64,000 nt of DNA from SAR116 cluster bacterium AG-447-A06 (lineage in GTDB: Bacteria > Pseudomonadota > Alphaproteobacteria > Puniceispirillales > Puniceispirillaceae): NCBI GenBank assembly GCA_003212345.1, contig QCPZ01000003.1, forward strand, positions 1-64,000. The letters are read 5' to 3'. Below, piece after piece: positions 1 to 64,000 of the stretch (positions are counted from its first letter, which is position 1; the number at the start of each line of letters is the position of its first letter). Made by a program: the position numbers and the translations under genes. The notes beneath the pieces were generated by a model. That model was given only the letters and a program-made list of their open reading frames with translations, did no database searches and had not been told where the DNA came from.

Positions 1-634
1 AAATCATCTCGGCTGCAAGCACAACTTCCCATGTGATACCCATGCCAACTGCTGCTCCGGTAAATATCGACGGGAGCGTGCCGGGTAATACGATTTTCCA
101 GAAAAGATCAAGCTGACTTGCACCCATTGACTGGGCTGCTCTCAGATAGCTGATGTCTATACTGCGGGCTCCACCTAGAACATTGATAACAATTGTAAAA
201 AATGCACCCAAGAAGGTTACAAAGGCGATTGACATTTCATTGGTAGGCCAAAATATCAGCGATGCAGGCACCCATGCCAGCGGCGGTATGGGTCTGAGGA
301 TTTCAAAGGGAGGGAAAAAGACGCCCCGAAAGTATCGGTTAACCGCCAATAACAGCCCAAACGGAATTCCAATAATCATCGCAACCAAGAAACCGGTAAT
401 GACTCGGCTGAAGCTTGCAACCCAACTCATCCAGTAACCATGCAAGGGTATGACTTCAAGAAAGGCTGCAAAAACATGTCCGGGCGGCGGCACGAGGCCA
501 ATGCCAAGCAAATCGTATCCGGTCCACTCATCGAGCTGCGATCCGATGTGCCAGAGGATCACAAAAATAATGATTGCTCCGATACCACGACGAGTGGTCG
601 TGTTGTTGAGAAGTTTCTGCAAAAAATTCGTCAT
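1..634 (-). CDS. ABC transporter permease, NitT/TauT type (3' end missing)
   Basis: Reading the minus strand from an ATG at 634 gives 211 codons open to the window edge, so the C-terminus is missing. The protein begins MTNFLQKLLNN and has hydrophobic segments. It carries the cytoplasmic EAA-type loop of binding-protein-dependent permeases (ISYLRAAQSMGASQLDLFWK, then VLPGTLPSIFTG). It is last in an operon of binding protein, permease, ATPase and permease, all on the minus strand. Two different permeases suggest a heterodimeric channel in the inner membrane. As I recall, msmEFGH for methanesulfonate uptake has the same make-up. The substrate is inferred from the divergent oxygenase operon and not from this protein. 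Confidence 0.85.
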   Translation of the reverse strand, partial: MTNFLQKLLNNTTTRRGIGAIIIFVILWHIGSQLDEWTGYDLLGIGLVPPPGHVFAAFLEVIPLHGYWMSWVASFSRVITGFLVAMIIGIPFGLLLAVNRYFRGVFFPPFEILRPIPPLAWVPASLIFWPTNEMSIAFVTFLGAFFTIVINVLGGARSIDISYLRAAQSMGASQLDLFWKIVLPGTLPSIFTGAAVGMGITWEVVLAAEMI

Positions 635-694
635 TGTTGCCTCTGTCGTATTTCTAATTGATCCCCGGGGGGAATTGCCTTGTTTTTTGATTTC

Positions 695-1543
695 TTAGGC
701 CATTTCTCTTTCACCTGCCTTGAAGGCCTTAACGGCTTCCTCGTGAACAGCGTCATTAACCTCTTCAAGCAGCCTCCTAAATTTTTCGGATGATTGGGTC
801 TCGTATGATCTTGGACGCGGTATTTTTACTTCAACGGTCTTTTTTAACTGACAAGGACGAGTTGTAACGATGTGGACTTTGTCACCGAGGAATATTGCCT
901 CTTCCAGATCGTGGGTAATAAAAAAGATTGTCACTCCAGTACGATCGTATGTTTCTAGGAGCGATTCGTGCATAATTTGTTTGGTCAGAGCATCCATCGC
1001 ACGGTAGGGTTCGTCCAACAAAAGTACCTTTGGGTTGTTGATCAAGGCTCTTACAATTTCAGCTCGCCGAGCCATGCCTGACGATACCTCGCCGGGGTAT
1101 TTTTTGAGAAAGTTACCCAACCCCGCCTCTGCGAGCATTTGTCCGGCTTTGTCTAGAGCTTGTGCGGGAGGCAAAACTTTTTGAACGGTTGGGCCGTAGG
1201 CAACATTTTCTTGCAAGGTTTTCCATGGAAAAAGTGCGCCATGTTGAAACACAACCATGCGTTCGGCACTTTGATCAGCTTTTGGCTTTCCTGGCCCACA
1301 CAACAATTCATCATCCAGGTGAATGCTTCCCTCTGTAATTGAATGGAAACCTGCGATACCATTTAGTAAAGTTGTCTTACCGCATCCAGATGGCCCCACG
1401 ATCATGCATACTTCGCCGCCAGCTATTTCCATGGAACAATCGTCAACAGCCATCACATTTACGCCAGTCGGATCATAAATTTTCGTGACATTTTTAATGC
1501 TTAGCGCACCTTTTTTTTCTACTTTTGAGGTGTTTTTAGCCAT
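695..1543 (-). CDS. ABC transporter ATP-binding protein, nitrate/taurine/sulfonate type
   Basis: A 282-residue cytoplasmic ATPase that should power the flanking permeases. Walker A is GPSGCGKTT at about residues 50-58, the Q-loop is FQHGALFPW, Walker B is VLLLDEP, and a switch histidine lies in FFITHDLEEA. The signature reads VSSGMARR where this family usually has LSGGMRQR, so the second signature residue pair is non-canonical. The gene lies 54 bases after the upstream permease and 60 before the next, as in an operon. Assignment to the TauB/SsuB/NrtD group rests on length and on the FPWKTL and DLEEA motifs. The sulfonate substrate is inferred from context. Confidence 0.88.
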   Translation of the reverse strand: MAKNTSKVEKKGALSIKNVTKIYDPTGVNVMAVDDCSMEIAGGEVCMIVGPSGCGKTTLLNGIAGFHSITEGSIHLDDELLCGPGKPKADQSAERMVVFQHGALFPWKTLQENVAYGPTVQKVLPPAQALDKAGQMLAEAGLGNFLKKYPGEVSSGMARRAEIVRALINNPKVLLLDEPYRAMDALTKQIMHESLLETYDRTGVTIFFITHDLEEAIFLGDKVHIVTTRPCQLKKTVEVKIPRPRSYETQSSEKFRRLLEEVNDAVHEEAVKAFKAGEREMA

Positions 1544-1596
1544 TTATTTAACTTTCATGTCCGTTTTGTTTTAAGGGTTGAGTTGCCGACATCTGA

Positions 1597-2469
1597 TTAG
1601 CGCCCTTGCTGGGCCAGCTCTTTAACGTGCCAAGCCATTAGCCTGTTACCGAGCGCGCGCACACAAGCAGAGCTGAAATAACCAATAAAACCGAGAGTGA
1701 TCATAGCAATCACCATGGGCACTGTTACATTATTCATGTATGCATCAACAATTAGGTAGCCTAAACCTAGGTCTCCCGAGACCATTTCGGCAGCAACTAA
1801 TGAGAACCAAGCAACGCCGATAGATATTTGGAGCCCAGTAAAAATGAATGGAAGCGCGCCCGGAACAACAACATTTTTAAATACATCCCAGCGCGATGAG
1901 CCTAAACACCCGGCAGCTCTGAAATATTCTTCATCAATTGAGTCGACTCCAAGCATTGCATTGAGTGTTGTGACAAAAAATGATGCCAGAGTTGCAAGAA
2001 AAATTACTGGTCCTTCAAAACCGGGCAGCAGCAAAATGGATAGTGGCACCCATGCAAGAATGGGGATTGGACGAAGCAGTTCAATGATTGGAAAGATATA
2101 ATCCCTGATTGATCTGGACCATCCCATAAACAGTCCCAAGGGGACTCCAAGACCAGTGGCAATACCAAAAGCGATCAGAATGCGCTGGCAACTTACATAA
2201 ATGTGATCGTAATACTCTTGCGTAAAAATTGAGATCCCTTGGAATGGCGTTGTGGAAAACCAATCCTTGGAAATTGCAACCGGTCCGGGCAACTTGGTGA
2301 AGCGCCAAATTTGGAGCCCTTCGCACAACACCCAGTATGCAAACAGCCATAAAAACACACCGGCGATGGTCAAATAAGGATCAGGGCCACTAAAATGCTT
2401 TTTGGTACGGTATAGGAATAGATTAAAACCTTCAGGTGCAACCTTATTTGATTCTGCTGTGGAATTCAT
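1597..2469 (-). CDS. ABC transporter permease, NitT/TauT type
   Basis: Inner-membrane permease of 290 residues, paired with the partial permease at the window start. The EAA loop is visible as EEYFRAAGCLGSSRWDVFKN followed by VVPGALPFIFTG. I start at the ATG at 2469 because GGAGCGAAGA precedes it at good spacing. An in-frame ATG at 2526 has no ribosome-binding site and would add 19 polar residues. The gene follows the binding-protein gene after an intrinsic hairpin, which would lower permease expression relative to the binding protein. Confidence 0.85.
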   Translation of the reverse strand: MNSTAESNKVAPEGFNLFLYRTKKHFSGPDPYLTIAGVFLWLFAYWVLCEGLQIWRFTKLPGPVAISKDWFSTTPFQGISIFTQEYYDHIYVSCQRILIAFGIATGLGVPLGLFMGWSRSIRDYIFPIIELLRPIPILAWVPLSILLLPGFEGPVIFLATLASFFVTTLNAMLGVDSIDEEYFRAAGCLGSSRWDVFKNVVVPGALPFIFTGLQISIGVAWFSLVAAEMVSGDLGLGYLIVDAYMNNVTVPMVIAMITLGFIGYFSSACVRALGNRLMAWHVKELAQQGR

Positions 2470-2578
2470 TTCTTCGCTCCGGTACCGATACTGTGAGTTT
2501 GCTCGCCTGCGTGACCACAAGGGCATGTCTTATGGTTAATCTTTAAAACATAAACTAAATGAATGAATGAATTAATAA

Positions 2579-2610
2579 AACCAAGGCCCATGTTCGGAAG
2601 GGCCTTGGTT
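2579..2610 (-). terminator. Intrinsic terminator/attenuator after the binding-protein gene
   Basis: A perfect 11-bp stem (2579-2589 with 2600-2610, AACCAAGGCCC arms) and a 10-base loop. On the minus strand it is followed by TTTTATTAAT. It lies 16 bases past the stop of the binding-protein gene and inside the transporter operon. It probably terminates most transcripts so that binding protein exceeds permease, or protects the binding-protein mRNA 3' end. Confidence 0.8.
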
Positions 2611-2625
2611 CTGTATTCCGATCGT

Positions 2626-3732
2626 TTATTTCGCTACGATGCGTCCAACTGGAGTTTTCAAGCCACGCTTTTCGAGCACGCGCTCTGCAAACTGGCCCAT
2701 GACGCCCTCTGGACGAATTTGTGGTGCAGCAGCTGGCTTCTTCTTCAAGCTGTAAAGAAATGCTGTCGCATCGCGAAGCAATGATTTTGCATCGTCACTG
2801 ATTGTGAAATCAAGCTGCAACTTGGTTGTGCCTGACATGGGAGAGTCGTAAAGACTTGCCTTGAGCACGGACTGATCGATCTTTTCAGTTTGGGCCTCAG
2901 CCATTGCTGCAATTGCATCAGCGTTCGCTGGGTTTGCAACAAATTCTTGGGCATCAAGCTCAGCTTCTAGCCAACCCATGACAGCATCAGGGCGCTGTGA
3001 GATCAGGTCATTCAGCATCACCATGAATGCACCATCCTGAAGACCAAAATCTTCACCAGATGCTGCGCGACGAGCGATGCCTGATTTTACCATTTTAGTA
3101 GCTGTTGGCTCCCAAATGGCGGCTGCATCTAACTTTCCAGCGCGGAAATTTGTCGTGATAACCTCAATGTTCTGATTGAGATATTTGGCTGGCTTTACGC
3201 CCGCTGACCTGAAGGCAGCCTGGGCGAACCTGTCAGTGCAAGCGCCATGGGGAGCTGATGTGACTTTTCCGTCCATCCACTTAACTGCTGCAACCCCGTC
3301 TGCAAATTTCGGCGCATCATTTTTTACGAGGAAGATATTGCACTGCTGCTTCGATGTGCCAAGTGCAGCAACAATACGAATGTCTGTGCCGCCACGCTCC
3401 GGTAAATACTTAAAGGTAGAAGCAATAGCAGGCATGTCGCCCATGTAACCAATATGCTGCTTCTCTCCTGCCATTGCATTCACGATGACTGAGCCCTGAA
3501 GTCCAACTTGAAACTCGGCGGTAGAGCCAGCCGGAAGATGTTTTTTCCAGAAGCTTTTCCCGTTGTTTACGACACCTGTCCATGACTCGGTATAATATGG
3601 CTGATAGCCAATCACCAAATTCACAGCCTCGCCTCTTTTTCCAAAATCAACGCCAGCGTTGGCGGCTGATGCCCCCATCATGACAGCGCCCATTGCCGCC
3701 ATCTTGACGGATGTTTTCAAAATGCTATTCAT
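2626..3732 (-). CDS. Periplasmic substrate-binding protein, NMT1/TauA-SsuA-like
   Basis: A 368-residue exported binding protein, first gene of the importer operon. A Sec signal peptide is clear (hydrophobic core about residues 11-23, AnA cleavage after about residue 26). The mature part has the type II binding fold pattern of nitrate/sulfonate/taurine binders: NLVIGYQPYY near the start, GDMPAIAST, and TTNFRAGKLDAAAIWEPTAT. The start has a strong GGGAGGAAAG site. Because the adjacent divergent operon encodes a methanesulfonate-monooxygenase-like enzyme, an MsmE-like sulfonate binder is the leading hypothesis. Other small organosulfonates or sulfones remain possible. Confidence 0.85.
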   Translation of the reverse strand: MNSILKTSVKMAAMGAVMMGASAANAGVDFGKRGEAVNLVIGYQPYYTESWTGVVNNGKSFWKKHLPAGSTAEFQVGLQGSVIVNAMAGEKQHIGYMGDMPAIASTFKYLPERGGTDIRIVAALGTSKQQCNIFLVKNDAPKFADGVAAVKWMDGKVTSAPHGACTDRFAQAAFRSAGVKPAKYLNQNIEVITTNFRAGKLDAAAIWEPTATKMVKSGIARRAASGEDFGLQDGAFMVMLNDLISQRPDAVMGWLEAELDAQEFVANPANADAIAAMAEAQTEKIDQSVLKASLYDSPMSGTTKLQLDFTISDDAKSLLRDATAFLYSLKKKPAAAPQIRPEGVMGQFAERVLEKRGLKTPVGRIVAK

Positions 3733-4044
3733 TCTTTCCTCCCAATTGGTTTGAGGTTATTGTGCTGCTAATTTTGTTATCAACACAAGTAAATTTTTAC
3801 GAGCGTTGCAAAACTGAGCTAAAACCACCAAAATATCCACCTTCTTTTCTCAGGGGCAATAACGCCAATGCTTGACGGCGAAATCGAGCCCTTGTTAAAA
3901 TTAAAATGCGATTTTTTGGAACTATCAAGTGATTTGATTATTCATATAAACGATCAAGTGATAGTGCGCCGCAATCGCATCAGCGGTTGTCATATGCAGC
4001 GCCTCAGATAAAAATGCACAGGATTCTTTTTATAAGGTGTTCAA
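3733..4044. promoter_or_regulatory. Divergent promoter region between importer and oxygenase operons
   Basis: This 312-base AT-rich gap separates the two divergent start codons and must hold promoters for both operons. I see no coding potential. The clearest feature is the pair of 10-base repeats at 3924-3933 and 3953-3962, listed separately. A ribosome-binding site AAGGTG precedes the ATG at 4045, and GGGAGGAAAG precedes the minus-strand ATG at 3732. Promoter hexamers could not be fixed by eye with confidence. Confidence 0.6.
3924..3962. repeat. Paired ATCAAGTGAT sites, candidate operators
   Basis: ATCAAGTGAT occurs twice, at 3924-3933 and 3953-3962, 29 bases apart start to start. Each copy is itself a near-perfect inverted repeat (ATCA-AG-TGAT). 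The sites lie about 80-120 bases upstream of the oxygenase operon, inside the divergent promoter region. Two dyad sites roughly three helical turns apart would suit a dimeric regulator. The regulator is unknown; the LysR proteins at 9886 and 17318 are candidates. Confidence 0.5.
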
Positions 4045-6435
4045 ATGGATTTTGCAGAAAATAACCCCAACGGCTCGATCGACCGCGATCAAGCATCCGT
4101 TTCAGAAAAGGTGGCAGCAAAGGCTTTAGACCAAGCTTTTATTGAAGAACAAAAAAGGATTTTTAAGAATTCTTGGGTTCCAGTGTGCCATGAGTCAGAG
4201 CTGCCTGAGCCATATGACTTTCGCACATCAAGCATTGGTAATGAAAATGTTATTATCTGCCGAGCGCCAGATGGAAAAATAAACGCGCTGTTAAATGTAT
4301 GCCCCCACAGGGGAATGCTTATCGAGCGCCGTCCGCAGGGCAGCTTTCTTGAGGGGCAGGCGTCCGGTAACCCAAAACGAATCACTTGCATGTTTCACGC
4401 TTGGCAATTTGATATGAGGGGCAACTGCGTTTACGTGGCGCGGGAAAAAGAGGGCTATCAAGATAGATTTTGCAAGGACGACGCAGGCCTGAGAAGATTA
4501 CGTTGCGAGGTAAATTTTGGCGGGTTTGTGTGGGTGAATATGAATGATCAGCCAGCGGTGTTCCTAGAGGAATGGGCTGGTCCGGCATTTTCGTCGATTC
4601 AATCTCAAATTAGTTCTGAACCGCTTGAAGTGGTGCATTATCACAAGGAAGTTGTCGAAATGGGGTATCGGCAATTAATGTCTCAGAGCCTATCGGCAGT
4701 TGATAGTTATACTGCTGCAACCAGTTTTGACTATGGGCATCTCGTAACGAGGCACGGTAAAGCGGACAACCAAGATGCAGCCAAGGGCAACTCTTTTCCC
4801 TCCCCAAATGCGGAAACATGCACAAGCGTCAGGATTTTTCCTGGTTTCACGTTTAATCTTGATGGGCCCACCCTAAATGTATCGACGATTACACCATTAA
4901 ACGAAAGCCAGGTGATGATAGAGCATCGGGGGCTTGCGCCTCAGATGGATAATAAGGAATCAAGGCATCTTCGATCAAAATATTACAATAATAAGTTTGG
5001 ACCTTTTCGGCTGCAAGAGCTATCTGAACCTGAACAAAATGAGTCTGACCCGGTTAAAGTGAATAGCTGGTATACTCATTACAACGATGAGTGGTTGCGT
5101 TGGATGGACAAACATCCAAATGGCGAGACACGTATCGCAGAACTCCCAACCTCACGTTCTAAAGAAGGTGAACTTGACGAAAATAGTGGGCTTTCTGGGC
5201 CACATATAGTGGTCATCGGCGCCAGTCATGCTGGTGTGGCTTTTGTGGACAAGGTCCGAAAAAATGGTTTTGTTGGTCGTTTGACTGTCTTTGACCGTCA
5301 GGTTGGTGGGCCAATGGAGCGACCACCTCTTTCGAAAGGGTTCCTGTTGGGCGGTGGTGAGACCGTCGAGTCAAAGTCTCTGTTAAGACAAAAGAAATGG
5401 TACAAAACCAACAGGATTAAACTGAAAACACAGTCTAATGTTGAAGCGATTGATACAAAGAAAAAGACCGTAACAGTCAGTAGTGGAGACGTCATAAAGT
5501 ACGACAGTTTGGTAATTGCCAGCGGAGCGATCCCGCGTGAACTGCCCGATGCCCAAGGCATGGGTAATGCTTTCACCTTGCGTCAGCCGTCAGATGCGAA
5601 TGCGATTCGCCAAGCCGCAAATAATTCTGATACGGTGGTCATAATTGGTGGAGGCTATATTGGTCTCGAAGTTGCAGCCTCTCTGCGAAAAAAAGGAATG
5701 ACAGTTACCGTGATAGAAGCCGCCGAGAGAATTTTGGCGAGAGTTGCCAGCAAACCTCTGGCAGATCGCTTGACGAAATTGCACGAGGATAATGGGGTTC
5801 AAGTGCTCACAGGCGTTGGCGTCGATAGTATTAATGCTGAGGCAGGTATTTTCGAGAGTGTTACTCTCACTAGCGGTGAAAAAATTGTTGGAGACATGCT
5901 TATCACTGGCATCGGTGTTTTTCCCGATAGTACGCTGGCGGCGAGTGCCGGCATCGAAACTCAGCGAAAAGATGGTGGAGCTATTCTCGTAGACGAAGCT
6001 ATGAGGACAAGTGAAAAAGACGTATTTGCCGTCGGTGATGTTGCGTTGCGCCGTGACCAACTCTTGGCTATTGAGTCCGTTCACAACGCTCAGGAGACAG
6101 CGGCTGTAGCAGCAGCGGCAGTTACAGGGTCAATTACGCCAACGATACAAACCCCTTGGTTTTGGTCCGACCAATATGACGTAAAATTGCAATCAGTTGG
6201 CGTGGTCCCGATCAATGATGACGATGTGTATCAGGTTGCTCGACCTGGTAAACGCGAAGGTGCGGTGTCTTTTTGGAGCTACAGGGGTGATGACTTGGTG
6301 GCAGTTGAAGTCGTAAATGACCCAGCAACGTATATGGAGGCTCGGCAGTGCCTTGACACAAAACAATATCCAGATCCAGAACAGATATCAAACCCGTCTT
6401 TCTCACCCATAGATAGTGGTGGGGCGAGATCCTAG
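4045..6435 (+). CDS. Rieske oxygenase alpha-like subunit (iron-site-less) fused to FAD ferredoxin reductase
   Basis: A 796-residue fusion. Residues 1-370 resemble a Rieske oxygenase alpha subunit of the MsmA type. The Rieske ligands C86, H88, C115 and H118 are all present, with 26 residues between the pairs instead of the usual 16-18. The catalytic half aligns with the paralogue at 8704 but its mononuclear-iron site is gone: E164, H167 and H171 there correspond to S217, D220 and A224 here. The segment after the expected third ligand is also about 15-20 residues shorter. Residues 385-796 are a BphA4/putidaredoxin-reductase-type flavoprotein with FAD motif GASHAG near 392, RPPLSKG, NAD(P) motif GGGYIGLEVA and FAVGDVA. 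The likely role is to carry electrons from NAD(P)H towards the paralogue's iron. No frameshift separates the halves. The ATG has AAGGTG upstream. Confidence 0.88.
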   Translation: MDFAENNPNGSIDRDQASVSEKVAAKALDQAFIEEQKRIFKNSWVPVCHESELPEPYDFRTSSIGNENVIICRAPDGKINALLNVCPHRGMLIERRPQGSFLEGQASGNPKRITCMFHAWQFDMRGNCVYVAREKEGYQDRFCKDDAGLRRLRCEVNFGGFVWVNMNDQPAVFLEEWAGPAFSSIQSQISSEPLEVVHYHKEVVEMGYRQLMSQSLSAVDSYTAATSFDYGHLVTRHGKADNQDAAKGNSFPSPNAETCTSVRIFPGFTFNLDGPTLNVSTITPLNESQVMIEHRGLAPQMDNKESRHLRSKYYNNKFGPFRLQELSEPEQNESDPVKVNSWYTHYNDEWLRWMDKHPNGETRIAELPTSRSKEGELDENSGLSGPHIVVIGASHAGVAFVDKVRKNGFVGRLTVFDRQVGGPMERPPLSKGFLLGGGETVESKSLLRQKKWYKTNRIKLKTQSNVEAIDTKKKTVTVSSGDVIKYDSLVIASGAIPRELPDAQGMGNAFTLRQPSDANAIRQAANNSDTVVIIGGGYIGLEVAASLRKKGMTVTVIEAAERILARVASKPLADRLTKLHEDNGVQVLTGVGVDSINAEAGIFESVTLTSGEKIVGDMLITGIGVFPDSTLAASAGIETQRKDGGAILVDEAMRTSEKDVFAVGDVALRRDQLLAIESVHNAQETAAVAAAAVTGSITPTIQTPWFWSDQYDVKLQSVGVVPINDDDVYQVARPGKREGAVSFWSYRGDDLVAVEVVNDPATYMEARQCLDTKQYPDPEQISNPSFSPIDSGGARS

Positions 6436-6519
6436 ACAGGATTTAAATAGTTGTCTTTGACCTGTATGGTCAACGAGCGAACAATTTTGTAAACGCAAGT
6501 TTGATACTAAATCTCAAAC

Positions 6520-7041
6520 ATGGACTCAGAAAGTAATGATATGGAAAATAATTCTTCGGTAGACATTGAAAGAAAGATTGAGAGAATAATTTATCAGGCT
6601 GCACTGGCCCTAGATAAAAACAACTGGGCTGACTGGTTCAAGCTTTGTGATGACTCCTTTTTCTATGCGATAACCTCTTTCAGCCCGGAAATAAGCAAGG
6701 ATATGACCTATTTTAGTGGCGACAAAAAAGAGCTAACGGGCCTCATGGAAATGCTACCTAAGCATAATACCGACCATTCGCCACTGCATAGGCATACCTC
6801 TGTTTACACCATAGATGTGTCCGAAGATGGTAAAACAGCTGAAGCTGTGAGCTCGGTTGTAATCTACCAAAATATGCTGGATGGGATCAACTCGCACCTT
6901 GACTCAGGCGAAAGCAGGCTTTTTGTCATTGGAAAGTACCATGATAAATTTGTTATTGATGGTGGGGAGCCAAAGTTTGTTAACCGGGAGACAAAGATAG
7001 ACAATAGGCGCCTTGACAAAGGCTCGCATTGGCCTCTCTAG
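6520..7041 (+). CDS. Ring-hydroxylating oxygenase beta subunit (MsmB-like)
   Basis: A 173-residue protein with the SnoaL/NTF2-like fold pattern of Rieske oxygenase small subunits. An N-terminal helix (IERIIYQAALALDKNNWADW) leads into FKLCDDSFFY, HRHTSVYTIDV and a final beta sheet (SRLFVIGKYHDKF, then FVNRETKIDNRRLD). Small subunits have a structural role in alpha3beta3 hydroxylases. It sits 84 bases after the fusion gene and before the ferredoxin gene, matching the msmABC order as I recall it. The start is uncertain: ATG 6520 or ATG 6541, neither with a strong ribosome-binding site. Confidence 0.8.
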   Translation: MDSESNDMENNSSVDIERKIERIIYQAALALDKNNWADWFKLCDDSFFYAITSFSPEISKDMTYFSGDKKELTGLMEMLPKHNTDHSPLHRHTSVYTIDVSEDGKTAEAVSSVVIYQNMLDGINSHLDSGESRLFVIGKYHDKFVIDGGEPKFVNRETKIDNRRLDKGSHWPL

Positions 7042-7093
7042 GCAAAAGCTTGGGTATATGGACTGAGACTAAATTTGCAAAGAAAGTAAAAAC

Positions 7094-7501
7094 ATGACTT
7101 GGACAAAAGTCTGTGAGAAAAGTGACATACCCGAGGGCTCGATAAAGAAAGTTTGGGCACGAATCGGTGGTGGTATTCCAATTGCTGTTGCCCACCATAA
7201 AAGAGGTTTTGTTGCGATACCCCCAGTTTGTCCTCATCTGGAGGAACCATTAGAAGAGTCTGGCCTAGTAATGGGATGCAAGCTTACGTGTACCAAGCAT
7301 CTGTGGTCATGGGACTTGGAAACTTTAGAGCTGCAGGATGAAGCAGAGTTGCCACTCAAAACGTACGACGTGAAAGTCGAGGGTGGCAACATCATGGTTT
7401 ATGTTACCGAACAACTTGAATACAATTTTGACGAAGACGAAGACATTGATGAGAACACTTTTTTTGACGACGATGAGGACGATGATGATGACGAGTGGTA
7501 G
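7094..7501 (+). CDS. Rieske [2Fe-2S] ferredoxin with acidic tail (MsmC-like)
   Basis: A 135-residue soluble ferredoxin. It has one classical Rieske motif, C46-P-H48, 17 residues, then C66-T-K-H69, followed by LWSWD as in multicomponent oxygenase ferredoxins. It probably shuttles electrons from the reductase domain of the fusion protein to a Rieske alpha subunit. The last 26 residues (from about Y110) contain 17 Asp/Glu, ending in a nearly pure Asp run and a Trp. I know of no such tail on typical Rieske ferredoxins; it may be a docking element for a basic partner surface. The gene lies 52 bases after the beta-subunit gene. Confidence 0.88.
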   Translation: MTWTKVCEKSDIPEGSIKKVWARIGGGIPIAVAHHKRGFVAIPPVCPHLEEPLEESGLVMGCKLTCTKHLWSWDLETLELQDEAELPLKTYDVKVEGGNIMVYVTEQLEYNFDEDEDIDENTFFDDDEDDDDDEW

Positions 7502-7670
7502 GCAAACTCATTTATAAAGAATGTCTTGACCAAATTTCACAGCAATCGAGATCTTGGCGTAATGTCAATAAAATGATTTATAAATTTGCTTACTTAAGAA
7601 AACACCAACATTTGATAGTGTGCTGAACACTTCAGCCAAAATCTGATGGTACGGATTGAGAGAGAATTTT

Positions 7671-8495
7671 TTGAACGATTCAAGTCAATGGCCACCTGTA
7701 AACATTTTTGACACCAACCAATTTAGGCAAGCAAGAATCGAAGCGCATAACGCCCTATTCTGGATGGCTCGGGGAACTAACAGTTTCTTAGACTCGACAC
7801 CGGACAATGGGCACTTAAGCTTGTTCTGGCACAAAGCTTCGGGCAATTTTCGAACGAGATCTTTCGATGGGGATCTTCAAATTGGCCTGAGTTTTCCCGA
7901 TTTGGAATTGTATTTTTGTGAAGGTGGTCAAAAGGTGCCACACAGCTTTTGGCTCGATGATCGAACACCCGCATTTGCAGAGGCTTGGTATTTGGTTGAA
8001 TTACTGCACAGAGATCGCGACCAATCAAAATTTTCTACCGACCTGCCTTTTTCTTCACCGTATATGCTAATGGGGGATACTGAAGACCACAACGCTTCGG
8101 CTTACAAACTAGAGCTTGATGCTTTGAATTCCAGCGTTTTGAAAGCAAACGAAATATTAAGGAGTGTATCTGGTGCCATTACTCAGCGGCCTCAATTCAC
8201 AAAATGTCGACAATGGATAACATTAGAACCAGAGTCATTTTCCTTAGTTCTCAATATTGTCGTGGACAATGAGGCAGTCAAATTGCCATTAATCGGAATG
8301 TGTCTGGGTGATCATTTACGCCCGGCACCGTTTTTCTTTGTCAAAACCAGTGAAACGCAAGGAGGGTCCAAAACTCATCTGCTAGATTATGACCCTAGAA
8401 CGTTGTTGTCATTAAAATCTATTGTTAATGAAACCATGACTGACGTCGAACTTGTTGAAAATCTTGTTGGTAAGTTTATCGAGGCCAATCATTAG
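7671..8495 (+). CDS. Unrecognised protein inside the oxygenase operon
   Basis: A 274-residue protein with no family I recognise. It has no signal peptide or membrane segments. It contains repeated Trp/Phe-rich strands (LSLFWHKASGNFRTR, LQIGLSFPDLELYF), a central helical part (YKLELDALNSSVLKANEIL) and a final MCLGDHLRPAPFFFVK stretch. It lies on the same strand between the ferredoxin and the second alpha-like subunit, so a role in assembling or regulating the split oxygenase is a reasonable guess. I chose the TTG at 7671 because GAGAGA precedes it. An in-frame TTG at 7656 would add five residues. Confidence 0.65.
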   Translation: MNDSSQWPPVNIFDTNQFRQARIEAHNALFWMARGTNSFLDSTPDNGHLSLFWHKASGNFRTRSFDGDLQIGLSFPDLELYFCEGGQKVPHSFWLDDRTPAFAEAWYLVELLHRDRDQSKFSTDLPFSSPYMLMGDTEDHNASAYKLELDALNSSVLKANEILRSVSGAITQRPQFTKCRQWITLEPESFSLVLNIVVDNEAVKLPLIGMCLGDHLRPAPFFFVKTSETQGGSKTHLLDYDPRTLLSLKSIVNETMTDVELVENLVGKFIEANH

Positions 8496-8703
8496 AAATA
8501 ATGTTAGGTGTGGTGACAAACTCATGCCGCCAGACAAAAATTCGTAATAATATTAGATTTTGGCTATTAGCCGATTACTTTTGTTTTCGAAGATCTTCGT
8601 TGACATCGGTAGTGCCAAAATGGAACAATTGATGCATACTTTGCTATTCGGGCCGCAAAAAATGCACAGAACGGCAACAAATTAATTGCGATGGGAGTGC
8701 GAA

Positions 8704-9792
8704 ATGCCACCAAGAAACCACAAAAATTGGTTAAAAGTTCCAAAGATCGAACACATTTCAAGCGAGTGCTATAACAATCATAGCATCTACGAGCAGGAAA
8801 TTGAGCATATCTTCGCGAAAGTTTGGGTGCCGATGTGTCACTTTAGTGAAATGTCCAATGACGGTGACTATCGTTCGACGCAAATTGCCCACCAAAACGT
8901 GGTCGCGGTAAACATCAAGGGCAATGTCAAGGTGTTTCTTTGCCCTTCAATTGATCGGCCTGCTGGTAATGGGCTTGATACCGCTGGATTGAAAGAGCTT
9001 CACAGTGAAGTGAAACACGGCGGTATGGTTTGGACGACGCTCGACCCAAACCCAACCCAAAGTGTTGAAGAGTGGACGTGCGGAGCGTTCGACTGCATTG
9101 CAGATGCTATCGACGCCGAAGATATGGAAGTGTTTCACTATCATAAGGCAGTTATCGACACGAATTACAAGTTATGGCATGACACAAATAGTGAGTTCTA
9201 TCACGATTTCATGCATTATTTTAATCGAGTGTCTGGGTTCAATGACGAATACTTTGCCAGAAAAAACATCCCGTTTGATAATGGCCATGTGAATGTAAGT
9301 AGCTTCACAGTGAACTACGAAGAATATGATGGGTTCGAAGATCGTGGGGAGTTATCTTTCCCAAATTTGCCACCAAACCAGTGGTATATGGTTGACCTGT
9401 TCCCAGGGTTTAATTTTAACCTTAGGGGTAGTGCATACAGAAGCGACACCGTCACCCCGCTGGGGCCAAATAAGGTACTTATTGAATTCAGAGGTTATGG
9501 GCTTAAGAAAGACACCCCGGAAGAGCGTCAGACACGTATAAAACACCACAATTCCATTTGGGGGCCATTTGGGCGTAACCTCCATGAGGATCTGATTGGT
9601 GTTGCGGGCCAAGGGACTACAATGCGAGAGGGAACAGAAGCTCGTAATATCTTACATGGGCGGCATGAAAACTCAACGATACATGACGAAGTCGGTATGA
9701 GACACTATTATGAAGCCTGGGGGAAATTCCTAGGGGTGTCGCCGGCTAATCCTCTCGGCTTAGCAACTGACGATGTGATTGCCGCTGAGTAA
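8704..9792 (+). CDS. Rieske-oxygenase alpha-like subunit lacking the Rieske cluster
   Basis: A 362-residue protein paralogous to residues 1-370 of the fusion at 4045 (for example KVWVPMCH against NSWVPVCH, FPGFNFNLRG against FPGFTFNLDG). It retains the mononuclear non-haem iron region: NYKLWHD, then E164-x2-H167-x3-H171, with D296 in LHEDLIG as likely third ligand. About 45 residues covering the Rieske loops are missing. Only a C80-P-S82 relic remains where the fusion has C86-P-H88, and no CxxH follows. It could bind substrate and oxygen only with electrons from another subunit's Rieske cluster, most simply the fusion protein's. ATG 8704 has GGGAG at good spacing; an in-frame TTG at 8686 is less likely. 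Confidence 0.85.
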   Translation: MPPRNHKNWLKVPKIEHISSECYNNHSIYEQEIEHIFAKVWVPMCHFSEMSNDGDYRSTQIAHQNVVAVNIKGNVKVFLCPSIDRPAGNGLDTAGLKELHSEVKHGGMVWTTLDPNPTQSVEEWTCGAFDCIADAIDAEDMEVFHYHKAVIDTNYKLWHDTNSEFYHDFMHYFNRVSGFNDEYFARKNIPFDNGHVNVSSFTVNYEEYDGFEDRGELSFPNLPPNQWYMVDLFPGFNFNLRGSAYRSDTVTPLGPNKVLIEFRGYGLKKDTPEERQTRIKHHNSIWGPFGRNLHEDLIGVAGQGTTMREGTEARNILHGRHENSTIHDEVGMRHYYEAWGKFLGVSPANPLGLATDDVIAAE

Positions 9793-9815
9793 AAGCTGAT
9801 AATGCATGTATTAAT

Positions 9816-9851
9816 AAAGGGTAAGCATATTGCTATGTTTACCCTTTTTAT
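9816..9851 (+). terminator. Intrinsic terminator after the oxygenase operon
   Basis: A 14-bp stem (9816-9829 with 9834-9847, one G-T pair), loop TTGC, then a T-run. It lies 24 bases after the stop of the second alpha-like gene and just beyond the end of the convergent LysR gene. An A-run on the 5' side means it could act in both directions. Confidence 0.85.
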
Positions 9852-9885
9852 TTGTCATCAGTCTGACGGTGAAGTTGACCAATTG

Positions 9886-10830
9886 TTAGCCTGCTGATGC
9901 GGTTGATTTATGATAAAGAAAATTCTGCAGTTCACTATTCTTCGCAAGTGCACGCCCAACCTCCTCAGTTATTTTTGTGATTGGAATAGTTGTTTCAGTC
10001 TTGACCCAGAATAGCCCTATTCCTTTTCGTATTATTGGGTCTTTCAGCAAAAGTGCTTTAGTTCCCGTGTAGAGGCCAGGCATTCTCGTATAATGTGATG
10101 GGATAACCGTACAAAGTTCTGTAAATTGAGTTTGAAACATCAAATGCAGTATTGACTCCGATTCAATTTTTGGCACAACACTCGTTCCCGCAGCCGTGAA
10201 CGTTTGATCGATTACTGAACGCTCATACATTGATTTTCGTAGTAAGGCCAGCGGCAGGTCTGCTGCTTCTGCCCAGGTAATGTCATTCATATTCTCGAAT
10301 TTAAAAGAGTCCGGTACCAATAAGCTCCAAGTTTCCTCAAAAACTGGTAAGGCCTCGCACCAGGGCATTTCATCAGATTGGTCTATATAAGTTATGGCAC
10401 AATCAATCGAATAATTGTCCAAGCTAGTTTTTAGCTCGTTATTTCCAACAAACCTTACGTCGACAGACACTAGCGGGTATGCTTTTCGGATACGCTGTAA
10501 AATAATTGGCAAGACAGGGGACATTGAAGGTATAGCGCCAAGGCGGATAGTTCCACTCAAGCTGCCCTGCATTTCTGCTATATTGTCACGCATTGCAGTG
10601 CAGTTGGCCAAGATCAAGCGGGCCCAATACGCAACACGCTCTCCTTCTTCCGTAATCCCATACAAGCGTTGGCCGCGTCCTCTCTTAAATAAGGTAACGC
10701 CTAATTCAAATTCCAGTTGCTTTATACCATTCGATAGGCTGGGCTGCTTAACGTTGCAACGGGCAGCAGCTCTTCCAAAATGGTCTTCTTCAATAACAGC
10801 GATAAGATATTCAAGTTGTTTTAGAAACAT
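9886..10830 (-). CDS. LysR-family transcriptional regulator
   Basis: A 314-residue LysR regulator. The N-terminal winged helix-turn-helix is clear (FLKQLEYLIAVIEEDHFGRA, then VKQPSLSNGIKQLE). The C-terminal effector domain follows from about residue 90 (GTIRLGAIPSMSPVLPIIL). It is convergent with the oxygenase operon, so it is a candidate regulator of it, or of the TauE gene that starts 180 bases away in the other direction. I start at ATG 10830 (MFLKQLEY). A GTG at 10845 would add five residues. Confidence 0.9.
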   Translation of the reverse strand: MFLKQLEYLIAVIEEDHFGRAAARCNVKQPSLSNGIKQLEFELGVTLFKRGRGQRLYGITEEGERVAYWARLILANCTAMRDNIAEMQGSLSGTIRLGAIPSMSPVLPIILQRIRKAYPLVSVDVRFVGNNELKTSLDNYSIDCAITYIDQSDEMPWCEALPVFEETWSLLVPDSFKFENMNDITWAEAADLPLALLRKSMYERSVIDQTFTAAGTSVVPKIESESILHLMFQTQFTELCTVIPSHYTRMPGLYTGTKALLLKDPIIRKGIGLFWVKTETTIPITKITEEVGRALAKNSELQNFLYHKSTASAG

Positions 10831-11006
10831 CCTATTGCCTCTCACGTTACTCTTTTGATTGTAGTAAACAAAAATAGCTTAGATGCGTTTATTCACGAAT
10901 AACTGGGTCCCTAGTCTATCAAAACCTTAGGAATATAACATATTATCACTTATGTTTGAATTCTCCGAATTAATAATACCGTGTTTTTTAGTGATTATTT
11001 GGGGTA

Positions 11007-11753
11007 GTGGTGTCGTTCGTTTTTGTTTTTTTGTGCGGTCTTTTCTCGGGTGCTCTGATAGGAGCTGCGGGAATTGGTGGTGTGATATTGGTGCCACTCC
11101 TTGTCTACGGTGCGGGCTATGGCATTCACATTAGTATCTCAGCAGCTGTGTCATCTTTTGTTTTTTCTGGGTTGATTGGCACATTTGCCTATGCAAAGCG
11201 GGGTGAGATCAACTGGCTCCAGCTAATTTATTTAACAGTCGGAGCGATTCCAGGGGCGTTGGTTGGCACACACACGCTCGCAAAATTTAATGCCGACACT
11301 CTAAAACTGTTTATTGCTATCGTTCTAATCTTTGCAGCATACAGACAGATTGCTAATTTAAAGGCTAAGCGCCTTGGAAGCCAATCAACTCCATCAAACA
11401 TGAGTTTGCTCTTCGTTGGTTTTTTAACTGCGTGCCTGTCTGTGCTAAGTGGGACCGGCGGGCCGTTGGTTTTAGTTCCAATCTTAACCTTTTTGTCGAT
11501 GCCATTGCTTGCAGTTATTGGTTTGTCGCAGGCCATCCAGATACCTATTGCTGTATTTGCAACTATTGGCAATCAATGGTCAGGAATAATTCAGTGGGAA
11601 ATTGTGGCTCTTTTATCACCAGGTCTGGTTTTGGGGACATTTCTTGGTGCGAAAGCCTCAGAGCATTTGCCAGTTGACAAGATCAGAAACCTAGTTGCTT
11701 TTTTGCTGCTTGGATCCGGCATTTATATGTTGATAAACTTAATTTTTGTTTAG
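11007..11753 (+). CDS. TauE/SafE-family membrane exporter (1)
   Basis: A 248-residue inner-membrane protein with about eight hydrophobic segments and the two duplicated glycine-rich motifs of the TauE/SafE family: GAAGIGGVILVPLLV near the N-terminus and LSGTGGPLVLVPILT in the second half. Members export sulfite, sulfoacetate or related anions. Next to a sulfonate-cleaving oxygenase and SoeABC, removal of sulfite or sulfate is likely, but import cannot be excluded. The start is GTG at 11007 or 11010, behind GGGG. Confidence 0.82.
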   Translation: MVSFVFVFLCGLFSGALIGAAGIGGVILVPLLVYGAGYGIHISISAAVSSFVFSGLIGTFAYAKRGEINWLQLIYLTVGAIPGALVGTHTLAKFNADTLKLFIAIVLIFAAYRQIANLKAKRLGSQSTPSNMSLLFVGFLTACLSVLSGTGGPLVLVPILTFLSMPLLAVIGLSQAIQIPIAVFATIGNQWSGIIQWEIVALLSPGLVLGTFLGAKASEHLPVDKIRNLVAFLLLGSGIYMLINLIFV

Positions 11754-11920
11754 TCGAGGGGATTCGGGTTAGACATAAGAAAATAGGCACCACGATAGAG
11801 CTAATAGCCAAGAGAGATTTTATTTCAAAGTTATTATGATACTTAATAAGGGTAGACATGAAAAATTGCGGTTACGCTGTTCAAATGAAAATGATTATAT
11901 CAAATTAGTGGGAGGAAAGA

Positions 11921-12808
11921 ATGAGTGACGCCAAGCCAAGAAGAAAAGTTACTTTTAAAACGCTACAGAAGAAGATGGCAGCTGGTGAGCCAATAACCCA
12001 GTTAGCAGCTTATGATTACCGAACTGCGGTTGTTGCCGATCGCTTGGGTATGGACATCTTATGTGTTTCAGACACAGGTGGAATGATCTTGTTTGGGCAC
12101 CAGAGCACGACGGCCGTGAGCTTTGATGAAGTTATGATGATGTCTAAAGCGATTGATCGTGGATCTCAGTATGGATTGAGAATGGTTGATATGCCTTATT
12201 GGAGTTTTCACGTCTCCAAAGAGCAGGCTGTCGAAAATGCTGGTCGCTTCGTTCACGAAGCGAATGCGGAAGTGATGAAATGTGAGGGCAATCGCCATCA
12301 TGTTCCGGCTATTGAAGCAATTGTCAGTGCTGGAATACCTGTTCAGGGCCATATTGGCATAACACCAATGCGAATGCCTCAATTAGGGGGTTTTATTGCC
12401 CAGGGCAAGACAGCAGACCGTGCAAAAGAGTTGATTGACGATGCTAAGGCAATGTATGACGCTGGCTGTTTTTCGATACTCTGTGAGGTCACAACATCAG
12501 AAGTTGCCGAATATTTGGCTGAAATTCTTCCAGTCCCGGTAATTAGCTTAGGTGCTGGTAATTGTGCCGATGGTGTGCACATCATCTCCTCGGACTTATT
12601 CCATTTGTGGGAGGAGCACGTGCCGAAGCACTCTCGCATATACACAGATTTGATCCCGATAATGGAAGATGTAATTACCCGGTACATGGATGACGTAAAA
12701 ACTAGAAATTACCCGGGTCCCGAAAACACGATAAAAATGCCTGAGGACGAGCTGCGTAAGTTTGCCAAAGATATGAAATGGGAGCGTAAGCTTGAGGAAC
12801 TTGGGTGA
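11921..12808 (+). CDS. PanB-like (ketopantoate hydroxymethyltransferase family) protein
   Basis: A 295-residue TIM-barrel protein of the PanB/PEP-mutase superfamily. It keeps the PanB metal-site positions: Asp in SDTGGM, Asp in DMPYWSF and Glu in KCEGN. It also keeps GHIGITP and the catalytic Glu in LCEVTTSE. It differs from textbook PanB (about 264 residues) in a longer C-terminus and in DMPYWSF for DMPFGSY. PanB uses 5,10-methylene-THF, and the next genes make exactly that cofactor. It may therefore be a C1-linked aldolase other than, or in addition to, pantothenate synthesis. GGGAGGAAAG gives a strong start. Confidence 0.7.
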   Translation: MSDAKPRRKVTFKTLQKKMAAGEPITQLAAYDYRTAVVADRLGMDILCVSDTGGMILFGHQSTTAVSFDEVMMMSKAIDRGSQYGLRMVDMPYWSFHVSKEQAVENAGRFVHEANAEVMKCEGNRHHVPAIEAIVSAGIPVQGHIGITPMRMPQLGGFIAQGKTADRAKELIDDAKAMYDAGCFSILCEVTTSEVAEYLAEILPVPVISLGAGNCADGVHIISSDLFHLWEEHVPKHSRIYTDLIPIMEDVITRYMDDVKTRNYPGPENTIKMPEDELRKFAKDMKWERKLEELG

Positions 12809-12824
12809 TTGTAGGGGATGAATT

Positions 12825-12887
12825 TTACCCTGGATGGTGGTGCGGTTAGCCCAACGGGACGTTTGTAAAGCGCCCCATCCAAGGTAA
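12825..12887 (+). promoter_or_regulatory. Structured RNA element upstream of fhs
   Basis: Between the PanB-like gene and fhs lies a near-continuous long stem: TTACC (12825-12829) with GGTAA (12883-12887), and TGGATGG (12831-12837) with CCATCCA (12875-12881), one mismatch between them. Inside, GGTGC (12839-12843) can pair with GCGCC (12870-12874), and CCC-AAC-GGG forms a small hairpin near 12850. No T-run follows, so it is not a simple terminator. It could be a leader or riboswitch-like element for the folate genes. I do not recognise a known class. Confidence 0.4.
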
Positions 12888-13081
12888 TCCTTGCTGCTTC
12901 ACCAGCTTAAAACAATGAATTTGCATCAATAAAGACTGGTTTTTTGAGATATTCGTAAGTAGAGAGTAATTATCCAACCTGCCTAGATTTTCAAAACAGC
13001 CCAGTGTTTTAGGGCCAATTTAGCAGCCTAGCCCTGCCGAGGGTGCGGGTCTTTTGGTATCAAATTTTCGGGGAGAATTTT

Positions 13082-14749
13082 ATGAGTGACATTGAAATTG
13101 CACGTGCGGCACAGAAAAAACCAATTTTCGAAATTGGTGATGTTCTGGGCATACCGTCATCGGATTTAGTCCCGTTTGGCCATGACAAGGCCAAGATAAG
13201 TCAGAATTTTATTAACTCTGTAAAGAATAATGCGGATGGTAAATTAATATTAGTTACCGCGATCAATCCAACACCAGCTGGCGAGGGTAAGACGACAACA
13301 ACCGTTGGCCTTGGCGATGGCTTAAACCGCATCGGCAAGAGGGCAATGATTTGTATCCGCGAGGCTTCTCTTGGGCCAAACTTTGGCATGAAGGGGGGAG
13401 CTGCCGGAGGCGGATATGCTCAGATTGTGCCAATGGAAGAGATGAATTTGCATTTTACCGGCGATTTTCATGCGATCACTTCAGCGCATTCTTTGCTTTC
13501 TGCAATGATTGATAATCATATATATTGGGGCAATGAGCTAGATATTGATACACGTCGTGTCGTTTGGCGGCGGGTTGTCGATATGAATGATCGGGCGCTG
13601 CGCCAAATTACCGCGTCTCTTGGTGGTGTCTCCAATGGTTTCCCGCGTGAGGCTGGTTTTGACATCACTGTGGCGTCTGAGGTGATGGCGATATTATGTT
13701 TGGCAGAAGATCTGGCTGACTTGCAAAAACGCCTTGGTGACATGATTGTCGCATATCGTCGTGACCGCTCCCCCGTCTTTTGCCGCGATATAAAAGCTGA
13801 TGGCGCGATGACTGTGTTGTTGAAAGATGCAATTCAGCCTAATCTGTTGCAAACCCTTGAAAATAATCCTGCATTTGTTCACGGTGGCCCTTTTGCCAAT
13901 ATTGCTCACGGCTGTAACTCCGTGATTGCCACTAAAACAGCGTTGAAGCTAGCCGATTATGTTGTGACAGAGGCAGGCTTTGGAGCAGATTTGGGTGCGG
14001 AAAAGTTTCTAAACATCAAATGCCGAAAGGCGGGCTTGTCTCCATCGGCTGTTGTTCTAGTCGCCACAGTGCGCGCAATGAAGATGAATGGAGGAGTCGC
14101 AAAAAATGATTTAAACAATGAAAATGTTGCGGCTGTAAAAGCTGGTTGCCCAAATCTTGGCCGGCACATAGAGAACTTGAGATCATTTGGCGTGCCTGTG
14201 CTAGTCGCAATTAATCACTTTGTTAAAGACACGGACGCTGAGGTTCAAGCCGTGCAGGACTATTGCAGTGAAATGGGTGCAGAGGCAATTGTGTCGAAGC
14301 ACTGGTCTGATGGGTCTGTTGGTTCTGAAAATCTAGCTAAGAGAGTAGCTGAGGTTGCTGATGCGGGTGAAGCTAACTTCTCACCAATTTATCCAGATGA
14401 CATGCCTCTTGCAGATAAGATCCAAAATATTTGCAAGAATATCTATCGGGCTGATGAGGCGGTGATGGATAAAAAGATCTTAGATCAGTTGAAAGATTGG
14501 GAGGCTCAAGGGTATGGCCATTTGCCAGTATGTATGGCGAAGACGCAGTATAGCTTCTCAACTGACCCTAACTTGCGTGGTGCGCCAACTGGACACGTTA
14601 TACCAGTCCGGGAAGTAAGGATTAGTGCGGGCGCAGGTTTCATTGTTGCCGTTTGTGGCGAAATCATGACAATGCCGGGTTTGCCAAGGCATCCAGCTGC
14701 CGAAACTATTTGTTTAAATGGTAAGGGTGAGATTGAAGGTTTATTTTAG
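13082..14749 (+). CDS. fhs: Formate-tetrahydrofolate ligase
   Basis: A 555-residue cytoplasmic ligase making 10-formyl-THF from formate, THF and ATP. The P-loop is [18 protein letters not shown], followed by [40 protein letters not shown] and the C-terminal [21 protein letters not shown], all diagnostic for Fhs. ATG 13082 is chosen because GGGGAG precedes it; an upstream in-frame start at 13043 lacks one. With folD 81 bases downstream it links formate and methylene-THF, suitable for handling C1 units released from the sulfonate. Confidence 0.96.
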
Positions 14750-14830
14750 CGGCTAATCGTAAACCTACACTGAAGCCTTGTTGTTGGGTGGGCGTGTGAC
14801 TTTTGCCAAGATGAAAGGATGTAATCGAGG

Positions 14831-15724
14831 ATGTCAGCAAATATAATTGACGGAAAAGCTTTTGCTGCCACAGTTAGGGAGAAGGTGGCTTCCAAGGTTG
14901 CTGATCTGAAAAACAACCATAACATCACTCCAGGGCTTGCCGTCGTTTTGGTAGGGGAAGACCCTGCGTCACAGGTTTATGTGAGGTCTAAGGGCAAGCA
15001 AACTGTTGAAGTTGGCATGAATTCAGTCGAACATAAACTGGATAGAGACACCACAGAAGAGGCGTTGTTGGCTTTGATCGACCAACTAAACTCTGACTCA
15101 GCAGTCCATGGCATTTTGGTACAATTACCGTTACCCAGCCATATAGATGAAACACTGGTGATAAACCGCATTCTCCCCGAGAAGGATGTTGATGGCTTTC
15201 ACATTTCAAACGTTGGGCTTTTGGCTACAAGTCAGAAATCAATGGTGCCATGCACACCACTCGGGTGCTTATTAATGTTGCGTGATTATCATGGTTCATT
15301 ATCTGGAAAAAATGCCGTTGTTGTCGGTCGATCAAACATTGTTGGAAAGCCGATGGCGCAATTGCTCTTAAACGAAAGTTGTACGGTGACCATCGCTCAT
15401 TCACGAACGGTAGACCTGCCAGATGTTGTGCGTAACGCTGATATTGTCGTGGCGGCCGTTGGCCGACCTGAGATGGTGCCTGGTGATTGGATTAAACCGG
15501 GAGCGACTGTTATTGATGTTGGTATAAACCGGATAAGCTTGGATAATGGAAAAACGAAATTGGTTGGTGATGCCGAGTATGAGAGTTGCGCAGCTGTTGC
15601 AGGGGCCATAACCCCCGTGCCCGGTGGTGTTGGCCCCATGACTATTGCCTGTTTGTTGGCGAATACCGTTACGGCCTGTTGCAGAATTAACAACCTCCCC
15701 AATGAAGAAAGCTTTCTTCAGTGA
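14831..15724 (+). CDS. folD: Bifunctional methylene-THF dehydrogenase/methenyl-THF cyclohydrolase
   Basis: A 297-residue enzyme interconverting 5,10-methylene-, 5,10-methenyl- and 10-formyl-THF with NADP(H). Diagnostic motifs are [15 protein letters not shown] (with the conserved Lys), [29 protein letters not shown] and [10 protein letters not shown]. Length is normal for FolD. It follows fhs and probably shares its transcript; together they cover all folate C1 oxidation states between formate and methylene. Confidence 0.96.
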
Positions 15725-15833
15725 ACGCCACAATTCAAAATCAGTCGCGCTGGTCTGGTTACACTAGGCTCTCTGATGCGCAACACAACTTTACCCTGCA
15801 AGCGAAAACAACAAATTAACTGGCCTAAGTGAC

Positions 15834-16838
15834 ATGATGATCTCAAAACGTCTACCCGAACTTCAACTGTTAATTTTATGTACTATTGGTTGTTACATAT
15901 TTCTTGAATTGTTTGTAGCTTCGGCTGCGTTAGATGGGCTTTTTGGGTTCACCGGTGTCGACATAATATTTATTTCTTTTTTATTAAGTTTTTTTGTAGC
16001 GATCATATCTGTAATTGCGGGCGTTGGGGGTGGTGTAATATTTACGCCGTTGATGTTAGCCTTTACGTCGGTTGATACCCTTATAATCAGGTCCACAGGT
16101 CTTGTTGTGGCAATGTTTAGCGGGTTAGTCGCATCGGGACCGTTCATGCGAAAGGGTCTAGCAGATATCAAGCTAGTATTCCTGGGTGCATTGCCAATTC
16201 TGGTTGGTGGGTTTGTTGGGTCAATGGCTGCGGTGAGCTTGTCCCAACATTTGGGTGAGACTGGTGACTCGATTGTCCGTGTAGCTTTGGGATTGTTGTT
16301 GGCGGCAATTGCATTAGTATTTATCGTTGGGGGTGCTTCTACCGAATATCCTGAACATGTGGAACGAAGTAAGCTTGCCACTAAACTTAAGCTGCGTCAT
16401 ATGTATTGGGAGGACACACTCCAAAAGCCGGTAAAATATACTGTTCACAACGTCAAGATCGCGGTGTTGTTATTGTTTGCTGTTGGATTTACTGGTGGCT
16501 TTTTTGGCTTGGGCGGGGGATGGGCCGTTGTCCCTGTTCTCAACCTTGTTATGAGTGTGCCGTTAAAGGTTTCAGCAGCGACAAGTGGCGTATTGCTAGC
16601 CATGGGAAATTCTGCAGCTATATGGCCATATATAAATGTTGGCGCTCTCATTGGCGTAGTTGCCGCACCGTGGATGCTTGGGCAAATAATTGGTGGAATT
16701 GTTGGCGCTCACGTTTTATCTGGTATAAAAGCGGCGTTGGTACGAAAGCTTTTGATAGTTATGCTTTTTCTGACCAGCCTTAAACTTTTGAGCCGTGGTA
16801 TTGAAGGGCTTTTTAATATTTCAATTCCTTTTATTTGA
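15834..16838 (+). CDS. TauE/SafE-family membrane exporter (2)
   Basis: A 334-residue membrane protein with about eight to nine segments and both TauE/SafE repeats: VIAGVGGGVIFTPLML in the first half and FTGGFFGLGGGWAVVPVLNL in the second. A hydrophilic insert (around HVERSKLATKLKLRHMYWED) separates the halves. It is larger than exporter 1 and not a recent duplicate of it. The next small membrane gene starts 10 bases after its stop, suggesting a two-component unit. Likely substrates are sulfite, sulfate or the sulfonate itself. The start is ATG 15834 or 15837. Confidence 0.8.
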   Translation: MMISKRLPELQLLILCTIGCYIFLELFVASAALDGLFGFTGVDIIFISFLLSFFVAIISVIAGVGGGVIFTPLMLAFTSVDTLIIRSTGLVVAMFSGLVASGPFMRKGLADIKLVFLGALPILVGGFVGSMAAVSLSQHLGETGDSIVRVALGLLLAAIALVFIVGGASTEYPEHVERSKLATKLKLRHMYWEDTLQKPVKYTVHNVKIAVLLLFAVGFTGGFFGLGGGWAVVPVLNLVMSVPLKVSAATSGVLLAMGNSAAIWPYINVGALIGVVAAPWMLGQIIGGIVGAHVLSGIKAALVRKLLIVMLFLTSLKLLSRGIEGLFNISIPFI

Positions 16839-16848
16839 AGGTTAGGAC

Positions 16849-17274
16849 ATGAATAAGCAAAAAAAACCACCTATCCCAATATCTGGTGTTGTTTATGGTG
16901 AAATTATCTATTGGTGTACATGCGTTTCGGCTTTGGTTGTTTTATTTGGAACTATCAAAAGTTTTCTGGAAGTTGACCAAACAATCCCGGTTGAGTACCT
17001 GCTAAACGCAGTTTTCGAGGGGCGTTCGGTAGAGGCTGTGTGGGGTGGGTCTCTTCTTCAAAAGTCTCCAGATGCGTTAACTTATTTGGCGATCTTGAAT
17101 TCAGGTGAAGCCATCACAGTGGCGGGAATAGCCTTTGGTGTGCTGAGCGTTGGGCCAGCCATCTTTTTTTCTGCGGCTTTCATGTGGCGGTCACACAATG
17201 AGTTTTTTGCGGTGACTGCGCTAGTATCAGGAGCTTTTGCTGTCATTGCTCCTTTTGTTTTTTTCCTTTTGTAG
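16849..17274 (+). CDS. Small membrane protein co-transcribed with TauE (2)
   Basis: A 141-residue protein with about three to four membrane segments (around residues 18-36, 85-110 and 118-140). It recalls the DUF1634-type small membrane partners often found beside TauE/SafE genes, but I cannot confirm the family. AGGAC precedes the ATG, 10 bases after the exporter stop. It is probably an accessory subunit of the exporter. Confidence 0.6.
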   Translation: MNKQKKPPIPISGVVYGEIIYWCTCVSALVVLFGTIKSFLEVDQTIPVEYLLNAVFEGRSVEAVWGGSLLQKSPDALTYLAILNSGEAITVAGIAFGVLSVGPAIFFSAAFMWRSHNEFFAVTALVSGAFAVIAPFVFFLL

Positions 17275-17317
17275 CCCTCGTAGTAAGTATCGTCATACAA
17301 TTTTAATATCGTTGTTA

Positions 17318-18208
17318 TTAGGTAATTACATTTTCGTTGATCATAGTTGTAAATGCCTTTTCTGCACTGCTGAGCGCTCGTTTCTTTCGTAATAGCATGG
17401 TGTAGCTTCTCGGTGGTAAGTCCATCGATACAGATCTAAGTAATCCACTCTCAATTGACAAGTTTACAACCTGTTGAGAAATCAATGTGACGCCAGAGCC
17501 AGCAATCACTGCCTCTCTGACTGCTTCATTACTGGGAAGTTCCAGAATTATGTCAAGGCTATCCCAGTTGAGATTATTTTGGACAATTAAATCTTCAAGA
17601 ACGCGTCGAGTGCCAGAGCCTTTTTCACGGACAATCCAAGGTAAGTTGCCAATATTACCGTCCTTGATAGAAGGTCGAACAATCGGCCATTTTTTGGGTG
17701 ACACTACTAGTATGGGTTGGTCTTGGTCCACTTTTAAAAGGCGCAAGCCGTTGGAATTTACCTTACCTTCAACGAAGCCAATATCAGCTTTACCCTCCAA
17801 AACTGCGGTCTCAACACCGTGCGTATTCGACATCGCTACATTTATTGCAACGGCAGGGTTACGATTGTTGAACGCTGCAAGTCTCCGTGGGAGCCAGTAG
17901 CTGGCGATTGTTTGACTTGCTGCAATTTGAAGGCTGCCTGACGTCTTTTCACTGAGCATGCGTAACATTTTCGTAGCGTTCTTAGCGCTTGCAATGGCGC
18001 TTTGTGCTTCAGGTAAAAAACGCCTACCTAAATCTGAGAGAAAGACTGAACGGCCAACTCTATCAAAAAGTTTGACTTGATATATGTCTTCGATAGTTGC
18101 AATCGCTGCTGAGGCTGCAGATTGTGAAATGCCAAGTTCCTTTGAGGCCTTGGTAACATTGCCGAGCTCTGCAACTGCGAGAAAAATTCTTAGTTGAACT
18201 AGGGTCAT
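17318..18208 (-). CDS. LysR-family transcriptional regulator, divergent from soeABC
   Basis: A 296-residue LysR regulator. The helix-turn-helix is at the N-terminus (LRIFLAVAELGNVTKASKEL, then ISQSAASAAIATIE). The effector domain begins near residue 88 (GSLQIAASQTIASYWLPRRL) and includes DIGFVEG and EKGSGTRRVLED, typical of the CbbR/CysB-like branch. It is divergent from the sulfite dehydrogenase operon with 144 bases between, so soeABC is its most likely target, perhaps with a sulfur or C1 metabolite as inducer. Confidence 0.9.
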   Translation of the reverse strand: MTLVQLRIFLAVAELGNVTKASKELGISQSAASAAIATIEDIYQVKLFDRVGRSVFLSDLGRRFLPEAQSAIASAKNATKMLRMLSEKTSGSLQIAASQTIASYWLPRRLAAFNNRNPAVAINVAMSNTHGVETAVLEGKADIGFVEGKVNSNGLRLLKVDQDQPILVVSPKKWPIVRPSIKDGNIGNLPWIVREKGSGTRRVLEDLIVQNNLNWDSLDIILELPSNEAVREAVIAGSGVTLISQQVVNLSIESGLLRSVSMDLPPRSYTMLLRKKRALSSAEKAFTTMINENVIT

Positions 18209-18352
18209 TTCTATTCATAACTTAAATCGATCGAAATTACAATTATAATAAATTGGAATAATCAATTCCTGGGCTGTAATGTATTTATCTAATTTAAACA
18301 GAAAGAAATGCGCGTTGGAGCCCAGCCGCATTTGATTATTTAGGAATGTGTG

Positions 18353-21235
18353 ATGGCATCTGAACCGCATGTTGAAACTTCTCCGGAAGTTTCAGATGAA
18401 ATAAGGCAAACAACCTGCTACATGTGCGCTTGCCGGTGTGGAATCAATGTCCATGTTCGGGACGACAAAATAAGGTACATAGAGGGAAATAGAGACCATC
18501 CCATAAATAAGGGGGTTTTATGCGCTAAAGGTTCAGCCGGGATAATGCAACATTACTCCCCAGCTCGCTTAAAGCAACCAATGAAGCGTGTAGGGCCTAG
18601 GGGGTCAGGTGAATTCAAACCAATAAGCTGGGATGAGGCTCTAACCATAGCCACTGATTGGCTTGCCCCTGTCCGTGAAAAAGATCCCAAAAAGCTTGCT
18701 TTTTTTACTGGGCGTGACCAGTCTCAGGCTCTCACGAGTTGGTGGGCACAGCAATTCGGCACGCCAAATTTTGCGGCGCATGGTGGTTTCTGTTCAGTCA
18801 ACATGGCCGCTGGTGGTATTTATACTATTGGTGGAGCTTTTTGGGAGTTTGGTGCGCCTGATTGGGATCTAACAGAAATGTTTGTCTTGTTCGGTGTTGC
18901 TGAGGACCACGACTCTAATCCAATAAAAATAGGGTTGGGAAAAGTGAAGGGGCGCGGGAAGAGAGTGGTCTCAGTTAACCCAGTGCAAACTGGTTATGCG
19001 GCAATTTCGGATGATTGGTATGGTATAACGCCAGGAACTGATGGGCTACTCATCATGTCATTGATCCGTGAATTAATGAGGTCGGGCAATATTGATGTTG
19101 ATTACCTCCGACGGTACACAAATGCACCCTGGCTTGTCATCCGCAATCCGGGTGCCGCGGATGATGGTTTGTTTCTTAGGGATGCTGATGGAGAACCCCA
19201 GGTTATAGACCGCCTCACTGGTGCTGTGATTTCGTACAAAACAAAAAATGTAAGTGTCGCCATGCATGGTGAGGTTCCCTTGGGCTCGGGTGGTGTGGCA
19301 ACCCCGGTCTTTGTGTTGATGACGGAAACCTATATGGTTGATGCTTATTCCCCAGATAATGTGGCGAGTAAAGTTGGCATTTCCGCAGCCCGTATTCGCC
19401 AATTTGCCGCAGACTTGGCTGATGCCGCCTTTGCTAAAGAGGTTGTTATCAACCAGCCATGGACTGACTGGAAGGGCGAAAAACATGAGACCATGGTTGG
19501 TCGCCCCGTCTCCATGCATTCTATGCGCGGTATTTCGGCTCATTCAAATGGCTTTCAGACCTGCCGCGCGCTTCACGTTCTTCAACTCTTGCTTGGATCA
19601 ATAGAGGTACCTGGTGGTTGGCGTTTTAAGCCCCCATATCCAAAGCCACCCGAGGCACACCCAAAGCCAGCGGGAAAGCCAGATCAAGTCCAAGCCGGCA
19701 AGCCACTTACAGGAGCGCCACTCGGCTATGTTTTAGGACCTGATGACCTGCTCATAAATTCTGAAGGAGAGCCTCAGAGAATTGATAAGGCCTATAGCTG
19801 GGATGCGCCTATGGCGGCGCATGGCCTGATGCACATGGTTATTTCAAATGCCGTCGCTGGCGATCCATATCACGTTGACGTGCTTTTTATGTATATGGCC
19901 AACATGGCGTGGAATTCCTCGATGAATACACGCGGTGTGATGGAGATGTTAACTGAAAAAAATTCAGACACAGGTGAGTATAAAATTCCTAAGTTAATCT
20001 ATTCTGACGCATATTCATCTGAAATGGTAGCTTACGCAGATCTAATACTTCCTGATACAACGTATCTTGAGCGTCACGATGCAATCTCATTATTGGATAG
20101 ACCAATTTGCGAGGCAGACGCAGTAGCCGACGCTATTAGATGGCCGGTGTTTCCGCCAGACCGAGACGTTAGAGGATTCCAGTCAGTCTTAATTGATTTG
20201 GGCGCTAGACTGGGATTGCCCGGTATGGTGGATGATGATGGTTCACCCAAGTATGCAGATTACGAGGATTATATAATAAATCATGAACGTGAGCCGGGTA
20301 TTGGCGCGCTCGCTGGGTTTAGAGGGAATGGTGAAAAATCAGGTCGCGGTGAACCTAATCCTGGGCAGATTGAAGCATACAAAGCCAATGGAGCGTTTTG
20401 GCACAAAGATATTCCAGAGGAAGGTAGATACTATAAAATGGCGAATATGGCATACCAAGAATTTGCCGTTGAAATGGGTATCTATGACATAGCTCAGCCA
20501 TACGCTTTTCAGATTTATAGTGAGACGCTGCAAACATTCCACTTAGCCGCAGAAGGGCACGGAAACATCCAACCACCTGAACATTTGCGGTCCCGTATAA
20601 AAACTTGCTTTACCCCTTTGCCGACTTGGTATGCGCCGTTTGAGGGCGAAGCAGTTTCTGACGAGGAATACCCCATACACGCGCTCACTCAGCGGCCAAT
20701 GGCAATGTACCACTCGTGGGGTTCACAAAATCCCTGGCTGAGGCAAATCCATGGTCACAACCCAATGTTTATTCCTCAAGGGCTTGCGGATGATCATGGT
20801 CTTTCGGATGGCGATTGGATTTGGGTCACATCTCACCATGGCAAAATACGTGTTCCTGTAGCGATAATGGCGGGCCTGAATGAAAAAACGATATGGACAT
20901 GGAATGCTATTGGTAAGCGAAAGGGCGCTTGGCAACTTGAAGAAGATGCGCCTGAAGCTAAAAAAGGATTTCTTATGAACCATCTAATTAAAGAACTTTT
21001 ACCGGCGCAAGCTGATGGACAAAGATGGTCGAATTCAGACCCAATAACGGGTCAGGCTGCTTGGTTTGATTTAAAAGTCAAAATAGAGAAAGCGAACCCC
21101 AACGAGCCAGCGGTGGCATCCCCTCAGTTCCCAGCTCTACCGCGAATGCATGCTGTTGATAGTGAACCGGTCAAGACCCTTAGATATGGATTACAGTGGA
21201 CCGTTAAAGATAAAAAAGTGTGGTGGGGAAAGTAA
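18353..21235 (+). CDS. soeA: Cytoplasmic sulfite dehydrogenase, molybdopterin subunit
   Basis: A 960-residue DMSO-reductase-family molybdoenzyme. It binds an N-terminal [4Fe-4S] cluster (C22, C25, C29, C57; CYMCACRCG, then GVLCAKG) and Mo-bis-MGD. There is no Tat signal, so it should face the cytoplasm. Three-gene order with a four-cluster ferredoxin subunit and a DmsC-like anchor, length and lack of a signal match SoeABC. That enzyme oxidises sulfite to sulfate and feeds electrons to quinone. Alternatives are a formate dehydrogenase or another DmsABC-like reductase. The sulfonate and TauE context favours SoeA. AGGAA precedes the GTG-ATG start pair; I use ATG. Confidence 0.82.
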   Translation: MASEPHVETSPEVSDEIRQTTCYMCACRCGINVHVRDDKIRYIEGNRDHPINKGVLCAKGSAGIMQHYSPARLKQPMKRVGPRGSGEFKPISWDEALTIATDWLAPVREKDPKKLAFFTGRDQSQALTSWWAQQFGTPNFAAHGGFCSVNMAAGGIYTIGGAFWEFGAPDWDLTEMFVLFGVAEDHDSNPIKIGLGKVKGRGKRVVSVNPVQTGYAAISDDWYGITPGTDGLLIMSLIRELMRSGNIDVDYLRRYTNAPWLVIRNPGAADDGLFLRDADGEPQVIDRLTGAVISYKTKNVSVAMHGEVPLGSGGVATPVFVLMTETYMVDAYSPDNVASKVGISAARIRQFAADLADAAFAKEVVINQPWTDWKGEKHETMVGRPVSMHSMRGISAHSNGFQTCRALHVLQLLLGSIEVPGGWRFKPPYPKPPEAHPKPAGKPDQVQAGKPLTGAPLGYVLGPDDLLINSEGEPQRIDKAYSWDAPMAAHGLMHMVISNAVAGDPYHVDVLFMYMANMAWNSSMNTRGVMEMLTEKNSDTGEYKIPKLIYSDAYSSEMVAYADLILPDTTYLERHDAISLLDRPICEADAVADAIRWPVFPPDRDVRGFQSVLIDLGARLGLPGMVDDDGSPKYADYEDYIINHEREPGIGALAGFRGNGEKSGRGEPNPGQIEAYKANGAFWHKDIPEEGRYYKMANMAYQEFAVEMGIYDIAQPYAFQIYSETLQTFHLAAEGHGNIQPPEHLRSRIKTCFTPLPTWYAPFEGEAVSDEEYPIHALTQRPMAMYHSWGSQNPWLRQIHGHNPMFIPQGLADDHGLSDGDWIWVTSHHGKIRVPVAIMAGLNEKTIWTWNAIGKRKGAWQLEEDAPEAKKGFLMNHLIKELLPAQADGQRWSNSDPITGQAAWFDLKVKIEKANPNEPAVASPQFPALPRMHAVDSEPVKTLRYGLQWTVKDKKVWWGK

Positions 21236-21237
21236 TA

Positions 21238-21981
21238 ATGACAAGTTTACCAGAACCCTCTGCAATAAAACTTGGCTTGGTGATTGACCTTGACATCTGT
21301 GTTGGCTGTCAAGCTTGCGTTGTAAATTGTAAAGAGTGGAATACGTCGGGGTATGGTGCCCCGTTAAGCGATGAAAGCGCGTATGGCGCCCAGCCAAGCG
21401 GCTCCTGGCTAAATAGGGTGCACGCGTTTGAAGCTGGGGTGGGTGAAGACGCAAAAACCGTGCATTTCCCAAAGTCCTGCCTGCACTGCGAGGACGCTCC
21501 TTGTGTCACAGCTTGCCCAACTGGAGCCTCCTTCAAACGCGCGGAAGACGGAATTGTTTTGGTCAATGAAGACTGGTGTATTGGGTGTGGTTTATGTGCG
21601 TGGTCGTGTCCTTACGGGGCCCGAGAAATGGATCCGGCGGAAGGTGTTATGAAAAAATGCACGCTTTGTGTTGACCGCATTTATAATGAAAATCTTCCTG
21701 AGGAAGATAGAGTGCCAGCATGCGTAAGAACTTGCCCAACGAACGCCAGACATTTTGGCGATTTTGGAGATCCAAATTCTGATGTGAGTATTATGGTAGC
21801 AGAACGTGGCGGTTACGATCTGTTGCCAGAGCAGGGGACAAAACCAGTAAATAAGTACTTGCCGCCGAGGCCCCGACGACAATCAAATGATGAGTCGGTA
21901 TCATTACTCGCAATGGCCGATGTCGCCACGCCAAAAGGCTTTTGGCGGTGGATGGACAGTACTCTCGAAAAGTTAGGATGA
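21238..21981 (+). CDS. soeB: Sulfite dehydrogenase iron-sulfur subunit
   Basis: A 247-residue ferredoxin-like electron-transfer subunit with four cysteine clusters: CVGCQACVVNC, CLHCEDAPCVTACP, CIGCGLCAWSCP, and CTLC with CVRTCP. These suit four [4Fe-4S] centres, as in DmsB/SoeB. It would wire SoeA to the membrane anchor. ATG 21238 lies 2 bases after the soeA stop, behind GGGGAA; an in-frame start at 21220 inside soeA is less likely. Translational coupling with soeA is probable. Confidence 0.88.
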   Translation: MTSLPEPSAIKLGLVIDLDICVGCQACVVNCKEWNTSGYGAPLSDESAYGAQPSGSWLNRVHAFEAGVGEDAKTVHFPKSCLHCEDAPCVTACPTGASFKRAEDGIVLVNEDWCIGCGLCAWSCPYGAREMDPAEGVMKKCTLCVDRIYNENLPEEDRVPACVRTCPTNARHFGDFGDPNSDVSIMVAERGGYDLLPEQGTKPVNKYLPPRPRRQSNDESVSLLAMADVATPKGFWRWMDSTLEKLG

Positions 21982-21985
21982 ATTG

Positions 21986-22915
21986 ATGCATCCCGCGTGG
22001 TCAATCATTTTCTTTACATCGATATCTGGGCTGGGATTAGGGCTTGCCGGATTGATTGTTTTAGGACTTCTAGATCTCAGCCTCTTTTCACATTTGTTAA
22101 TTGCAAGTTCTGCCGTCTTTGGATTGATAGGCGCAGGCTTACTTAGCTCGACATTACACCTGGGCCATCCCGAACGTGCGTGGAGAGCATTGAGCCAATG
22201 GCGTTCTAGTTGGTTGTCAAGAGAAGGCGTATTAGCAGTTCTTGTCCTTGCTTCACTGGCCTGCTGGTTTTTATTCACCCTCTTTTTTGGACCACCACCA
22301 TTATGGTGTGGCATTCTGATACTGTTAATGATCGTAGCAACAGTCTACGCAACTTCGATGATTTACGGATCCCTGAAGACTGTTGCTTGCTGGCATCATC
22401 CATTGACGCCCGTTTGCTATTTGATGTTCTCTGCATGTGGTGGATCAGTTGCATTTCTAACGATGCTGGCTTTATTTGGTCAACCCACTCCTCAAATGCT
22501 CAAAGAAATTACGCTTACTTTTCTTGTTGGAGCATGGACTCTGAAATATGCCTGGTGGTGGGCTTTGGACAACAGGGGGTCAGCCAGCAATATCGAGACA
22601 GCAACAGGCTTAGGAACGATCGGAAAGGTCCGTTCACTAATGCCACCACACACCTCGGAAAATTACTTACAAAAAGAGATGGGCTTCGTTGTTGCGAGAC
22701 GGCACGCCATCAAATTGCGATATATTTCAATTTTTTTTGGAGCGTTGCTTCCAATCGTCTGCGTTATTTTTGGTGGATCATCAGCGGGCATACTAAGTAT
22801 GGCTACCATTTTTCACATGATAGGAATCTTCGTTGAGCGTTGGCTATTCTTCGCTGAAGCTAAACACGTCGTTACTCTTTATTATGGTGACGAGCAATTG
22901 AGTATCTCAAGCTAG
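21986..22915 (+). CDS. soeC: Sulfite dehydrogenase membrane anchor (DmsC family)
   Basis: A 309-residue inner-membrane protein with about eight hydrophobic helices and the DmsC-family LHLGHPERAWRALSQWRSSW segment near residue 50. DmsC-type anchors bind quinone and hold the SoeAB dimer to the inner face of the membrane. ATG 21986 lies 4 bases after the soeB stop with AGGA upstream. The C-terminal EAKHVVTLYYG is also typical of the family. Confidence 0.85.
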   Translation: MHPAWSIIFFTSISGLGLGLAGLIVLGLLDLSLFSHLLIASSAVFGLIGAGLLSSTLHLGHPERAWRALSQWRSSWLSREGVLAVLVLASLACWFLFTLFFGPPPLWCGILILLMIVATVYATSMIYGSLKTVACWHHPLTPVCYLMFSACGGSVAFLTMLALFGQPTPQMLKEITLTFLVGAWTLKYAWWWALDNRGSASNIETATGLGTIGKVRSLMPPHTSENYLQKEMGFVVARRHAIKLRYISIFFGALLPIVCVIFGGSSAGILSMATIFHMIGIFVERWLFFAEAKHVVTLYYGDEQLSISS

Positions 22916-23186
22916 CACGGAGTTAACTGTCCATGTTCGTGCTGTTGAATAAATTGCAGCTGGCAAATTAGAGTACCGTTTTTAAATTACTGATGCCTCA
23001 AATTCCCAAGGTTTTGTGGTCGTCCAAGTGGAGCGGTGTTAGCGAATCTGGCCTATGCAGCACAGACACTGTTTGAAGAAGCATTGCCTTGATTTTGTTT
23101 ATAACAAAAAAACAGCCAAATTACGGGCCGCACTGAGTTTAATTATTGAAGACTTTTGCCTGGTCAAATATTTCAATTTTCAGTCA
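22916..23186. other. Intergenic region between soeC and the hppA terminator
   Basis: No coding potential, repeat or RNA gene was recognised in this stretch. The two flanking operons converge here. I see no strong hairpin with a T-run for soeABC on the plus strand, so its termination point is undefined. Confidence 0.5.
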
Positions 23187-23217
23187 GAAAAAAGTCAGCT
23201 CTGCTGCCAGAGCTGAC
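23187..23217 (-). terminator. Intrinsic terminator of hppA
   Basis: A perfect 10-bp stem (23194-23203 with 23208-23217, arms GTCAGCTCTG) with a 4-base loop. On the minus strand it is followed by seven T residues (23193-23187). It lies 26 bases past the hppA stop codon. Confidence 0.92.
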
Positions 23218-23242
23218 TTAACCAATTATTGGACCGACATTT

Positions 23243-25252
23243 CTAAATCAACAGGGGTGCAATTACGAGACTGACTATAGCCATAACGTTGATCAAAATA
23301 TTCATAGATGGGCCTGAAGTGTCTTTAAGTGGGTCGCCAACCGTATCGCCAACGACAGCCGCCTTGTGGACATCTGAGCCTTTCCCGCCAAGGTTACCTT
23401 TTTCCACATATTTTTTTGCATTGTCCCAAGCACCGCCAGCATTTGCCATCATTAATGCCATCATCACACAGCAAACTAATGCGCCAGCCAACATTCCGCC
23501 GAGCGCGTTTGGCCCGAGACCAAAACCTATTACAACTGGTGCCAACACAGCCATTGAGCCTGGTAAAATCATCTTACGAAGTGCGGCGCGAGTTGCGATG
23601 TCAACACAACGTGCAGTATCTGGCTTGGCTGTGCCCTCAAGGAGACCTGGGATTTCTTTGAATTGGCGGCGCACTTCAACAATCATGTCAAACGCCGCAT
23701 CGCCAACTGCTGTCATTGTCATTGCGCTGACAAGAAAGGGGAATATACCACCAATAAACATCCCACAAAGAACCATTGGGTCGTTGATTGCTAGAACAAA
23801 GTCAGGGTTTCCATTACTTATTTTCGCGATGTAAGCACTAATGAGAGCGAGTGCCGCAAGGGCGGCGGCGCTAATGGCAAAGCCTTTACCAATGGCTGCA
23901 GTGGAGTTTCCAACTTCGTCCAATGAGTCAGTGATTTCCCGTGTTTCGCTACCCATGTTAGCCATTTCTGCAATACCGCCGGCATTGTCTGCGACTGGGC
24001 CGTAAGCATCAATAGCCATCGTAATACCAACTGTTGATAACATGCCAACAGCTGCTAAACCAACACCATACAATCCTGCAGCCTCATTCGCACAGTAGAT
24101 AATTGCTGCTATCGTTAACACGGGTATTGCGACTGATTGCATGCCTGTGGCTAAGCCTGAGATCATTACTGTCGCAGGACCTGTTTCACCATCCTTTGCT
24201 ATCTTGCGTACTGGTGCACCGCCTGTATAGTATTCTGTGACGAGACCGACAACGATACCTCCAATAGCCCCAACCAAAACGGCAACCCAAATACCATTCG
24301 ATGCTCCCATTGATTGGATCAGGAAATAAGCCGCAACGATGAAGATAACTGCAGAACCAATTGTACCAAACCTCAGGGCAACATCTGCGCTTTTACTAGA
24401 AAATAGTTTGACCGCAAAGATGCCAATAAGTGAGCAGACCAAGCCAAGCGATGCTAATGCCAAAGGCATAAACTGAAGAACGGTCTGATCACCCCCTAGT
24501 TTGGCAATATTTTCCAAGGACATCGACGCTGCAAGCGCAATAGACGCAATCATTGCGCCACAATACGATTCAAAAATATCTGAACCCATACCGGCAACAT
24601 CTCCAACGTTGTCACCAACATTGTCAGCAATGACGGCAGGGTTGCGAGGATCGTCTTCGGGAATACCAGCTTCAACCTTGCCAACAAGGTCGGCGCCTAC
24701 GTCCGCGCTTTTAGTAAAAATGCCTCCACCGACGCGGCTAAATAACGCAACGGACGATCCACCCATTGCAAAGCCTTCAATAGCTTCAACACCGTGCGCC
24801 GTTCCACCCATGAAATGGTATAATAATCCAATCCCAAGCAAGCCCATTGAAGCCACAGTCAATCCCATGATTGACCCGCCAAAAAAAGCTACGTTAAGGG
24901 CCGCTGCTGCTCCTTTTGTGTTGGCTGCAACTGCCGTCCTTACATTGGCTTTTGTTGCCGAGTACATGCCAATATAGCCGGCAGTGCCAGAACAAAGTGC
25001 ACCGAGGGTAAAGGCTATTGCGGTGTCAGCTCCAAGGCTAGCATATAGCGCCACAATACATATAAGACAAAAGATTGCTAGACGTTTGTACTCGCTGGCC
25101 ATGAAAACCATGGCACCAAGATGAATTTCGTCGGCAATTTCCTTTACTCTGCCTTCGCCGGATGGTGTCTTTACAATGTTGGCGTAGATCATAAAGGCAG
25201 CGACCATACCCAATGCACCAAAGGCTATTGGCAGGATTGCGTTTGTAAGCAT
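23243..25252 (-). CDS. hppA: Membrane-bound ion-pumping pyrophosphatase
   Basis: A 669-residue integral membrane pyrophosphatase with about 16 helices, using PPi hydrolysis to pump H+ or Na+. The substrate site is clear: [11 protein letters not shown], then [17 protein letters not shown], and [20 protein letters not shown] at the C-terminus. The K+-dependence site reads [10 protein letters not shown] (A452-A453). K+-independent enzymes have Lys at the first of these positions, so this is the K+-dependent type. H+ or Na+ specificity cannot be read by eye. It is monocistronic with a strong terminator. Confidence 0.95.
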
Positions 25253-25733
25253 AAAGATATCCTCTTATTTTGAAAAAAAGCGCTATACTCGGTAAAAAAA
25301 GAGAGGCGCAAAACCGTCGCGTTTATAGCGGCTATAAGTCATAGTGTAAACCCAAGAATATCGGGGTTTTAGTAGGCTTTGGCTCGGCGAAAATTGTATG
25401 TATTACATACCATATTTTTAGACATTATTAATGCCGAAAATTTAATTGGTTTTCGCTGTGTTTTGCCAGATATTTTGTTTACATTAGCGGCGAATACGCG
25501 TTGAAAAATGGAAAAGCTTTTCTGTTTATTTTTGTGCCAAAGAAATTGTCACCTGCAAAAAAACTCTTGGGTGAAAAAACGGGAACCTTGTTAAAAGTAG
25601 ATCTAGTGACTGGAATTGCCAATGCCTGATACGTTTGTCACAGATTTTTTTCGGACAAATATTGGTGATTTCAGAAGAGTGATTTAATTAGAGTGGTCGA
25701 TAAGCCTTTCGTTAGAAAATTTAGGGGGATGGT
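25253..25733. promoter_or_regulatory. Divergent promoter region between hppA and pyrC
   Basis: This 481-base AT-rich gap has no convincing ORF. It contains the 15-base palindrome at 25396-25410 and several short inverted repeats around 25320-25350. AGGGGG precedes the pyrC ATG. Promoters for both genes must lie here but were not located. Confidence 0.5.
25396..25410. promoter_or_regulatory. Palindromic candidate operator GTATGTA-T-TACATAC
   Basis: Two perfect 7-base arms around a single T, 144 bases upstream of the hppA start and 324 upstream of pyrC. The symmetry suits a homodimeric repressor. No regulator is encoded nearby, so this rests on symmetry alone. Confidence 0.35.
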
Positions 25734-26774
25734 ATGAAACAATTATCTATTTGCCGCCCAGATGATTGGCATCTGCACCTCCGTGATGGAAAAATGCTTG
25801 CAGCGGTAATAGATGATACCTCTCGCCACTTTGGCCGGGCGATTATTATGCCAAATTTGATTCCACCAGTTGTGACTGGTGCTGATGCAGCGGCTTATCG
25901 TGATCGCATTCTGTCCTGTCTTAACCCCGAACATCATTTTACCCCGCTGATGACACTATACCTGACCGAAACCACTCAACTTCATGACGTGGCTGACGCG
26001 GCAAAGCGAGGGCTTGTTCATGCGGTCAAGTTATATCCGGCGGGGGCAACCACAAATTCAGCATCAGGTGTGCGCGACCTGGAAAAGGTTATGCCAGTCC
26101 TTGAAATGATGGCTAGCATTGGGCTTCCGCTTTGTGTACATGGCGAGGTGACCGACCCGAAAGTTGATATTTTTGATCGGGAGTTGGTCTTTATAGAGAC
26201 AGTTCTTGACCCATTGCGTCGCCGCATCCCAGAATTACGAGTTGTGCTAGAGCATGTGACCACTAGTGATGGTGTTGATTATGTCAAAAACGGTGGCAAA
26301 ACAATTGCCGCTACAATCACGACGCACCATTTATTTATTAATCGTAATCATATTTTTGCGGGTGGGATCAGGCCACATTATTATTGTCTCCCAGTAGCCA
26401 AGCGAGAGAGTCATCGTCGTGCCCTTGTCAGAGCAGCGGTATCTGGTGATCAAAGTTTTTTCCTTGGCACGGATAGTGCTCCGCATTTAGACACAGCAAA
26501 ACTCATGGCGTGTGGCTGTGCGGGCATATACACGTCGCCAAACACAATGTCATGTCTTGCCCATATATTTGAAGGGGAAAGTGCACTTGATCGCCTGGAG
26601 GGCTTCACATCATTGCATGGGCCGGCCTTTTATCAATTACCAATTAATAAGGAGCAGGTAACTCTAGTAAAACAAAGTGAGCCTGTAATTTACCCCAAAA
26701 GTCGAGCTACCCCTGACGGTGAGTTGACAATTTTTGATTGTGGATTTCCACTTTTCTGGGCGGTTAAATCGTAG
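25734..26774 (+). CDS. pyrC: Dihydroorotase
   Basis: A 346-residue zinc amidohydrolase that cyclises carbamoyl-aspartate in pyrimidine synthesis. Visible are the metal-binding DWHLHLRDG near the N-terminus, the carbamylated-Lys region [27 protein letters not shown] and GTDSAPH. Length and motifs match the class II E. coli-type PyrC. AGGGGG precedes the ATG. Confidence 0.95.
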
Positions 26775-26791
26775 TTATTTATCTGAATGTA

Positions 26792-27712
26792 CTACAACTT
26801 TGTCTCACGAAGGCCGGCATTGGGGCGTATCGATTTTTTCGCTTTTGCTTCTCGTTGAGTGATATAAACGGTTGAGGCAAAAATCACTGTCCCTCCAACC
26901 CAGGTCCACAAACCGGGCCATTCTGCAAAAACGATCCACGCCAGAAAAACTGTAAACGGTAATTTGATAAATTCCAATGGTTGCAGGGCGGTAATATCAA
27001 CAAGCCGAAATGCGCGGGTAAAACATAGATGTGCAATCGTTGCAGTCAATGCCATGGCCCACAAATAGACCCAAGCCTCGAGCGTTGGCCATTGCCAAAC
27101 GCTGATTGCTGGTATCAAGGCTAGCGGTGATTGCATGACAACCATCCATGTTACGATTGCCTCGGGTGTTTCGGTGGCTGTCAGCTTTTTTACAATCAGT
27201 GAAGCCATGGCAATCGAGAGGGTGCTGGCAAGGGCCATCATTGCGCCAAATGAAATTTCGGTAAAACCCGGTTGTAGAATGATAAGCGTGCCAAAAAAAC
27301 CAACGACAATTCCGGCAATACGGCGTGCGCGAATGACTTCTCCAAGGAACAGAACCGCACCAATGGTTACGAACAACGGTCCAGTAAAGCTGAGCGCTGT
27401 CACTTGGGCTAAGGGTATCAAGGTCAACGCGGTAAAGCCGGCAAACATGCCGCCTACATTGATTAGTGCTCTTAAGAAAAATAAATTTGGCTTATTCATG
27501 CGCAGGCTAGACCAACCGGTATGCATGATTAACGGCATTAGTAACATGACGGCAAGCGCATTTCTGAAAAAAACTACCTCTACAACTGGCAGGCTGTTGG
27601 TGGAGAGACGAATAAAAACACTCATGCAAGCAAACATAAACAAAGCCACAATCATAAGGATTGTTGCGCGCATTTGAGGCTTAAGATTTTGAAAGGACGA
27701 TGATAGCGTCAT
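26792..27712 (-). CDS. EamA/DMT-family transporter (1)
   Basis: A 306-residue inner-membrane protein with about ten helices in two repeated EamA halves. MLIVALFMFACMSVFIRLS-like residues begin the first half and GAMMALASTLSIAMASLIVK the second. Such proteins export metabolites or amino acids; the substrate is unknown. It is convergent with pyrC, separated by only 17 bases. Confidence 0.82.
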   Translation of the reverse strand: MTLSSSFQNLKPQMRATILMIVALFMFACMSVFIRLSTNSLPVVEVVFFRNALAVMLLMPLIMHTGWSSLRMNKPNLFFLRALINVGGMFAGFTALTLIPLAQVTALSFTGPLFVTIGAVLFLGEVIRARRIAGIVVGFFGTLIILQPGFTEISFGAMMALASTLSIAMASLIVKKLTATETPEAIVTWMVVMQSPLALIPAISVWQWPTLEAWVYLWAMALTATIAHLCFTRAFRLVDITALQPLEFIKLPFTVFLAWIVFAEWPGLWTWVGGTVIFASTVYITQREAKAKKSIRPNAGLRETKL

Positions 27713-27832
27713 GTATTACCAATTGCGATTCTAACAAGCGAAATATGGGCTTTTCGGTACCGGACTTGAATGCGGGTTGATGTTGAGATTAGGCCTGAAA
27801 CAAAATTTAGGTCAATGGGGATTGCCGCGGGA

Positions 27833-28486
27833 TTACGTCTCACTGCATTTAGCCGCCGCCCATTTTTCTAATATGGCCACATAATCATCATACTCGTTGC
27901 AAACTGATGGGTGAGCAACCAGCGCAGTCTCATAGGTCGTCAATCGGTCCGGTAGCACAAAATCAAAGCCAAGCAAAGTCTGCAAACAGCGCAAAATGGC
28001 AAAGCTGGGTGCAAAACCACAATCAGCAAGGCTAAGTTGGTTTCCCATTAAAAGTGGGGATGGCACAACCATCTGGTTAAACTGATCAAAGCGCTTTTGC
28101 AACAATGTGGCATTTTGGGCGATGAAGTCAGCACTGCGACTAGCCGGAGCCACCTGCGCAAAATACGCTCGCAGTACAGGCTCTATACGAGTGTCGTGAA
28201 AGCGAGACAGGGCACGCGCGATAGCGCGTTTTTGGATGTCTTCTGGCAGCATTGCCGGCTGAGGGTTGAGATCATTTATATATTCGGCAATCGCGTCAGA
28301 CTCGGCTAGAGTAAAGCCATTATGCACCAGAGCTGGAATGGTGCCGGATGGCACAATTTTGCAATAGGCTGAACTGCCATAACCATCGGGCGGGGAAAGA
28401 GTAGTCCATTCAAGTCCCTTATGACGAAGTAGAATACGCGTTTTGCAGCCGTAGCTGCTGACCGCTAGATCATATAAGAAAAGCAT
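27833..28486 (-). CDS. Glutathione S-transferase family protein (1)
   Basis: A 217-residue cytoplasmic protein with a thioredoxin-like N-terminal domain (FLYDLAVSSYGCKTRILLRH) and the glutathione-contact segment SGTIPALVHNGFTLAESDAIAEYI. An all-helical C-terminal domain follows from about residue 85. The Ser/Cys near residues 9-13 is the likely activating residue. The substrate is unknown. Confidence 0.85.
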   Translation of the reverse strand: MLFLYDLAVSSYGCKTRILLRHKGLEWTTLSPPDGYGSSAYCKIVPSGTIPALVHNGFTLAESDAIAEYINDLNPQPAMLPEDIQKRAIARALSRFHDTRIEPVLRAYFAQVAPASRSADFIAQNATLLQKRFDQFNQMVVPSPLLMGNQLSLADCGFAPSFAILRCLQTLLGFDFVLPDRLTTYETALVAHPSVCNEYDDYVAILEKWAAAKCSET

Positions 28487-28518
28487 TGTGCCGCATCTCC
28501 ATCGAGTATGAAATCAGC

Positions 28519-28550
28519 CAAAAAAAGAGAGGCCAACTGTGCCTCTCTTT
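28519..28550 (-). terminator. Intrinsic terminator of the amino-acid binding-protein gene
   Basis: A 10-bp stem (28524-28533 with 28541-28550) with a 7-base loop. On the minus strand it is followed by a run of T residues (28526-28520 overlap). It lies 24 bases beyond the stop of the binding-protein gene. Confidence 0.88.
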
Positions 28551-28573
28551 CGCAGCAATTGATATGTAAACTA

Positions 28574-29362
28574 TTAATTAGATAGCTGCCATTTTCGCCC
28601 AAGCTCGTCAAAAAATCCACGCTCGGTTTTAAGGGCAATCCACGTATTAACATAATTGATCCATACCTGATCACCTTGTGGCAACAGCATTGCAATTGGG
28701 GTTGGCGCCTTTGGAGCTGATACTGGAACCACCATCATTTGCGGATATTTTGCGACTAGCTTATAGGCCTCGACATTTGATGTGATATGAGCATCGGCGC
28801 GCCCCGCAAGCACTTCTTGAAAATCACGGGCTGGAGCCTCAACAATTTTATATTTTGCATTTGGGAAGAACTGTTTAACCTGTTTTTCTTGTGTTGTGCC
28901 AAGGGTAGCGGCAACAGTTACAGATGCTTTGTTCAAATCACTCCAATCGGCATATTTGTCCGAATTCTTCTTCAGTGTCAGCGGCACCGTTGCCAGGGAA
29001 AAATAGCTGTTTGAATAACCAGCAGCTTTCGCACGGCTTGGTGAAATTGAGGCTGAACCAGTCATGTGATATTTGCCAGAGGTTACACCACTGACCAGCG
29101 TTTTCCAGTCAGTCGGTACAAATTCAACTTTAACCCCTAGGTCCTTTGCAAGCGCAGTCATCACATCGATGTCGTATCCCGTGTAGCTATTATTGGCAGG
29201 GTCCTTCATCGTCATTGGGTTCCAGTCCCCGGTTGTGCCAACTTTTAGCACACCGCCGGACAGGATTTCACTCAGAACGCTCGCAGCGTAAGACGGTACG
29301 GCCATGGTTGCGGTTGCAGTGGCAAAGGTAAAAAGGGTGGTTATCATTTTCATGAAGCGCAT
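28574..29362 (-). CDS. Family 3 substrate-binding protein (polar amino acid/cyclohexadienyl type)
   Basis: A periplasmic binding protein of 262 residues with a signal peptide (about 26 residues, ending SYA). Family 3 hallmarks are visible: GGVLKVGTTGDWNPMTMKD, YTGYDIDVMTALAKDLGVKVEFV, and GRADAHITSNVEAY. Residue patterns recall PheC-like cyclohexadienyl dehydratases as well as amino-acid binders, so an enzymatic role is possible. ATG 29362 follows AAGGAG. It is divergent from the ATPase-permease pair at 29616, with which it probably works. Confidence 0.82.
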   Translation of the reverse strand: MRFMKMITTLFTFATATATMAVPSYAASVLSEILSGGVLKVGTTGDWNPMTMKDPANNSYTGYDIDVMTALAKDLGVKVEFVPTDWKTLVSGVTSGKYHMTGSASISPSRAKAAGYSNSYFSLATVPLTLKKNSDKYADWSDLNKASVTVAATLGTTQEKQVKQFFPNAKYKIVEAPARDFQEVLAGRADAHITSNVEAYKLVAKYPQMMVVPVSAPKAPTPIAMLLPQGDQVWINYVNTWIALKTERGFFDELGRKWQLSN

Positions 29363-29522
29363 CAAAAGTCTCCTTGGACTACTTTGTTTTGTTATGGGTC
29401 TTTATTTTATGATTCTGGGTTTATGATAGGCGATTGGCGCTGCAATGCAAGGTTTGAAGCAGGTTTCATGCATATGTCTGATTCGGGGCTAGCCGCTGAC
29501 AGAGGAATCGGCTAAGAACAAG

Positions 29523-29574
29523 AGCGTTAGGGCGCGGCTTACACAGATCCCTTTTGTGATCATCGCCTAACGCT
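29523..29574. promoter_or_regulatory. Hairpin element upstream of the amino-acid ATPase gene
   Basis: A 9-bp perfect inverted repeat, AGCGTTAGG (29523-29531) with CCTAACGCT (29566-29574). A smaller CACA/TGTG pairing sits inside. It lies 42 bases upstream of the ATPase ATG in a divergent promoter region. No T-run follows on the plus strand, so it is more likely a leader structure or operator than a terminator. Confidence 0.4.
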
Positions 29575-29615
29575 GCCCTGTCCGAGGAATATTAATATAA
29601 TAGGTAAACGCCAAT

Positions 29616-30368
29616 ATGACTAGATCCTCTGACAAGCCATTTATTCAGATACAAAGTGTTTCAAAACATTTCGGTCAGTTTTGCGCGCTTGACTCGGTGT
29701 CGCTTGACATAGAACTGGGCCAAAAGCTGGTTATTTGTGGTCCATCTGGCTCAGGAAAATCAACTCTAATTCGGTGTATCAACCGTCTCGAGATTCATGA
29801 AAAAGGTAAAATCTTTATCGATGGCAAAATTGTTGATGGCAGTCCGGCAGGCCAAGACGTTCTACGCAATAACGTCGGTATGGTGTTCCAACAATTTAAT
29901 CTATTTCCTCATTTGACAATTTTAGAAAATCTGATGCTTGGGCCGGTGCGGGCTCGCCAACTTCCCGAGTCCGAAGCTCGCGATCTTGCTATGCAATATC
30001 TTGAGCGGGTCCGCATTCCAGAACAGCTGGATAAATACCCAGCTCAGCTATCGGGTGGTCAACAACAGCGGGTAGCGATTGCCCGTGCACTCTGTATGAT
30101 GCCGAAGATTATGTTGTTCGATGAACCAACATCAGCGCTTGATCCTGAAATGATTGCCGAGGTGCTGGATGTGATCGAAGAACTGGCAGATAGCGGCATG
30201 ACAATGATTTGTGTAACTCATGAAATGGGCTTTGCGCGTCAGGTTGCCGATATGATGTTGTTCATGGATCACGGGAAGATTGTTGAGACCGGGCCACCAA
30301 AAACATTCTTTACCGCGCCAAAAAGTGATCGTTGTAAATTGTTCCTCAGTCAAATTCTAAGACATTAA
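29616..30368 (+). CDS. Polar amino acid ABC transporter ATPase (GlnQ/HisP type)
   Basis: A 250-residue ATPase of the PAO amino-acid importers. Walker A is [10 protein letters not shown], the Q-loop VFQQFNLFPHLTILEN, the signature [15 protein letters not shown], Walker [15 protein letters not shown] and the switch CVTHEMGFA. It is similar throughout to the AapP at 55654 in this window. It is followed 13 bases later by its permease. Confidence 0.93.
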   Translation: MTRSSDKPFIQIQSVSKHFGQFCALDSVSLDIELGQKLVICGPSGSGKSTLIRCINRLEIHEKGKIFIDGKIVDGSPAGQDVLRNNVGMVFQQFNLFPHLTILENLMLGPVRARQLPESEARDLAMQYLERVRIPEQLDKYPAQLSGGQQQRVAIARALCMMPKIMLFDEPTSALDPEMIAEVLDVIEELADSGMTMICVTHEMGFARQVADMMLFMDHGKIVETGPPKTFFTAPKSDRCKLFLSQILRH

Positions 30369-30381
30369 AGGCGGTGCAGCT

Positions 30382-31155
30382 GTGCAGATGAATTTGATAA
30401 AACCCTGTCTTTTCCAGTTGTCATTCTGGCTTCGCCTCGCGGCGCTTTTCAGCCTTTTGTTGCTTGGTGGCTGCGCCGATAACTGGGGTTGGTATGTTGT
30501 GAGTCCAGCGACCGAGACTGGCAGACAAAACCTGGCATTTCTGATTGATGGGCTCTACTACACAATGGCTTTGTCAGTGACTGCAATTTCCATTTCAATA
30601 TGTCTTGGCCTGATTGTAGCCTTGCCAGGCCTTTCAGCGCGGCGTACGCCAAAGACGATTAACCGCGTTTTTGTCGAACTCGTGCGAGCCATTCCTATTC
30701 TGGTGCTAATTTTGTGGGTTTATTATGGGCTGCCACAAGTCGCTGGCATTTCGATTTCGGTGTTCTGGGCGGGTGTGCTGGCTTTGGCCATATCTGATAG
30801 TGCATTTCAGGCTGAAATTTTTCGGGCTGGCATTCAGTCGATTGATCGTGGGCAATATGAAGCGGCGCAATCAATCTCGCTGAATTACCGCAATACTATG
30901 CGGTATGTGATCTTGCCGCAGGCGATAAAGCGTATTTTACCGGCTCTTGGCAATCAGCTAGTCTACATGCTGAAAATGTCTTCACTAGTGTCAGTGATTG
31001 GAATGCAGGAACTTACCCGCCGTGCGAATGAACTGGTCGTTACTGAATATCGGCCATTGGAAATCTATACTATCCTTGTCCTTGAATATCTGGTGGTGAT
31101 TTTAATTGTCTCAGCTGGAGTGCGCTGGCTTGAGCGGCGTCTTGATACAAGCTAG
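30382..31155 (+). CDS. Polar amino acid ABC transporter permease
   Basis: A 257-residue HisM/GlnP-type permease with helices and the EAA loop EIFRAGIQSIDRGQYEAAQS, then ILPQAIKRILPALGNQ. The N-terminus is unusual: LLLLGGC at about residues 26-32 looks like a lipoprotein signal before WGWYVVSP. A single permease gene implies a homodimer. I keep the GTG at 30382, which AAAGGCGG precedes at good spacing; ATG 30388 is an alternative. Confidence 0.88.
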   Translation: MQMNLIKPCLFQLSFWLRLAALFSLLLLGGCADNWGWYVVSPATETGRQNLAFLIDGLYYTMALSVTAISISICLGLIVALPGLSARRTPKTINRVFVELVRAIPILVLILWVYYGLPQVAGISISVFWAGVLALAISDSAFQAEIFRAGIQSIDRGQYEAAQSISLNYRNTMRYVILPQAIKRILPALGNQLVYMLKMSSLVSVIGMQELTRRANELVVTEYRPLEIYTILVLEYLVVILIVSAGVRWLERRLDTS

Positions 31156-31257
31156 TAGCGGGGAAAACTGCCAAAAGGATTCATAGTTGTCTTTCCCACA
31201 ATTTTTGAGTTGAATGTTGTTAACTAAAGTATCGCAAATAATGTTCGGAAAAATCGC

Positions 31258-32043
31258 ATGGCTGATTTGTTGCAAATAACGCACGAGCCGCACGGTATTT
31301 TGCGGTTGACGCTAAATGATCCGGCACGGCGCAACGCTTTGTCTGAAGCCATGCTTGATCATTTGTGGGATGCTATTCAATTGGCAAGTGATGATGCCAG
31401 CGTGCGTGCTGTCATAATTGCGGCAAATGGCCCGGCGTTTTGTGCTGGCCATGATTTGAAGGAACTTACCGCAGGCCGAGCCAATGATGATAAGGGCAAG
31501 GCCTACTTTACGAAGATTATGACCCGTTGTTCATCGGTGATGCAAGCCATTCTTCAGACGCCAAAACCGGTGATTGCTGAAGTAACCGCAACGGCAACAG
31601 CAGCGGGCTGCCAGCTTGTTGCGAGCTGTGATCTTGCCTTTGCATCACCAAGCGCAAAATTCAGCACACCAGGAGTTCACATAGGCCTATTCTGTTCAAC
31701 GCCAATGGTGGCGTTGTCGCGCAACGTTGCGGCCAAACATGCGATGGAGATGCTTTTGACGGGTGACATGATAAGCGCCGAGCGTGCCGCAGATATTGGG
31801 CTATTGAATGCAGTGATTGTCTCGGCTGAACTGGAAAATCATGTGACCAATGTTGCGAAAAAGATTGCCAGTAAATCAGCTGTTACACTTGCAACCGGTA
31901 AGGCTGCCTTTTACGCGCAGCGAGAATTATCAGTTGCTGATGCTTATGATTACGCAGCGCGGGTGATGGTTGAAAACATGCTGCATCGTGATGCGGCTGA
32001 AGGAATTAATGCCTTTATCGAAAAGCGCGACCCGAAATGGTAA
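31258..32043 (+). CDS. Crotonase-family protein (ECHDC3-like), catalytic Glu residues absent
   Basis: A 261-residue enoyl-CoA hydratase/isomerase-fold protein. The CoA-site segments FCAGHDLKEL and AAGCQLVASCDLAFAS are present. At the two positions of the hydratase glutamates I read Gln (in GCQLVASCD) and Gly (in STPGVHIG), so classical enoyl-CoA hydration is doubtful. The pattern is closest to ECHDC3-type proteins. It precedes the acyl-CoA ligase by 31 bases, so the two probably act on the same acyl-CoA. Confidence 0.82.
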   Translation: MADLLQITHEPHGILRLTLNDPARRNALSEAMLDHLWDAIQLASDDASVRAVIIAANGPAFCAGHDLKELTAGRANDDKGKAYFTKIMTRCSSVMQAILQTPKPVIAEVTATATAAGCQLVASCDLAFASPSAKFSTPGVHIGLFCSTPMVALSRNVAAKHAMEMLLTGDMISAERAADIGLLNAVIVSAELENHVTNVAKKIASKSAVTLATGKAAFYAQRELSVADAYDYAARVMVENMLHRDAAEGINAFIEKRDPKW

Positions 32044-32074
32044 AGTGAAGGACTTTTTTAGGGGGTAAATACGA

Positions 32075-33700
32075 ATGACTAATCCATATGATATTGGACT
32101 TGACCAAAATCCAGCCAATTATCAGCCTCTGACGCCGCTGACATTTTTGGAACGCGCAGCCCTTGTTTTCCCAAAACATACGGCGATTATTCATGGTAAG
32201 TTGCGGCGTGATTATGCGGGTCTCTATGCGCGGTGCTGCCAATTTGCCAGTGTGCTCGATCGTGCTGGTCTGGGGCCAGGTGACACAGTGTCTGTGATGC
32301 TGTTAAATACGCCAGCCATGATCGAGGCGCATTACGGAGTACCAATGGCGGGGGCAGTTCTGCATTCGTTGAATACGCGGCTTGATGCGGCTACTATTGC
32401 ATTCCAATTGGATCATGCAGAAGCCAAAATTGTGATCGCCGATGTTGCGCTATTGCCGCGCATGCGCGAAGCATTGGAAATGGCTGAGGGCACTCCGCGC
32501 CTGATTGTATACGATGATGCGGAATATGATGGGCCGAAATCAGCCTACGATGAGACCGAATATGAAGCCTTTATAGCTGATGGCGATGCCGATTTTCTGT
32601 GGAAAATGCCAGCCAATGAATGGGATGCAATCTCAATCAATTACACATCGGGCACAACTGGTGATCCTAAGGGCGTGGTGTATCATCACCGTGGTGCCTA
32701 CTTGCTGGCACAAGGAAATGCCCTCACCGCCTCGATGAAAAAACAGGCTATCTATCTTTGGACTTTACCAATGTTTCATTGCAATGGTTGGTGCTTTCCT
32801 TGGACGATTTCGGCCCTTTCCGGTACGCACGTTTGCCTTCGTGATGTGCGCGCCGACGATATTTGGAAAGCGATTCTGGAACACCGTGTTAGCCATATGT
32901 GCGGGGCACCAATCGTGATGTCGATGGTAGTATCAGGCAAGCCTGAAGACGCAAAGCTGGATTATGAGGTTGAGTTTTTCACCGCCGCTGCCCCACCCCC
33001 CGAAGCGGTATTGGCAGCGATGAAGGATGCTGGATTTAACGTCACGCATCTTTATGGTTTGACTGAAACTTATGGTCCATCAGTGGTCAATGACTGGGAT
33101 CCAAACTGGGATACGTTGGATAATGGAGAACAGGCTGCCTTAAAAGCTCGGCAGGGGGTTCGTTACCTAGCACTAGAAGGGCTTGATGTCGTTGATCCGC
33201 AAAGCTTGGTACCGGTTCCACGTGATGGAGTCAGCATTGGTGAGGTTGTGATGCGCGGTAATGTCGTCATGAAGGGCTATTTTAAAAATGCTGCCTCGAC
33301 CGAACGTGCGTTCGCTGGGGGTTGGTTTCATTCAGGTGATCTTGGTGTTGTACACCCCGATGGCTATATCCAGTTGAAAGACAGATCCAAAGACATCATC
33401 ATCTCGGGTGGTGAAAATATTTCATCCATCGAGGTAGAGGACGCGCTTTATAAACATCCCGTGGTGGACGCGGTTGCCGTCGTGGCTATGCCACATGAAA
33501 AATGGGGCGAAACACCATGCGCCTTCATTGAGTGTGTTAATGGGAAAAGCACGACTAGTGATGAATTGCGCAAATGGTGCCGGCAAAACCTGGCTGGCTT
33601 CAAGGTGCCAAGTGAATTTCGCTTTGAGCCAATTCCAAAAACCTCGACCGGAAAAGTGCAGAAGTTTGCCCTTCGTCAGCGGATTTTAGACAAAAGTTAG
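32075..33700 (+). CDS. AMP-forming acyl-CoA synthetase (DmdB-like)
   Basis: A 541-residue ligase activating a carboxylic acid with ATP and CoA. The core motifs are YTSGTTGDPKGV, LYGLTETYGP, GWFHSGDLGVVHPDGYIQLKDRSKDIIISGGEN (split across residues about 400-435) and catalytic Lys in STGKVQ. The N-terminus (NPANYQPLTPLTFLERAA) and length match the group that contains DmdB, the methylmercaptopropionate-CoA ligase of marine DMSP users. Medium-chain acids are the alternative substrate. GGGGG precedes the start. Confidence 0.85.
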   Translation: MTNPYDIGLDQNPANYQPLTPLTFLERAALVFPKHTAIIHGKLRRDYAGLYARCCQFASVLDRAGLGPGDTVSVMLLNTPAMIEAHYGVPMAGAVLHSLNTRLDAATIAFQLDHAEAKIVIADVALLPRMREALEMAEGTPRLIVYDDAEYDGPKSAYDETEYEAFIADGDADFLWKMPANEWDAISINYTSGTTGDPKGVVYHHRGAYLLAQGNALTASMKKQAIYLWTLPMFHCNGWCFPWTISALSGTHVCLRDVRADDIWKAILEHRVSHMCGAPIVMSMVVSGKPEDAKLDYEVEFFTAAAPPPEAVLAAMKDAGFNVTHLYGLTETYGPSVVNDWDPNWDTLDNGEQAALKARQGVRYLALEGLDVVDPQSLVPVPRDGVSIGEVVMRGNVVMKGYFKNAASTERAFAGGWFHSGDLGVVHPDGYIQLKDRSKDIIISGGENISSIEVEDALYKHPVVDAVAVVAMPHEKWGETPCAFIECVNGKSTTSDELRKWCRQNLAGFKVPSEFRFEPIPKTSTGKVQKFALRQRILDKS

Positions 33701-33833
33701 TCGCATTGGGCCCTTCGCTCTGACGACTTAAATTAAATGACTAATTTCGTATTAACAAGCTGCCTTGTTTTTGTTTGGGACAGGACCCATATCTGCTCCA
33801 CAGGTTAAAGGTTAGTTGTTCGTTAATTTCGGG

Positions 33834-35285
33834 ATGGCGATGTCAGGTCCAATTCATATTCACTGGTTTCGTCAGGACTTAAGGCTTGCCGATAATCCGG
33901 CGTTATCGGCAGCGGCGTCAGCTGGCGCGGTGCTACCAGTTTATATTCTTGATGACATCCACTCAGGCAGTCACCGTATGGGTGAGGCAAGTCGTTGGTG
34001 GCTGCATCATTCTTTGATTGCGCTAGACCAGGCCCTCGGTGGCAAGTTAGTAGTGATGGCCGGTGATCCTGCCGAAATCCTTCCCCAGCTCGCTGTGGCT
34101 ATTTCAGCCAATGCCGTTCACTGGAATCGAGCATACGAGCCGTGGCGTATCACGCGTGATGCCAGGATCAAGGCGCAATGCGCGGACCAAGGGCTCAAGG
34201 CTCAAAGCCATAATGGATCGCTCTTGTGGGAGCCTTGGGAGGTGCTAAAAAAGGATGGAACACCCTATAAGGTTTTTACTCCTTTTTATCGGCGTGGCTG
34301 TCTTGCAGCGGCGCCGCCACGTCCCCCATTGCCGGTTCCGCCTCGTTTAAATATTGCGGAATTGGATAACCATATTGAGGGTGCAAGAGCTATTATCAAG
34401 CTAGCATTATTGCCCAAACACGATTGGAAAGATGGGCTTGCCGCAACTTGGTGCATTGGCGAAATGGCAGCTCATGACCGGCTACATGCCTTTCTCAACG
34501 ATGGGCTTCATGGCTATAAGAATGACCGTAATTTTCCAGCCAAGCCAAATGTATCGCGCCTATCTGCTTATTTGCATTGGGGTGAAATTTCGCCCAATAG
34601 CGTTTGGTACGCCGCCAAGGACCGGATGGATGCGGGTTTTGGTCAAGATGATGATTGTGACCATTTTTTGTCTGAACTTGGCTGGCGTGAATTTTCTTAC
34701 TCCCTCCTATATCACTTTCCTGAACTGCCCAGCAAAAACCTAAACCCGCGGTTTGATAGCTTTGACTGGTGTGATGATCCGGTACTTCTAAATTGCTGGC
34801 AACAGGGACAAACCGGCTACCCAATTGTTGACGCTGGCATGCGTGAGTTGCGGCAAACTGGCTATATGCATAACCGTGTGAGGATGATTGTTGGATCGTT
34901 TCTAGTAAAAAATCTGCGTTTGCACTGGCATCACGGTGAAGCATGGTTTTGGGATTGCCTAGTTGACGCTGACCTGGCAAATAACAGTGCTGGCTGGCAG
35001 TGGATTGCTGGTTGCGGTGCGGATGCAGCTCCTTACTTTCGCATTTTCAACCCAATTACCCAAGGCGAAAAATTTGATGCCGGGGGTGATTATATCCGGC
35101 GTTATGTTCCCGAGCTTGCCAATCTTCCCGACACCTATCTATGCAAGCCTTGGGAGGCGCCAAGCGATATATTGGCAAAGGCTGGAGTAGGACTTGGGAA
35201 AACTTATCCAAATCCTGTCATTGATGTAAAGGCATCGCGTGAGGCAGCATTGGCAGCTTTTTCGGCGTTACGTAACGGATCATGA
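33834..35285 (+). CDS. phrB: Deoxyribodipyrimidine photolyase, class I
   Basis: A DNA repair flavoprotein of about 483 residues that splits cyclobutane pyrimidine dimers with blue light. The antenna domain begins IHWFRQDLRLADNPAL. The FAD domain includes GWREFSYSLLYHFPE, RVRMIVGSFLVKNL and DADLANNSAGWQW, whose Asn points to a photolyase and not a cryptochrome. The start is ATG 33834 or 33840; a TTG at 33816 is unlikely. The stop overlaps the next photolyase gene by 4 bases. Confidence 0.93.
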   Translation: MAMSGPIHIHWFRQDLRLADNPALSAAASAGAVLPVYILDDIHSGSHRMGEASRWWLHHSLIALDQALGGKLVVMAGDPAEILPQLAVAISANAVHWNRAYEPWRITRDARIKAQCADQGLKAQSHNGSLLWEPWEVLKKDGTPYKVFTPFYRRGCLAAAPPRPPLPVPPRLNIAELDNHIEGARAIIKLALLPKHDWKDGLAATWCIGEMAAHDRLHAFLNDGLHGYKNDRNFPAKPNVSRLSAYLHWGEISPNSVWYAAKDRMDAGFGQDDDCDHFLSELGWREFSYSLLYHFPELPSKNLNPRFDSFDWCDDPVLLNCWQQGQTGYPIVDAGMRELRQTGYMHNRVRMIVGSFLVKNLRLHWHHGEAWFWDCLVDADLANNSAGWQWIAGCGADAAPYFRIFNPITQGEKFDAGGDYIRRYVPELANLPDTYLCKPWEAPSDILAKAGVGLGKTYPNPVIDVKASREAALAAFSALRNGS

Positions 35286-36805
35286 AAACGCTTCGTCTTA
35301 TTCTTGGGGACCAGCTGAGTTTCAATCTGCCAACATTGCGGGATATTGATCCTGTAAAGGATATTGTGCTTATGGCCGAGGTAATGGCTGAAGTTACCTA
35401 CGTCAAACATCACAAGCGTAAGATTGTCTTTCTGTTCTCGGCAATGCGTCATTTTGCCCAAGCGCTTAAAGATAAAGGATTAAACGTTTCCTACAGGCAG
35501 CTTGATGATCCCGAAAATGCGGGCAGCCTTGTGGACGAAGTTGCAGCTGCCATTGATGTTTTTGGCCCTGATCGCATTGTTGTAACCGCGCCCGGTGAGT
35601 ATCGGCTGGCAGAAGACATGGCTGGCTGGCAAAAACAGCTCAATCTGCCCGTTGTAATCCTGCCAGATACTCGGTTTCTATGCAGCCTTGATGAATTTGC
35701 GATTTGGGCTGACGGTCGCAAATACCTGCGGATGGAGTTTTTTTACCGTGAAATGCGGCGTCGTTATAATATTCTGATGGAGGGCGATGTGCCCATTGGC
35801 GGCAAGTGGAATTACGATGCTGATAACCGGCAGCCGCCAAAAGCTGGATTAAATATCCCACCCCCAAGCCATTTCAGCCCAGATGCTATCACAACTGAAG
35901 TTTTGGACCTTGTTCAGACAAAGTGCGCTGACCACTTCGGCAAGCTTGAAGGATTTGATTTTGCAGTTACTCGTGATCAAGCTCTTAGGGTGTTAAACAG
36001 ATTCATCACTGAGAAGCTTCCACAGTTTGGCACCTATCAAGATGCCATGATTACTGATGAGCCGTGGATGTACCACAGCCATATTGGTATTTATCTTAAT
36101 GCGGGTATGTTGGAACCACTTGAGGTGATTGCGGCTGCCGAATCTGCCTATCGCAATGGAGCTGCACCACTGAATGCGGTGGAGGGATTTATCCGGCAAA
36201 TTCTTGGTTGGCGCGAATTTGTACGCGGCCTTTATTGGCTAAAAATGCCATCCTATGCGATGGCGAACTTCCTAGACGCTACTCGGCCCCTGCCAGATTT
36301 CTTCTGGAGTGGCAAAACTGATATGAAATGCCTTGCCCAATCTATTCAGCAAACTGATGCGCTATCTTATGCACACCACATTCAACGACTCATGGTATTG
36401 GGGAATTTCGCGCTCCTTGCCGGCTTGTCGCCTAAAGAGGTGAATGAATGGTTTTTGATTGTTTACGCCGATGCATATGAATGGGTTGTGCTGCCCAATG
36501 TGTCGGGCATGGCATTATTTGCCGATGGTGGGTTTTTAGCCAGTAAGCCTTATGCGGCAGGGGGCGCCTATATCAACCGCATGTCGGATTATTGTAAAGG
36601 TTGTCGCTACAAGGTGGGAGAAAAAGCAGGTCAAGATGCCTGCCCGTTCAACTATTTGTATTGGAATTTTCTGGCCCGAAATCGCCAGAAAATTGGTGGT
36701 AATCCTCGACTTGGGATGATTTATCGGACATATGACCGGATGAGCGCCGAAAAACAGGCGTCTCTCACGATAGATGCCGATCGGTTTTTGAACGAGTTAG
36801 TCTGA
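35282..36805 (+). CDS. Iron-sulfur bacterial cryptochrome/(6-4) photolyase family protein
   Basis: A 507-residue protein of the FeS-BCP/CryPro family. The N-terminus (LRLILGDQLS) is typical of this group. Four conserved Cys for a [4Fe-4S] cluster are visible: one in TDMKCLAQ, two in SDYCKGCRY and one in DACPFNYLYW. Known members repair (6-4) photoproducts. Overlap (ATGA) with the class I photolyase gene implies coupled translation and a complete light-repair unit for both main UV lesions. Confidence 0.9.
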   Translation: MKTLRLILGDQLSFNLPTLRDIDPVKDIVLMAEVMAEVTYVKHHKRKIVFLFSAMRHFAQALKDKGLNVSYRQLDDPENAGSLVDEVAAAIDVFGPDRIVVTAPGEYRLAEDMAGWQKQLNLPVVILPDTRFLCSLDEFAIWADGRKYLRMEFFYREMRRRYNILMEGDVPIGGKWNYDADNRQPPKAGLNIPPPSHFSPDAITTEVLDLVQTKCADHFGKLEGFDFAVTRDQALRVLNRFITEKLPQFGTYQDAMITDEPWMYHSHIGIYLNAGMLEPLEVIAAAESAYRNGAAPLNAVEGFIRQILGWREFVRGLYWLKMPSYAMANFLDATRPLPDFFWSGKTDMKCLAQSIQQTDALSYAHHIQRLMVLGNFALLAGLSPKEVNEWFLIVYADAYEWVVLPNVSGMALFADGGFLASKPYAAGGAYINRMSDYCKGCRYKVGEKAGQDACPFNYLYWNFLARNRQKIGGNPRLGMIYRTYDRMSAEKQASLTIDADRFLNELV

Positions 36806-36904
36806 ACAGGGATGCTGACACTGACCGGTTAGGCAATTGTAACAAATATAGTTTTTAATTAAGTTGAAATGATTGAAAAATAGATAAGGTGGCGGGGTAT
36901 TAAG

Positions 36905-37555
36905 ATGAGGCGCAGACAAAGACCAACAGTAGGAGCAGTATTAGGTGGAGGGTTATTAAGATTATTGCTTGCGGTGGGTGTTCTGGTTACATTGTTTTCT
37001 GGGCTATCTGCCTGCGCCAAAAGAGATATAACACATCTTGCAGAACGGAGACCAACCCTCGCTCTGGAACAGTTTTTTGAGGGCCACAGTGTCGCTTATG
37101 GTATTTTTGAAGATCGGTTTGGCAATTTGCGACGTCAGTTCCGGGTCAATTTGCAGGGCACCGTTAGCGGCAATCGATTAGTTCTCGACGAACAATTTCT
37201 TTATGAAGATGGCGAAAAGGCTCAGCGTATCTGGACTATTGATAAGCTTGATACCGGTGATGATGGCACAGTCCGCTATGAGGGGCAGGCCAGCGATGTC
37301 GAGGGGCGGGCCAATGGGCGCGTCTCGGGTAATGGTTTGAACTGGAGCTATGATGTGGCTCTTACGATGAACGGACGAGAATTAGAGGTTCACTTTGATG
37401 ATTGGATCTATCGGCAGAGTGAGGATGTTGCTATCAATCGGGCTTATGTAAGCAAATTTGGTGTTGAAATTGGCTCGGTCACAATTGTTTTTTTACGCGG
37501 CAAAGCAGCCGCCACGATTGGCCCGCTTAATCTTGACCAATGGGTATCGCAGTAG
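36905..37555 (+). CDS. DUF3833-family lipoprotein
   Basis: A 216-residue protein with a hydrophobic N-terminus and the lipobox LSAC (Cys37), so probably an outer- or inner-membrane lipoprotein. The family pattern is clear: LEQFFEGHSVAYGIFEDRFG, LDEQFLYEDGE, and FDDWIYRQSEDVAINRAYV. The function is unknown; relatives are found in DUF3833 envelope loci next to photolyases and SDRs. The next gene starts 16 bases later. Confidence 0.8.
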   Translation: MRRRQRPTVGAVLGGGLLRLLLAVGVLVTLFSGLSACAKRDITHLAERRPTLALEQFFEGHSVAYGIFEDRFGNLRRQFRVNLQGTVSGNRLVLDEQFLYEDGEKAQRIWTIDKLDTGDDGTVRYEGQASDVEGRANGRVSGNGLNWSYDVALTMNGRELEVHFDDWIYRQSEDVAINRAYVSKFGVEIGSVTIVFLRGKAAATIGPLNLDQWVSQ

Positions 37556-37570
37556 GGAAATTTTTGGCAA

Positions 37571-38170
37571 ATGGCATCCTATCCGCCTATGAAGCTTTTG
37601 TCGTTTTTTCTGGAAATTATGCCCCTTGTCGGTTTTTTTGTGGTGTTTGAACTATATGGCCTGTTTGCTGCGGCGGTGATTTCTGTGATGCTTGGCGTGA
37701 TGGTTATGGGAGTGAACTGGATCAAAACAGGCCGGCTTGCCAGATTTGCGCTATTTTCAATCGTCATGTCGGCCGGGTTGACGTTTGCCGCTCTCTATTT
37801 TAACGCCACCGTTTTTATAAAAATTCAACCAACAATTTTTAATGGAATTTTTGCGTCTGTCCTGCTGGGAGGATTGCTCGTAAGGAAGGCCATGATGCGC
37901 GAATTTTTTGGCACACAATTCCAGCTCACACCGCCAACATGGTTCCTGCTTAGCCGCCGTTGGGGGGTGTTTTTCTTATGTCTTGCTATTGCAAATGAGC
38001 TTGTCTGGCGCAATGCGAGTGATGCTGGTTGGGTGGCGTTCAAAACCTTCGTTGCGGCTCCTGCCAGCGCGCTGTTCATGATGGCACAATTACCTCTAAC
38101 TTTGAGAGGCAGGATTACGAATGAAGGACCTGTTCAGGAAAAGCCTTCGGGTTTGGAAAGGCGCAGTTAG
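37571..38170 (+). CDS. YciB/IspZ-family inner-membrane protein
   Basis: A 199-residue protein with about five helices. The LEIMPLVGFFVVFELYGLF opening and IKIQPTIFNGIFASVLLGG segment match the YciB/intracellular-septation-protein family, which affects envelope integrity and division. The C-terminus is a short polar tail. Its last 4 bases overlap the convergent SDR gene. Confidence 0.82.
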   Translation: MASYPPMKLLSFFLEIMPLVGFFVVFELYGLFAAAVISVMLGVMVMGVNWIKTGRLARFALFSIVMSAGLTFAALYFNATVFIKIQPTIFNGIFASVLLGGLLVRKAMMREFFGTQFQLTPPTWFLLSRRWGVFFLCLAIANELVWRNASDAGWVAFKTFVAAPASALFMMAQLPLTLRGRITNEGPVQEKPSGLERRS

Positions 38171-38901
38171 AAGTTGATAGGTTTTCCATCATAAGCAAAA
38201 AAGCCGCCACTATCCGCTGCTGATAAGCGGTCCAAAACAGCCCATAGCTGGTCAGCGCTTTCAGCCGCGCTTTTCAATTGTCCCTTCGCAACCTGCGAAC
38301 GGTATGGCTGCGACAGATCAGTTTCAACCGTGCCTGGGTGCAATGTCACAATTTTTGCCTGATCATTATAGCGTGCTAACTCGATAGAGAGGGTGCGCAT
38401 ATATTGATTTAACGCCGCCTTGCTGGCCCGGTAACTATACCAGCCCCCAAGCCGGTTATCGGAGATTGAGCCAACGCGGGCTGATAGGCTGGCCGCGGTT
38501 ATTGGGTGAGCACGGCGCAGTGCAGGCCATAAGGATTTAAGGAACAGCACAGGCCCCATTGCATTGATCTGATAAAGATGCAACATCGCCTCTGCTTCTA
38601 ACGCTCCAACCCGTTTTTCTGGCTGAATTTCTCCGTCATGCAAAATGCCAGCCGTTATAATAATACGGTCAATATTTGGAGCGGCAGCAAGGATGCCCTC
38701 GCCGGTGGTGGCGATTTGATCTGAGTTCAAAAAATCCAAGTTAAACCATTGGACGCGTTCTGATGGTTGTAGCTGACGAAAGCCTTCGCAATCTTGTGGA
38801 TTGCGGGCGGTGAGATATAGGTTTGTGGCACCAGCGCGGAGAGCGTGATGTGCAAAGGCAAGCCCAAGGCCGCGCCCGGCTCCTTGAATGACAATATGCA
38901 T
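38167..38901 (-). CDS. Short-chain dehydrogenase/reductase
   Basis: An SDR of about 244 residues. The NAD(P) motif is GAGRGLGLAFAHH close to the N-terminus, the catalytic segment is WYSYRASKAALNQ (Tyr-x3-Lys), and IITAGILHDG is present. It resembles CsgA/carbonyl-reductase-like SDRs. The start is uncertain: ATG 38901 (MHIVIQGAG) fits homologues best, but ATG 38913 and 38934 are in frame. The substrate is unknown. Confidence 0.82.
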   Translation of the reverse strand: MHIVIQGAGRGLGLAFAHHALRAGATNLYLTARNPQDCEGFRQLQPSERVQWFNLDFLNSDQIATTGEGILAAAPNIDRIIITAGILHDGEIQPEKRVGALEAEAMLHLYQINAMGPVLFLKSLWPALRRAHPITAASLSARVGSISDNRLGGWYSYRASKAALNQYMRTLSIELARYNDQAKIVTLHPGTVETDLSQPYRSQVAKGQLKSAAESADQLWAVLDRLSAADSGGFFAYDGKPINF

Positions 38902-39021
38902 CAGCGTTTCCATCCTTGGTGTCGACTGTAACAAATTGAGGCGTCATGTCGCAGTTGTTTGGTTAGAGATAAGTTACCATGTCTATGGTTGCAATAATAA
39001 GGGTTTAGATTGGACTAGGAA

Positions 39022-39522
39022 ATGAAGAACAGTCGATATTTGCGAGTAGGGATTCTAGCTGTGATAGGGTGGGTGGCTTGCGCCGTGGCATATGCAGATG
39101 ATCTTGTGAGGCCGGATCCGTCCATAGCTCCTGCCGAAGTTGTTGCTATCCAGCTTATGGGGCTTAAGAATAACGATCTTGTTGAGACGGATTTTGGAAT
39201 TCGCCAGACATGGAGTTTTGCGCATCCCAAAAATCGTAATGTGACCGGTCCGTTTCCTCGCTTCGCCCAGATGTTAAAAGGTCCAGGTTATTCCGTATTG
39301 TTAAATCATAAATCACATGAGATTCGGAATAGCTTGGGGTCATCAAAAGGCAAGACAAGTAATGATGAGATCAGAAGGCAATTTGATGTACTCATGGAAA
39401 CTGCGAAAGGCGATATCGTGTATTTTTCATGGATTGTGCAAAAGGTTACGACGGGCCAATTTAAAGATTGTTGGATGACTATTTCTGTTTCTGCGCCGCG
39501 GCCAGCAGGTCAATCAGGATAG
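39022..39522 (+). CDS. Secreted protein, DUF4864-like
   Basis: A 166-residue protein with a signal peptide (cleavage near AYA, residue 25). It contains VVAIQLMGLKNNDLVETDFGI, TWSFAHPKNRNVTGPF and RFAQMLKGPGYSVLL, which recalls the DUF4864 family. The function is unknown. It stands alone on the plus strand between two minus-strand genes. Confidence 0.65.
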   Translation: MKNSRYLRVGILAVIGWVACAVAYADDLVRPDPSIAPAEVVAIQLMGLKNNDLVETDFGIRQTWSFAHPKNRNVTGPFPRFAQMLKGPGYSVLLNHKSHEIRNSLGSSKGKTSNDEIRRQFDVLMETAKGDIVYFSWIVQKVTTGQFKDCWMTISVSAPRPAGQSG

Positions 39523-39524
39523 TT

Positions 39525-40400
39525 TTACGATTGGTTTAATTTGGCTTGGCGTGATCGATGCAATGCGAATAATCCTGATCCAACAATGACAGCGCTGCCA
39601 ACAATAAGCATCGGGTCAAGTTCGTCTGCAAAAACCAGAATTCCAATTGTAGATGCAAAAACCAGCTGCAAATAAGTAAATGGCTGGATGGTTGATGCTT
39701 TTGTGGCGTCAAGTGCCTTAATCAAGAGATAATGTCCGCCAGTGCCACTAAGGCATAATAAGCTCATCCAAATCCAATCTGTGCCAATAGGCGGGCGCCA
39801 GAAAAAGGGGCCGATAAACATCATCGCAACACCGCCAGCAATGGCAGTCCAGAAAAAGCTAGTTTGGGCCGAATCATTGCGCGCGGCAAACCGGGTCATT
39901 AGACCATATGATGCCATCATGAGGGCGGCTAGCACTGGCATGATGCTGGCACTGCTAAACATAGATGATCCTGGACGTAAAATTAACAACACGCCAGAAA
40001 ATCCTATCAGAACAGCAATCCATCGCCGCCAACCCACCGCCTCCCCCAAAATAGGGGCTGAAAGCGCCATAATCATCAGCGGATAGCTGGCAAATACTGC
40101 GTGAAAATGAACTAGGCCAACCAGGGTAAAGCTGGAGATAGCAACACATATCTGGGCAACGAGTACTAATCCCCGTCCAATTTGAAGTGGCAATTGCGTA
40201 GTGTGTGCAACGGCCCTGATACCGCCTTGCTGGTTAGCACTAAAGGCTAGCACAAAACACATGAAAAAAATGTACCGAATAGTAACCACAGTAATCACGT
40301 TATAACTTTCCGCTAGATAGCGTGAAAGGCCGTCCTGAGCGGCAAAAACAATTGTTGTGGCAATCATCAGCGTTATGCCAAGGCGCGGATTATCTTGCAT
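39525..40400 (-). CDS. EamA/DMT-family transporter (2)
   Basis: A 291-residue membrane protein with ten helices in two EamA repeats (LMIATTIVFAAQDGLSRYLA; PVLAALMMASYGLMTRFAA). It is the RhaT/YdcZ-like type with a conserved FHAVFASYPLMIMALSAPIL. The substrate is unknown. Confidence 0.83.
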   Translation of the reverse strand: MQDNPRLGITLMIATTIVFAAQDGLSRYLAESYNVITVVTIRYIFFMCFVLAFSANQQGGIRAVAHTTQLPLQIGRGLVLVAQICVAISSFTLVGLVHFHAVFASYPLMIMALSAPILGEAVGWRRWIAVLIGFSGVLLILRPGSSMFSSASIMPVLAALMMASYGLMTRFAARNDSAQTSFFWTAIAGGVAMMFIGPFFWRPPIGTDWIWMSLLCLSGTGGHYLLIKALDATKASTIQPFTYLQLVFASTIGILVFADELDPMLIVGSAVIVGSGLFALHRSRQAKLNQS

Positions 40401-40579
40401 GAAATTATCTGACCTTTTTCGTTAATAAAACTAAGTTCTGGCTTGTAGTTTCATGGCTCCAAAAACAATGGGGGCAGAGGACGATCTGGAGATATGTTTC
40501 AATCTTTAAGTTAAAGCATGGATGATAGGAAGGCTTGGACCTATCAAATGTTGGCAGCCTTTTGGGCTTTAATGCTTTT

Positions 40580-41254
40580 TTACAAAGACCAATTAATCGG
40601 CGAGATGTTGTGGTTTGCCAAATAATTATTGGCTTTAGAAAACGGCTTACTGCCAAAAAAACCACTGTAGGCTGATAATGGCGATGGATGCGCTGACGTT
40701 ATGATTTTATGCCGGTGCGGGTCCACTCTAGATCCTTTTTGTTGGGCTTTTCGTCCCCAAAGAACAAATACAAGATTATTGCGCGTGCTGTTCAATTGGC
40801 TAATTACTGCATCCGTGAATCGTTCCCATCCTTTTCCGACATGCGCACCAGCCTTTCCGTGCTCAACCGTCAGAACACTATTAAGCAATAAAACACCCTG
40901 CTTTGCCCAATTTTCAAGATTGCCATGGGCAGGTGGATGCGTTCCGATATCGCTGCTCATTTCTTTATAGATGTTTTGCAATGACGGAGGCGGGGCAATG
41001 CCAGAGCGAACTGAAAAGCTTAGCCCATGTGCTTGGTTTGGTCCGTGATAGGGGTCCTGGCCAAGAATTACCACTTTAACTCTGTCAAACGGGGTTAATT
41101 TGAAGGCGGTGAAAATATCAACACTTGCCGGATAGATCCGCTTACCAGCAGCTTTTTCACTACGCAAAAATAGGCTCAAATTTGCCATGTATTCGGCTGA
41201 AAATTCCTTTGCAAGTTTTTTTTTCCAACTTGCCTCAATCAATACTTCGCGCAC
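40580..41254 (-). CDS. ung: Uracil-DNA glycosylase
   Basis: A 224-residue family 1 UDG that removes uracil from DNA. Motif A GQDPYHGPNQAHGLSFSV carries the catalytic Asp. LLLNSVLTVE and the C-terminal HPSPLSAYSGFFG (motif B His) are present. Length is as expected for Ung. The preceding 170 bases towards 40401 hold no other gene I can support. Confidence 0.95.
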   Translation of the reverse strand: MREVLIEASWKKKLAKEFSAEYMANLSLFLRSEKAAGKRIYPASVDIFTAFKLTPFDRVKVVILGQDPYHGPNQAHGLSFSVRSGIAPPPSLQNIYKEMSSDIGTHPPAHGNLENWAKQGVLLLNSVLTVEHGKAGAHVGKGWERFTDAVISQLNSTRNNLVFVLWGRKAQQKGSRVDPHRHKIITSAHPSPLSAYSGFFGSKPFSKANNYLANHNISPINWSL

Positions 41255-41368
41255 ACGCTAACCTCATGTCAGTCGCAGTGATGCCTGCAATAAGGCAGTA
41301 GCTCGTCTCCCAGAGGGGGGTACTGTACTTCGACTAAGTGCCGATGTGTCGGTGCCAATGAGAGGTGA

Positions 41369-42004
41369 TCATTCTGCGGCGGCCGAAATGTTTTGTGAAG
41401 CAACGTTTTGGCATATGGCCTGGATTTTTTCATGGGCCGCGGCAAGTATTCCGTTTTTGTCGCCAGCAAGACCAGTTGCATCGACAATGTTGATGACAGA
41501 GCAGCCGAGAAAAGTAAGGATGTGCCGTAAAAACTTTGTGGCGAATTCATCGCTAGCTCCAGCCTTGGTGTGGTTAGAGGTTAGGACTACGACAGCCTGT
41601 TTACGGTATGTTGGTTTTGGCATTGATAATGCAGTCGCTCCATCAACATTGTTACGACAAACCATGTCAACCCACGCTTTCAGAGCGGCAGGAATGCTAA
41701 AGTTATAAATGGGCACTGCAAACACAAGTATGTCGGCTCGCTCGACCTCCGCTCTTAGAGCATCTGACTGAGCTAAAATTGCCCGATCTTCCGACGATCG
41801 AGACCCCGCCGTCTCCAAGCTGGCCTCGCGCCAAGCACTGTTCACATGCCCAACGCCCGCTTTTAAATCACGCAACACTATTTCCGCATCGGGAAGGCCC
41901 GCGTGCAACGTAGCCATCGCCTCGTCTGCGAGGTCACGGCTCACTGATCCGACCTGTCGCATGCTGGAATCGACGCGCAAAATAACTAGCTGATCTTCAT
42001 TCAT
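41369..42004 (-). CDS. FMN-dependent NADH azoreductase-like flavoprotein
   Basis: A 211-residue flavodoxin-fold oxidoreductase of the AzoR group. The N-terminus ILRVDSSMRQVGSVSRDLAD binds FMN phosphate. VFAVPIYNFSIPAALKAWVD and VVVLTSNHTKAGASDE match quinone/azo reductases. I use ATG 42004 with AGGG upstream; ATG 42037 would add 11 residues. It is divergent from a LysR gene at 42186, its likely regulator. Confidence 0.83.
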   Translation of the reverse strand: MNEDQLVILRVDSSMRQVGSVSRDLADEAMATLHAGLPDAEIVLRDLKAGVGHVNSAWREASLETAGSRSSEDRAILAQSDALRAEVERADILVFAVPIYNFSIPAALKAWVDMVCRNNVDGATALSMPKPTYRKQAVVVLTSNHTKAGASDEFATKFLRHILTFLGCSVINIVDATGLAGDKNGILAAAHEKIQAICQNVASQNISAAAE

Positions 42005-42063
42005 ATTATGGACCCTAATACCCGGCAAGCTTTTCATTACAGTAATAAACGCCGGCTGATAAT

Positions 42064-42103
42064 GGCCGTGGGAGGGGGGAGGTCTCCCACAGCCTTGTTT
42101 TTC
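42064..42103 (+). terminator. Intrinsic terminator with no upstream plus-strand gene
   Basis: A stem 42064-42074 with 42084-42094 (GGC/GCC plus GTGGGAG/CTCCCAC, one mismatch) is followed by TTGTTTTTC on the plus strand. No plus-strand gene ends here. It lies between the divergent azoreductase and LysR genes. It could end a small RNA or an antisense transcript over the azoreductase gene, or act as an attenuator ahead of the LysR gene. Confidence 0.6.
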
Positions 42104-42185
42104 TATTCTTCTACGCAGTGGAAATAAAGAGCTAATTCAGAAAAATATATTTCTAATTTATGGAAAAATACACTATAGTTCGACC

Positions 42186-43115
42186 ATGAGCCAGATTGAA
42201 GAATTGCGTGCATTTGTGCTTATCGTTGAGACAGGCAGCTTGACACAGGCTGCTGATCGAATGGGAATTGCGGTTTCTGCAGTCAGTCGGCGCTTGCGTG
42301 ATCTTGAATTAAGGCTTGGCGCAGCCTTGATCCAGCGCTCTACCCGGCGTCTTTTTTTGAATGAAACCGGCCAGCAATTTTATGAACGGGCCAAAAGTAT
42401 TCTAGTAATGCTGGAGGATGCGGAGCAAGAAGCACAAAATGCTGGTGGAACTCTTAGCGGCGTCTTGCGCGTTAGTGTACCTCTCTCTTTTGGTATTGCC
42501 CATATGTCGACGGCGATGGCGCAATTCATGCACACACACCCAGAAATTCATATCGAGATGGACTTGAGTGACAAGCGTGTTGATATGATTGCTGAAGGTT
42601 TTGATGTTGCTATCCGTATTGGGAACCTCACGGACTCTAGCCTCATTGCTAAAAAGATTTCGTCAGTTAGTGTCGTGCCAACTGCCGCTCCAGGATTAAT
42701 TGCACAATGGCCACAATTGAATCACCCTGATGATTTGGTGAATATGCCAGCGCTAGCCTACGGGAATGACCGAAGCCAGCATGATTGGTCTTACACGGGG
42801 CCAGATGGTAAGTCTGGCAGCCTGCATATTACTCCGCGCATGTCTGCAAATAATGGTGATGTGCTGCGGGATCTTGCAATTGCCGGCTTGGGAATGGTCT
42901 CGTTACCCACGTTTTTGCATTACGAGGCTATTAATAAGGGCTTGTTGAAGCCTCTATTTCCAGCTTATCAATGGAGTGGGTTCGATATTTTCGTTGTATA
43001 TCCTAAAACGACCATCTTGCCAAAACGCACTCGCGTATTTGTCGATTTTATTGCTGGGCTTTATGGCAAGTCTCCCTATTGGGAGGATATTAATGGGCTG
43101 GCTCTAACAGGATAA
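42186..43115 (+). CDS. LysR-family transcriptional regulator
   Basis: A 309-residue LysR protein of the large DhcR/PecT-like group. The helix-turn-helix is SLTQAADRMGIAVSAVSRRL, followed by RLGAALIQRSTRRLFL and the effector domain from GVLRVSVPLSFG. Residues FDVAIRIGNLTDSSLIAKK are typical. Divergent placement suggests control of the azoreductase gene, probably in response to quinones or electrophiles. Confidence 0.9.
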   Translation: MSQIEELRAFVLIVETGSLTQAADRMGIAVSAVSRRLRDLELRLGAALIQRSTRRLFLNETGQQFYERAKSILVMLEDAEQEAQNAGGTLSGVLRVSVPLSFGIAHMSTAMAQFMHTHPEIHIEMDLSDKRVDMIAEGFDVAIRIGNLTDSSLIAKKISSVSVVPTAAPGLIAQWPQLNHPDDLVNMPALAYGNDRSQHDWSYTGPDGKSGSLHITPRMSANNGDVLRDLAIAGLGMVSLPTFLHYEAINKGLLKPLFPAYQWSGFDIFVVYPKTTILPKRTRVFVDFIAGLYGKSPYWEDINGLALTG

Positions 43116-43151
43116 ATTTTTTATCACAATCGCGCTGCATTTCGTTGACAA

Positions 43152-45077
43152 ATGACTGACAGCGGTTCATCGGTCTTATCCATGTTAAAACTTCAAAATT
43201 TATCTTTTTCCATTGAAGGTAAACCACTTTTTGAAAACGCCTGTGCGGTTATTCCTACCGGACACAAGGTTGGTATTGTTGGGCGAAACGGCACCGGTAA
43301 AACATCCTTGTTTCGCCTGATTCGAGGCGAATGGGGAGCCGACTCAGGTGAGATTGATTATCCATCGCATTTTCGCGTTGGTGGGGTTGATCAAGAAGCC
43401 CCTGCTAACAACGCCAGTCTCTTAGATACAGTGCTGACCGCCGATATTGAGCGCAGTCATTTGATGGCCCAAGCTGAAACAGCAACAGAACCGGACCGCA
43501 TTGCTGATATTCACACACGTCTTGCTGATATTGATGCCTATTCAGCCGAGTCAAGAGCAGCTTCAATATTATCTGGACTTGGTTTCAACAACTTAGCTCA
43601 AGCAAGGGCTTGTCATGAATTTTCAGGCGGCTGGCGGATGCGTGTGGCCCTTGCTGCGGTCTTGTTTTCCCAGCCCGACTTGCTGTTGCTCGATGAACCC
43701 ACTAACTATCTCGACCTGGAGGGTGTAGTTTGGCTTGAGGCGTTTTTAGCTAAATATCGGCATACCGCTCTAGTAATATCTCACGATCGACAATTATTAA
43801 ATCGGTCAGTGACTGGTATCCTGCATTTGACCAATTTTAAACTCGCCTATTATAAGGGCAGCTATGACCAGTTTGACACCGAGCGCCGGATGAAGCTGGA
43901 ACAGCAACAATCAATGGCACTCAAGCAAGAATCGCAGCGCAAACATATTCAATCTTTTGTTGACCGCTTCCGTTATAAAGCGTCAAAGGCACGCCAGGCA
44001 CAGTCACGTTTAAAGCAGTTGGAAAAGATGCAGCCTATTCTTGCCTTGTCTGAACAGGCTGTGGCCCCTTTCCGTTTCCCGACCCCTCAGGAATTACCAC
44101 CGCCGTTAATGGTCCTTGAGAACGTGGCTGTTGGATATGACAAGAAACCAGTTTTGCGCAAATTGGATTTGCGTCTCGATACTGATGACAGAATTGCCCT
44201 TCTAGGGGCTAATGGTGAGGGCAAATCCACCTTATCAAAGCTATTGGCCGGCCGGCTCCAACCTCTATCAGGAAAAATTGTGAAATCCAACAAATTGCGA
44301 ATTGGTTTTTTTGCCCAGCACCAGTTGGATGAACTTGTCGCTGGTGAGAGCCCTTATCAGCACATGCAGCGGCTGCGACCTAAAGAATTGCCGGCCCAGC
44401 TGCGGGCTCGGCTTGGCGGTGCAGGGTTTGATGCCAATATTGTGGATAATCCGGTTGAGCGCCTGTCAGGTGGACAAAAGGCCCGCTTGTTGATGGCCAT
44501 GGCTACCATCGATGCACCGCACATTCTAATTTTTGATGAGCCAACAAATCATTTGGATATTGAGAGCCGTGAGGCATTAGTCCATGCGTTGAATGCCTAT
44601 GAAGGGACGGTAATCTTGGTCAGCCATGACTCCCACCTCATTGAAACTGTGGCTGATCAATTATGGATTGTTCAGGATGGTTTGGTGGCGCCATTTGACG
44701 GAAATATGGCTGATTATCAGCGACAATTATTGGCCAGGCCGGCGATTGATGGACCCGCTGGCCAGCGTAAAAAATCTAAATCGATGAGGTCCGGCGCTAA
44801 ATCGCAATCTTTAGGGCTCAAGCAACGGCAGAGTCTAAGCCAATTGCGAGCCAAGGTTAAGAGCGTAGAAAAGGCACTGGGAACGCTGGCAATTGAGAAG
44901 AAACAGACCGAAGTTGAAATGGCCAAGCCCGGATTTTACGATAGAGAAAACTCTCAGAAAATTGCCGAGTGCTCGATCAAACTTGCCAAAATTGAGGCCG
45001 CTATTATTGAAGCAGAACAAGACTGGCTGGTCGCAGAAGAGGCGCTTGATACCGCGCAACAGGCTCTCTTAAGATGA
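43152..45077 (+). CDS. ABC-F family ATPase (Uup/YheS-like)
   Basis: A 641-residue soluble protein with two ATPase domains and no membrane segments. Domain 1 has GRNGTGKTS and FSGGWRMRVALA; domain 2 has GANGEGKSTLSK and LSGGQKARLLMA. The Lys/Arg-rich linker (about residues 240-310) and a C-terminal coiled coil (about 545-640) are typical. ABC-F proteins act on the ribosome in translation or resistance. The start is uncertain: ATG 43152 or ATG 43182 (MLKLQNLSF), the latter fitting homologues better. Confidence 0.9.
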   Translation: MTDSGSSVLSMLKLQNLSFSIEGKPLFENACAVIPTGHKVGIVGRNGTGKTSLFRLIRGEWGADSGEIDYPSHFRVGGVDQEAPANNASLLDTVLTADIERSHLMAQAETATEPDRIADIHTRLADIDAYSAESRAASILSGLGFNNLAQARACHEFSGGWRMRVALAAVLFSQPDLLLLDEPTNYLDLEGVVWLEAFLAKYRHTALVISHDRQLLNRSVTGILHLTNFKLAYYKGSYDQFDTERRMKLEQQQSMALKQESQRKHIQSFVDRFRYKASKARQAQSRLKQLEKMQPILALSEQAVAPFRFPTPQELPPPLMVLENVAVGYDKKPVLRKLDLRLDTDDRIALLGANGEGKSTLSKLLAGRLQPLSGKIVKSNKLRIGFFAQHQLDELVAGESPYQHMQRLRPKELPAQLRARLGGAGFDANIVDNPVERLSGGQKARLLMAMATIDAPHILIFDEPTNHLDIESREALVHALNAYEGTVILVSHDSHLIETVADQLWIVQDGLVAPFDGNMADYQRQLLARPAIDGPAGQRKKSKSMRSGAKSQSLGLKQRQSLSQLRAKVKSVEKALGTLAIEKKQTEVEMAKPGFYDRENSQKIAECSIKLAKIEAAIIEAEQDWLVAEEALDTAQQALLR

Positions 45078-45095
45078 GCCCTTCAAAAACCAAAC

Positions 45096-46487
45096 TTGTT
45101 TTATGATTTGATGATCAGACTTTATGATAAAATGAAATTTTCAATCAGCAACATTCGTCTCAGCTTTCTGTGTATCGCATGGATTGCCGCATTAGTGCAG
45201 GTTGTTAGTGGCACCCCATCAACAAATGCTCAATTTATTAATTTTTCAAATATTGGTGTAATAAATTTGGGGGTATTTGCTTTTGTTGGCTTCACAATTC
45301 TAACAGTCGGCCGCTTACGGCATGACTCAATACTTATTTTAGCATTGTTAATTTTTGTTTGCTGGGCGCTTCTTGATCATTTTCCCGATAGGAATGAGTG
45401 GCTAGAGGGTGGCCGCTACGTGCTAATTTTTACGGCGCTTTTACCAACAATGGCCTTGGTGAGGGCAACTGCATCGCTTATGCCGTCTGTTCACCGCACA
45501 CAGGAAGCGTTAGCCCAATTACCAGCCTCTGCGACATCAGGGGGGTTCCATTTAGCAGCGAATGTTTTTGGCGGGGTCATAAACACGGGTGCGCTCGCTC
45601 TACTTTCGGCAGCTGTGCCAAAAAATGCCAGCAAGGCGCGCCGCAAGATTGCAGCTGAGGCTGCCCTCCGTGGCATGGTCACGGCGGCAGCGTGGTCGCC
45701 TTTTTTTATTGCCTTTGCGATTGGACAAGGCTTTGTTGGTAAACAGGACTCATGGACGGCTATTGCCATTGGTGGGGTCACTACTACTCTGTTTGCAGCG
45801 GTTTCGCTTCCGATTTTTAATCGGTCTTTTTCCTTCGCGCAACTCAGGCTGACATTTTCCTGTCTAAAGCCCATTTTATTGAGGCTCTTGATCGTATTGG
45901 GGGTCGTGCTTTTATCGGCATTTGTGTTTAATTTTACTGCGCTTTCGGCAGTGGTAGTAATGATGCCAATTCTGGTAGCGGTGCAGTTTATCCGCTATCC
46001 TGCACAAATTAAACTTATAATTGGTGAAACTGCGACCAATATGAGAACGATTGCTGATGATATTTTGATAATAAGTATGGCAATGCTTATTGGATATTTT
46101 GCCACACGCACGGGCGCATTTACTGCACTTTTCAGCAGTTTATATGACGGCACTATTCCGGGTTGGTTTGCATTGATTGTGACGCCTCTTGGGATGTTGC
46201 TCGCATCAATTTTTGGAGTTCATCCTGTAATTAGCAGTACTGTGTTTTTGGCAGTCTTCAGTAGTGGTCATGCCGATGTTCACCCCGCCCTACTGATGCA
46301 AGCGCATCTAATTGGGTGGGGAGCGGGCACGATGAGTTCTGTTGCCTCACTCTCAGTTATCATGGGAGCGAGTTTATTCCGAGTGCGCTCGCGCGATTTG
46401 GTTTTAGGTGTAAATTTGTTCGCGGCATTTTTCTATGCACTGGTTGGTGGCATTGCATTGAGCTTTATCAACATAATGATCTTTTAA
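45096..46487 (+). CDS. Unidentified multi-pass membrane transporter-like protein
   Basis: A 463-residue protein with about 11-12 hydrophobic helices. A central cytoplasmic loop SKARRKIAAEAALRG follows a small-residue helix (GGVINTGALALLSAAVP). Another glycine/serine-rich re-entrant-like stretch is FGVHPVISSTVFLAVFSSGH near residue 372. The two-halves layout recalls the ion-transporter (ArsB/NhaD/CitMHS) superfamily, but I cannot name a family. It lies directly between the ABC-F gene and a DadA-like gene, which starts 53 bases later. Organic-acid or amino-acid export is possible. The start is uncertain. Confidence 0.6.
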   Translation: MFYDLMIRLYDKMKFSISNIRLSFLCIAWIAALVQVVSGTPSTNAQFINFSNIGVINLGVFAFVGFTILTVGRLRHDSILILALLIFVCWALLDHFPDRNEWLEGGRYVLIFTALLPTMALVRATASLMPSVHRTQEALAQLPASATSGGFHLAANVFGGVINTGALALLSAAVPKNASKARRKIAAEAALRGMVTAAAWSPFFIAFAIGQGFVGKQDSWTAIAIGGVTTTLFAAVSLPIFNRSFSFAQLRLTFSCLKPILLRLLIVLGVVLLSAFVFNFTALSAVVVMMPILVAVQFIRYPAQIKLIIGETATNMRTIADDILIISMAMLIGYFATRTGAFTALFSSLYDGTIPGWFALIVTPLGMLLASIFGVHPVISSTVFLAVFSSGHADVHPALLMQAHLIGWGAGTMSSVASLSVIMGASLFRVRSRDLVLGVNLFAAFFYALVGGIALSFINIMIF

Positions 46488-46540
46488 TGGTTATTATAAT
46501 TGAAGACATTGAGCAGTGTAAAATTAGGGAAATCTCAAAT

Positions 46541-47884
46541 ATGATCAATCAGCCTGCTAAGATAAAAAGATCAATTACTGTGATTGGCGGTGGCATTGTT
46601 GGCGTTGCGGCAGCTTTAAAATTGCAGCTTGATGGCCACAAAGTTCGTTTAATTGATCGCAAAGAGCCTGGCCGTGAAACTTCTTATGGCAACGCTGGCG
46701 TGCTATCAGATTCGTCGGTTTATGTGTTAAATAATCCGGGCCTTTTGAAGACGTTACCTCGCCTGCTACTCAACCGGTCCAACGGGCTGCGTTACAATCC
46801 ACTTTTTGTTCTCAGAAGGCTCGGCTGGGTGATGAGGTTTCTGTCACATTGCCTCCCATCACATGCACGTCACGCCGCTGTATCCTTGCGTTCCTTGTTG
46901 GTTTTATCTCTGGATCAGCATAAAAAATGGATCAAGGATGCCGATGTTGGTCATTTGTTGCGTCAAGGTGGCGGTTGGTTCAAGTTGTTTCGTAGCAAAG
47001 AATCGTTTGACAGATATAATACTGAAATGAGCGTTATGCGAGATGTTGGGGTGAAATTCACCGTCTTTTGTCAAGAGCAAATCCGACAGATTGAGCCTAG
47101 CCTAGCTCCCATCTACTACAAAGGCGTTCTGATGGATGAAACCTGCTCGGTCTCCAGTCCCGCTGACTTAACCGATGCATACTTGGCCATGTTTGTTGCC
47201 TCGGGAGGGGCTGTGGAACGAACAAGTGTAATTGGTCTCTCACATGATGATAATGGCTGGCAAGTGCGATGTGAGAATGGGCTGTATCAAAGTGAGAATG
47301 TGGTGCTCGCGGCCGGCGCCTGGTCTGCCGAAATTGCTGGCTGGCTTGGATATGATATTCCAATGGCATGGGAACGAGGATACCATCTTCACTTTGAGCC
47401 CCAAACTCCTGACCCAGGGGATTCTTTTTGGATGAATGCGGCAGACCCAGACGGTGGCGATAATCAGAATAAAAATTTTACGAAAACAAACCTCAGTCGT
47501 CCTATTCTTGATGTCGAGGGCGGCTTTTCAGTTGCCCCGATGCTGCAGGGGCTAAGGGTGACCTCGGGCGTTGAATTGACTGATCGCGATGCTCCACCAA
47601 ATTATGAGCAGATTAGCAAATCCGCAACGCTCGCGAGTGAGGCTTTGCAGCTTGGTTCTCAGGTAGAAAGTAAGCCATGGATGGGAAGGAGGCCAACACT
47701 TGTTGACTCTCTGCCAATGATTGGTGCTGCGCCACGCCACAAAGGGCTATGGTTTAATTTTGGTCATCATCATATTGGGTTATCAATGGCGCCAGGGTCG
47801 GCCTTGCTGCTCTCATCACTGATCAATGATGCGCCGCCGCCAATAGACCCGAGTCCATTTCAGGTCTCGCGCTTTTCTGTTTAA
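46541..47884 (+). CDS. FAD-dependent D-amino-acid dehydrogenase-like oxidoreductase
   Basis: A 447-residue DadA-type flavoprotein of the DAO superfamily. The FAD motif VIGGGIVGVAAALKLQ is at the N-terminus and ETSYGNAG follows. WERGYHLHFE and the C-terminal NFGHHHIGLSMAPGSALLL are also typical. The substrate is a D-amino acid or a related secondary amine. ATG 46541 has AGGGA upstream; an in-frame start inside the previous gene is unlikely. The amidase gene follows after 59 bases. Confidence 0.88.
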   Translation: MINQPAKIKRSITVIGGGIVGVAAALKLQLDGHKVRLIDRKEPGRETSYGNAGVLSDSSVYVLNNPGLLKTLPRLLLNRSNGLRYNPLFVLRRLGWVMRFLSHCLPSHARHAAVSLRSLLVLSLDQHKKWIKDADVGHLLRQGGGWFKLFRSKESFDRYNTEMSVMRDVGVKFTVFCQEQIRQIEPSLAPIYYKGVLMDETCSVSSPADLTDAYLAMFVASGGAVERTSVIGLSHDDNGWQVRCENGLYQSENVVLAAGAWSAEIAGWLGYDIPMAWERGYHLHFEPQTPDPGDSFWMNAADPDGGDNQNKNFTKTNLSRPILDVEGGFSVAPMLQGLRVTSGVELTDRDAPPNYEQISKSATLASEALQLGSQVESKPWMGRRPTLVDSLPMIGAAPRHKGLWFNFGHHHIGLSMAPGSALLLSSLINDAPPPIDPSPFQVSRFSV

Positions 47885-47943
47885 TCATGCTATTGTTGAA
47901 TGCCTATGTGGCCAACATTTTGTCGAAACAAACGAGAAAGTAG

Positions 47944-49296
47944 ATGATCTCAGCATTGCAAATGGCAGACATGGTTCGGCGAGGGGAAACAAACGCTGAA
48001 AACCTTGTTGAAGGCGCATTGGACTTGATTGCGAAAACTGATAATGAGCTAGAAGCATGGGCATATATCGACACTCCAGGTGCAATAGCCTCTGCAAAAC
48101 TGTTGGATGAGATACGGGACAGTGGACGAGCTTTAGGACCACTTCATGGTGTTCCGATTGGACTCAAAGACATTATCGACACCGCTGATATGCCCACTGA
48201 ATTTGGTAGTTTGGCATTTAAGGGGCATCAGCCGACCCAAGACGCCACAATCGTATCGAAATTGAGAGAGGCTGGCGCTGTAATATTGGGGAAAACAGTT
48301 ACAACTCCGTTTGCTTTTATGGATCCGTCAGAAACGCGTAATCCGAACGATATGGAATACAGTCCGGGTGGGTCTTCTTCGGGCTCTGCGGCCGCGGTGT
48401 CAGCAGGACATGTGCCAGTGGCCATCGGAACACAAACGAATGGATCAGTAATTCGTCCCGCATCTTTCTGTGGTGTTTTTGGTTTTAAACCCTCTTCGGG
48501 CATGGTGCCCCGATCTGGAGTACTACAAACGTCAGAAACACTGGATCAGGTTGGTGTTTTCTCCCGTTATTATGAGGATGTTGCGTTAATTTCTGACATC
48601 ATATCTGAATATGATCCAAATGATGCCAACTCCTTTTGTCGGCCGCGACCGAACATGCTTGATGGTGTCTGCAACAGACCCAACGAGACACCAAAATTAT
48701 TGTGGTTTGAAATGCCTTATTTCGAAGGAATTAGTGAAGATTGCCATGAAGGCATGGACAAATTGATATCTGCGTTAGATGGATGTGTTATTAAAAAGGA
48801 TGGCAAGCCGACTGTTTTTGAGGCTTTTTTGAGAGCGCATAAAGTAATCCATCACTTTGAGATAACCAGAAATCTGTCAAATGTAAGACAGAAATCTCCC
48901 AAGCTGCTCAGTCTTCAATTACGTAAGACCCTAAATATGGGATCTAAAATTGATTTAAAAGATTACCATCAATCCCTCACCCAAAAAGAAGCCGCTATTT
49001 CTTATTTTCAAAATTTTTTTGGTGAATTTGATGCGATTATCGCCCCGTCTGCCTTGGGCGAGGCACCATTGCTAAGCGAGGGAAATACTGGAAATCCTGT
49101 TTGTTCCACCATATGGAGTTTGTGCGGTTTTCCTTGCCTAACGATACCAGCACTTGTCTCAAAGAATAACATGCCAATAGGCGTTCAACTGATTGGTCAG
49201 CCGGAATGCGATGACAAGTTGCTCGGGATTGGCGGTTGGCTTATGGAAAAACTCAACAACCATGAGGTTGGCATTCTGAATAATGAAAAAAACTGA
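47944..49296 (+). CDS. Amidase-signature family hydrolase
   Basis: A 450-residue amidase. The Ser-cisSer-Lys triad is readable: Lys75 in PIGLKDIID, Ser in PGGSSSGSAAA (about 144-148) and Ser168 in GTQTNGSVIRPASF. It is not likely to be GatA, since gatC and gatB are not adjacent and the C-terminus (GFPCLTIPALV) matches catabolic amidases. With the DadA-like gene it suggests degradation of an amide or N-acyl amino acid. Confidence 0.88.
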   Translation: MISALQMADMVRRGETNAENLVEGALDLIAKTDNELEAWAYIDTPGAIASAKLLDEIRDSGRALGPLHGVPIGLKDIIDTADMPTEFGSLAFKGHQPTQDATIVSKLREAGAVILGKTVTTPFAFMDPSETRNPNDMEYSPGGSSSGSAAAVSAGHVPVAIGTQTNGSVIRPASFCGVFGFKPSSGMVPRSGVLQTSETLDQVGVFSRYYEDVALISDIISEYDPNDANSFCRPRPNMLDGVCNRPNETPKLLWFEMPYFEGISEDCHEGMDKLISALDGCVIKKDGKPTVFEAFLRAHKVIHHFEITRNLSNVRQKSPKLLSLQLRKTLNMGSKIDLKDYHQSLTQKEAAISYFQNFFGEFDAIIAPSALGEAPLLSEGNTGNPVCSTIWSLCGFPCLTIPALVSKNNMPIGVQLIGQPECDDKLLGIGGWLMEKLNNHEVGILNNEKN

Positions 49297-49392
49297 CCAG
49301 AGGCATGTTTTTTAAATCCCAAGATTTCACGCTGAGCAAGGAAGTGTGACTTTGTCCAATTTTTATCATCTTAATGACCCGGAGACAAACAA

Positions 49393-50004
49393 ATGAAATT
49401 TTTTACTAGTCCGTCTTCCCCATTTGGCCGAAAGGTCAAGATCGCGGCACATGTTCTGGGCCTCCACGATGAATTGGTTGAGTTTTCCATTAATACCCTT
49501 GATCCTGCCTCTGGTATTTGTGATGTGAACCCGCTTGGCAAAATCCCAGCGCTTGAAGACAATGGCTCAACGCTTTACGACAGTCGTGTGATCATGGAAT
49601 ATCTTGATACTAAGGCTGGTGGCGGCAAGATTATTCCAGTGGGAGGCAAAGCTCGTTTTAATGTATTGAGGCGTGCCGCGTTAACTGACGGAATCCTTGA
49701 TGCGGCAGTGCTTGTTGTATACGAAACTCGCATGCGGCCAGAGGATAAATATGTTGATACCTATGTTGCGCGCCAACGAGACAAGATCATTCGTGGATTA
49801 AAAGGAGCTGTAGCAACCGTGACAAGCTATCGAAATGGTACGATGCCGGATGTGGGAGAAATTGGCCTTGCTTGTGTGCTCGACTATCTGGACTTTCGCC
49901 AGCAGGTGAATTGGCGAGACCACTCACCTAGTCTTGCTGGCTGGCTTGATGATTTTGCCGCTGTTGTTCCCGGTTATCAGGGCAGTTTACCACCCAAAAA
50001 CTAG
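49393..50004 (+). CDS. Glutathione S-transferase family protein (2)
   Basis: A 203-residue GST with N-terminal MKFFTSPSSPFGRKVKIAAH. Ser8-Ser9 is the likely activating pair. The cis-Pro segment GKIPALEDNGSTLYDSRVIMEYL is present and a helical C-domain follows. It differs from GST (1) at 27833. It may share a role with the preceding amidase in detoxification or catabolism. Confidence 0.87.
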   Translation: MKFFTSPSSPFGRKVKIAAHVLGLHDELVEFSINTLDPASGICDVNPLGKIPALEDNGSTLYDSRVIMEYLDTKAGGGKIIPVGGKARFNVLRRAALTDGILDAAVLVVYETRMRPEDKYVDTYVARQRDKIIRGLKGAVATVTSYRNGTMPDVGEIGLACVLDYLDFRQQVNWRDHSPSLAGWLDDFAAVVPGYQGSLPPKN

Positions 50005-50055
50005 GTCTGGAAGCTGTGGATCAAAATTTTATTTTTTGGTGAAAAGGATTTTATA

Positions 50056-50550
50056 ATGAGACTGCAAACAAGCCTTGGGCTTGATATTGCGCTAAGCATT
50101 GTATCTATTGCATTAGCGGCGGGGCGAGCTGAAAAAATGCTTCCCCTGACTGTTGTTGTGATTGATGTATCGGGGAAAATTATTGCCAGCCAGTCAGAGG
50201 ATGGTTCTGGGTTGATGCGATTTGATATTGCCCGCGGTAAAGCTTGGGGTGCGCTTGGAATGGGCATGTCCAGCCGCCTAATCCGTGACCGGTTGGCAAC
50301 ACGGCCTAGCTTTCAAGCTGCCCTTGCGAACGTTGCTGATGGCCAGTTTGTACCGGTTCCAGGAGGTGTTCTGGTGTTGCTGGGTGATGGAACAGTGATT
50401 GGCGCTGTTGGTGTAAGCGGAGACTCATCTGAAAAGGATGAGTATTGCGCCATTACCGGCATTCTGGGGGCAAACCTTTTAAGTGAACCAAACGCTCCTG
50501 ACGAAAAATGGCAGGTGTCATCACTCTCCGGCTTGGCTGACGAAAGTTAA
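50056..50550 (+). CDS. GlcG/HbpS-family protein
   Basis: A 164-residue protein of the GlcG/HbpS domain family, known for haem binding or cofactor binding in glycolate and 1,2-propanediol operons. The family pattern is LTVVVIDVSGKIIASQSEDG, IARGKAWGALGMG and GGVLVLLGDGTVIGAVGVSG. No signal peptide is present, so it is cytosolic. AAAGGA precedes the ATG. Its partner enzyme is not evident. Confidence 0.82.
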   Translation: MRLQTSLGLDIALSIVSIALAAGRAEKMLPLTVVVIDVSGKIIASQSEDGSGLMRFDIARGKAWGALGMGMSSRLIRDRLATRPSFQAALANVADGQFVPVPGGVLVLLGDGTVIGAVGVSGDSSEKDEYCAITGILGANLLSEPNAPDEKWQVSSLSGLADES

Positions 50551-50566
50551 TTATAAGTTCTGTACT

Positions 50567-51490
50567 TCAATTCTGTGTTCGCCACTGGGTGCGTAAGATG
50601 TGAAGAGTCAGGGTGACAAATACAATTGCTGCACCAATAATCATTGTGGGGGTGGGCCTCTCGCCAATACCGAGCCAGACCCAAAACGGCCCTAATACCA
50701 TTTCAAGCAACATCAAAAGGCTCACGATCGCTGGGCTTGTATAACGTGCTGCAAGATTCAGACACGTGAATGATATTGGAAGGATAATCAGGCCCATTGT
50801 TAAAACTGGCCATATTGGTGCCTCGGTAATCGCGCTCATATCGCTCAGCCAAAGTCCAATAAAACCACTGATCATTGCTCCCACGGCAGCGGCAGGTAAA
50901 ATACTGAGCTGCTGATATTTCCGTGCCATAGTGAAAGTAAATGCTAAGCCAATAGCTGTGAGGACTCCATACATTGCACCCAATTCGACTGATCCCTCAG
51001 GACTAGCAAATGCGTTATTGCCATCCATGACTACGATAGTCACACCACACATTGAGGCAAAAATCGCAAGCCAACCAAGCCAACCTTGTTTCTCACGGAG
51101 TATCAGGAACGAGAGCGCAGCGGCGAAAACTGGCATCGTCGCGACTGCGGTAAGAACCACGGAGGCAGAAGTTTCGACAATACCAAGTGTAAAGGTGACG
51201 GAGTTCATACTGAAAGCAATTATGACTAAAATACCTTGCCAGCTAAAAAGGCTGCGCCATTCGCTTGAGGGGTTTTTTGCCAACAATGTTCGCCAAATTA
51301 TTAGCGATGCGATGCCCATCAACAAGCCGCGCCATCCCAATAAAGGCCATCGCTCAAGCGCGGAAATTCTGATGACAAGAGTATCAGGTGTAAGAACAAG
51401 AACCCCAAGAAGAGCGACCAAAATTCCAAATTTCTCGGGGGCTTTTAAAAATGATTGAGTAAAATGTTTTAACAAAAAGGTTGACCTCAA
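50567..51490 (-). CDS. EamA/DMT-family transporter (3)
   Basis: A 307-residue membrane protein with ten helices in two EamA halves (FGILVALLGVLVLTPDTLVI; GAMYGVLTAIGLAFTFTMAR). The ALGE-like MLLEMVLGPFWVWLGIGERP near the end is typical. The substrate is unknown. It is convergent with the GlcG-like gene. Confidence 0.83.
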   Translation of the reverse strand: MRSTFLLKHFTQSFLKAPEKFGILVALLGVLVLTPDTLVIRISALERWPLLGWRGLLMGIASLIIWRTLLAKNPSSEWRSLFSWQGILVIIAFSMNSVTFTLGIVETSASVVLTAVATMPVFAAALSFLILREKQGWLGWLAIFASMCGVTIVVMDGNNAFASPEGSVELGAMYGVLTAIGLAFTFTMARKYQQLSILPAAAVGAMISGFIGLWLSDMSAITEAPIWPVLTMGLIILPISFTCLNLAARYTSPAIVSLLMLLEMVLGPFWVWLGIGERPTPTMIIGAAIVFVTLTLHILRTQWRTQN

Positions 51491-51866
51491 AGGATTTGAT
51501 AATTGTGTCCGGCTTGATAAAAAGTGGCATTCTCCGAGCCCGGTGTGCTCGGGTTGTCAATCTGTTGAGTTAAAGACCACTTTACTGGCTTCGAGATGAC
51601 CAGCAAGATAGAATCGCCGAGGTAACGGAATCGCCCTACGTTTTCTAAACTTGAAAACCAATTTTTATGAGCGTTTTGTATACAAAGTGCGATAATTTCC
51701 TCACAAAAAGTATAATTTTTGAGACTTTGTTCTTCAAAATGACAACCGTAATAGCAAAACCACAGACTGGAGGGGGCATAGTCCGTTTTCTCATTGCCTT
51801 ACCGTCTACAGGAACATAGGATGCGGCCCTTACTATATTCGATGAATATTACACAAAGGTGACATT
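51491..51866. promoter_or_regulatory. Promoter region of the aap operon
   Basis: A 376-base gap with no ORF that I can support. It contains an inverted repeat CCGAGC/GCTCGG at 51534-51552 with no T-run, and the TTTGTATACAAA palindrome at 51675-51686. Both precede the aapJ start at 51867. The gap also serves the divergent EamA gene. Confidence 0.5.
51675..51686. promoter_or_regulatory. GntR-type palindromic operator upstream of aapJ
   Basis: A perfect 12-base palindrome TTTGTATACAAA, with TTGT-AT-ACAA as core, as seen at operators of FadR/FCD-type GntR regulators. It is about 180 bases upstream of aapJ. No GntR gene is present in the window, so the regulator would be encoded elsewhere. Confidence 0.45.
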
Positions 51867-52898
51867 ATGAAAAAACTTTCGATTCTATCTGTGCTATGTG
51901 GCGCAGCTCTGGGCCTTGGGTCAGTTGCGTCAGCAAATGCCGCGACAACTCTTGAGGCCGTTAAAGCCAAAGGATTTATCCAGTGCGGCGTATCGCAGGG
52001 ACTTCCTGGCTTTTCAAATGCAGATGATAATGGCAAGTGGACAGGCTTGGACGTAGACATGTGCCGTGCCGTTGCAGCAGCTGTTTTTGGAGATCCCGGT
52101 AAAGTCAAATTCTCACCTCTTTCGGCTAAGCAGCGGTTTACCGCTCTGAGCTCTGGTGAAGTTGATATTCTCTCTCGTAACACAACCTGGACAATGACCC
52201 GCGACACACAATTGGGTTTGAATTTCGCAGGGGTGAATTACTACGACGGTCAAGGTATGATGGTTCCAAAAGCACTTGGTGTGAAGGCCGCGACAGAGCT
52301 GGATGGTGCTAATATCTGTACCAACACTGGTACAACAACTGAGCTCAATATTACTGATTATTTCCGTGCGAACGGTATGAGCTTTAATCTTGTTGCTTTT
52401 GAGAAGGCTGATGAGGTTGTAGCTGCTTACGATGCTGGCCGTTGTGACGTTTACACCACTGATCGTTCGGGGCTTGCTGCACAGCGCGGCAAATTGACTA
52501 AGCCCGATGATCACGTGGTTTTGTCAGAAATCATTTCAAAGGAGCCCTTGGGTCCTGTGGTTCGCCAAGGTGATGATCAGTGGTTTAACATTGTACGTTG
52601 GTCACTCAATGCCATGATTAACGCCGAAGAGATGGGTGTTTCATCAGCAAACGTGAATAACATGAAATATAGCAGCAAGTTAGACCCGGGTGTTGCACGT
52701 TTGATAGGCAAAGAGGGAAAGTTTGGCGAGGAACTTGGTTTGTCGAACGATTGGGCCTACAACATCATTCTTAAAGTTGGTAACTATGGTGAAAGCTATG
52801 AGAAGCATGTTGGACCAAACACACCTCTCAAGCTAGCACGCGGTGTTAACGCACTTTGGAGCCAGGGTGGAATCCTCTACGCAGCTCCCATTCGCTAA
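51867..52898 (+). CDS. aapJ: General L-amino acid-binding protein
   Basis: A 343-residue periplasmic binding protein. The signal peptide ends at about residue 25 (ANA). Mature start TTLEAVKAKGFIQCGVSQGLPGFS (split across residues 27-50) and GLDVDMCRAVAAAVFGD, VDILSRNTTWTMTRD and YTTDRSGLAAQR are diagnostic of AapJ. It is first in an operon with AapQ, AapM and AapP, the broad-specificity amino-acid importer of alphaproteobacteria. Confidence 0.95.
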   Translation: MKKLSILSVLCGAALGLGSVASANAATTLEAVKAKGFIQCGVSQGLPGFSNADDNGKWTGLDVDMCRAVAAAVFGDPGKVKFSPLSAKQRFTALSSGEVDILSRNTTWTMTRDTQLGLNFAGVNYYDGQGMMVPKALGVKAATELDGANICTNTGTTTELNITDYFRANGMSFNLVAFEKADEVVAAYDAGRCDVYTTDRSGLAAQRGKLTKPDDHVVLSEIISKEPLGPVVRQGDDQWFNIVRWSLNAMINAEEMGVSSANVNNMKYSSKLDPGVARLIGKEGKFGEELGLSNDWAYNIILKVGNYGESYEKHVGPNTPLKLARGVNALWSQGGILYAAPIR

Positions 52899-52913
52899 AT
52901 ATTGAGTAAAATT

Positions 52914-52947
52914 GCGCCCAGTTTCCGACCAGAAGCTGGGCGCTTTT
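52914..52947 (+). terminator. Attenuating hairpin between aapJ and aapQ
   Basis: An 8-bp GC-rich stem (GCGCCCAG 52914-52921 with CTGGGCGC 52936-52943) is followed by TTTTC. It lies 15 bases after the aapJ stop, inside the operon. Partial termination or mRNA protection would raise AapJ above the membrane components. Confidence 0.8.
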
Positions 52948-52982
52948 CAATTTGTAAATAAATTAGTTTTGAGCGATCAAAA

Positions 52983-54200
52983 ATGAACCGGAAATCCAAC
53001 ACATTTTCGAAATTCGCGAATGATGCCAATGTGCGTGGTGTTTTTTTCCAAGTTGTTCTGATTGCGGTACTTGTTTTTTCCTTTTTTTGGCTGACTGATA
53101 ATACCCTCACGAACCTGAGTAATCAGGGTAAGTCGCTTGGTTTTGCTTTTCTAAGCAGCACTGCAGGGTTTCAGATTAGTCAAACGTTTGGTACTTGGTT
53201 ATTTGATTATAAGGTGGGCACTTCCACTTATCTGGATGTGTATTTTATTGGAATAGCCAACACATTGTTGGTAGCCATTCTTGGTATTGTTGCAGCAACT
53301 GTAATTGGTTTCACGTTGGGAATAATGCGACTTTCCAAAAATATCGTTTTCAGGGCTTTTGCAACTACTTACATCGAGATGTTGAGAAATATACCGATAC
53401 TCTTGCAGTTGTTTTTTTGGTATTTTGCAGTACTAAGAGCACTGCCTGGTAAAAGGGAAAAATTAGAAATTATACCTGATCTGATTGGGGTAAATATCAC
53501 AGGGTTGTATTTGCCCGCTCCACTACCTCAAGAGGGTTTTGTTTATTCAGTCATTGCCTTTGCTCTTGCAATATTAATTACGTTTGGTGTCAGCCGGTAC
53601 GCTAAGAGAGTTCAGGCGCAAACCGGTAAAATCACTCCCGTTTTTCTAATTGGTACAGCTCTTATAATTGTCATACCATTGATAACTTTCTTAGCCACAA
53701 ACAGCCCGCTTGATTGGAATTTACCAGAGTTTAAAGATACTGGCCCAATGCTGAGACGTGGCTACCAAGCAGGTTCCGGGATGATATTAGTTCCTGAGCT
53801 GATAGCCGTTTGGCTTGCCTTATCTCTTTATACCGCTGCTTTCATTGCTGAGATTGTAAGAGCTGGTATTCTCGCGGTTAGTAAAGGCCAGACTGAAGCG
53901 GCGTCGGCATTGGGGATTCGTCCGAATTTCACACTACGACTAGTTGTTATTCCTCAGGCGATGCGCGTGATAATTCCACCGCTCACATCACAATATTTGA
54001 ACATTACAAAAAACTCATCTTTAGCGGTTGCTATCGCTTACCCCGAACTAGTGTCGGTTTTCGCTGGCACCGCATTAAATCAAGTTGGTAAAGAAATCGA
54101 AATGATTTTTATGATGATGATGGTTTATCTGACTGTTTCGTTAATCACGGCCGCTTTTATGAATTGGTATAATAGCCGTGTAAAGTTGGTGGAGCGTTAG
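52983..54200 (+). CDS. aapQ: General L-amino acid ABC permease AapQ
   Basis: A 405-residue inner-membrane permease with about eight helices. The EAA loop EIVRAGILAVSKGQTEAASA, then VIPQAMRVIIPPLTSQ, is near the C-terminus. GFAFLSSTAGFQISQTF near residue 50 is characteristic of AapQ/BztB. Its stop lies 1 base before aapM. Confidence 0.95.
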   Translation: MNRKSNTFSKFANDANVRGVFFQVVLIAVLVFSFFWLTDNTLTNLSNQGKSLGFAFLSSTAGFQISQTFGTWLFDYKVGTSTYLDVYFIGIANTLLVAILGIVAATVIGFTLGIMRLSKNIVFRAFATTYIEMLRNIPILLQLFFWYFAVLRALPGKREKLEIIPDLIGVNITGLYLPAPLPQEGFVYSVIAFALAILITFGVSRYAKRVQAQTGKITPVFLIGTALIIVIPLITFLATNSPLDWNLPEFKDTGPMLRRGYQAGSGMILVPELIAVWLALSLYTAAFIAEIVRAGILAVSKGQTEAASALGIRPNFTLRLVVIPQAMRVIIPPLTSQYLNITKNSSLAVAIAYPELVSVFAGTALNQVGKEIEMIFMMMMVYLTVSLITAAFMNWYNSRVKLVER

Positions 54201-54201
54201 A

Positions 54202-55620
54202 ATGGTTTCAAACGGAACTAGAAAGCAGCGCCATGCCGCTACTAATAATGAAACTGCATTTATTCGCCAAGAGGATGCGCCAATACTGCCGCCACCTATC
54301 ACAAGCGCGGGCCCTGCTGGTTGGCTATATGAAAATATTTTTGCCAGCATGCTTGATTATTCAACCTTGGGTGCTGCAGTGAAGTCAATTTTCATGGCGA
54401 TATTCACAGCGTTTGTGGCGTACATTTTTGTTGGTCAAGTTTATGGACTTTTGGACTTTGCAATCTTTTCTGCCGTTTGGCAGGACCCTGAGGAACAAAA
54501 ACGCCAAGTTTGTTGGACTGTTGAACAGGGAGGCAAACTTCCAAATGGTTGGCATGGCGCATGTTGGCCTTACATCATAGCCAAAACGAAATTTATCTTG
54601 TACGGAGCTTATCCGAATGAGTCACTTTGGCGTGTCAACTCAACCTATCTTCTAGGGGCAATTCTTTTAGGTTGGGTTATGATTGACAGGTTGCCCTATC
54701 GCAAATTTGTTGGGGCTGTCCTTCTGACAATTTATCCAATATTTGCCACAGTTATGTTAACTGGTGGCGGTTTCGGTTTGTCACAATTTAGCGTTGGAGT
54801 GAATACTATACTTGGGCTCGCGCTGATTTCCTTTGGCCGTGCTGGAAAAATGGGCTGGATAACAGGCCCTCTTTTAGATTTGTCTAAGGTGGCGGGTGTT
54901 GCGGGCTGGTTTTTCATTTTTTTTGCTGCAGCACTGGTCAGCGTTGGTGTAGATTTTGATTTGTCAAAAGTAGACACGCGGGATTGGGGTGGCCTTTTAA
55001 TCACTCTAGTGGTGGCGACTACCGCCATTGTTGTGTCTCTGCCGTTGGGTATCTTGCTGGCTCTTGGCCGCCGCTCAAATTTGCCTGTTGCGCGAACACT
55101 ATCGATAATATTTATAGAGTTTTGGAGAGGGGTTCCCCTCATAACTGTACTGTTTATGGCGTCAGTGATGATACCACTCTTTATGCCTGAAGGTGTAAAT
55201 TTTGACTCTTTATTAAGGGCGTTGATTGGTGTCACGCTGTGGCAGTCTGCTTATATGGCTGAGGTCATAAGAGGAGGGCTGCAGGCTATTGACAAGGGTC
55301 AATATGAAGGTGCAGATGCGGTCGGTTTGTCTTATTGGCAATCGATGCGCCTGATCATATTACCGCAAGCGCTTACTCGCGTTTTGCCAGGTATAGTCAA
55401 CACAATCATAAGCGTATTTAAAGACACATCATTGGTAAGCATTGTGGGCCTTTTTGATTTGCTAGGAGCAACACAGTCAACTATTGCTGATGCTGCTTGG
55501 TCAACGCCTGTACAAGCGTCAACAGGTTATCTTGTGGTGGCATTAATCTTCTTTGTCTTTTGTTTCGGAATGTCACGATACTCCATGTACATCGAACGTA
55601 AACTAGACCGTGGCCACTAA
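54202..55620 (+). CDS. aapM: General L-amino acid ABC permease AapM
   Basis: A 472-residue permease. The large periplasmic insert (about residues 90-150, with CWTVEQGGKLPNGWHGACWP) is a known AapM/BztC feature. The EAA loop EVIRGGLQAIDKGQYEGADA, then ILPQALTRVLPGIVN, is present. ATG 54202 immediately follows the aapQ stop, implying translational coupling. Confidence 0.95.
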   Translation: MVSNGTRKQRHAATNNETAFIRQEDAPILPPPITSAGPAGWLYENIFASMLDYSTLGAAVKSIFMAIFTAFVAYIFVGQVYGLLDFAIFSAVWQDPEEQKRQVCWTVEQGGKLPNGWHGACWPYIIAKTKFILYGAYPNESLWRVNSTYLLGAILLGWVMIDRLPYRKFVGAVLLTIYPIFATVMLTGGGFGLSQFSVGVNTILGLALISFGRAGKMGWITGPLLDLSKVAGVAGWFFIFFAAALVSVGVDFDLSKVDTRDWGGLLITLVVATTAIVVSLPLGILLALGRRSNLPVARTLSIIFIEFWRGVPLITVLFMASVMIPLFMPEGVNFDSLLRALIGVTLWQSAYMAEVIRGGLQAIDKGQYEGADAVGLSYWQSMRLIILPQALTRVLPGIVNTIISVFKDTSLVSIVGLFDLLGATQSTIADAAWSTPVQASTGYLVVALIFFVFCFGMSRYSMYIERKLDRGH

Positions 55621-55653
55621 TAACGCCATTTGTCAGAGTTGGGAGCTAGTTAA

Positions 55654-56442
55654 ATGGTAAAAACATCAGTTGCCAGGAAAAAAAATAAAAAAACCTCGTC
55701 TGATCAGACAATTGTTGTCTCTATGGAGCATGTGAACAAATGGTTTGGTCAGTTTCACGTTCTTCGGGACATAAATCTGAGGGTAGTAAAAGGTGAGCGT
55801 ATTGTCATATGTGGACCATCGGGCTCTGGCAAGTCGACACTTATCAGGTGTCTAAACCGGCTGGAAAAACACCAGGATGGGGATATAAACGTTCACGGCA
55901 TTGAGTTAAATAATGATGTAAAAAACATTGATGAAATTCGCCGTGAGGTCGGAATGGTTTTTCAGCATTTTAACCTTTTTCCACACCTATCAATTCTTGA
56001 AAACTGTATGTTGGCGCCCATTTGGGTGCGAAAGACCCCACGTGCAGAGGCAGAAGAAATTGCGATGCATTTTTTGACGCGAGTTAAGATTCCGGAGCAA
56101 GCACTGAAATACCCCGGTCAATTGTCGGGGGGACAGCAGCAGCGTGTGGCAATTGCGCGCGCACTTTGCATGCAGCCACAATTGATGCTGTTCGACGAGC
56201 CAACCTCTGCCCTGGATCCTGAGATGATCAAAGAGGTCCTTGACACAATGGTTGAGCTTGCAGAGGACGGCATGACAATGATTTGTGTGACGCATGAAAT
56301 GGGCTTTGCCCGAAAGGTGGCTGACCGCGTTATCTTTATGGATGAAGGCCAAATTATTGAGCAGAATGAGCCTGAAGCCTTTTTTAATAACCCCCAATCT
56401 GACCGCACGAAGCTTTTCTTAAGTCAGATCCTTGGGCACTAG
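55654..56442 (+). CDS. aapP: General L-amino acid ABC ATPase AapP
   Basis: A 262-residue ATPase. Walker A is [10 protein letters not shown], the Q-loop [16 protein letters not shown], the signature [15 protein letters not shown], Walker [15 protein letters not shown] and the switch CVTHEMGFA. The basic N-terminal extension (ARKKNKKTS) is typical of AapP. It is last in the aapJQMP operon, 33 bases after aapM. Confidence 0.95.
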
Positions 56443-56463
56443 GTTAAGCTTTTTATATTAAGT

Positions 56464-57438
56464 CTATCTATTGGATGTTTTCGGTAAGGTGCGCTTTGTG
56501 TTGACACGGCGCCAACCAAGTTGTGAGATGAACAATCCTGATAGAATGACCACTAGTGCCATCAAGAAGTGGCCAGGAAGGGTCTCGTTCAGAATAACTG
56601 CTCCAATAATAACTGCCCACACCGGCACCTGATAATTGACAAGAGATAAAAAAGGTGGGCCAGCGCGGCGCACAAGTATGGTCAAAAGAATTGTGGCCAC
56701 CGCTGTTGGAAATACTGCCAAAAAAGTAAGGCCAAAGAGAGCTATACCAAAATCTATATTTCTCGGAACACCCTCAAAAATAAGCGCTGTCGGTATTAAT
56801 ATTGCCCCGCCAATCAATAATCCTGTCGCGGCAAAGGAGAGTGCACTAATCGTTGGGCATAGACGAGTAATGATACTGCCAATTGCATAGCAGCAGCTGG
56901 CTATGACGCAGGCCATTTGCGCAGTTAGCATAAGGGGTGATGTTGGAGCATCGGCTAGAATTTTGTCGCCGCCAATAAGTAGGACTACCCCACCAAAACC
57001 GAATAAAAATCCAATGGTTTTAATCCGGCTCATGACTTCACCCGGAACGAGAAAGTGGCTCAATGGCAATACAAAAAGTGGAACAACCGCCATGCTGATG
57101 CCTGCAAAACTCGATGTTACAATTTGCTGCCCCCAAGATAAAAGACAGAAAGGAATAGCGTTAGTAAAAAGCGCCATACCCAGACAATGTAGCCAGATTC
57201 GCTTATCTGTCTTGCTTTGAAACCTTGGAAGCCCATCGCCAAAGACTATTGTAATCGTCACCAGAATGACTGCCGCTACGCCAACCCGGCCGGCTGCCAA
57301 AGTTATCGGCCCAAAACCGGTGAGAGCGAGCTCAACTCCTAGGAAACTTGCCCCCCAGATCACGCCGAGCATCAATAGTATTAGCCAGTTTAAAACTTGT
57401 TCCGAGAGTGCTCCAGTGGTTGTGTTTGATGACAACAT
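56464..57438 (-). CDS. EamA/DMT-family transporter (4)
   Basis: A 324-residue membrane protein with ten helices and two EamA repeats (LMLGVIWGASFLGVELAL; MACVIASCCYAIGSIITRL). It is convergent with aapP. Amino-acid or metabolite efflux is likely; the substrate is unknown. Confidence 0.83.
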   Translation of the reverse strand: MLSSNTTTGALSEQVLNWLILLMLGVIWGASFLGVELALTGFGPITLAAGRVGVAAVILVTITIVFGDGLPRFQSKTDKRIWLHCLGMALFTNAIPFCLLSWGQQIVTSSFAGISMAVVPLFVLPLSHFLVPGEVMSRIKTIGFLFGFGGVVLLIGGDKILADAPTSPLMLTAQMACVIASCCYAIGSIITRLCPTISALSFAATGLLIGGAILIPTALIFEGVPRNIDFGIALFGLTFLAVFPTAVATILLTILVRRAGPPFLSLVNYQVPVWAVIIGAVILNETLPGHFLMALVVILSGLFISQLGWRRVNTKRTLPKTSNR

Positions 57439-57523
57439 ATTTGCGAAGCTAATCCTTTAAAGGGCTAAGGTCAAAGATAATACAGTGGTCAATTTCAAGG
57501 ACTTTTAGTCAGAATGGGTACGG

Positions 57524-57754
57524 CTATCTATAAAGAGTTATTACTGCCCAAATAAGATAAAGGGCGGCCAGAAAACTGATGATAAGGTGGATCTTATTTA
57601 ACCCAATATCATTACCAAAAAACCGTTTTTTGGAATGTTTCTCAAGCTGTGTTTTTTCTTTGGTAGGTGAACCGTTAATGCGCATTTTTAACCTGATAAA
57701 AAGTGCATACAAAGATACAGCGAGAATGGCGAAAATAATAAATTTGCCGAACAT
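57524..57754 (-). CDS. Small two-helix membrane protein
   Basis: A 76-residue protein with hydrophobic helices at about residues 3-20 and 54-73, joined by a Lys-rich loop (SPTKEKTQLEKHSKKR). AGGAT precedes the ATG. There is no known family. The orderly hydrophobic-basic-hydrophobic layout and the start site argue that it is real. Confidence 0.5.
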   Translation of the reverse strand: MFGKFIIFAILAVSLYALFIRLKMRINGSPTKEKTQLEKHSKKRFFGNDIGLNKIHLIISFLAALYLIWAVITLYR

Positions 57755-57988
57755 AACTATTATCCTAAGGTTTAGATCCTACCCTCATATAGCACGGCTA
57801 AACGGCAATCCCTATGATGATCTTCCTATCATTCATTATTGTTTATCCAACAACTTGCCGCACGCGTGTTTTGATTACAGTATCTCTTATTGCCTTTCTT
57901 AGATTTATCAAAAATTATTATCCATTGCCCATCTGTGAAACCCTCGGTTATGCTCGGTTTCTAAATTTCCGTTGTAGAGGGGTGTAAA

Positions 57989-58693
57989 ATGGATTTCAGT
58001 GTCAATGAAGCTGATCTTGCAACGCTAACAAAATGGGACACTCCCACCATATGCAATGCGTTGGAACTTGTTTGTCCAGAACGGCGTGGATTTGGGTTTA
58101 CAACAAAACATCTCTTCAGCCTTGATCCTAGCTTGCCGCCCGTCTGTGGTTTTGCTCGCACCGCAACTATTCGTGCCGCATTGCCATCTGGAGAGAGCGA
58201 TGCAGAAATGGCGAAAAAGCGCTCTGCTTATTACGAATATGTGGCAAAAGCGCCCGGGCCCAAAATTGCGGTTATTCAGGACATTGACCCTGAGCCTGGC
58301 ATTGGTGCGTTTTGGGGCGAGGTGCAAACGAATATTCATAAGGGTCTTGGCGCTGTTGGGGCGGTAACAAACGGATCATTCCGAGATGTGCCTGATAGTG
58401 CGCGTGACTTTAATTTAATTGGTGGCAAAGTAGGGCCAAGTCATGCATTTGTGCACCTTGTCGATATTGGTTGTCAGGTCACGATATTTGGACTAACTGT
58501 CCAGACGAATGATGTTGTTCATGCTGATCAACATGGTGCGGTTATGGTGCCAGCAGATGTGATAACAAAAATCCCGGATGCAATTGAGCTGATTACGCGG
58601 CGCGAGGGGGTAATATTGAACTCTGTAAAATCGGCTGGTTTCAACATTGAAAAACTTAATGTTGCCATGGGACAATCGAGAGATATTCACTGA
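57989..58693 (+). CDS. RraA-like / HMG-aldolase-family protein
   Basis: A 234-residue protein of the RraA-like fold (dimethylmenaquinone methyltransferase family in older annotation). The segment GLGAVGAVTNGSFRDVPD contains the conserved Arg-Asp. VHADQHGAVMVPADV is the usual C-terminal motif. Members are RNase E inhibitors or class II aldolases for 4-hydroxy-4-methyl-2-oxoglutarate and oxaloacetate. The longer N-terminus favours an aldolase or decarboxylase. Confidence 0.82.
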   Translation: MDFSVNEADLATLTKWDTPTICNALELVCPERRGFGFTTKHLFSLDPSLPPVCGFARTATIRAALPSGESDAEMAKKRSAYYEYVAKAPGPKIAVIQDIDPEPGIGAFWGEVQTNIHKGLGAVGAVTNGSFRDVPDSARDFNLIGGKVGPSHAFVHLVDIGCQVTIFGLTVQTNDVVHADQHGAVMVPADVITKIPDAIELITRREGVILNSVKSAGFNIEKLNVAMGQSRDIH

Positions 58694-58777
58694 CTTGGTA
58701 TATGTAACGATATTGTCCAATTTTAAGCGCAATGGCCTGATGTTTTAAATGACCTTGAACTAGCCTCGTATCTACGC

Positions 58778-58993
58778 CTACTTTCTGCGTTCAGCGATAC
58801 ACTGTCTGCACCCTGTGCTCCCGCGAAGATGAAGGCGGGGTTGCTGTTCAAAGGGCCCATGTTGCCGGCAAATAATTGTTACTTTTGTCGTGTGATTTAT
58901 GTAATCAACCTGTGAATAATCAAAATTGCCACCATGGATTTTTTGGAATTTGCGAATAATAGAATCGCGATCATCCGGTTTAGATTTTGCCAT
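58778..58993 (-). CDS. One-domain zinc-ribbon miniprotein (DUF723-like)
   Basis: A 71-residue basic protein. It carries FDYSQVDYINHTTKVTIIC and HGPFEQQPRLHLRGSTGC, the pattern of the DUF723-type ribbon that phage homing endonucleases and related proteins often carry in repeats. C42-x2-H45 and C62-x2-C65 are likely zinc ligands. Here it is a stand-alone single domain. There is no nearby nuclease, so it may be a relic of a mobile element or a domesticated DNA-binding module. Confidence 0.7.
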   Translation of the reverse strand: MAKSKPDDRDSIIRKFQKIHGGNFDYSQVDYINHTTKVTIICRQHGPFEQQPRLHLRGSTGCRQCIAERRK

Positions 58994-59175
58994 ATTTATT
59001 CTTTCAGATTTGGGCGGTTTGTACTGATACGTACTATAGCTCTTTTCTCAATTTCAAGTAATGTTTACATGCTGTGATGACTATTATTATTTGATGCGAG
59101 GTAGGTACAATTTGTTAGCTAGCAGATTGTTCTAATCAGGTTTAAAATGAACTTGATCTTCAGGAGTATTCATTT

Positions 59176-59952
59176 ATGTGGCAATTGGTTGCAACGTTTT
59201 TAATTTTTTTTGTAGTTGGCGATGTGTCAGCATCTTATAAGCCAACAACACTTGTTTATAACGTCAGCTGGGGAAACATATCGCTCGCGAAAAGCCAGCT
59301 TGATTATGAATTTGCTGAGGATGATGCTCGCATTTCTGCGCATGTTGCGAGCAAGGGGGTTATCGCCTTTTTTCGAGGCTTCAGAAGCCGTTCAATTGCT
59401 GAACTAGTTCGCAAAGACACCGGATGGGCCCCAAAAACATTATTAATGGAACGTATATCTGGAAGAGAAGTTGTTAATAGTAACGTTATCTGGGACGATA
59501 CTAGTAGCGTAGTCAGTGAAACCCGTGTGCCTGAGCTGGACTTAACCGAAGTTCATCCGCTTGATGACCGGATGAAAGTCAATGTGCTTGATCCCTATAG
59601 TGCGGTTTTGCGTTTGTTAAACCAGATTGAAAAAACCGGTGACTGCACATCCAGTTATGAAATCTATGATGGTAGACGTCGAAGTCGGATATATTTTGAA
59701 AAAATTGGCAAGATCGTTCTTGAACAGGATAGGCCAGGCGTTTTTACAGGCAGTGCGATGGTCTGCGACGTTAAATTTGATCCGATTGGTGGTCACCGAA
59801 TTAATCCAAAATGGCGGTCAAACAAGGATCAAAACGGGCGAGTTAAGGTATTTTTTGCTCGTCCACTCAAGAGCCAGGTTATGCCGGTCCGAATTGAGGT
59901 GAAAAGCTGGATTGGTAAAATAATTGGCAGGCTTGACCTGCGGCAGATGTAG
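59176..59952 (+). CDS. DUF3108-family secreted protein
   Basis: A 258-residue protein with an N-terminal signal peptide (MWQLVATFLIFFVVGDVSA). The mature start TTLVYNVSWGNISLAKSQLD and the following VIAFFRGFRSRSIAEL match DUF3108 proteins, periplasmic beta-rich proteins of unknown function. The end (MPVRIEVKSWIGKIIGRL) fits too. Confidence 0.75.
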   Translation: MWQLVATFLIFFVVGDVSASYKPTTLVYNVSWGNISLAKSQLDYEFAEDDARISAHVASKGVIAFFRGFRSRSIAELVRKDTGWAPKTLLMERISGREVVNSNVIWDDTSSVVSETRVPELDLTEVHPLDDRMKVNVLDPYSAVLRLLNQIEKTGDCTSSYEIYDGRRRSRIYFEKIGKIVLEQDRPGVFTGSAMVCDVKFDPIGGHRINPKWRSNKDQNGRVKVFFARPLKSQVMPVRIEVKSWIGKIIGRLDLRQM

Positions 59953-60012
59953 ACTGTCTAGAACCGGCCCATCGAAGGAGGACGAGCCGATTGTAGGTAT
60001 TGTTCATATACT

Positions 60013-61875
60013 CTATTTTTCCAATGCCTTTTGCATGATATCGGTAAGGCGCTGAGTAAATTCACGCGGATCAATAATGACCTCACCTTCGGCAACAAGG
60101 GCGCTATCCAAAATCAATTTGGCGTAATCATCAGACCCGTCAAACTCCCCGGTTTCCAATTTTGCATTCAGCGATTTAATGAGTGGATGTTTTGCATTCA
60201 CTTCCAGAACTTTTGGCATGCCTTTGAAATCAGGATTTTGCATTCGCATCATCCGTTCCATTTGCGCATCCATTCCGTTTTCATCGGCAACCAGACGGGC
60301 AACACTTGTTTCTAGAGTTGATGAGCTACGGACGGAGGCGACATTGCCCTCAAGTACATGTTTGACTTTGGCCATAAACTTATCAGACAGAACCTCTTCT
60401 GAGACTGCGTTCTCAGCTGAGCTGTCTCCCACATCAGATATATCAACTTCGCCACGGGCTATTGATTGGAAGTCTTTTCCAGAAAACTGCTTGATGTTCG
60501 ATAACCAGAAGTCATCTATTGGGTCAGTCAAGAGCAGCACATCGATGCCTTTGGCCTGAAAAGACTCGAGATGTGGACTGCGGCGTGCGCGGTCGGCATC
60601 ATCGGATGATAGGTAGTAGATCATTTTCTGATTTTCGGTGAACTTATCAACATACTCTTGCAGTGTGACTAGCTTTTCGTTTTTGGACGATTGAAAAAGA
60701 CAAATCTCTAGTATCTTCTCGCTATTGGCTTGATCTTCATAAAGTCCCTCTTTAATCACCCTGCCAAGACCATTCCAGAAAGTGGCATATTCATCGCGCC
60801 GTTTTTCCAACCCCTTTTTTAATTCCCCCAAAACACGCTTGACTACAGCTTTGTTGATTTTTGCAACAGCAGGATTCTGCTGGAGCATTTCACGACTGAC
60901 ATTCAGATCCACGTCCGGTGTATCAATTATACCACGCACAAATCGTAACCATTTTGGCACCAAGCCCTCATAATCATCTGTGATAAACACGCGATTTACG
61001 TATAAGTGCAATTTTGATTTGCGCTCCGGGTCATAAAGATCGAATGGGGCAATTGAGGGAACAAACAACAGATTGGTAAATTCAACAGATCCCTCGGTCT
61101 TATTGTGAAGGGTGGCGAACGGTGTGTCATATGCGGACGCCACTCCATGATAGAATGAGTTATATTCGTCTTTGGAAATATCTTTGGCCGAGCGAGTCCA
61201 AAGTGCGGCTGATGTATTCAGTTGCACGGCTTCATCTTTTTTACCAATAAAGAAGATAGGCTGTGCAATGTGATCCGAGTATTTTTTAACTAGATGTGTG
61301 ATGCGCTCTTGTTCCAGATATTCCTTGGCTTCTTTGCGCAGGGAAAGAATGATAGAGGTGCCTGTTTCAGCACGTTCGGCATCGGTAATGCTGTAACCGC
61401 TTTGTCCATCACTCGTCCATTGACTGGCGGATTTTTTACCATGTTTTTTTGACAGAACTTCTACCTTTTCTGCTACCATAAAGGCCGAGTAGAATCCTAC
61501 CCCAAATTGACCAATCAACTGGTCGTTGACTTCCTTTGTATTTTCCGACGTTTTAGTAGATTCTATGAAGGCCTTTGTACCTGAGCTCGCAATGGTGCCA
61601 AGGGTTTCAACCATTTCATCGGACGAAAGGCCGATGCCGTTATCTGATATCGTAATGATTTTATTTTTCTTATCCACTGCGATATTGATTTTTCCCTCGA
61701 AAGTGTCAGCGGCATTGCCAGAGGTAATAATATCAAATTTGCGTTTGTTAATTGCGTCCGACGCGTTCGATATAAGCTCACGAAGAAAAATTTCTTTTTG
61801 CGAATAAAGTGAATTGATTACAATACCGAGTATTTTTCCGGTATCGGCTTCAAAGCTAAATGTCTTGTCGCTCAT
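60013..61875 (-). CDS. htpG: Chaperone HtpG (Hsp90)
   Basis: A 620-residue Hsp90. The N-terminal ATPase domain shows ELISNASDAINKRKFD, ISDNGIGLSSDEMVETLGTIA and GQFGVGFYSAFMVA. The middle domain has LYVNRVFITDDY and the ATPase-stimulating Arg in VSREMLQQ. The C-terminal dimerisation domain is present. ATG 61875 follows AAGGAG; the ATG at 61890 is not needed. Confidence 0.97.
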   Translation of the reverse strand: MSDKTFSFEADTGKILGIVINSLYSQKEIFLRELISNASDAINKRKFDIITSGNAADTFEGKINIAVDKKNKIITISDNGIGLSSDEMVETLGTIASSGTKAFIESTKTSENTKEVNDQLIGQFGVGFYSAFMVAEKVEVLSKKHGKKSASQWTSDGQSGYSITDAERAETGTSIILSLRKEAKEYLEQERITHLVKKYSDHIAQPIFFIGKKDEAVQLNTSAALWTRSAKDISKDEYNSFYHGVASAYDTPFATLHNKTEGSVEFTNLLFVPSIAPFDLYDPERKSKLHLYVNRVFITDDYEGLVPKWLRFVRGIIDTPDVDLNVSREMLQQNPAVAKINKAVVKRVLGELKKGLEKRRDEYATFWNGLGRVIKEGLYEDQANSEKILEICLFQSSKNEKLVTLQEYVDKFTENQKMIYYLSSDDADRARRSPHLESFQAKGIDVLLLTDPIDDFWLSNIKQFSGKDFQSIARGEVDISDVGDSSAENAVSEEVLSDKFMAKVKHVLEGNVASVRSSSTLETSVARLVADENGMDAQMERMMRMQNPDFKGMPKVLEVNAKHPLIKSLNAKLETGEFDGSDDYAKLILDSALVAEGEVIIDPREFTQRLTDIMQKALEK

Positions 61876-62152
61876 ACGTCGCTCCTTCATATTCTATTCT
61901 TGTATGATGTGGTGCCTTTTACATAGGTTTTCAAGAAAAAGACACCCCGAGAATTACCTAGAAAGGTTCGCCTTGGAAAAATCATCTTGGAAACCTACCC
62001 TTACAATCCATGTAAAACATTTCATGTCTGAGGCCAAACATTTGGGGTGTGTGAAATTGTCCCTGCCAGACTGTTTCTTTCCTTACAGTGGACGTAGCAG
62101 TTTACCTCCTTATATTGTGTAAATGAACTCAGCCTATCAAAGAGAAAATGTG

Positions 62153-63094
62153 ATGACGCCTGCCTTGATTACGCATGAAATATCAGCCAAGCATGATGTG
62201 CCACCGGGCCACCCCGAACGGCCCGAACGCTATGCGGCAATATTAGATCATATTGGTGATGATTATCAATCATGGCAGCGTGTTACGGCACCACTTGCCA
62301 AACGTGATCAGTTGAAACTGATTCACAGCGAATCATATATTGACATGGTGTTTAATGTTGCTGGCTCTTCGGAAGAGGCGGCACCGCTAGATGCGGATAC
62401 ATGGGCCAGCAAACGGGGTTATGAATGCGCATTGCGTGCAGTTGGTGGTGCCTGTGTGGCGGTTGATATGGTCATGACTGACAAGGCGAGCACCGCTTTT
62501 AGTTTAATGCGGCCGCCTGGCCATCATGCCGAACCTGAAAAGGCAATGGGCTTTTGTCTGTTTTCCAGTGCGGCCATTGCGGCACGCCATGCACAGGAGA
62601 AATGGGGAATCAACCGGGTTGCGGTGGTTGATTTTGACGTTCACCACGGTAACGGTACCCAGGCTTGTTTTTGGAATGATGGCAGTTTGTTTTACGCCTC
62701 ATCTCACCAAATGCCACTTTTCCCTGGTACAGGGGCGCATGATGAAATGGGCGCCTACCAGAATATCTTTAACTTACCATTGGCCCATGGGACCGGCGGG
62801 GCCAGTGTGCGCTCTGGATGGCGCGATCACTTGCTGCCGTCAGTTGTTGAAGCGCGTCCAGAACTGATCATTATTTCGGCAGGGTTTGATGCGCATGAGG
62901 CAGATCCGCTTGGTGGTTTGCAAATGGCCAGCGAAGATTTTGGCATTCTGACAAATGATATCATTGATGCCGCAACCCATGCTGCCGAGGATAGTGGCGC
63001 ATTGCGGTTAATCAGTCTGCTGGAGGGTGGTTATGATCTGAATGCGCTTGGTGAGAGCGTTTGCCAGCATATGGACGCTCTGGAAGGTGTTTAG
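62153..63094 (+). CDS. Histone deacetylase/acetoin-utilisation family hydrolase
   Basis: A 313-residue zinc hydrolase of the HDAC/AcuC/APAH family. It shows GHPERPERYAAI near the N-terminus, LMRPPGHHAEPEKAMGFCLF with the active-site His pair, VVDFDVHHGNGTQ (metal Asp/His) and ISAGFDAHEADPLG (metal Asp). The substrate is likely an acetylated polyamine or protein lysine. ATG 62153 fits the family; ATG 62123 adds 10 residues. Confidence 0.9.
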   Translation: MTPALITHEISAKHDVPPGHPERPERYAAILDHIGDDYQSWQRVTAPLAKRDQLKLIHSESYIDMVFNVAGSSEEAAPLDADTWASKRGYECALRAVGGACVAVDMVMTDKASTAFSLMRPPGHHAEPEKAMGFCLFSSAAIAARHAQEKWGINRVAVVDFDVHHGNGTQACFWNDGSLFYASSHQMPLFPGTGAHDEMGAYQNIFNLPLAHGTGGASVRSGWRDHLLPSVVEARPELIIISAGFDAHEADPLGGLQMASEDFGILTNDIIDAATHAAEDSGALRLISLLEGGYDLNALGESVCQHMDALEGV

Positions 63095-63861
63095 TTGTTT
63101 TTTTTCAGCGCCTTACCCGTGTAGGGAATGCTACCATCAATGAGATCCCATATATGGCGTCCAGTTGGGCTAACTTGCTCCTCCATGACATGTGCAACAA
63201 GACCGGCGGCGCGTGAAATAACTGCAAAGCCACGCATGATCCCTACTGGTATCCCTGCCCCCATTAGTACTGCGGCGGTGGCGCCAGTGGCGTTGATGGT
63301 CAGATGTCTGTCATAAATTTGGTCCACTGTGCTGCCAAGCCGTTGAATCATTTCTATCGGTTTTTTATTGATATCATCATGCGCCATTGCAATCGCAAAT
63401 AATTTTGGTGTGCGCGGGTCATCGGGGCGGTGCAAATGATGGCCAAAACCGGGCATATGCTGGCCCTGATCGCGATGCTGCTGGACAATGCGGCGGCAGG
63501 CAGCATCTTTGCCTTCGGGGTCGGCGTCAATTTCCCCGAGGATCTTTGCAGCGTTCTCCATTGTGCCAATGAACTGGCTGGCTACATTCAACAATCCAGC
63601 GGCAACCGCTGATTGCAGGGCCTCAGGAGCCGATAGATAAGTCATCCGCGCGGCAATAGCGCTTGGGGTAAAGCCATGTTCCATCAATGTAACGAGCACT
63701 GCATCCAAAACTGCGCGTTGACCTGGCGAGGGAGCTACTCCCATGATGTGATAGAACATCGCGTCAGTAAATGTCATCTGCCCCATAACCTCGTCAACCA
63801 GGTTTTTATCGCGCAGATACAAGGCGTCTAGAGTGTGGGTGGATAACTTTGTTTCAGTCAC
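63091..63861 (-). CDS. Citryl-CoA lyase-like short citrate synthase-family protein
   Basis: A 256-residue protein covering only the catalytic part of the citrate synthase fold. The three catalytic regions are recognisable: His in LMEHGFTPS, His in MPGFGHHLHRPDDPR, and an acidic residue after ISRAAGLVAHVMEE. Stand-alone short forms act as citryl-CoA or related acyl-CoA lyases, not as housekeeping citrate synthase (about 430 residues). The GTG at 63861 follows a strong AGGAGG. It overlaps the convergent deacetylase gene by 4 bases. Confidence 0.8.
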   Translation of the reverse strand: MTETKLSTHTLDALYLRDKNLVDEVMGQMTFTDAMFYHIMGVAPSPGQRAVLDAVLVTLMEHGFTPSAIAARMTYLSAPEALQSAVAAGLLNVASQFIGTMENAAKILGEIDADPEGKDAACRRIVQQHRDQGQHMPGFGHHLHRPDDPRTPKLFAIAMAHDDINKKPIEMIQRLGSTVDQIYDRHLTINATGATAAVLMGAGIPVGIMRGFAVISRAAGLVAHVMEEQVSPTGRHIWDLIDGSIPYTGKALKKNN

Positions 63862-63922
63862 AGGGACCTCCTATTGGCCTATGAATTCTAATGTCTTGTA
63901 ATTTTTGTTTGCGGGATATTGG

Positions 63923-64000
63923 TTAAAGGTCGTGGTTTATGCCCATCAAAAGTCCAGCCATCATCTTGCCACGCATTGATAGGCTATCAATTTCAATATG
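63923..64000 (-). CDS. C-terminus of an unidentified protein (5' part beyond window)
   Basis: The minus strand is open from the window edge for 25 codons, ending MAGLLMGINHDL and TAA at 63923. Its position 62 bases before the citryl-CoA-lyase-like gene on the same strand suggests one operon. The fragment is too short to identify. Confidence 0.5.
   Translation of the reverse strand, partial: HIEIDSLSMRGKMMAGLLMGINHDL

What the first reader, a model, noticed from the sequence alone, without database searches (positions are those of the whole stretch)
4045..9792. Split Rieske oxygenase: two paralogous alpha subunits with reciprocal loss of cofactor sites
The fusion protein keeps all four Rieske ligands (C86, H88, C115, H118) but aligns S217, D220 and A224 where the paralogue at 8704 has E164, H167 and H171, so its mononuclear iron site is gone. 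The paralogue keeps that site but has lost about 45 residues covering the Rieske loops; only C80-P-S82 remains of the CxH motif. Neither can be a complete oxygenase alone. In Rieske oxygenases electrons cross from one subunit's Rieske cluster to the neighbour's iron, so a mixed complex of the two would restore one full active site. NdmC/NdmD in caffeine demethylation, as I recall, is a distant precedent: one partner lacks a Rieske domain and the reductase partner supplies it. An MsmA-type version with two degenerate paralogues would be a separate invention.
Basis: partly seen in the sequence, partly recalled or inferred. Interest (0 to 1): 0.93.

Follow-up and report, generated by a model that had tools for sequence, protein, structure and literature searches.

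The report
Oxygenase split into two complementary halves
SAR116-type ocean bacteria encode a predicted sulfonate-oxidising enzyme as two complementary proteins, one keeping only the iron-sulfur cluster site and the other only the reaction-iron site, which would likely have to pair to work, and the 126 distinct viral copies examined here are of the second half, with no first half beside them.

Summary
The 796-aa protein (4045-6435) keeps the CXH-X26-CXXH Rieske motif of methanesulfonate monooxygenase (MsmA) but no mononuclear-iron ligand set; the 362-aa protein (8704-9792) keeps E164/H167/H171/D296 but lost the Rieske loops. Against 18 intact MsmA the fusions average 76% identity in the Rieske region and 34% in the catalytic region, the iron halves 39% and 76%. 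In the order (136 genomes) both genes occur in the same 12 genomes; one further genome has intact MsmA and neither half. Both kept sites are under strong purifying selection. New: viral contigs carry the iron half without a partner (153 of 153 loci), and host iron halves form one clade nested inside the viral ones (AU p 0.0066). Most likely mechanism, inferred: a mixed alpha ring in which the fusion's cluster reduces the neighbour's iron across the interface. Closest precedent: NdmCDE, where a Rieske domain sits on the reductase; two reciprocally dead alpha scaffolds differ. That one MsmA copy lacks the motif was in print (PMC4433239); reciprocal loss appeared in none of my ten literature searches.

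The parts
4045..6435 (+). Rieske-half fusion: MsmA-type alpha subunit with intact Rieske site and dead iron site, fused to a glutathione-reductase-type ferredoxin reductase (796 aa)
4171..4440 (+). Rieske [2Fe-2S] domain, ligands C86 H88 C115 H118, spacer 26
   Evidence: Pfam PF00355
4540..5118 (+). eroded catalytic (helix-grip) domain without iron ligands; fold predicted to be retained (limits approximate)
5203..6402 (+). FAD/NAD(P)H reductase domain (PF07992, PF14759)
6520..7041 (+). beta subunit (MsmB-type; SnoaL_4, weak Ring_hydroxyl_B below cut-off)
7094..7501 (+). Rieske-type ferredoxin (MsmC-type)
7656..8495 (+). orfX, 279 aa, no Pfam or NCBIfam match; distant homologues (27-35%) near some intact msm operons
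8704..9792 (+). iron-half alpha subunit (362 aa), Rieske loops deleted, PF00848 only
8935..8979 (+). scar of the deleted Rieske loops (CPS remnant, residues about 78-92)
9193..9216 (+). E164-F-Y-H167-D-F-M-H171: presumed bridging Glu and two iron-binding His
9589..9591 (+). D296, presumed third iron ligand, invariant in alignment A1
695..3732 (-). divergent sulfonate-type ABC transporter genes: binding protein 2626-3732 by family scan; ATPase and permease named by eye from the ORFs
9886..10845 (-). LysR-type regulator, conserved beside the iron half

Best explanation
The two genes encode what are predicted to be complementary halves of one Rieske oxygenase of the methanesulfonate-monooxygenase kind, a Rieske-only alpha subunit fused to its reductase and an iron-only alpha subunit, which likely assemble into a mixed ring so that electrons would pass from the Rieske cluster of one to the iron of the other. 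Shown: which ligand sets are kept and lost, the domain-by-domain conservation, the co-occurrence, the purifying selection, and single-chain models with the alpha fold. Inferred: NADH gives electrons to the FAD reductase domain of the fusion, then through the small Rieske ferredoxin to the fusion's Rieske cluster; that cluster sits at the head-to-tail interface next to the bridging Glu164 and the iron of the iron-only subunit; the iron activates O2 on a sulfonate, probably methanesulfonate, giving formaldehyde and sulfite. In a three-membered ring any mixed composition (2+1 or 1+2) holds exactly one productive Rieske-to-iron junction, so one working site per ring is predicted. Inferred too: phages that carry only the iron half would rely on the Rieske half (or an intact MsmA) of their host.
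Against: No heterocomplex was predicted or measured. Structurally known Rieske oxygenases are C3-symmetric (PMC12445004, passages); a two-kind ring of three breaks that symmetry and wastes two junctions. In 4 of 13 copies (G015, both of G024, G028) the iron-half gene lies about 7-11 kb from the fusion, in three of them on the other strand, so not in one operon; in G014 the two are on different contigs. Viral contigs carry the iron half without any partner, so it may have a role of its own. The substrate is not tested; SAR116 sulfonate use is predicted in papers, not shown here.
Confidence: 0.72

Rival explanations
1. NdmD-like delivery without a mixed ring: the iron half forms a homotrimer with beta, and the fusion acts as an external donor whose Rieske domain docks into the place vacated in each iron subunit; its dead catalytic domain is only a spacer.
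For: NdmCDE works in a comparable way and carries the Rieske domain on the reductase (PMC4408171, passages); the fusion joins Rieske and reductase in one chain; it would give three working sites per trimer and keep C3 symmetry.
Against: The dead domain keeps the alpha fold in the model and is under purifying selection, dN/dS 0.15-0.23, more than a spacer seems to need; in G028 and in two database proteins (P0126, P0127, 331 aa) the Rieske half ends before the reductase.
Confidence: 0.18
2. The halves have separate jobs: the fusion is a Rieske/FAD redox protein for something else, and the iron half works or regulates on its own, for example as a decoy or regulator in phage infection.
For: Viral contigs carry the iron half with no partner in 153 of 153 loci; the two genes are kilobases apart in G015, G024 and G028.
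Against: Same 12 genomes and mutual exclusion with intact MsmA in the order; iron ligands and bridging Glu kept in 153/153 viral loci point to redox chemistry that needs an electron source.
Confidence: 0.07
3. Assembly error, pseudogenes or annotation artefact in one genome.
For: The own genome is a draft of 69 contigs, 80% complete.
Against: Both halves in 13 copies from 12 genomes, one of them a single contig rated 100% complete; dN/dS far below 1 in both genes.
Confidence: 0.01

Closest known systems
Methanesulfonate monooxygenase (MSAMO; MsmABCD)
   Same: Rieske motif CXH-X26-CXXH, beta subunit, Rieske ferredoxin, divergent sulfonate transporter, about 76% identity in each kept domain
   Different: One MsmA is replaced by two complementary alpha proteins; the reductase is fused to the Rieske half instead of a separate MsmD
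NdmCDE (caffeine N7-demethylase complex)
   Same: An iron-only oxygenase subunit whose Rieske cluster sits on the reductase chain (PMC4408171, passages)
   Different: There the Rieske domain is an extra domain of the reductase NdmD (FMN, two [2Fe-2S] clusters) and a GST-like NdmE is needed; here the Rieske half is a whole alpha scaffold with a dead iron site, with beta subunit and Rieske ferredoxin
NdmA/NdmB (alpha3alpha'3)
   Same: Two kinds of alpha subunit in one assembly (PMC12445004, passages)
   Different: NdmA and NdmB are both complete Rieske monooxygenases (PMC4408171, passages); that each ring is made of one kind is recalled
Phage HMO-2011 'MsmA' (phage1322_61)
   Same: Same iron-half protein, 74% identical over 97%, without Rieske motif (noted in PMC4433239, passages)
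   Different: Carried alone in a phage; called an MsmA, not half an enzyme, in what I saw (PMC4928673, passages)
Tandem alpha pairs of another alphaproteobacterial family (f30; L145, L146, L147)
   Same: Second alpha with lost or damaged Rieske site and intact iron site beside a first alpha, beta and ferredoxin
   Different: The first alpha is intact (one-sided loss); a common clade of the two Rieske-less kinds is rejected (AU p 2e-5)

Membership tests
MSAMO alpha subunit (MsmA) | CXH-X26-CXXH Rieske motif | tested here: met
   Fusion: CPH at 86, CMFH at 115, spacer 26. The 362-aa protein fails it.
MSAMO alpha subunit (MsmA) | Mononuclear iron site (2-His-1-carboxylate plus bridging acid) in the same chain | tested here: not met
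   0 of 16 aligned fusions have the ligand set; it is met by the 362-aa protein. Neither chain alone is an MsmA.
MSAMO system (msmABCD + msmEFGH) | Operon with beta subunit, Rieske ferredoxin, reductase and divergent transporter | tested here: met
   the reductase is present as a fused domain.
MSAMO system (msmABCD + msmEFGH) | Oxidation of methanesulfonate to formaldehyde and sulfite | not testable with these tools
   Needs enzyme or growth assays.
NdmCDE-type split oxygenase | Rieske domain absent from the oxygenase and present on the reductase chain | tested here: met
NdmCDE-type split oxygenase | Rieske domain is a bare extra domain of an FMN/plant-ferredoxin reductase | tested here: not met
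   A complete degenerate alpha precedes a Pyr_redox_2/Reductase_C reductase.
NdmCDE-type split oxygenase | GST-like structural partner (NdmE) | tested here: inconclusive
   orfX (279 aa) has no Pfam or NCBIfam match; its fold was not predicted.
Rieske oxygenase alpha3 / alpha3beta3 | Alpha fold in both chains | tested here: met
Rieske oxygenase alpha3 / alpha3beta3 | Cross-subunit Rieske-to-iron electron transfer | not testable with these tools
   Only single chains can be predicted here.

The most novel reading that the evidence does not exclude
The iron half is a domesticated phage gene: phages carried a Rieske-less MsmA that plugs into the host enzyme, an ancestor of SAR116 captured it once, and its own MsmA then lost its iron site and fused with the reductase, making a bacterial enzyme that is half host and half viral. 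Marine phages of several lineages still carry only that half, an auxiliary gene that works solely as a subunit of a host complex.
Probability: 0.35. Interest if true: 0.93.

Novelty: new variant of a known kind. Interest (0 to 1): 0.85.

Why it matters
It would be a naturally evolved two-part Rieske oxygenase in which each alpha subunit keeps one metal site, a clean natural test of the rule that electrons cross between subunits. It would correct the reading of a phage gene annotated as MsmA, predicts that it can act only with a host partner, and changes how msmA counts in the ocean should be read, since a Rieske-less gene is half an enzyme.

Tried and rejected
Third intact MsmA-type alpha in the genome: PF00848 rings once in the own genome. 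PF00355 rings five times: the fusion, the ferredoxin (C3:7097), two VanA/dicamba-type monooxygenases judged by eye from sequence (L002, L003), and a 200-aa frame (C6:2736) not followed up.

Fusion in phages: a scan of viral contigs with residues 1-210 found 12 pattern matches and no relative, and tblastn of the whole fusion against 50,697 phage records gave no record covered to 80%. The viral scan finds close relatives only.

Single Rieske loss shared with the f30 tandem pairs: rejected (AU p 2e-5). Single duplication giving both halves: not rejected (p 0.286; 0.058 for iron halves with the SAR116 intact MsmA in a set without fusions), so the origin of the pair is left open.

The AU test on viral monophyly was set after a first tree had been seen. 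Viral rows were thinned to 29 of 153 at 88% identity, and L196 and L198 (MAG contigs with the iron half alone) were put with the viral rows because no operon gene lies beside them; neither has a homologue of the HMO-2011 neighbour genes tested. L198 has a ribonucleotide reductase gene that matches phage families, which cells have too; L196 was not scanned. The 153 viral loci hold 126 distinct proteins, and one contig is in twice (L102, L310); L048 is part of a 316-kb contig whose viral nature I could not confirm.

The dN/dS values are simple counts on six pairs; cells with infinite dS were not used and several others have dS above 1.

G028: the Rieske half and the reductase are in two overlapping frames; a sequencing frameshift cannot be told from a natural split, but two database proteins end at nearly the same length (P0126, P0127).

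Full report
What is there. The window holds a sulfonate-type gene cluster: a divergent ABC transporter (695-3732, minus strand; the binding protein by family scan, the other two by eye), a 796-aa fusion (4045-6435), a beta subunit (6520-7041), a Rieske ferredoxin (7094-7501), an unknown 279-aa protein (7656-8495) and a 362-aa alpha protein (8704-9792), followed by a LysR regulator, a TauE-like protein (by eye), a PanB-like protein and one-carbon genes (by eye). Pfam finds Rieske plus a reductase in the fusion but no catalytic alpha domain, and the catalytic alpha domain but no Rieske in the 362-aa protein.

Reciprocal loss. Aligned with relatives, the fusion keeps CPH and CMFH with the 26-residue spacer of methanesulfonate monooxygenase and has no iron ligand set; the 362-aa protein keeps E164, H167, H171 and D296 and has lost the Rieske loops. 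In the joint tally the 120 listed best homologues of the 362-aa protein (of 1195 hits) are all Rieske-minus/iron-plus. Of the 120 listed best homologues of the fusion's N-terminal part (of 501 hits), 102 have both sites, 15 are Rieske-plus/iron-minus (several are fragments; two of them, P0156 and P0216, keep E-H-H and have a gap only at the Asp), 2 have neither (a 220-aa protein and P0185) and 1 is Rieske-minus/iron-plus (P0233, S-P in place of C-H). Of the 52 new proteins, 40 are Rieske-plus/iron-minus (38 longer than 560 aa; the two short ones, P0288 and P0294, keep both His and differ only at the Asp column), 11 have both sites and 1 has neither (P0281). Taken together, 38 of 40 proteins longer than 560 aa are Rieske-plus/iron-minus, none has both sites, and the other two (P0185, P0281) lack most or all of the Rieske ligands and the iron set. 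The lost columns in the fusions scatter over many residues, as expected of a site without constraint.

Co-occurrence. Among 136 genomes of the order, many of them incomplete, the iron half is present in 12 and the Rieske half in the same 12; G024 has two copies of each, and in G027 the fusion is cut by contig ends. One further genome (G508; its MsmA is identical to that of SAR116 MED-G04, L212) has an intact MsmA with beta and ferredoxin and neither half. Record titles of near relatives name SAR116 and Candidatus Puniceispirillum. Four relatives at least 98% complete (G015, G024, G025, G029) show no other MsmA-type alpha at E 1e-20. In G015, G024 (both copies) and G028 the iron half lies about 7-11 kb from the fusion, in G024 and G028 on the other strand; in G014 the two are on different contigs. 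Outside the order the intact form is the rule: of 58 loci tallied (these partly repeat the G genomes, and L160 and L212 are one locus), 40 have both sites; 17 are iron halves (15 with SAR116-type context, plus L196 and L198 without operon genes), and one, L233 of Hansschlegelia zhihuaiae, reads as Rieske-minus only because its frame changes between the two domains.

Viruses. HMO-2011, a phage of Candidatus Puniceispirillum marinum, carries an iron half (74% identity) among structural, lysozyme, portal and terminase genes. Of 153 viral loci kept (126 distinct proteins; one contig is in twice), 153 have the iron half with E-H-H-D and no Rieske ligands, and none has any other gene of the cluster within the stretch fetched. 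102 of 153 also encode a homologue of a gene near the HMO-2011 copy. Of 20 neighbour proteins from seven loci without such homologues, 12 match a PHROG family, among them replicative helicase, UvsX, ribonucleotide reductase, tail and portal proteins, which suggests that several phage lineages carry it; for L048 no structural gene was seen. In a careful tree rooted by 8 intact MsmA, 17 host iron halves form one clade (100/99) inside the viral ones; a single viral clade appears in 0% of 200 bootstrap trees and is rejected (AU p 0.0066; group named after a first tree). The simplest reading is one capture from phage by an ancestor of these SAR116; repeated capture by phages from unsampled hosts is not excluded.

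Origin of the pair. In the broad tree the fusions are next to the intact MsmA of SAR116 MED-G04 (support 88, not starred) while the iron halves branch elsewhere among intact MsmA, but tests do not reject a common clade (p 0.286; 0.058 in a set without the fusions). So the word paralogue is not secured, and neither is a viral source. A second case of one-sided loss exists: three genomes of another family (f30) have tandem alphas, the first intact, the second with lost or damaged Rieske ligands; two more Rieske-minus alphas (L244, L245) turned up in the ten genomes searched there, and a common origin with the iron half is rejected (p 2e-5).

Mechanism. In Rieske oxygenases cluster and iron are about 44 A apart within a chain and 12.2 A apart across the head-to-tail interface, and the bridging Glu of CntA is essential (PMC7948474, passages). 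Two half-dead alpha chains in one ring would therefore restore a working junction. In a ring of three each mixed composition has one such junction; this follows from geometry and was not measured. The alternative, an iron-half homotrimer served by the fusion as an outside donor, resembles NdmCDE and is my main rival.

Known or new. PMC4433239 (passages) already states that IMCC1322 has two MsmA annotations, only one with the Rieske motif, and that GOS and virome copies and the HMO-2011 copy lack it. The words 'mononuclear' and 'fusion' do not occur in it. SAR116 genome papers (PMC12262181, PMC8547437, passages) speak of msmA without halves in the places seen; PMC9038755 on HMO-2011-type phages has no occurrence of 'methanesulf'. 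[quoted passage not shown] In ten searches I saw no report of two alpha subunits with reciprocal loss; the library holds open-licence papers only, and the HMO-2011 genome paper itself is not held. That G015 is IMCC1322 is my guess from its single 2.75-Mb contig (recalled size), not a result.

Noticed in passing
L145:9100-11330, L146:8317-10652, L147:8325-10720: Tandem alpha pairs in another alphaproteobacterial family: first alpha intact, second with Rieske ligands lost or damaged (CQCH, AP--, ----) and iron site kept; an independent one-sided version of the same trick, beside beta and ferredoxin genes.
   Followed up: partly
L233:10001-11268: MsmA of Hansschlegelia zhihuaiae changes frame between its Rieske and catalytic domains; sequencing error or a natural break.
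   Followed up: no
L134:15189-17575: In G028 the Rieske half (330 aa) and the reductase (465 aa) sit in overlapping frames, and two database proteins (P0126, P0127; 331 aa) have nearly the same length.
   Followed up: partly
window 7656-8495: 279-aa protein without any Pfam or NCBIfam match, kept beside split msm genes (45-92% identity) and some intact msm operons (27-35%); function unknown.
   Followed up: partly
window 11921-12808: PanB-like protein (3-methyl-2-oxobutanoate hydroxymethyltransferase family, below one curated cut-off and just above another), 97-99% identical across the SAR116 loci and 81-88% in distant msm loci; unusually conserved, perhaps a one-carbon enzyme of this pathway.
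   Followed up: no
L048 (from a contig of 316 kb), L074, L198: Iron-half genes also lie in a very large contig classed as viral and in contigs with ribonucleotide reductase genes; hosts unknown.
   Followed up: partly
L132 and L133 (genome G024): One genome holds two copies of the split system on different contigs.
   Followed up: no
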